NCBI RefSeq assembly: GCF_000003605.2 | Contig: NW_003109085.1 | Span: 36,844-64,522, forward strand | Source of the DNA: Saccoglossus kowalevskii | Taxonomy: Eukaryota; Hemichordata; Enteropneusta; Harrimaniidae | Reading direction: 5' to 3' | DNA length: 27,679 nt | Shown here: piece after piece, positions 1 through 27,679 of the stretch | Layout of the letters: each line of letters opens with the position of its first letter | How positions within the stretch are numbered: position 1 is the stretch's first letter | Translations under genes and position numbers: made by a program | Notes under the pieces: model-generated | Databases searched by the model: none | Told to the model about the DNA's origin: nothing | Seen by the model: only the letters and a program-made list of their open reading frames with translations

Positions 1-527
1 TGTCAACCACCTTAACAATATCACCCTGTTGTAAAGTAAAAAGTGGCCGTACCCATACAATACTGTTGGAAAGTGGACCAATAACGATGCGAAAATCTCG
101 AAGACGGATCAATGTGTAAAAGTCTTACTTTTATAAATGGGTTATGCCTAAAGGTCACATTTGCATATAGTAATACGCGCCAGTGAAGTGAATAGTGAAC
201 GGTTTTTACAATGAAATCGGTTAAATCCCAGTACGAACAATTTCATTTCTTGTCTAGGCATACTTATATTATTTTGTAGTTCTGGTGAAATACTTTTTAG
301 TTTTGATATAAAAACAGAGATATTGATAAAATATAATTCCGCGCGCAAGAATAAACAGTAGGTCAATCTTCATAGTCACAGGCTGACTGTGGTGTCTTAA
401 CACAGTTTTATTCCCTCATAAACTAGTAAATTACGCATGGTTTGGAAACAAAATCCTACCCGACCAAATGAGCCACAGACTCAGGTTTCTTGTGATATGT
501 GTTTTCGCGCGTTGTTCCCGTTATGCG

Positions 528-573
528 AAGTGCGTGACCCTTGAAGTGACCCACTGACTACATATCGTCCTGT
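528..573 (+). repeat. diverged direct repeat, copy 1
   Basis: AGTGCGTGACCCTTG followed by a GTGACCC-ACTGACTA string; it recurs with substitutions at 789-835. Confidence 0.65.
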
Positions 574-635
574 TTCAACTACTCGTATGTAGGTACGTCT
601 TCTGCAATTGTGCCCCGCTGGCAGTATATCTAGTG

Positions 636-690
636 GGATTCGAACCCTTGTTGTTTGTATTGGGCTTTTTTTTATTTCCCATGTTTGCTA
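636..690 (-). repeat. possible tRNA-derived (SINE-like) Pol III promoter remnant
   Basis: On the minus strand TAGCAAACATGG (690-679) fits the box A consensus TRGYNNANNNGG, and GGTTCGAATCC (646-636) is a perfect box B about 32 bp downstream. The flanking acceptor arms do not pair and the T stem is only partly paired, so it is not an intact tRNA. Confidence 0.35.
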
Positions 691-788
691 CGCCGTAATA
701 TGTGACCACTTCCCCGTTTTATTGTGATTTTGTGAGTGTTTAATGATGTCTTCCTCGCTCGTCACGCCATGACCTAGTTTCAACCACA

Positions 789-835
789 AGTGCGTGACCC
801 TTGGCATGACCCCACTGACTATATGATCGTTCTGT
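789..835 (+). repeat. diverged direct repeat, copy 2
   Basis: Shares AGTGCGTGACCCTTG and CCACTGACTA with 528-573, about 260 bp downstream in the same orientation. Confidence 0.65.
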
Positions 836-1291
836 CCAACTGCTAGGATTTATTAACGTTAGTATCATTATATTGTCACGTGATTTGTTCTACCTTATTT
901 GTAATGTATGTCTTAAGTATCATTATTGTAATTTGTATAAATTAATTCATATATACCGAGCAAACGACCCCTATTGAAGGTCATGTATTTTGTGACGTCA
1001 CCAATTCTTGTGTAGGTACGGCTTCTGGAATTGTGCCGGCAAAATTCGCAGTTCTGCCGATTGAGGGCGAACCACGCATGCGCAAATTGACATAAACAGC
1101 GGTAACTGGTATCACAAAAAACAGAAATTGTAATTTTCCGTCTTAAATGCGTGAAATGTAATCGGTCGACATATTGCAAAAGCCCAGTGTCTTATAAGCA
1201 CTCGTAACTGGTTTGGACAAGGTATTTTGTATTTTGAGGTAATATTTTTGAAAGCTAAAAAAATGTGTGCATGTTTGGTTTCCTCTCTTGT

Positions 1292-1304
1292 TATATATAT
1301 ATAG
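1292..1304 (+). promoter_or_regulatory. possible TATA box upstream of the XDH/AOX-like gene
   Basis: TATATATATATAG lies about 310 bp before the ATG. It could set a transcription start near 1320-1330 with a 5' leader of about 285 bases, but the region is AT-rich and a chance match is likely. Confidence 0.25.
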
Positions 1305-1614
1305 TGCAGGCTGATCGGCCGGAAACAAGTATTAGTGATTTTTGGCGTTTCAGAGCGTGCATATTTCAATTTAATGACATATGCTTGTTTTACATTACCA
1401 AGCTGTTTTAATTCTATAATTTCTATTATTGTGAGGAAGGGTAATGTACCTGTACCGGGACATAGTCGTTCCGTCCCATAGACGTATTGTATTGAAACGA
1501 ATCATGGAAGTACGAATAGATCGTCAGGCCACTGTGTTTGTGTGTATATCGCTTACCTTATCATGTTTATATTTATAGCATTGTATTATAATCGTGGGGC
1601 ATTGAAACAAAGCC

Positions 1615-1689
1615 ATGTCTTCGTCAGCTAGTGATATCAATGAAAAACATATTGCCGACGATTTCGTAATATACGTTAATGGTAAAAAG
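1615..1689 (+). CDS. XDH/AOX-like: exon 1: N-terminus
   Basis: Codes for 25 residues ending [11 protein letters not shown], the first beta strand of the ferredoxin-like domain. Donor AAG|GTAAGA, phase 0. Start context GCC-ATG-T. Followed by an 849-bp intron. Confidence 0.88.
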
Positions 1690-4600
1690 GTAAGATATCT
1701 TTCAGCTCTTTTTTCAGATAAAAATAGTAGGTAGTGCCCGGATGTAGCTTATATCTCACCGACATATGGCGGGGGGGGGGGGTCGTCCATGAAAACGGGT
1801 AAAAGGAAACCTTTTCTCTGGTTTTGTGACGGGACAGGAGCTTCATTCATTCAGAGTATAACACAATTTTAAATTCTATTTACAATACTATAATATTCGA
1901 CAGTGTATCATTTATAATTTTTTTTTTCACTTCTAACACACATTTTGATTCATTAATTTCAACATTTCCACAACGTGATAGATATGCTGGTAGCGATACA
2001 CATGCTTAGTCGACGTTATCAGTATTTTGTAAAAAAAAAAAACAGATACATATATTTCATATACTAGTATTTATTATTATTTTGAAATTAGTTTTCTTTG
2101 CATAAGTCTTGTGTTATTTTAACTATCCCCTTATATTTTCGCGATTGCAAAACTGAAAATAAATAAAACAAAATAAAATGATTTTGGAATTAATAATTGA
2201 ATATATTTTTTGAAGAAAGAAAATCACAAAATAATCTAGAATATTTTTAGTATTTGTTAGTTAAGCGCTTGAAATCGTATTACGAAATGTTAGTATTTCG
2301 CAATATCGAATTACACAATTCAATAATGGCTATTTTCAATGTTGATTTGGCCATTTCGAAATTGGAATATATACGGAAAACGTGTAGGGTAGCGGGTCGG
2401 ACTCCCACATACAATTTGCAATGATCTCAAAATAGGTTATTTGTTCTGTTGAAATCAATTCATTGCCCGAATCTCAAGAACCACATAGTTGTTCATATAT
2501 CAATATCAGCCCATTCATGTTTTGTTTTTTAATTTTAGTTTACAGATAGTCACGTGGAACCGGAAACAACATTACTGAACTATATCAGAAAGAAACGTAT
2601 TCTTTTTAAAGATCTATTTGTGAAATAGACCTATGTTTCAAATGCAATCCTATCATTGATAGATTGGTCACGGGTATGTTGTATGTGCGTTTCAGGCATC
2701 TTGTACAATTGTCTGTGCAATTATCGATTACATTCTTACCTACATTGAACACCATGTGTTTCCTAAAGGAAGAGTGTGCAGTAAACAAGTTTGTGTGATC
2801 ATTAGTACTTAATTAGAGATGCATTTTTGGTGCAATACAACTATAATGGGGACGCGTGTTATTCTGAACACATCTGAGAAATGTAATTCGTCTATCTATA
2901 GTAGTGTCAGTGGGAAACTTCTCGTCTGTCTATATCTCGTCCGCTTGAGGTACCGGACCGGGAAAGTCACTTAAACTTTACAGTCAAATAGACGCACTCA
3001 ACGAAATAAATTTCAATAGCTAGTATTTAGCCACATCGAGAACGCCTCAAGGCAAACTTCCTCGCCGGCGACTCTGCCCAGGCCTGACCAAGACTCTCTC
3101 GCCTCATGGAGCTTTCTCTGGGACCAAGGACTTAGACCATTTATTACGTATCAAAACTTAACCAATTACAAAGAAGTTTAAAGACTCTAAAGGCGTGGCC
3201 TTCACACATTCAACTTGCACATAGCCAATCAAACTAAGTACTGAACACGCCATATCTTTTGATTAATCGTTCACTATATTAATAACTGCAAATACAAACC
3301 GTCAGAAATAGCGGTCCGGATGGCAACGGTTATATCGTAATTAGTTTCAAATCACTGAGTCAAGTTCCGTCCAGGACCTCGCATAAGCCTAAATGATGAC
3401 AGATCTAACACAACTATTCACTAGTAATCAGCTGCATAAGTCGGTCAACAGATACGCGAAAACTAATTCATGACAGTAGTAATACAAGTTTAAATACCCC
3501 TACCTTATTGAATGATTTTATTGTGATCACCTCTACAATGCCATCATTGTCGCATTGTACTATTGGTATTATATGTATGAATAACATGTGGTGTCGTAGT
3601 AATATGAGCGGAAGCTAGAAAATAGACAATGATGTGATGTAACATGTATTGATGCCATGTGACAAGTTCAGTATTAGACAGTCATGTATTACCTTGACTC
3701 CTTATTCAGTAAGATTGACAGGGAGTAAATTGTCTTGTGGTGAAGGAGGATGTGGAGCTTGTACTGTAATGCTGTCAAAATATGACCACGTGGACAAGAA
3801 GATATCGTATCCTTTTTATGCAACAGGATTGATTCTAAAATATCACGTGCTTCACCACGTTTACAGGTGCAATGCTTATCTATGCCTTTATACATGCATG
3901 CACGTGAAAGCTTGCTGACAAGAAAATATTAGCGCGTGTACATTATTATAGCATGTCCCAGCATCGTTTTGTTATGCCAACTGATATGAACACTAAAATT
4001 TGAATGTTAATAGTATACATGTAGCGCATCGTAATACATATCAATAGTCACAGAATAGATACAATTACCCAGCACACTACGTGTAGTATTAGTGTGTAGT
4101 AGACAATTAGAAATAAAATCAATAATACATTATCCAAACAATATATCTGAACTATTTGTGCAGTCACTATGCTATTAATGCATGTTATACCCCTGTATGC
4201 TCTGTACATGGAATGGCTATCACAACAGTGGAAGGAATTGGATCATCAACAAAGTTACACCCAGTACAGGTACGTATTTTATCTAAAATTTGGATTGTTG
4301 TTATACAGTACAATGACACTTACTATAGTATATTGAACATATTCACACATCAGTTTGCATTTCGCTATCAATAAAACAGGAACGACTTGTCAAGGCCTTT
4401 GGTTTGCAGTGTGGGTTTTGTTCGCCAGGCATGGTAATGTCAATGTACACTTTATTACGTAATAATCCAGAGCCAACCGAGCTGCAGATAGAAGACTGCC
4501 TTGGAGGCAACCTATGTCGATGCACTGGATATCGACCTATTTTGGAAGGGTTTAAGACTTTTGCTAAGGTAATTCATTCTTGAATCTTTTACACAGCATT

Positions 4601-7600
4601 ATGGTTCACAAATAAGTATTACTTAATGAAGCAGATGGAAATGATCAAAGGGATATTGTTATTCATCTACACAATTTTGAAATTCTGTCTAAACCTAACA
4701 TATAATAATCTATTATAAATATGTTTTGCAGAATGGTTGTTGTGGAAACCCATCTATCTGCAATGACAGTCAAGATGACAAGAATGTAAGTAATATGTAG
4801 TATCACGGACATATTGTATGAGATACACATGCCATGTAAAACACGGACCATGTTTTTTATTTTTTGAAAAACGTGTTATAATTTTTCATCATTAGATTAT
4901 TATACTTCTTCATCTTCGCTTCGAACCCATGCTCGTTTATTATATTGTAGTTATCATCTTTAACTAACTGTGTTTTAAGAGTATTCATTTAAATTATATA
5001 ATGTTGATAGCTACGCAAGAGGTTGTCTGTTTGTTTGTTTGTCAATGAGCAGAATAACTTTTTAGAATGATTATTAGCCAAGTCTGTAGGCTATGAAAAA
5101 AGTTCTGAATGTGGTTGTATGGAGACTGTATTTTTATAAACCATAGATATATTGCAGATGTGAAGATGGTTTGCACTTTCGAAATTTTCGCAGATTCTAA
5201 CACGGAACTACTATGGAAAAAATAGTACAAATGCAATTATCAAATGTTATTGACGAGACAAAAATATTCTTTCAGGTTTTGAACCATTTATTTGCACCCA
5301 GTGACTGCACACCTTACGACCCGTCCCAAGAATTGATATTTCCACCCGAGTTGCAGGTAATATTCATTATATTGCGTAAAGGGAAAAAAAGGTCGGGAAA
5401 TGCTCGCATAATGAGTCAGACGTAAATAAAAACACATTATGAAGAGGGACAAAGTATAATTTTAAATGTGTCACAATATTGCGGTTTCGGAAGATTATGT
5501 GCATCTCACCACATTTGTTAAATGAAGGATCACTGGGCGAGCTTATTGTATCGCACATTTTCCACTAGTTTAACCCATGAATGTTTGTAGAAAGAATATT
5601 AGTATCGTATTCATAAAATTAATTGCATCACAATACAGTTATTTTCTCCAGGATCGTTCATTTATTTTCACACTTGTTTGTTTTTTATGTAGACAACTGA
5701 TGAATTCCACACTAAGAAGGTGCTGTTTGTTGGAGAATCAGTGGATTGGATTCGACCAACCTCCTTGGAAGAACTTCTTAGATTGAAGACTGAATTTCCT
5801 GCGGCTAAATTGGTGGTTGGCAATGCTGAAGTTGGTTAGTTCATCCGCTAGAAATAAATTGTGTGTGGATTAAAATGTATTGATCTTTAATATGCAGCTT
5901 AGAATTATAGATTGTATCTTTATGCTGCATGTAAAATATGTTGCAAAGTGATTTTCGTCGTGTTATTTGGTATTGAGATGATTACCTGAGCCCGAGTTAT
6001 ATACGTTTAATGATTTTGAGCTTTTGTCATAGCTCAATGTGGAATTGTACACATTAAATGTGTATTGCAGATACTCTTTCACAAACACCATATGTAACAG
6101 GTCTGTCAATGTATTGTCCATATTATATTATTTGAAGGATTTGAACCAAGACAAAATAATGTGAAAACTACTTTGATATCAGCAACACACGTACCAGAGT
6201 TAAACCAGATTGATATCACAGACTCTGGCATCACATTTGGTTCTTCTGTCACCATGAGTCGTATGTACGATGTTCTCAAAAAAACATCAGATGAATTGCC
6301 AAGTAAGTGTTTGGTGTATATTTAATTATTCAATTTGATAAAGTTTTATTTTAAATAATTCTTAACAAAATTATTGTATGAGTTTGAAATCTAGATTGTG
6401 CATGGGAAGATTGTCTTCCTGGGGTAATTAGATAAAACATATTTAAAAATGCAAATGCGTTCCAAGCATGTTTTGTATATTCATTACAAATGGAAGTTGT
6501 GAATTTGATTTGTGATTTATGTTGTGTTATTCATTAACAGAAATCAGAACAGCGATCTTTACATCTTTGATGAATATGCTGGAACTTATCGGTGACCAAC
6601 AACTGAGAAATGTAGCAGTAAGTTCATAGTTTAAAATACATCACTCACATAAATGGGCACCATTTTCATTTAATGACATTTCAATAATTAATTAGATTTA
6701 TCTATTTTCAGGGTATTGGTAGCCATATAATGAGTGCAAGTCCTTTATCTGATATCAATCCAATGTTGATGGCTGCTGAGGCCACTCTTATTATTGTTTC
6801 TCACAAAGGTATATGACGTCATAGTTACAACATAGAAATAATTATTAATGTGATTGAATTCAAAAATTACGTTCATCCATGTTTGTAATATCAACTGTGT
6901 GAATGTACGCTGTTTATTAAAATACATATATTTTGTTTTGTTGAAGATGGCACGAGAACCATACCCCTGGATTCAAGGTTTTTTACTGCATTTAGGAATA
7001 CTTGTCTGAGAGCAGACGATGTTTTAGTAAGCGTGACGATTCCGTGTTCGCAAAAGGTAATAATACTTGAAGCCCTAAATAATAACACTTATCAATGCTA
7101 TCGTATGAGAGTCTCACCAGGTGAGCGTTAAAAACATTTATTTCAACCTTCAATAATACATGATAATTTAGGGAGCAAAGAACGACACACTGTCCATTAT
7201 TGTGTGATACCAAGACCAGGGCGGGATGTGCGAAAAAGTGAGTGAATCAAGCCTATTATTTAGACAAACATTCTAATCCGAGCTCCGGTGTTATATATCT
7301 AATAAGAACCCTACAACAACAAAACAGAAACAAATATTATCGACCTACAATTTAAAAATATTATTATGTTCATATCATTAAACCTTTATTTAGATCAATA
7401 GCAACATCAATAGCAAGTACAGATATGATACGGGTGACCACCCACAATTAACCATCACGTATTTATAATTACTTCATTGAAAGGGTGAATATTTTAGAGG
7501 GTACAAAGTGAAAAATCAAGTTCATCGTCGAGACAAAGACGTTGCCATGATTAGTGCTGGAATGAAAGTTTTATTCGAAGACAAAAGTGATGTTATCAAG

Positions 7601-10600
7601 GGCATTAACCTCTCTTTCGGTGGAACTGGGCCAACTGTCATTATGGCTACCGACATTACGGAGCGAATTCAAGGAAGGTAACACTGATGGTTTCAAATTG
7701 GGTACAGGCAAACGTGATTGTGTGTAATGACTTTGTGATTCCCTTAGGCTTATCAATTTATATTTACAACTGATACGTCCACAACAACAACACTGTACTT
7801 AAATTACACATTATTCAATTTTGTTCTGCCATATATTTCTATCCCCTTTGAAAATGTATTTTGTGTTACAACATTATCTAATCTAAGTGTTAGGAATTAT
7901 TATAATTAAAAACTGAAGAAATTTTGAAGAAAGGATTACCATACAAATTTATATTTACATTCAGGAAATGGGATGATCATCTTCTCAGAGATGTTCAACA
8001 CATGTTGTTAGAAAGACTGAAACTTGCAACAGAAGGTGGTTTTCTGGAATATCGAAAGAATCTGTTGCAGAGTTTCTTCTTCCAATTTTATCTGCATGTG
8101 CAGAATGGTCTTAGTCAAGAACTAGTAAGTATATTAATTAAGTATTTGAAACGTTTCGGCTCTATGGTGAGCAGTCTGTCAATAAAATACATTGTTTATT
8201 TACACAACACAATTTAATTGATTGAACTATTTGAGGTTATACTGCAATAGTATTACAACTAACACAAATGTGTGTTCCATACTATTTGGTTAAACATACT
8301 GAGCGACGGTACACATTCCAATAACTATACATTGTAGTGTGATATTTTGATAGTTTTAATAGTATTATTGGTGATGTGAGATTGCTGTATTTAACAAAAC
8401 TGAAAAAAAAATTCACTGTAAAATAAAAAATCACAAACACATTCTTTACTAATACGTTAAGAACTATTCCGTCAAAATAAATTATTAATATTATCATTTT
8501 GTTTTGTTTTAAGGCTAACACTGTTGCAGCCTTGTCGTCATCATATAAATCAGCTTTAACCCCACTTGAGATGCTACCTTACAGCAGTACACAGATGTTT
8601 CAGGTACGCATATGTACAGTCAAAGTAAGAATGAGATGCACCCTTGCATCCCACATTCTAACTAATGATTAATTCTAAATAATTTACTCAAGAATTATTT
8701 GTTATTCATAAAGCTAGGAATTTCGACTTATCTAGATATACTGTTTCTATTGGAATTGCAAATACTAATCTCATATATGTATATGGCTTTATCATTCAAT
8801 ACATATCAATATATTGTCGATAATTATGAAGAGACACACGGATGTTAATATGTATATTCAATAGGGAATTGTTAATGCCAATGGATAATTATTGCCTCCA
8901 CTTTTATAGGATGTACCAAGTGGACAATCAGTGGATGATCCAGTCGGTCGACCAATTATGAATGAATCAAGTTTACAGTTAGCCACTGGGGAAGCTATCT
9001 TTTTAGATGATATTACGCTCGAAGAAGGTAGCTTACGTATTTTATAATATTACCCCTCTACCATGACAACCAGTCAGATTGGCACATGTGTTCATTAATT
9101 AATTCAGTTTTTTATTGGTTGGTTTAGATTATATCATAACAAGTCTTCTTGAAGTGAATAAATTGTTTACCTCCTAATAAATTGACCACTTCATTTCTTC
9201 TCAACCTGCAGGTGAATTACATTTTGCACTTGTAACAAGCAAGCGTGCACATGCTAAAATAATGTAAGTAACATGTATTGACTATCTAAAGTTGCACATA
9301 CACAAATAGATTAAATGTCTTTCAATTTGTTCCAAAATATTGCTTAATGATATAAAACAATTCTGGCAAAATTGTAATCAGTTCAATGAGATAATACATC
9401 AACAAATCTGTTAAAGCATGTTTTACCGAAACGAATGAATTTTAATAATTTCAGACATAATATGCTGCCTATTCCTAAATAAGTAAATGTTTTTACGTTC
9501 CTCTGTGTTTGTTGCAGATCCATCGACGCATCAGACGCCACGTCACTCGTAGGTGTACGCTGTTTTGTTGGAGCATCTGATGTTCCTGGACGAAGTGCAT
9601 GGAGTGTAGCGAACCCAGATTTACTGGATGAAGTTATTTTTGCTTCAGATGAAGTAAGCTAGCGCTTATTTATTGTATATTACCTCTCGATATAGGAAAG
9701 CAGATACATTATTTACTGGTTTTTATTAATCTGTACCTACAATCTTTGTACATAAAACACGTCAGAATTGGATCGGTTTGTATTGTTTTGCAGGTTTTGT
9801 GTGTCGGTCAAGTTATTGGTGGAATTGTTGCAGACACACCACAGTTGGCACGTAAAGCAGCAACATTAGTTAAAGTCGAATATGAAGAACTGGAACACAT
9901 TCTTACTGTTGACGTGAGTAGTCATTTATTTATGGAATTGTCACAACAAAGTGTCGCTAATGGAAATCTTGATGTTTCTAATTTCTAAAAATACGTCTAT
10001 ATATTAGCAATTAAATGCGCATTTTGTACTTCAAGGAGTCTGTAGTGAACAATTACAACAATTTACAATCACATTATTTATTGTTGGGCCAATGACTCGA
10101 ATGACAGTTAATCTACATAATGAGGTGCATATATAAAACAAAACACATTGTTAGGTAGCAATAAATCACTACCGTTTTTCGTTACCAAAACCANNNNNNN
10201 NNNNNNNNNNNNNNNNNNNNNNNNNNNNNNNNNNNNNNNNNNNNNNNNNNNNNNNNNNNNNNNNNNNNNNNNNNNNNNNNNNNNNNNNNNNNNNNNNNNN
10301 NNNNNNNNNNNNNNNNNNNNNNNNNNNNNNNNNNNNNNNNNNNNNNNNNNNNNNNNNNNNNTTTGATCAGTTCAAATTCAGTATGCGGGGATTTTAAAAG
10401 TTTGTCACTGTTTATGGCTATATCAATTTCAAACAACTAACTAATACAAGTTACTGTCACTAGCTTATCTCTGCATGTAGAACGCACTTGTGCTTACGGC
10501 GGTGGTCATGTTTATTATGATGGTATCACACCCATCATCAATGTATTTGCAAAGAAATACAATTTGAAAACAAGCATAACTTCGACTCGTCGTGTCGAAA

Positions 10601-13600
10601 ATTGGATTAGCGTTAGTTTTCACTTAGTGTATGGTATATTTACTGTAAAATAAAACCCACAAACACGTTCAATCTATAATACATTATATTTCAAGGAAGC
10701 CATTGACAAAGAATCATTTATGCACCCAATACGATGTTTAGAAGATGGAGACGTGAACGGGGAATTCAAAAAATCAGATTTTGTGGTAGAGGGCGAAGTT
10801 CGTGTGGGTGGTCAGTATCATTACTATATGGAGACCCAGTGTTGTATCGCACAGCCAAAAGAGCGTGGTGAAATGATCGTGACTGTGTCATCGCAGTCAC
10901 TAACAAGTTTACAGGTTAGTCAGTAATATATCCACGGTCTGCATTGGGTTTGTCAATTCAACCCCCAAACATGCGGTATTAGATTTAGGCGAGTCATAGA
11001 CTTCATGGTATAGTAGCGATCATGAGTTATAGAGCAATACACTTTACAGTATTTTCAACAATTAAATGGTATGGCTACAAATGCTCACGCGGTCATACTG
11101 CATTTGCAATTAGTTTTAGTGCATATTCATTCATACAGAATATTCATATGTATGATTCGGTTTCATCATATTTTCTGTTTTAAATATCCCCTCTACGCTG
11201 ATTTAGGTAAATGTAGCAGCAGCTCTTGGTATTCCAGTAAATAAAGTGACATGTAAGATACGGCGTGTTGGAGGAGGATTTGGTGGTAAAGACACTAGCA
11301 CAGTCAATTTCGCAATGGCATGTGCTGTCGCCGCAAAAAAGTACGTGCATTCAATTCAATTTGATATGTATTTGCGCTGACTACCACATGTAAATGTGTA
11401 CAGAAATGGTCGAAGATCTAAATAAACACGCCATTCTGTTTTGATATCTCGGGACAAAAGCTTATTCAGAAGTTAAGTTTGTATCAGCATGGAATATCGA
11501 AAATAAACAAGTCACTCAATTTTGCATATATGTGCTATTTTAATGTTCATAACAAATACGTATGTTTGGAGTGTACCTTGAACTATCACACACACGGTAT
11601 CTCAATTGAATCATGGTTTGGCTATTGAGGTCTGACTATATTACATTTGACATATAAATACAACAAATTCGTTCAAATCGCTGATAATAATATACATAGA
11701 TGATAATTATAGGGTTGGAAAAACAGTTCGTCTTGTCATCGGGCGTGATTTGGACATGCAAACTGTTGGACTGAGGCATCCATTAGTCGGCAGGTATAAA
11801 GTCGGCTTCAACAAAGACGGCAAGCTGCGTGCACTCGAAAGCGAAATTTTCTTCAATGCAGGCTACTCCTATGACTTATCAATGTTGGTGAGTTTCTACT
11901 TGTTAGTCTACTAATTACGAGACATAATCCATTAGTGTAAATTTAAGTGTTGAAATCAAGGAGACATTCCCAAACCAGTTTGTTTAACAGTCTAACACAT
12001 TAGATAAAGGTATTAGTTGCACTATTGATTTTTGAAACACGTACTAAAAACTGTATAAAGATAACCAGTTCGGAATCATTTGGTGTTTCACAGCGGGTGC
12101 GATAATTTATTACACAAAACTATTACATAACAAAAGCTAGAAACTTAGTGTGAAACTGTTTTTCCTTTCTTTGCTAGATACTAGAAGTCGGGATGCATCA
12201 ATTACATAATGCCTATATGATTCCTGCATACAAACTAACTGGAAAGCTCTGTAGAACAAATCTTCAATCTAACACATCAATGAGAGGAATTGGAACGTTA
12301 CAATCTATGGCATTTATTGAAACAGTTATGGATACCGTGGCAACAAAGTGTGGCGTATCTCCAGTGAAGGCGAGATTACATTTTTCTGTATTTGAGAATG
12401 TTTCAAATCTATAAGTTTTATTTATTTATTTATTTATTTAATAAAAATATAGTTTAAACTATCAACAATTTTGCTAAAATTAAATTGGTTAGTCTAAAAC
12501 AGTATACTTATGATATTTCACAGATACATTTTTTGAACTGCTATTTTTGCCAATTTGAAATTTGTATTCATACGCAGTGTTGACTTAAATACAACAAAAG
12601 CACTGCATGCATATACCATGTGACCATATGTGTCTATTTTAGGTCAGAGAGATAAACTTGTACAAGGTTGGCGATACAGACCACTTTTATCAAGACATGC
12701 CAGATGTGATGAATCTAAAACGATGTTGGGATGAGTGTCTTGTGAAAAGTGATTTTCACAAACGTAGACAAGAAACGGATCAGTTCAACAGGTTATATTT
12801 TCATGTTGCTTGCTCAGTTGTGCAGTGTTTCCTCAATACAGTCAATAGTATCAAAATTTATGTTATGAAATAGTTCAATATGCTATATTGAGTGTATAAA
12901 CGTATTGCAAGTGGTATTTGATAGATAATGTTGTACCTCTTGAGCGGGGGTAGTTTATTTGAAGTGTATTCGCTTTCTTTGCTCGGAAAGTATCTACCGC
13001 CAAATATGCTAATTGTCTCCGCAAAGAGGTAGCACGTTAACGCATCGATCTCTGCTACGCGTCGCACGATGCGATCATCGCACTGCCTTTGTACGTATAT
13101 CTATGCGATCTAGCACGTGCCTCAATATTTACTATTGACTGCTAGCAATTGTTTTTAATAATATAGTAAATACGGATAGTATCGCCATGTGTCAAACTCG
13201 GTCATATATGAACTATTTAAATACATCACCCGTAGTATGAATTTCTGACATATTGGTATACTGTATTTCTCTTATAGAGAAAATCGTTGGAAAAAAAGAG
13301 GACTCGCTATCGTTCCTATCAAACGAATGACTGGCATTCCGATTCCTTTTATGAATCAGGTTCGTAATACTTTCTCCATGGAGACACATTAGACACTAAA
13401 TTGTGTGCTAGTTACATCAGCGGTTCGGAAACTGGTAAGCAGTAGATCCGGTTTAGTGAAGAAATGAATCCTGCGAATCCACGGTAATGTTTTGAGAACT
13501 GGAAACGTAGAATTCTCAAATTCGTGTTCAAAACATCAACGCAAACTAGTAAAAGCATGAAACTATTGATATATAGCAAGAACATATTAAAAAACATTTA

Positions 13601-16600
13601 TTACAAAACCAAATTGTCCAGTCACTAAACGAGCTATTTTTTGGCTGTGATTTGCTGGTTAGTGCAAGTGTAATATTGATAAACACATTACAAGATTTTA
13701 TGTTAATGATATTGCATGGTTTATATGATAAATATATACAGTTACATACTATGCAACTAAAATTATTGTCGAGACTAGTTAATTACAAATATGTAAGTAC
13801 ATTGACTCTTCTTTAATTAAACACCGTGGCTCATAGGGCGCTGCATTGGTGCATATATATCTAGATGGTTCAGTGTTACTTACCCATGGTGGTATAGAGA
13901 TAGGTCAAGGGTTACATACCAAGACGATACAGATTGCAAGTCGTGTTCTGCGTATATCTTCTGAACGTATACATATCAGTGAGACCAGTACCGATAAGGT
14001 ACCGAATGCAGTCCTAACTGCTGGTTCATCTGCAACTGATCTCTTTGGCAGTGCTGTGAAGGTAAACATTTTGATTGTTAATTACAGTGATTTAACATAC
14101 TAATACACTGTACTTCGCTATTCGTGGATACGTCCACGGTTAATGGGAACATTGTTTTTCTTTGGTAGGTTGCTTGTGAGACATTGATGGATCGCCTGGA
14201 ACCATTCATGAAAGAAAATCCTAAAGGCTCGTGGGAACAATGGGTAAGTGTGAAGAATATTTAGTATCTGTATAATGCTGAACATGTGTGCAGATTCCTT
14301 TAAATACATCACACAATGATATCTCGAATTAAACATTTTCTATACGTCGTGTCTTGGGGTGAAAATTAGAGCATCGATATTGTTTTGATATGAAGTGTGT
14401 ATATTTACTATCTTATAAAAGACTACACAGTCAAACACAGCTTTGAATTCTCAACGACATTGCTTTCACATATCAACGTCATTCATTATGCAAGAAGCGG
14501 CGAATACAAGAATAAACTAATTGTCTTGTTCTTAGGTTGGTGCAGCCTATTTCAACAGAGTGAGCTTATCAACTACCGGATTCTACAAGTAAGTGAGCAT
14601 CAAGTGAATAGGCTACAACATTAACATACATGTCTATTTGTGTTGATAAACATAGATTTTCCAATCCATCACAATACAATACGCTTTCCCAGTGAAAAGC
14701 ACTAACTTTTGTGCATTTAATACCGACTTTGACTTGTTGAATATTTGTCGATGTGTTCAAGCCAAATTACTTATGTAGGCCTTGGTAACATATCTTTGTT
14801 GTGCTCGTAAATCTAGAGAACATTAAAAGTCGACATCTTTGTTCGCATGACGGGGGGCCAAGTATGGCGGACGACCACTACACTTAAAGGTGGTAGAAAA
14901 ATTGTATGGAGTGCAATAAGAGAATCTCAGTTACAATAAATGTACTGATAAAAAAATGGTATCATACCAGTTTGTCAGTGCTTTATTGGGATTGGACGAC
15001 GCGCGTTCTATTTCACTCAAGTTGATTAGAGCATAATGGGCTGCTATTCACGGGTTATGATTTTGATGTTCTTCCTACAATATGGATAGCAAATATTAAG
15101 ACTATTAAAATTAATATCTTATGAAAATTGGCTTCAATTCCACCAGGGAACTAAAATGTAGTAGGTTCATTATGATGACATCAAATCAAGAAGAAATCAA
15201 CTTTGAAAACAAACATAATTTAAATTACGGCATGTGGGAATTTACATTGCTACTCGGTGTTTGTGAGTTATGTGCAGTTATATTTTAATCCAGACGCATC
15301 CAGGGCGCGCCTTACAGTTCAATTTTGTTTCTTCAATTTTGAGCGTGTTTGTGCTGTTTCCATCGCTATAAAACTAGGTGAAAATAATGCTTATATAAGG
15401 TAATAGCAATAACCCTCGCTTGCCAAGACGGGTGTACAATTTGATATTTCACAATTTACTCCATATATGCTCGAACCGTCAATTCTAATCGCTTGAATAA
15501 TTGATATATGCTATAATTGTAGTTATATAAACCGTGACAACACTGATATCGTAGAGATGATACATTAAACGCAAATGGTCGCCAAGATCTCGCTGAGAGC
15601 GAGAAAGCCACGAGATTTGTTTTCCCACTCAAATACATTGTTGACTTCTCTCCTGTAATCGCGTACACTGTTTCAGTGTTCTATGTAATCGTGATGATTT
15701 GGGACAGTCTGGACGCACTGGCGGGAGACTGGAGAATAGGCACTTCCTTGCCACCAAACCTTCATTTATTCATTTAAAAAGGGTAAAACATAGTGTAAGT
15801 TGCAACTTGTCGCGCATGGCCCTCAAAAATACTGATAATTCATTCACAATTCGACACTACAACAGCAATGACTGGCACACTATAATGCAATGACAATTTT
15901 TAAAATTGTAGTTACAATGCACGAAAAAAATCCCCAACTATTTATGCATAAATATGGTTACGCTATACGATTGCCTGATTTCCTGTTCCAAAGATTTGGT
16001 GGCACACTCTACATCAGATAGAAACTCGTGATGAGTATTACAAAATGTTGAATTTTACAAAATATGAAGTTTGATATCGGGAAATATCCGACATCAAGTA
16101 CACCTGAATATTTAGGGTATATCCATAGTTACTCAGGGTTAAAACTTTGTATGAAACAAACATATTGATATAAAGATAAGAAATGCACACATTCAAGTCT
16201 GACCATTCGTCAATAAGGTATTACTATAGGTGTTGTTATGAATTGCTATTGCTGAACAATGACAAACATATATAGTGATATCACTCTACAATTTATTTAG
16301 ATATCCAGGAGAAATAGGTTTCAATTGGGAAGATCACCGCGCAAGTCGGCTGGCGTACAACTTTATGTATGGGGCTGCTTGCTGTGACGTTGAAATCGAT
16401 TGCTTAACTGGTGATCATCAAATGAGACGAGTTGATATTGTTATGGATGTCGGGAAAAGTTTAAATCCAGCACTGGATATTGGACAGGTAAAGTGTGCAT
16501 TGTATTATAATACTTCTCGTTGTGTTGTGGTTTATCCAGTTATCATTAGGAGGATTCATGAATAAGAAATATATGATTTATCATGATGGACAAATGTGAT

Positions 16601-19481
16601 GTGCTGTTATTGAAGACATGAATTGAATAAAACGTCTGATATAACTTTTTGTACGTTGCAGTACCGTAATTTGCAGAATTGTATCATATAATATTCAAAA
16701 TTTATTATTTTCATAACAATTACAAATTATACAATTAGCATATTTTATATTAGCATTTTTGTATGGAGATACGTTTCTTTTCAATTATGCTGCCTGACAA
16801 GATTTATCAACAATCTTACAGCCAACACAGTATTTGCTTATAGGATGACACAACGTCACAGCAGTTGTAAACAATGTTGTTACTGATTACACTATAAACG
16901 TCACGTGGTTGAGGAATGCCTGGAGATTATATATGCATAGACACATACACTCAAAAATGTTGTTACTGATTACGCTATAAACGTCACGTGGTTGAGGAAT
17001 GCCTGGGGATTATATATGCATAGACACATACACTCTAACAATGTTGTTACTGATTACACTATAAACGTCACGTGGTTGAGGAATACCTGGAGATTATATA
17101 TGCATAGACACATACACTCTAACATAGAGCAAGGTTTAGTATAAATTGATGGATTTCTATATATAATGGAACTATTTGAGAGACAAGTGTACTTCGGCGT
17201 AAGCGAACGTCACTGTCGCAAATCACCCACGCAGTTGCTTAGAATTTAGAGGTTTATTCATTGATATGATAATTCAGTGAAAATACGTGACACTACAGTT
17301 CAGTTTATTGACTGGGTTCATTTATATATATATTGCCTTGTTGTACCAACCAACAACCGAGTATTCCCAAATAGCAGCACGGCGTTTACGTAAACAATGG
17401 TCTGTTCATTTCACAACGTCTCATATGCGGACGGTTTGGCTACTAAACATTAACGAATGAAAATGCTTAAACATTTCCAATAACACAATATCTTGTATAC
17501 ATGTGTTGTCATTATTCATGATGGAATTCGGGCTAGTTTTATACACGACCCAACATATCTCAGCGCACGGATTCTTTTCTAAAATAGGCTGGTGACTAAA
17601 AACGTACTTTTAATACATTTTTGTGGATTTAGTACATTTTCCAGAAGTACTTAAGTGCATGGGGGTTTAAAATATAATTATATATTTGTCATTGAAACAC
17701 CGATTAACCCAAGACCAAACATGATGACAATACGCGTGAAAGACGAGTGACAACATGCATTACCCGCCATAGTCATATTCAAGAAGTTCACGTATAGATA
17801 ACCAGATATTGTTCTCTTGTAAATAGTGACATTGATATATTAAAAACCATACAAATCAGTATTTCTCCATTAATTCAATTTTTCGTTATCGTGAAGACAG
17901 TTTTGTATAATGTAACGTTTGTTTTTCAGTCATAATCTCTCACATACCTTTTACCTAGATTGAAGGTGCTTTCATGCAAGGATATGGTTTATTTGTTGTG
18001 GAAGAATTGCGATATTCACAAAAAGGCGAACTACTGACCAGGGGACCGGGAATGTATAAAATACCATGTGTCAGTGATATACCAAGACAATTCAATGTGC
18101 ATTTGTTGAAAGGAGCTACGAATCCAAACGGTATCTATTCTGCCAAGGTGAGTGATGTATATCGATGGAGTCTTGAAACTGATTTCGTGGAATATAGAAT
18201 TTTTCGTGGATTATAGAGTGTTTCGTAGATTAGAGAATATTTCGTGCATTATAGCATATTTCGTGGATTTAAGCATAATTGAAGAAGTGACAAATGAAAG
18301 CCGTAAATTATTAACGACTGCGACTTCAAAGTAGTTCATTGCACAAGATGCATCAGTCAGTATATATAGGTGGAATAATTTCCCTGCATTATTATTACAT
18401 ACATTGAACATTACTAAATCGAAACATGTTTTCAGTCGAATTGGCGATTAAAGGGAGGTGGTCGTACAGAGCGCGTTCAAATATAGTGTAAAAATCACAT
18501 TTATTTATACGTATCACATGGGACGCGTGAGGCAAAGACCCTCACTCTCTAAACAATCTATTACAAATATGATATTTTACTCCTATGTATGAAACGTCGT
18601 TTATTAAGCATGATTCATTTATCGTATGATTAATACTGTTAGGCAATTGGAGAACCACCATGCTTACTTGGAGTATCTGCACTGGTTGCCATCAGAGATG
18701 CTATATCTTCAGCTAGATCAGATGTTGGTCTCCATGGCAACTTCAAGCTGGACTGCCCATCAACACCTGAAAGAATCCGCCATGCCTGCAGTGATGATTT
18801 CCCCAAACCTGCCAAACAGGTACAATCTAGTTCAGAACAGAAACATTTATGTCAAAGTGTTGTTTTATAAGTTTATCAAACATATGTAAACTATAATATA
18901 AACAATCATCATTGGATCTAAGGTGTAACAACATATAAATGCTCACATTCGCATAGCGTCACACAAGTTATCGAAAGTAGAATACCATGTAACGTAAATC
19001 AATGTTCTGTCATGCAATTTATATACTCAATAACAACTACTGTATTAGAATTATGTGTAAGCATGTTATATTGCCTTCCAAGCAATATTGTTTTGTGAGA
19101 GATATTTGCATGTATGAAGTTTGTAATTGGTTGATTGGACCCTATATTGCAATGTGTCAACATAAATCGTTAATCCTTACGCAAATTGATAATTATATTT
19201 ATCGAAACGTTTGTGATATTCAATCTCATTTAATAATTTTTGTTTGCAACAATGATAATTTGACATTTATTTGTTATATTGTTAGACTTTATTATAAAAT
19301 GTTTTTGTGAGACTGTATCTTGTAATATGAAATTATGCCGGACATTTTATTTTGTCCCAGTGTTTTTTTTACATGTAATGTTTGCGTAAAACAGTAACGT
19401 GTGTATGATTATACTAATCAATTTACTACAAACATATTCTTATAATTACAGGTAATTGATGACTACTTCGTCAGGCCGTAG
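1615..19481 (+). CDS. XDH/AOX-like: XDH/AOX-family molybdo-flavoenzyme, complete gene, 32 coding exons, 1335 aa
   Basis: Enzymes of this family hydroxylate purines, N-heterocycles or aldehydes at a molybdenum centre and pass electrons through two [2Fe-2S] clusters to FAD, then to NAD+ or O2; they act in the cytosol as homodimers. The spliced exons keep frame throughout (4008 nt with stop). Visible signatures: plant-type ferredoxin cysteines C54, C59, C62, C84; second cluster C123, C126, C158, C160; FAD-domain segments (VVGN at about 261, [10 protein letters not shown] at about 356); Moco-domain GGGFGGK (802-808), QGLHTK, DCLTGDH and GEPP (E1271). Substrate-pocket positions depart from XDH: D809 for bovine Glu802, V887 for Arg880, I921 for Phe914, I1017 for Phe1009, P1018 for Thr1010. 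Motifs such as [17 protein letters not shown] and [11 protein letters not shown] are closer to aldehyde oxidases. The start is the first ATG of the conserved N-terminus, with G at -3. Family membership is certain; XDH versus AOX activity is not. Confidence 0.95.
1690..2538 (+). other. intron 1, 849 bp
   Basis: Contains a run of 12 G at 1771-1782 and poly(A)/(T) runs. No other feature seen. Confidence 0.8.
2539..2596 (+). CDS. XDH/AOX-like: exon 2: ferredoxin-like domain
   Basis: Reads [19 protein letters not shown], the family's 'dPETTLLxYLR' stretch. Acceptor TTTTAG; donor AAAC|GTATTC is weak but gives phase 1 and joins cleanly to exon 3 ([12 protein letters not shown]). Confidence 0.88.
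2597..3709 (+). other. intron 2, 1113 bp
   Basis: Mostly AT-rich. A GC-richer patch at about 2940-3130 stands out and may be an old insertion, but I recognise no element in it. Confidence 0.75.
3710..3806 (+). CDS. XDH/AOX-like: exon 3: first [2Fe-2S] cluster loop
   Basis: Reads [20 protein letters not shown] then [12 protein letters not shown]. It carries three cluster cysteines (C54, C59, C62). Acceptor ATTCAG|TAAG, donor ATC|GTATCC (weak), phase 2. The next intron is 357 bp with nothing noted. Confidence 0.92.
4164..4269 (+). CDS. XDH/AOX-like: exon 4: fourth cluster cysteine, linker to second Fe-S domain
   Basis: Reads [20 protein letters not shown] then [16 protein letters not shown]84 is the fourth ligand of the first cluster; TVEGIG is a family hallmark. 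Ends in phase 0 at CAG|GTACGT. Confidence 0.94.
4380..4568 (+). CDS. XDH/AOX-like: exon 5: second [2Fe-2S] domain
   Basis: Contains [19 protein letters not shown] and [20 protein letters not shown]. These are the all-helical second Fe-S domain with C123, C126, C158 and C160. 63 codons, phase 0 at both ends. Confidence 0.95.
4732..4785 (+). CDS. XDH/AOX-like: exon 6: interdomain linker
   Basis: 18 codons, [18 protein letters not shown]. The Fe-S to FAD linker is poorly conserved in the family, so this exon rests on TTTTGCAG/GTAAGT splice sites and frame. Followed by a 490-bp intron in which I see nothing else. Confidence 0.75.
5276..5356 (+). CDS. XDH/AOX-like: exon 7: linker, [12 protein letters not shown]
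   Basis: Ends [14 protein letters not shown], matching the family's 'DPTQEPIFPPEL' segment before the FAD domain. Phase 0 at both ends. A 336-bp intron follows with nothing noted. Confidence 0.9.
5693..5834 (+). CDS. XDH/AOX-like: exon 8: start of FAD domain
   Basis: Reads through [14 protein letters not shown] to [12 protein letters not shown], the first FAD-contacting segment (family 'LVVGNTEIG'). Donor GTTG|GTTAGT, phase 1. Next intron 303 bp. Confidence 0.93.
6138..6302 (+). CDS. XDH/AOX-like: exon 9: FAD domain
   Basis: Starts FEPRQNN and contains [20 protein letters not shown], equivalent to family 'IPELNxVxxxxxGIxFGAA'. Phase 1 at both ends. Confidence 0.9.
6541..6617 (+). CDS. XDH/AOX-like: exon 10: FAD domain helix
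   Basis: Reads [20 protein letters not shown] then LRNVA. The Phe that stacks near the flavin in bovine XDH (Phe337) aligns with I339 here; alignment in this helix is by eye. Ends phase 0. Confidence 0.88.
6712..6808 (+). CDS. XDH/AOX-like: exon 11: FAD pyrophosphate loop
   Basis: Reads [20 protein letters not shown], matching XDH 'VGGNIITASPISDLNP'. The GGN of XDH is GSH here (S352, H353); AOX proteins have GGH. Donor AAAG|GTATAT, phase 1. Confidence 0.93.
6947..7056 (+). CDS. XDH/AOX-like: exon 12: FAD domain
   Basis: Reads [20 protein letters not shown] then [17 protein letters not shown]. This matches XDH 'FFPGYRKTLLxPEEILLSIEIPYS', with F396 where XDH has the NAD-stacking Tyr. Ends phase 0. 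A 427-bp intron follows with nothing noted. Confidence 0.9.
7484..7677 (+). CDS. XDH/AOX-like: exon 13: FAD domain, NAD-site loop
   Basis: Begins [20 protein letters not shown] then [11 protein letters not shown]. The RRxxD-V/I-A loop resembles dehydrogenase-type XDH (RREDDIA) and not vertebrate AOX. The AAG|GGTGAA acceptor was chosen because only it keeps phase 0 and the conserved GEYF. Ends phase 2. Confidence 0.9.
7965..8124 (+). CDS. XDH/AOX-like: exon 14: end of FAD domain
   Basis: Reads [20 protein letters not shown] and ends [20 protein letters not shown], matching the family's 'TLxxSFFFKFYLxV'. Ends phase 0. The 389-bp intron holds an AT-rich stretch (8414-8455) resembling one in intron 19. 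Confidence 0.93.
8514..8603 (+). CDS. XDH/AOX-like: exon 15: linker to Mo domain
   Basis: 30 codons ending [13 protein letters not shown]. This is a low-conservation linker before the molybdenum domain; splice sites and phase are clean. Next intron 306 bp, nothing noted. Confidence 0.85.
8910..9027 (+). CDS. XDH/AOX-like: exon 16: start of Moco domain
   Basis: Contains [20 protein letters not shown] then AIFLDDI, equivalent to family '[26 protein letters not shown]'. Ends phase 1. Confidence 0.93.
9212..9263 (+). CDS. XDH/AOX-like: exon 17: Moco domain
   Basis: Reads [17 protein letters not shown], matching 'ELSLRLVTSTRAHAKI'. Enters in phase 1 and leaves in phase 2. Confidence 0.93.
9518..9653 (+). 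CDS. XDH/AOX-like: exon 18: Moco domain
   Basis: Reads [20 protein letters not shown] then DVPGRSAW and DEVIFASDE. Family features are 'SIDxSxAxxxPGVxxFxxAxDVPG'. Ends phase 0. Confidence 0.93.
9794..9913 (+). CDS. XDH/AOX-like: exon 19: Moco domain
   Basis: Reads [20 protein letters not shown] then [20 protein letters not shown]. It is followed by the 782-bp intron that contains the assembly gap. The protein continues into exon 20 ([13 protein letters not shown]) without loss, so no coding exon is missing in the gap. Confidence 0.94.
10194..10361. other. assembly gap (168 N)
   Basis: Unknown bases inside intron 19. The true size may differ from 168. Confidence 1.
10441..10653 (+). other. 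coding-like open frame in intron 19, unassigned
   Basis: An open frame free of stops runs from 10441 to a TAA at 10651. Its core, from about 10480, reads [20 protein letters not shown] then [11 protein letters not shown] and STRRVENW. It is richer in G+C than its surroundings and has an acceptor-like TCTCTGCATGTAG before it and GC|GTTAGT after it. It is not part of the XDH/AOX fold, whose chain runs uninterrupted from exon 19 to exon 20. The GGHVYYD segment faintly recalls flavin-dependent amine oxidases, but I do not assign it. Confidence 0.35.
10696..10914 (+). CDS. XDH/AOX-like: exon 20: Moco domain with active-site Gln
   Basis: Contains [18 protein letters not shown] and [14 protein letters not shown]774 in SSQ aligns with bovine Gln767, which contacts the molybdenum centre. 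The METQ form is like aldehyde oxidases. 73 codons, phase 0 at both ends. Confidence 0.95.
11207..11340 (+). CDS. XDH/AOX-like: exon 21: GGGFGGK active-site loop
   Basis: Contains [21 protein letters not shown]809 after GGK replaces the catalytic/substrate Glu (bovine Glu802). Ends phase 2. A 372-bp intron follows with nothing noted. Confidence 0.95.
11713..11887 (+). CDS. XDH/AOX-like: exon 22: Moco domain
   Basis: Reads [20 protein letters not shown] then [12 protein letters not shown], matching '[30 protein letters not shown]'. Ends phase 0. Confidence 0.94.
12178..12369 (+). CDS. XDH/AOX-like: exon 23: Moco domain, substrate-pocket wall
   Basis: Begins [16 protein letters not shown] and contains [16 protein letters not shown]887 sits at bovine Arg880; R919 (Arg912) is kept; I921 replaces Phe914. 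Ends CGVSPVK at AAG|GCGAGA, a non-canonical GC donor chosen because homology needs CG-x-SP-x-K-VR. The alternative GT donor six bases upstream would drop V and K. Confidence 0.88.
12416..12440 (+). repeat. (TTTA)n microsatellite in intron 23
   Basis: Short run of TTTA/ATTT units 47 bp after the exon 23 donor. Confidence 0.85.
12643..12791 (+). CDS. XDH/AOX-like: exon 24: Moco domain
   Basis: Reads [20 protein letters not shown] and contains [18 protein letters not shown], matching 'VRRKNLYKEGDxTHFNQ...LxRCWEECLxxSxYxxR'. Ends phase 2. The 486-bp intron has a GC-richer patch near 13010-13110 and nothing I can name. Confidence 0.93.
13278..13359 (+). CDS. XDH/AOX-like: exon 25: Moco domain
   Basis: Reads [20 protein letters not shown] then PIPFMNQ. 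The XDH substrate pair Phe1009-Thr1010 is Ile-Pro (1017-1018) here. Ends phase 0. The 477-bp intron has nothing noted. Confidence 0.93.
13837..14061 (+). CDS. XDH/AOX-like: exon 26: Moco-binding core
   Basis: Contains [20 protein letters not shown] then [25 protein letters not shown] and AGSSATDL. It carries the pyranopterin-contacting GQGLHTK and the 'AxSxxAD' segment. The best-conserved exon, 75 codons. Confidence 0.96.
14169..14243 (+). CDS. XDH/AOX-like: exon 27: Moco domain
   Basis: Reads [20 protein letters not shown] then SWEQW, matching the family's 'ACQTILKRLEPxxxKNPxGSWxxW'. Phase 0 at both ends. Confidence 0.94.
14536..14588 (+). CDS. XDH/AOX-like: exon 28: Moco domain
   Basis: Reads [17 protein letters not shown], matching 'VTAAYMDTVSLSATGFYR'. 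Ends phase 2 at AA|GTAAGT. Confidence 0.94.
14589..16300 (+). other. intron 28, 1712 bp
   Basis: Longest intron of the gene. AT-rich with several short chance ORFs on both strands; I see no coding exon, RNA gene or named repeat. Confidence 0.8.
16301..16487 (+). CDS. XDH/AOX-like: exon 29: Moco domain
   Basis: Contains [20 protein letters not shown] then [22 protein letters not shown], a family hallmark ending in the conserved DIGQ. The short [11 protein letters not shown] entry is closer to AOX spacing. Ends phase 0. Confidence 0.96.
16488..17958 (+). other. intron 29, 1471 bp, with a minisatellite
   Basis: Contains the three-unit 84-bp tandem repeat listed separately. The rest is AT-rich with no supported feature. 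Confidence 0.8.
16874..17124 (+). repeat. 3 x 83-84-bp intronic tandem repeat
   Basis: Three near-identical units start at 16874, 16957 and 17041, differing at only a few bases. Each unit has a palindromic CACGTG E-box (16902, 16985, 17069) and a TATATATGCATA string. The high identity suggests recent expansion. Confidence 0.95.
17959..18147 (+). CDS. XDH/AOX-like: exon 30: Moco domain
   Basis: Reads [20 protein letters not shown] and [20 protein letters not shown], ending YSAK. This matches 'VEGAFVQGLGLFTLEELxYSPxGxLxTRGPxxYKIPxxxDIP'. Phase 0 at both ends. Confidence 0.95.
18183..18277 (+). repeat. 5 x 19-bp tandem repeat in intron 30
   Basis: Five consecutive 19-bp units begin TTTCGTxxATT at 18183, 18202, 18221, 18240 and 18259. 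The array lies 36 bp after the exon 30 donor. Confidence 0.9.
18643..18819 (+). CDS. XDH/AOX-like: exon 31: active-site Glu, C-terminal Moco domain
   Basis: Begins [20 protein letters not shown] then ISSAR and contains [15 protein letters not shown]1271 in GEPP is the catalytic base (bovine Glu1261). Ends phase 0 at CAG|GTACAA. Read-through would add 16 residues to a TAA at 18868. Confidence 0.94.
19452..19481 (+). CDS. XDH/AOX-like: exon 32: last nine residues and stop
   Basis: Short terminal exon VIDDYFVRP-stop after ATTACAG. It is favoured over intron retention because it supplies a family-like final 'VRP' and a normal length of 1335 aa, but evidence for so short an exon is modest. Confidence 0.65.
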   Translation, partial: VIDDYFVRP

Positions 19482-19984
19482 ATGTCCCCTTGCATTCATC
19501 GCGGGAATGAATCTATGAAAAAAACACCATAGTTAAAATTTATTTTGAAAGGTTTTTTTTTTACTTCCAGATCTGGGGCTGGGAATAAGGTATTATGATG
19601 TAAATGATCATTTAGAAATAGTTAAATATATTTGGCATTGATATATTTATTGTCAACTTATAAACTTTTTTGGGTGCCCAATTTGGTATGGTAATTGTAC
19701 TCTTTGGAGTGTGTTTGCGATTATAAACCTCATTGTTGTGGGTAAAATCGTGTCAGCGGTAAATGGACTACCATTTCAACAACAATGGCTTTTAGGAACT
19801 CATTGCAGCTAAGAAATTATATGACAATACTACTCGACACGTATATAACGTATACTACAACAATCTTGCTTGACGTGTGAATTAGTTTTGTCCATTTGCA
19901 CTTACTTTTCTTTTTAATGTAGACTGTCGATATAACTATATAACAAGTGAAATTTAAGCATTATATAACCAATTAATATTGACA

Positions 19985-20048
19985 AATAAATATAATCATT
20001 AAAACTATAATATATTCATGTGATGTAATCATTTTTGGGGTGAATAAA
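19985..20048 (+). terminator. candidate poly(A) signals for the XDH/AOX-like gene
   Basis: AATAAA occurs at 19985-19990 and 20043-20048, about 500-570 bp after the stop in AT-rich 3' sequence. Either could end the transcript. Confidence 0.45.
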
Positions 20049-21199
20049 ACATGTATAGCGATATATCCATAGCTAGACGAACTGGCACAGGATCATTTTA
20101 TAAATGTACTTTCACCCAATCATTTATTGTTTTCTTGTACCAAGTTATTTACCGTATTTACACTAAAAACAGTACATCTTGTTTTATTATATGCACCCAT
20201 TGATATCCAGCTTGATTGCAATTGCATTGATTGCAAAGTCATTCCACTACCACTAAATTAGTATTAAGGAGAGTCAAACATTCTCTCGTAGAAACAACTA
20301 GAATCTTGAAAAATAGCTCGTCTGGTTGGTGCATATATTTTGTTTACAGACTGGGGGTATTGGGATTCAGTGGACCGGTAATTAACAAGTCGGTTGGCTG
20401 TTCTACGCTTAAATGGAAAACTGTTATGTTATGTGCTAACTATCATACACAATTATTGAAATATAAGTTTAATAAAATTCCTAAAATGCATTTGATTAAC
20501 ATTGAGTTATCTTAAATTGACGGGATGTTAAGCTTCTGGTGTATTGATATTCTCTGAATCATTGTTCGATTCACCCATTTTCCTTACACGTACACGGGAC
20601 ATGTGGAAGCATGTTATCTCAAAACTATGCTAGATAAATTACATTATGTTTCTTGCCATTGTATTATACAACCTGATTATGATCAATATATTTGTGCTAC
20701 AATTGATTGTTCTAGAATGCAGAATGAATGTCTTTATATTAATGATGGATATGTTAGAACTCGCATGTGACCAGCAAACGAGGAATGTGCCTGCGAGTTT
20801 TTCGATTTTACAAATTTACGTGTCGTGTATGATAGTGTATATATAGGGTTCATATTGTACTGTGTTAACTAATTTGCAATAAAGAAATATGACTTACTTG
20901 GAATATATCACTAACTAATTACAGTTAGTTACATAATGAACATTCCGATTTAATACTTTTGTAAGATTATGAATCTTAAGCACAGAATGTATTGCAAATT
21001 GTTCCGAATAACCGGTCAATAAATTGCTGGTCGAGTGTTTGTGGGATTTGTTATAGACCAAGTTTTCAATAAATTGCTAGTCTTGAAAGCATTCCAACTA
21101 TCTTCATGGGATTGACAAAATATTCTGACAAATTCTCAATATAAATAGATATCTAAGACTGTCCTGAATGTCTATTTCTGGCATTGTAAATAAACAAGC

Positions 21200-21740
21200 A
21201 ACTCACTGAGCTTTCCAGATCACCAGTCGTAGAGCTCTGTCTTCTCTCTCATTGGATTCTACCAATAACATGTGTAACCTTAATTCCAGGGTTAGTGATT
21301 TATTTACCCATAACTCCCATACAATAACTTTAATGTGAAGAAGTTTGCTCCACAAGCTTCTTTGTATGCAAACAGTTCTGAGGCTAAGTAACGATCCAGG
21401 TCTATAGGTCACTTTCTATACATGCATGCGGGCATGGACTTAAGAATTCTATTAAAACATTTACATATGCCATTCGTTTGTGAGTGATATTGCATTGTGA
21501 CGAGCCATTAACTGACAGGAGTCCGATAACCTTCTTCATAACACCACAAACAAACAGACGCCCTTGGAAAGTGAGAATCTGTTTGAGTATGCCAATTCAA
21601 ATATAGTCACCAGAACCTGCTCAGTCGTGATATTCTTTAAGAGGACGTAGCAGGAAGCATAATCAACCAATTTACGTACTACCAAATTCATTGAAACTCG
21701 TGTGAATAGAATATTTATCAAAAGCATCACTAAGGAGAAC
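21200..21740 (-). mobile_element. decayed Ty3/gypsy-type LTR retrotransposon, integrase region
   Basis: On the minus strand, in different frames, there are recognisable integrase-core pieces: VDYASCY and LKNITTEQ (about 21676-21611), a VMKKVIGLL-like segment (about 21540-21510), YHSQTNG then FNRILKSM (about 21495-21430, the family's 'YHPQTNGxxERFN' motif), and DLDRYLASELFAYKE (about 21403-21359). Frame changes and stops between the pieces show it is dead. Order and strand agree with a single old insertion. I saw no LTRs. Confidence 0.75.
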
Positions 21741-21780
21741 CTAGCTTAGTATTTCAATAACAAATTCCACCTTAATCCCG

Positions 21781-22119
21781 TTAGCAGCTGTTATTTGCCA
21801 TCTTGTCCAATATGACGGTCTTTCTGCTTTGGGCCAACATGTGAACATATGTGATGTCTAACCGGGGGTAGTTTTTGTCTGTTTTACTCATTACAGGCGG
21901 TGTTTGGGGTTTCTGTGTAGCGTTAGCCGTCTTATTAAACTTGGGTCCGGCAACAAATTTGCCATTATTTTGGGTATAGTAGCATGCCTCATTTCGCAAA
22001 TCACCCCTTCCCTCAAGAAGTGCAACACAAACGTTTGCTTTTAACAATTTGTACTTTGCCAAATAGTGACAATTTCCTATTTGTAACCACGATTTTAATG
22101 CAGTTTTCAAATTGTCCAT
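21781..22119 (-). pseudogene. 112-codon ORF upstream of the integrase relic, unassigned
   Basis: An uninterrupted minus-strand frame starts MDNLKTALKSWLQIGNCHYL and includes a Pro/Lys-rich middle. Its strand and position, just 5' of the integrase relic, suggest it belongs to the same dead element, but I recognise no gag or pol motif in it. Confidence 0.3.
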
Positions 22120-22368
22120 AGCTTTGTTAATATTTGTCTATTCACCTTTGGGTTACGAGAGACGTATATTTCTACTATTTTGATGCGAGTCATGGGCAAT
22201 TTTACCTCGAATAGTTTGTCCTGCCTAGACTTCCATGTATTTAGCCAAGCGGCTTCAGTTAAACGCCGCTTTGTTTGTTTGCCGAAAACATCGCTCCCTC
22301 TTATTTCACTGTTTGATCTACTAGCAGGGTTTCAGGCACCAGAACATGGAACAGGGTATCGCTCTGTA

Positions 22369-22690
22369 AAGCCGAGAGTGGCCTTTCTAATTTCCGACTT
22401 AGTATTGTTGCAAACCACAGGAGCAAAATGTACCGTCACTTGCAGTGATGAAACTTCATAGTAGTTTCTATCATTTTTGCACAGAATTATTTTGCATACA
22501 GGTTATGGGGCGAGATCAGCGCCAAAATTATTTTTATATTATCTTTGCATTAGGATGGCATTATTCTACCATATTTATATTGTCTTTCCATTTTAATATA
22601 TTCTACCTTGGAAAAAGTGACCTGATAATATTCTACCCATGGACAAGTTGTGATTTACCTGGGAACAAGTCGCCGGATTATATTCTACTT
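22369..22690 (+). repeat. interspersed repeat, copy 1
   Basis: Matches 23889-24218 through many blocks, e.g. CATAGTAGTTTCTATCATTT, GAGATCAGCGCCAAAATTAT and ATATTATCTTTGCATTAGGA. It has an internal 83-bp duplication of TTCTACYTTGGAAAAAGTG near 22601 and 22684. Confidence 0.85.
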
Positions 22691-23754
22691 TGGAAAAAGT
22701 GCCCTGGTAATTCTTTTATTCGTGCGAGTCAAATACAAGTGAAAACTGCTACCCAAACAGATTGATCCTCAGTCTCGCCTATACTTGACGGACATTGACA
22801 TACACTTACTTTTTTTCGGACATGCGGTATGGAGAAAGTGCAAGGAACATTGATTCCACTAAATGACATTAATTATAACTTCTTCAGGTTCGATAGGTAT
22901 ATTTTTAATCATGAAATTGACTTTCACTTTATTTTAGTTGTACATATATAATGTTTTCCCCGAGTAGGCATCACAAGCTCCCACGGGTATTACAGTATTA
23001 CAGTCTCTTAAATATTCCAAGTTTATCAAACAATTCTTATCATAAAATGTACAGTAAATTTAAATGTACATTACTCTTAATATGTGCAAAAAGTCGAGCG
23101 ATACAACCAATAAATATACGGCAAATAAATGTGTAACAATAAATAACAATGCAAACCGCGAAACATCTGTCAACCATTTTGACAAGCCAAAGCACACATT
23201 GCATACCATGTGCTATAATAAACGTGCAGCTGACCACATCCACGCAAAGTGTTTGGGCACAAAATATGGGTGGCAAATAGTATAAATTTCAAAACAACTT
23301 TCAATAAATAATTCTTAACGAATACTAACATTTACAGTCTTACAATAATAATCAAAGGTACGAGTGGTACAAATCAGAGTTCATTCGCGTACTCAAACAA
23401 ATTACTGCAAATAATTACATTTTGATAAAGCCAACAGCCAAACCTTCCATACCTCGTTTAGTGGCAGCTTCTCGGACTAGTGTACAAGTGTTAGCAAACC
23501 TAGCAAAATTTACAGAAAACTCAACACGGCAGGGCAATTCAGAGCAGGCACAGAGACACGTCTTCACCCTTCAGAACCACTCGCAGAACTGAAGACAATA
23601 GCCTGCCTGACCCAGAGTTCACCACCGGTCAAACAGGTGAAACAAAGGAATCCAACTATGTATTCAATAACCAATCGGGGGGAAGTTTTTCTTACACCAC
23701 GAAATCTCAGATTTTATGCTTTAACTTATATATCCTATATTTACACATTTTAAA

Positions 23755-23955
23755 TTTCCGACTTCAAAGTTCTTACTTCTTACTTCCAATTTCCGACTTC
23801 TCACTTCCAATTTTCGACTTCTCACTGCCGACTGCACATTTCCACTTCTCACTTCTGAATTTAAACTTGAGAGTTCTCTCTTCACAACGAAAGCCGAGAG
23901 GGCCCTTCCTACTTCACAGTTCCAACTTCCGAGTTTCGACTTCTAACTTCCATGT
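23755..23955 (+). repeat. degenerate ACTTCC/ACTTCT low-complexity tract
   Basis: Repeated GACTTCTCACTTCCAATTT-like units of roughly 10-20 bp, pyrimidine-rich on the + strand. Confidence 0.8.
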
Positions 23956-24218
23956 TATTATTGTTGCAAGCCGAAGGAGCAAAAAAGTACCGTCATCTGT
24001 AGTGATGAAACCTCATAGTAGTTTCTATCATTTGTGCACAGAATTGTTTTGCATACAGGATATGGTGAGATCAGCGCCAAAATTATTGTTATTGTTATAT
24101 TATCTTTGCATTAGGATGTCATTGTCTTTGCATTTGAATATATTCTACCTTGGAAAAGTGATCTGATAGTATTCTACCCATGGAGAAATCCCGAGCATGT
24201 CGCCTGTTTATATTCCAC
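23889..24218 (+). repeat. interspersed repeat, copy 2
   Basis: Direct-orientation relative of 22369-22690, about 1.5 kb downstream. It differs by substitutions and by the ACTTCC-rich tract joined to its 5' part. Confidence 0.85.
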
Positions 24219-24626
24219 AGACTATACTACTATTTGATGATGTTTTCGCTTTTCTTTTTAACTTCTTCTTTTTCATTTAGGTTTATGTAAAAAATAATGC
24301 TGCTGACATCACAACGTCTATCTGAATAATGCATTGATATCTACATGGACAATCCCATGTTGCAAAGTCATCAAATTGAACCCAACAATAAGGAATATGT
24401 ACTTGTTTTGGAATTGGGATTTCACGGGTGAAGTTTCTGACCTGGAGTCGCTCTCTTAGCAATGTATCTTCAGTTTACAATTACTCAAGAGTCTCTATTT
24501 AGCGACTTTTCTGATTTGACGTTATCAGATGATAACCAGGGCCTAACAATACATGCACTGTCCGTTAAATTCGTGGTTTCTGGGTATTCCTTGAAAAATA
24601 CAAGCCATACTCGAACAGGGTTATAG

Positions 24627-24770
24627 AACATTTATACTGGCGACTCAATACCAGTACGTTTAAGATCAGACCCGAACAACTTGTTTGATGCTCACGCCAT
24701 TGCTGTGGATTTTGATGTTTGGTTTTGCAGAACTGACAAAATATGTACACCCTCTTTTAAAAGCCAATAA
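24627..24770 (+). pseudogene. coding-like relic with HIRAN-like signature
   Basis: A 47-codon frame bounded by stops reads NIYTGDSIPVRLRSDPNNLF then DAHAIAVDFDVWFC. The pattern 'R-x-x-P-x-N-x-x-D-x-x-A-I-x-V' is typical of HIRAN-type domains, often found in proteins expanded with transposons. It has no start codon or continuation, so it is at best a fragment. Confidence 0.35.
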
Positions 24771-25722
24771 TATAACTTATGTTGTTGTAGATAATATAAA
24801 GTTCTGAACTACCTTGCTAATTATTGGGTTTTATGCCAAAATAAGTATAACACGGACTGGCAGTCAGTGGGAGGCAGAGGTACTTTGGGAAAAGTCTGAC
24901 AGATATCTGTCCTATATATATTGTATACATAAATTATTTTACAATAGTTTGATGTTTGTTGACTTCACATAGATGAATGAAAAAACCTAGTCCTAGATTA
25001 TGAATTTTATTTTTCCAATGTTCTAATCAGAGAACCAGCGGTGTCTTATTCAAAAGCCTGATTTTGCAAGTTTCATGTGCTGACAAAATTAAACAATTTC
25101 CCCCATACATTTCTGATGAATACAACAGATTGTCAATTGTACTGTATATCAAATTTTCTGATTTTGCAGTTAAGTTGGGTTTTGTGGGTGCAACTGAAGA
25201 GTCGGGGCAAGTTACACCTTGTACACCTCTTTTAATATTCATGGAAGTGGACCCAACTTGCTGACTATGTTTGAGTGGTGGTGAAAAGATAAATGAATAT
25301 TTGATTAAAATATCACTCGTGCAATTGTTTCCAATGAAATGATACATCTTTATGTTTAATGTCTCCTGTATACATAAATAGACTTTACAAAAAAAAAATA
25401 TAACTAAATGTTTTCATGAATACGCCCCAATTAATTAATTAAGTGATGTTTCAAAAATACTACAAGCAGCCACTCGGCTAACATAGATACGCTATTAGCA
25501 ATGCACATTTCAATTAAAGATATCAATTAGAAAATGAATAATATGTATAGTATCAAAGCAATCTGAATTGCTGTTTGCAATAAGTGGAAAATACAACTTT
25601 TTACCAAAATTGACAAAAATATGCATCAAAATTGGAAAATCAAAGATATCATCACGATTTGAACAAATCTGAGAGAGGTCCACAAGTACATATATATAAT
25701 ATCTAAGCAACTAGACTTGCGG

Positions 25723-25778
25723 TTTTCAACAAGAAGTTGAAAATATCACTTTTTCAACAAGAAGTTGAAAATATCACT
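25723..25778 (+). repeat. 2 x 28-bp perfect tandem duplication
   Basis: Two identical 28-bp units, TTTTCAACAAGAAGTTGAAA followed by ATATCACT, at 25723 and 25751. Each contains the short inverted repeat TTTCAAC/GTTGAAA. Confidence 0.9.
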
Positions 25779-26341
25779 TTTTACCAGATAGGTGTACAGA
25801 CACCTTGCTTCATTTCATCTGCCTAGGCATCGGCGTGTTGGACTCACATAGTCTCGACATGATTCTATAAAAAATGCATATTTATAATTAATTTCTCGGA
25901 GCTATCTCTCATTTTGCGTGCAGTTCAAGGTTGTAATGCCCTTCAATAATAGACCTCAAAGAATGAGCGTAAACACCAAATTAAAAAGGGGCAACTTTGG
26001 GGGCCTTCACATTTTTTGGACAGCAAATATGCTAACAACAACATAAATGTCCAAAAAACAACATGGAAAGCAGTTATTTTTTTCGTAAACGGCTATTAAC
26101 GAACGGTAGTAATTAAGAAAATACTGTCATTCGTGTGAAATGGCGATTCACATTTTGAAAATTCCAACAACAACAACTAGGCAAATATGAAACTAGTTTC
26201 ACATCGGTATGCGGAAGCTTGCTATATATTCTTCCAAATAAAATACGAAAGAAGATGATGAAGAAGTTTTAATTTTACAGCGGCACCAAATAAACTGACT
26301 CAATGCTCTCCTGACAAAACTCTGCTCGAGGCCGCAAAGTG

Positions 26342-26391
26342 GGAAGTAAACCGGAAGTGACGTCGTGACCCACGCCACCTGACCTATATAT
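26342..26391 (+). promoter_or_regulatory. candidate core promoter of the second XDH/AOX-family gene
   Basis: GGAAGT (26342), composite ETS/CRE site CCGGAAGTGACGTC (26351-26364), E-box CACCTG (26376-26381) and TATA box TATATAT (26385-26391) lie in order 110-160 bp before the ATG at 26501. A start near 26415-26420 would give a leader of about 85 bases. Confidence 0.6.
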
Positions 26392-26500
26392 GAGTGTCGT
26401 TTCGCAAAGTACACTCGAAGAAAAGCAAGTCTACGTTCACAGTAGTTGTAAACCTATAGTTTTTACAATAATTTTTATGGTGTATTTTTGAAGCACGGCC

Positions 26501-26590
26501 ATGTCTACTGCTCTAAGTTGCCCATCATCTAGTGACGGTAATGAAACGCTTGTTGCTGACGAGTTGGTTATATTTGTCAACGGTATAAAG
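26501..26590 (+). CDS. XDH/AOX-like: second XDH/AOX-family gene, exon 1 (partial gene)
   Basis: Reads MSTALSCPSSSDGNETLVAD then ELVIFVNGIK, followed by AAG|GTGAGT in phase 0. It has the same design as exon 1 of the upstream gene (variable Ser-rich start, then [11 protein letters not shown]) and the same GCC-ATG-TCT start context. The homologous exon 2 was not found in the remaining 1.09 kb, so the gene continues past the window. This places two paralogues head to tail, 7 kb apart. Confidence 0.85.
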
Positions 26591-27679
26591 GTGAGTTTTT
26601 TGTTGTGCAATAGAGAAGAACAAGCGCCAGTAAATTAGCGCCTACATACAGTTCAATGATATTCCACCCATTGTAGCATAGGGAGCCCAGGAACTCTAAT
26701 GAACTCTGTACGCCTAGCCTGCACTGTATGTCGCGCGGGAGGAAGGGGAGGGGTCGGCTGGGACTTAGTGTATATAAAACTTTAATTGTTAAAATAATAC
26801 AGTTTGGAGAATATTTCAAATTTTGTCAATTCCTCGCATTTACTTTATCTTTACTAAATCTAGAAAACTAAATGAATACTGAGCGATGTGTGTGGTTTTA
26901 CTAGAACGGTTGGAGGCATGGGCTGGCATGCACTAAAAACAAGACTAACGAACCAGAACAGGGTCACGAATTAGTTGACCTCTGAGAATTGAAACCGACT
27001 TTACGTGACCTCTTTCAGAATGTTGGTGCAAAATATATTGTTGATGTCTCTAGTATCAAATACATATTCTGTTCAGTTAGTTGAGCTGGCATGTGCAGAA
27101 GGTGTATTTTTTTGATTTTCCATTTCGTTATGTTGAACTACTAATCAAATCGTTTTTCTTTTTTTTTGAGGGGTGTCACTTTTGTATTCCGATTTATTGG
27201 AAAGGGAACTAATCTACTATAGATGAGTTGTAACAATATAATTTGTTGTGTTCCTTCGGATGCAAGTATCCAAGGTGTACAATCATTTTAGTCGTCAGGA
27301 ATATACGATCTGCAAATAGAATTATATTAAGGGAGGTAATATTATCTCACACAAACAGCAAAAATACTGAATTTACCTTTCGACGAATGAAATTTCGTGT
27401 CACAAGTGAGAGTGTTATACCTGTTAAAACTAGCATTATTGCTAATAACTTTGAAATTAATGATAGTATCATAACCAATAAAATGATCACAATATTTTAC
27501 CTGAAACAAATAACATACAACTGATAAAAATTATAACACTGCATTACCTGAAAGGGATAATATTGTAATAACTGATAAAAATGAAAATGGTAACAGCAGT
27601 GGTTGCAGCAGTCGTCTCAAAGGTTATGTCAATGTCATAAACAGCGTCATACAAATTAAATGTCAAACCATAGTTAATC
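26591..27679 (+). other. first intron of the second XDH/AOX-family gene (incomplete)
   Basis: AT-rich, with no segment resembling the expected 'PETTLLxYIR' exon. Intron 1 of the upstream gene is 849 bp, so a longer one here is plausible. Confidence 0.65.

Follow-up and report, generated by a model that had tools for sequence, protein, structure and literature searches.

A 27,679-nucleotide stretch of Saccoglossus kowalevskii DNA (the window; G000:C348:36844-64522, from a source genome of 572 Mb in 4830 contigs) carries a whole gene for a molybdo-flavoenzyme of the xanthine dehydrogenase/aldehyde oxidase (XDH/AOX) family in which residues of both the substrate pocket and the FAD side have been replaced. 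Judging from its sequence, the product is probably an AOX-type enzyme belonging to a duplicated family whose pockets are diversifying, with purine oxidation left to a separate XDH. The rebuilt pocket had been pointed out in a sequence-only reading of the window; that reading did not include the gene duplications, the variation of the pocket among copies or the replacements on the FAD side.

Exons 1-31 of the gene were placed by eye and then checked for splice sites; they span 1615..18819 and encode 1326 aa. Exon 32 was located by comparing the sequence downstream of the window gene with that of its paralog C2890a, which has a similar, matching last exon, and once it was added the previously proposed length of 1335 aa was reproduced. 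The spliced model has 32 exons and no internal stops. For exons 1-31, all 30 acceptors are AG, while the donors of those 30 introns are GT in 29 cases and GC in one (12370-12371, after exon 23; C2890a, C2890b and C348c have GT there). A GT also lies 3' of exon 31 and has a counterpart, with the exon equally long, in C2890a, C2890b and C348b. Mis-splicing was ruled out by the agreement of exon edges and lengths across the paralogs. Seven Pfam families scored above their cut-offs, and the two [2Fe-2S], FAD and Moco domains lie in a single chain. The features of the window are listed below with XDH equivalents in brackets.

1615..19481 (+): whole gene, XDH/AOX-family molybdo-flavoenzyme, 32 exons, 1335 aa (exon model, translation, Pfam)
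3710..4568 (+): exons 3-5, two [2Fe-2S] domains with cysteines 54, 59, 62 and 84 and cysteines 123, 126, 158 and 160 (Pfam, translation)
6541..6617 (+): exon 10, Glu-Leu-Ile in place of XDH R335-W336-F337 (alignment; C217 has RWF)
7484..7677 (+): exon 13, FAD A-loop, in which 3 residues are inserted; Lys435 is the D429 equivalent, codon 7535 by arithmetic (alignment)
10696..10914 (+): exon 20, Gln774 (bovine Q767; codon at 10894 by arithmetic from the exon model) and Ser778 (K771) (exon model, alignment)
11207..11340 (+): exon 21, Asp809 (bovine E802), codon start 11291 (exon model, alignments)
12178..12369 (+): exon 23, Val887 (R880; codon start 12187), Gln891 (H884), Arg919 (R912; 12283) and Ile921 (F914; 12289), followed by the GC donor at 12370
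13278..13359 (+): exon 25, Ile1017 (F1009; codon start 13336), Pro1018 (T1010; 13339) and Met1022 (L1014) (exon model, alignment)
13837..14061 (+): exon 26, Ala1086-Gly1087 (bovine A1078-A1079) (exon model, alignment)
18643..18819 (+): exon 31, catalytic base Glu1271 (E1261), codon start 18652 (exon model, alignment)
19452..19481 (+): exon 32, VIDDYFVRP and stop (comparison with C2890a)
26501..26590 (+): first exon of the next tandem paralog, MSTALSCPSSSDGNETLVADELVIFVNGIK (exon search)

From the family motif, we take the listed cysteines to be the Fe/S cluster ligands. Residue correspondence was established with phmmer against human XDH (C-terminal half, E 2.6e-250) and with a MAFFT multiple alignment that included human XDH, human AOX1, two bacterial XdhB sequences and the copies from the animal's own genome. 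The exon model and alignment bear out the five substitutions claimed before: the XDH residues E802, R880, F914, F1009 and T1010 are Asp809, Val887, Ile921, Ile1017 and Pro1018 in the window gene, which lacks the canonical set. Equally as claimed, the equivalents of Q767, R912 and E1261 (Gln774, Arg919 and Glu1271) are unaltered in the alignment and the full translation, and the Fe/S cysteines are all present; Gln774 and Glu1271 fall outside the range 11281-13359 assigned to the earlier observation. Because E802, R880, F914 and F1009 are kept in all four XDH rows (human, C217 and two bacterial) and T1010 in three of the four, the five changes are not attributable to chance. K771 to Ser, S876 to Leu, H884 to Gln, L1014 to Met and A1079 to Gly are further departures from XDH. 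At the ten first-shell pocket sites, as listed in a mouse AOX3 study (PMC3864932), the window gene differs from human XDH in nine, L873 alone being unchanged. PMC3624778 describes the roles of E802 and R880.

Gene copies were counted from PF02738 and PF20256 exon matches across the genome contigs, and the counts are lower bounds. At least seven copies were found (strongest PF20256 exon once on C217, once on C3989, twice on C2890 and three times on C348). The copy on C217 is an orthodox XDH, identical to the human enzyme at 64.2% of 636 aligned positions. It retains E802, R880, F914, F1009, T1010, A1078-A1079 and E1261, and eight of its nine readable first-shell sites are the same as in human XDH, the ninth, H884, being Ser; its exon 20, with Q767 and K771, was unreadable. 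Its FAD-side marks are retained as well, namely R335-W336-F337, Y393 and a REDDIA loop. Since this orthodox XDH resides in the same genome, the window gene is not simply this animal's XDH, and the idea that it represents how XDH looks in this animal was ruled out. Its presence, together with the replaced pocket and FAD-side residues, upholds the earlier view that the window gene is not a canonical XDH. The five other altered copies share the exon plan of the window gene where readable, and their pockets are altered where readable, each differently. At positions 802, 880, 914, 1009 and 1010, respectively, they have:

C2890a: D, A, A, L, P
C2890b: D, V, A, I, I
C348c: I, K, P, K, A
C3989: F, Q, F, P, L; Gln767 is replaced by Arg (C3989:44847-44629, minus strand), but Phe914 and Glu1261 are kept
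C348b (readable in exons 1 and 24-31): 1009 is E and 1010 is S

The exact five-change combination of the window gene, with Ile at both clamp positions, is absent from the other rows examined. A dS of 0.36 ruled out that the window gene and C2890a are haplotype copies. A second tandem XDH/AOX-like gene begins in the window with its first exon (26501-26590), and exons 24-31 at C348:85942-88671 probably belong to it, the middle being unreadable. An exon-10-like fragment (RMNVFILMMDMLELACDQQTRNV) at window positions 20721-20789 (56.5% identity, E 0.066) is perhaps a relic of another duplicate. Besides the seven or more copies there is a divergent XDH/AOX-like fragment at C287:110158-111768 (minus strand), in which only exons 22, 30 and 31 are plausible and exon 7 is a weak candidate; it was excluded from trees and counts.

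Whole proteins of the family show low dN/dS (NG86). The window gene and C2890a gave 0.215 over 978 codons (0.194 in the Moco domain), and comparisons of the window gene with C2890b, C348c, C348b (404 codons) and C3989 gave 0.169, 0.218, 0.262 and 0.164, respectively, dS being saturated in the last. Over 15 pairs the range was 0.096 to 0.392, with the maximum between C348c and C348b over 207 codons. The pocket sites behave differently. Among the window gene, C2890a, C2890b and C348c, they hold 2.8 residues per site, and the figure elsewhere in the 556 columns is 1.59 (permutation p 9e-5, repeat 5e-5). C348b and C3989 were left out of this main count; adding C3989 strengthens the excess (3.7 versus 1.93). 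Between the window gene and C2890a, 6 of 10 pocket sites differ, compared with 80 of 664 others (Fisher p 5e-4), and the codon N:S ratio is 7:0 at the ten pocket sites versus 96:121 at the rest (p 0.004). The N:S test also gave p 0.006 for the window gene and C348c, and 0.025 for C348c paired with either C2890a or C2890b; the first-shell excess was not significant in the remaining two pairs (window gene/C2890b, p 0.24; C2890a/C2890b, p 0.21). Thus four of six pairs pass 0.05, with p values that are uncorrected, pairs that are non-independent and dS values near 1 that are poorly estimated. When first- and second-shell sites were taken together, 23 in all, the p values were 0.035, 0.059, 0.12, 0.0002, 0.0004 and 0.0035. 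Several pocket-site differences were already known before testing, and the site list itself came from a paper. Across five XDH rows, by contrast, these sites evolve more slowly than the average site (p_lo 0.014, nine of the ten being readable); positions that are slow in XDH have turned fast in this family, against a background of purifying selection. This pattern suggests selection for new substrates as the pockets diversified.

Loss of normally invariant residues is also what a relaxed pocket would give, in a dying duplicate drifting towards loss of function. The Arg at the Moco-side Q767 position of C3989 and the decayed exon-10-like fragment downstream of the window gene fit such a history, which we nevertheless consider very improbable for the window gene: its 1335-aa frame is open, its splice sites are in place, its catalytic residues are kept, and the Moco-domain dN/dS quoted above does not resemble that of a pseudogene. 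The paralogs likewise have stop-free exons (31/31 in C2890b, 31/31 in C3989, 27/27 readable in C348c and 21/21 readable in C2890a), although the exon search accepted stop-free exons only and so shows their existence rather than providing an independent stop check. Enzyme activity, as proposed in the sequence-only reading, appears likely given the open frame, the Fe/S cysteines, the Q767, R912 and E1261 equivalents and dN/dS values of 0.16-0.26.

The FAD side points to a change of electron acceptor. PMC3509653 and PMC4832347 describe for XDH an Asp429 near the flavin, a cluster of R335-W336-R427-F549, and Tyr393 for NAD+. At R335, W336, Y393 and D429 the window gene has E, L, F and K, where C217 has R, W, Y and D, and its version of the four-residue cluster reads Glu, Leu, Arg and Leu (the last by alignment). 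Position 429 is Arg in C2890a, C2890b and C348c. The N-terminal half of rat XDH was taken from PDB 2e3t, which has Ala-Leu versus Trp-Phe in the human and bovine enzymes, and this row was not used for W336; we presume 2e3t to be an engineered mutant. The loss of these XDH marks near the FAD suggests an oxidase using O2, which would be the likely electron acceptor of the window-gene enzyme.

Compared with canonical animal XDH (human, 2ckj, and C217), the window gene is alike in domain order, Fe/S cysteines and catalytic Glu, with 52.1% identity to human XDH over 749 positions of the Moco half only, but differs in its purine-binding residues and at R335, W336, Y393 and D429. E802 and R880 are lost in vertebrate AOX as well (hAOX1, 4uhw), and mouse AOX likewise comprises several isoenzyme genes. 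PMC3864932 gives Ile at F1009 in mAOX1 and Pro (P1015) at T1010 in mAOX3, the same residues as in the window gene, and reports high conservation of F919, equivalent to F914, across vertebrate AOX and XOR. Here the window gene differs from vertebrate AOX, having Ile for this Phe, and also Gln for Lys at 884 and, at 802, Asp809 where the AOX sequences examined have Val or Ala. Aldehyde oxidase 1 of PDB 7px0, presumably the Drosophila enzyme, has also lost F914, with Pro in the stretch CRAPG, has no Arg at the R880 position and keeps R912 (residues 848-933 only). It is far more divergent, scoring 350 bits against the C-terminal half of the window gene versus 751 for human AOX1. Given its Pro at 914, the aromatic there, which the earlier reading stated for vertebrate AOX, is typical of that group but not of all AOX. 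For single changes the earlier reading had overstated the case: those at F914, F1009 and T1010 have precedents in PDB 7px0, mAOX1 and mAOX3, the precedent at 914 being for loss of Phe and not for Ile. No such genes were recognised in the literature outside vertebrates, insects and plants, in a search that reached only a minority of the subscription papers.

The six non-XDH copies, the window gene and the five others, form one clade with 100/100 support in all four trees, and the window gene is sister to C2890a (100/99). The trees took in human AOX1, mammalian XDH and C217, with insect AOX left out, and were run on the Moco half, on the full length, with a fly XDH added, and with bacteria removed; none of these variants settled how the family branches relative to those three. 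The family might descend from a single ancient AOX lineage to which vertebrate AOX also belongs, and have inherited its pocket change, a reading that competes with independent origin and not with an AOX-like function. A clade with human AOX1 was not rejected (AU p 0.379 and 0.422; 0.312 and 0.338 in trees including the fly XDH sequence), and in the alignment both have F1009 replaced by Ile/Leu and A1079 by Gly. On the other hand, the free trees keep the two apart with weak support either way; grouping with C217 is equally unrejected (AU p 0.436) and appears, unsupported (36/29), in the best tree of another run; the window gene has lost F914 and has Gln at 884, where human AOX1 has Lys; and identity is slightly higher to rat XDH (49.3% over 1301 positions) than to human AOX1 (45.9% over 1297). 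We regard shared ancestry as a serious possibility, if not the favored one. The sequence-only reading had suggested an independently evolved aldehyde oxidase or an enzyme with a new substrate; with a family tree now built and a clade with human AOX1 unrejected (AU p 0.31-0.42), independent evolution is not established, and because the AU tests rejected neither grouping, independent origin is neither demonstrated nor excluded.

With respect to substrate, the alternative to an AOX-type enzyme is a hydroxylase specialised for purines or N-heterocycles and altered in its regiochemistry, which has some appeal: the acid at the E802 position is Asp in the window gene, C2890a and C2890b, and fungal HxnS, a nicotinate hydroxylase, is an XDH paralogue with a new heterocycle specificity (PMC5746545). 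According to the same paper, HxnS retains E802, R880 and both Phe clamps, F914 and F1009, and has an Ala inserted between F1009 and T1010; the window gene retains none of the four and lacks the HxnS feature set. Such an enzyme is therefore judged unlikely. Measured against published criteria the window protein is AOX-like. A conversion of human XDH to AOX type by active-site mutations is reported (Yamaguchi 2007, as cited in PMC3624778). Against an AOX-type enzyme speak the acid kept at 802, the Gln at 884, the slightly greater overall identity to XDH, and a score of 1358.9 bits against TIGR02969 (mammalian AOX), below the cut-off of 1912.3.

In the favored AOX-type scheme, Glu1271 would activate the Mo-OH, which would attack an aldehyde or an electron-poor ring carbon, so that the substrate would be a non-purine, and electrons would pass through the two [2Fe-2S] clusters to FAD and then likely to O2 rather than NAD+. 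At least six copies would each have a copy-specific substrate pocket, their whole proteins being under purifying selection, and the orthodox XDH, a separate gene, would handle purine oxidation. A bolder and less likely version would see an invertebrate multigene set of Mo-oxidases derived on its own from XDH, with positive selection on the pocket of each copy and a FAD side turned to O2. Both Phe residues of the aromatic purine clamp would have been given up, for Ile, Ala, Pro, Leu or Lys, and the set would form a detoxifying or chemosensory array for aliphatic or bulky substrates beyond those of known AOX. That duplicates of XDH can change function and become AOX-like is known, and an orthodox XDH and altered copies with one exon plan in one genome allow pocket and FAD-loop substitutions to be compared side by side. 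If the lineage is independent, it would offer one more case in which to ask whether pocket and flavin changes of the same kind arise repeatedly.

Some additional features of the sequence were noted. The intron 5' of exon 30 contains three tandem 84-bp copies with 95% matches (window 16870-17124). A pair of 89-bp direct repeats (window 22425-22513 and 23982-24070; 89% identical, 1557 bp apart) is possibly an interspersed element. On the mitochondrial contig, C4830, the best codon readings are TGA=Trp, ATA=Ile, AAA=Lys and AGA=Ser, a set that speaks against an echinoderm, and nd1 and cox2 are on the other strand from cox1.
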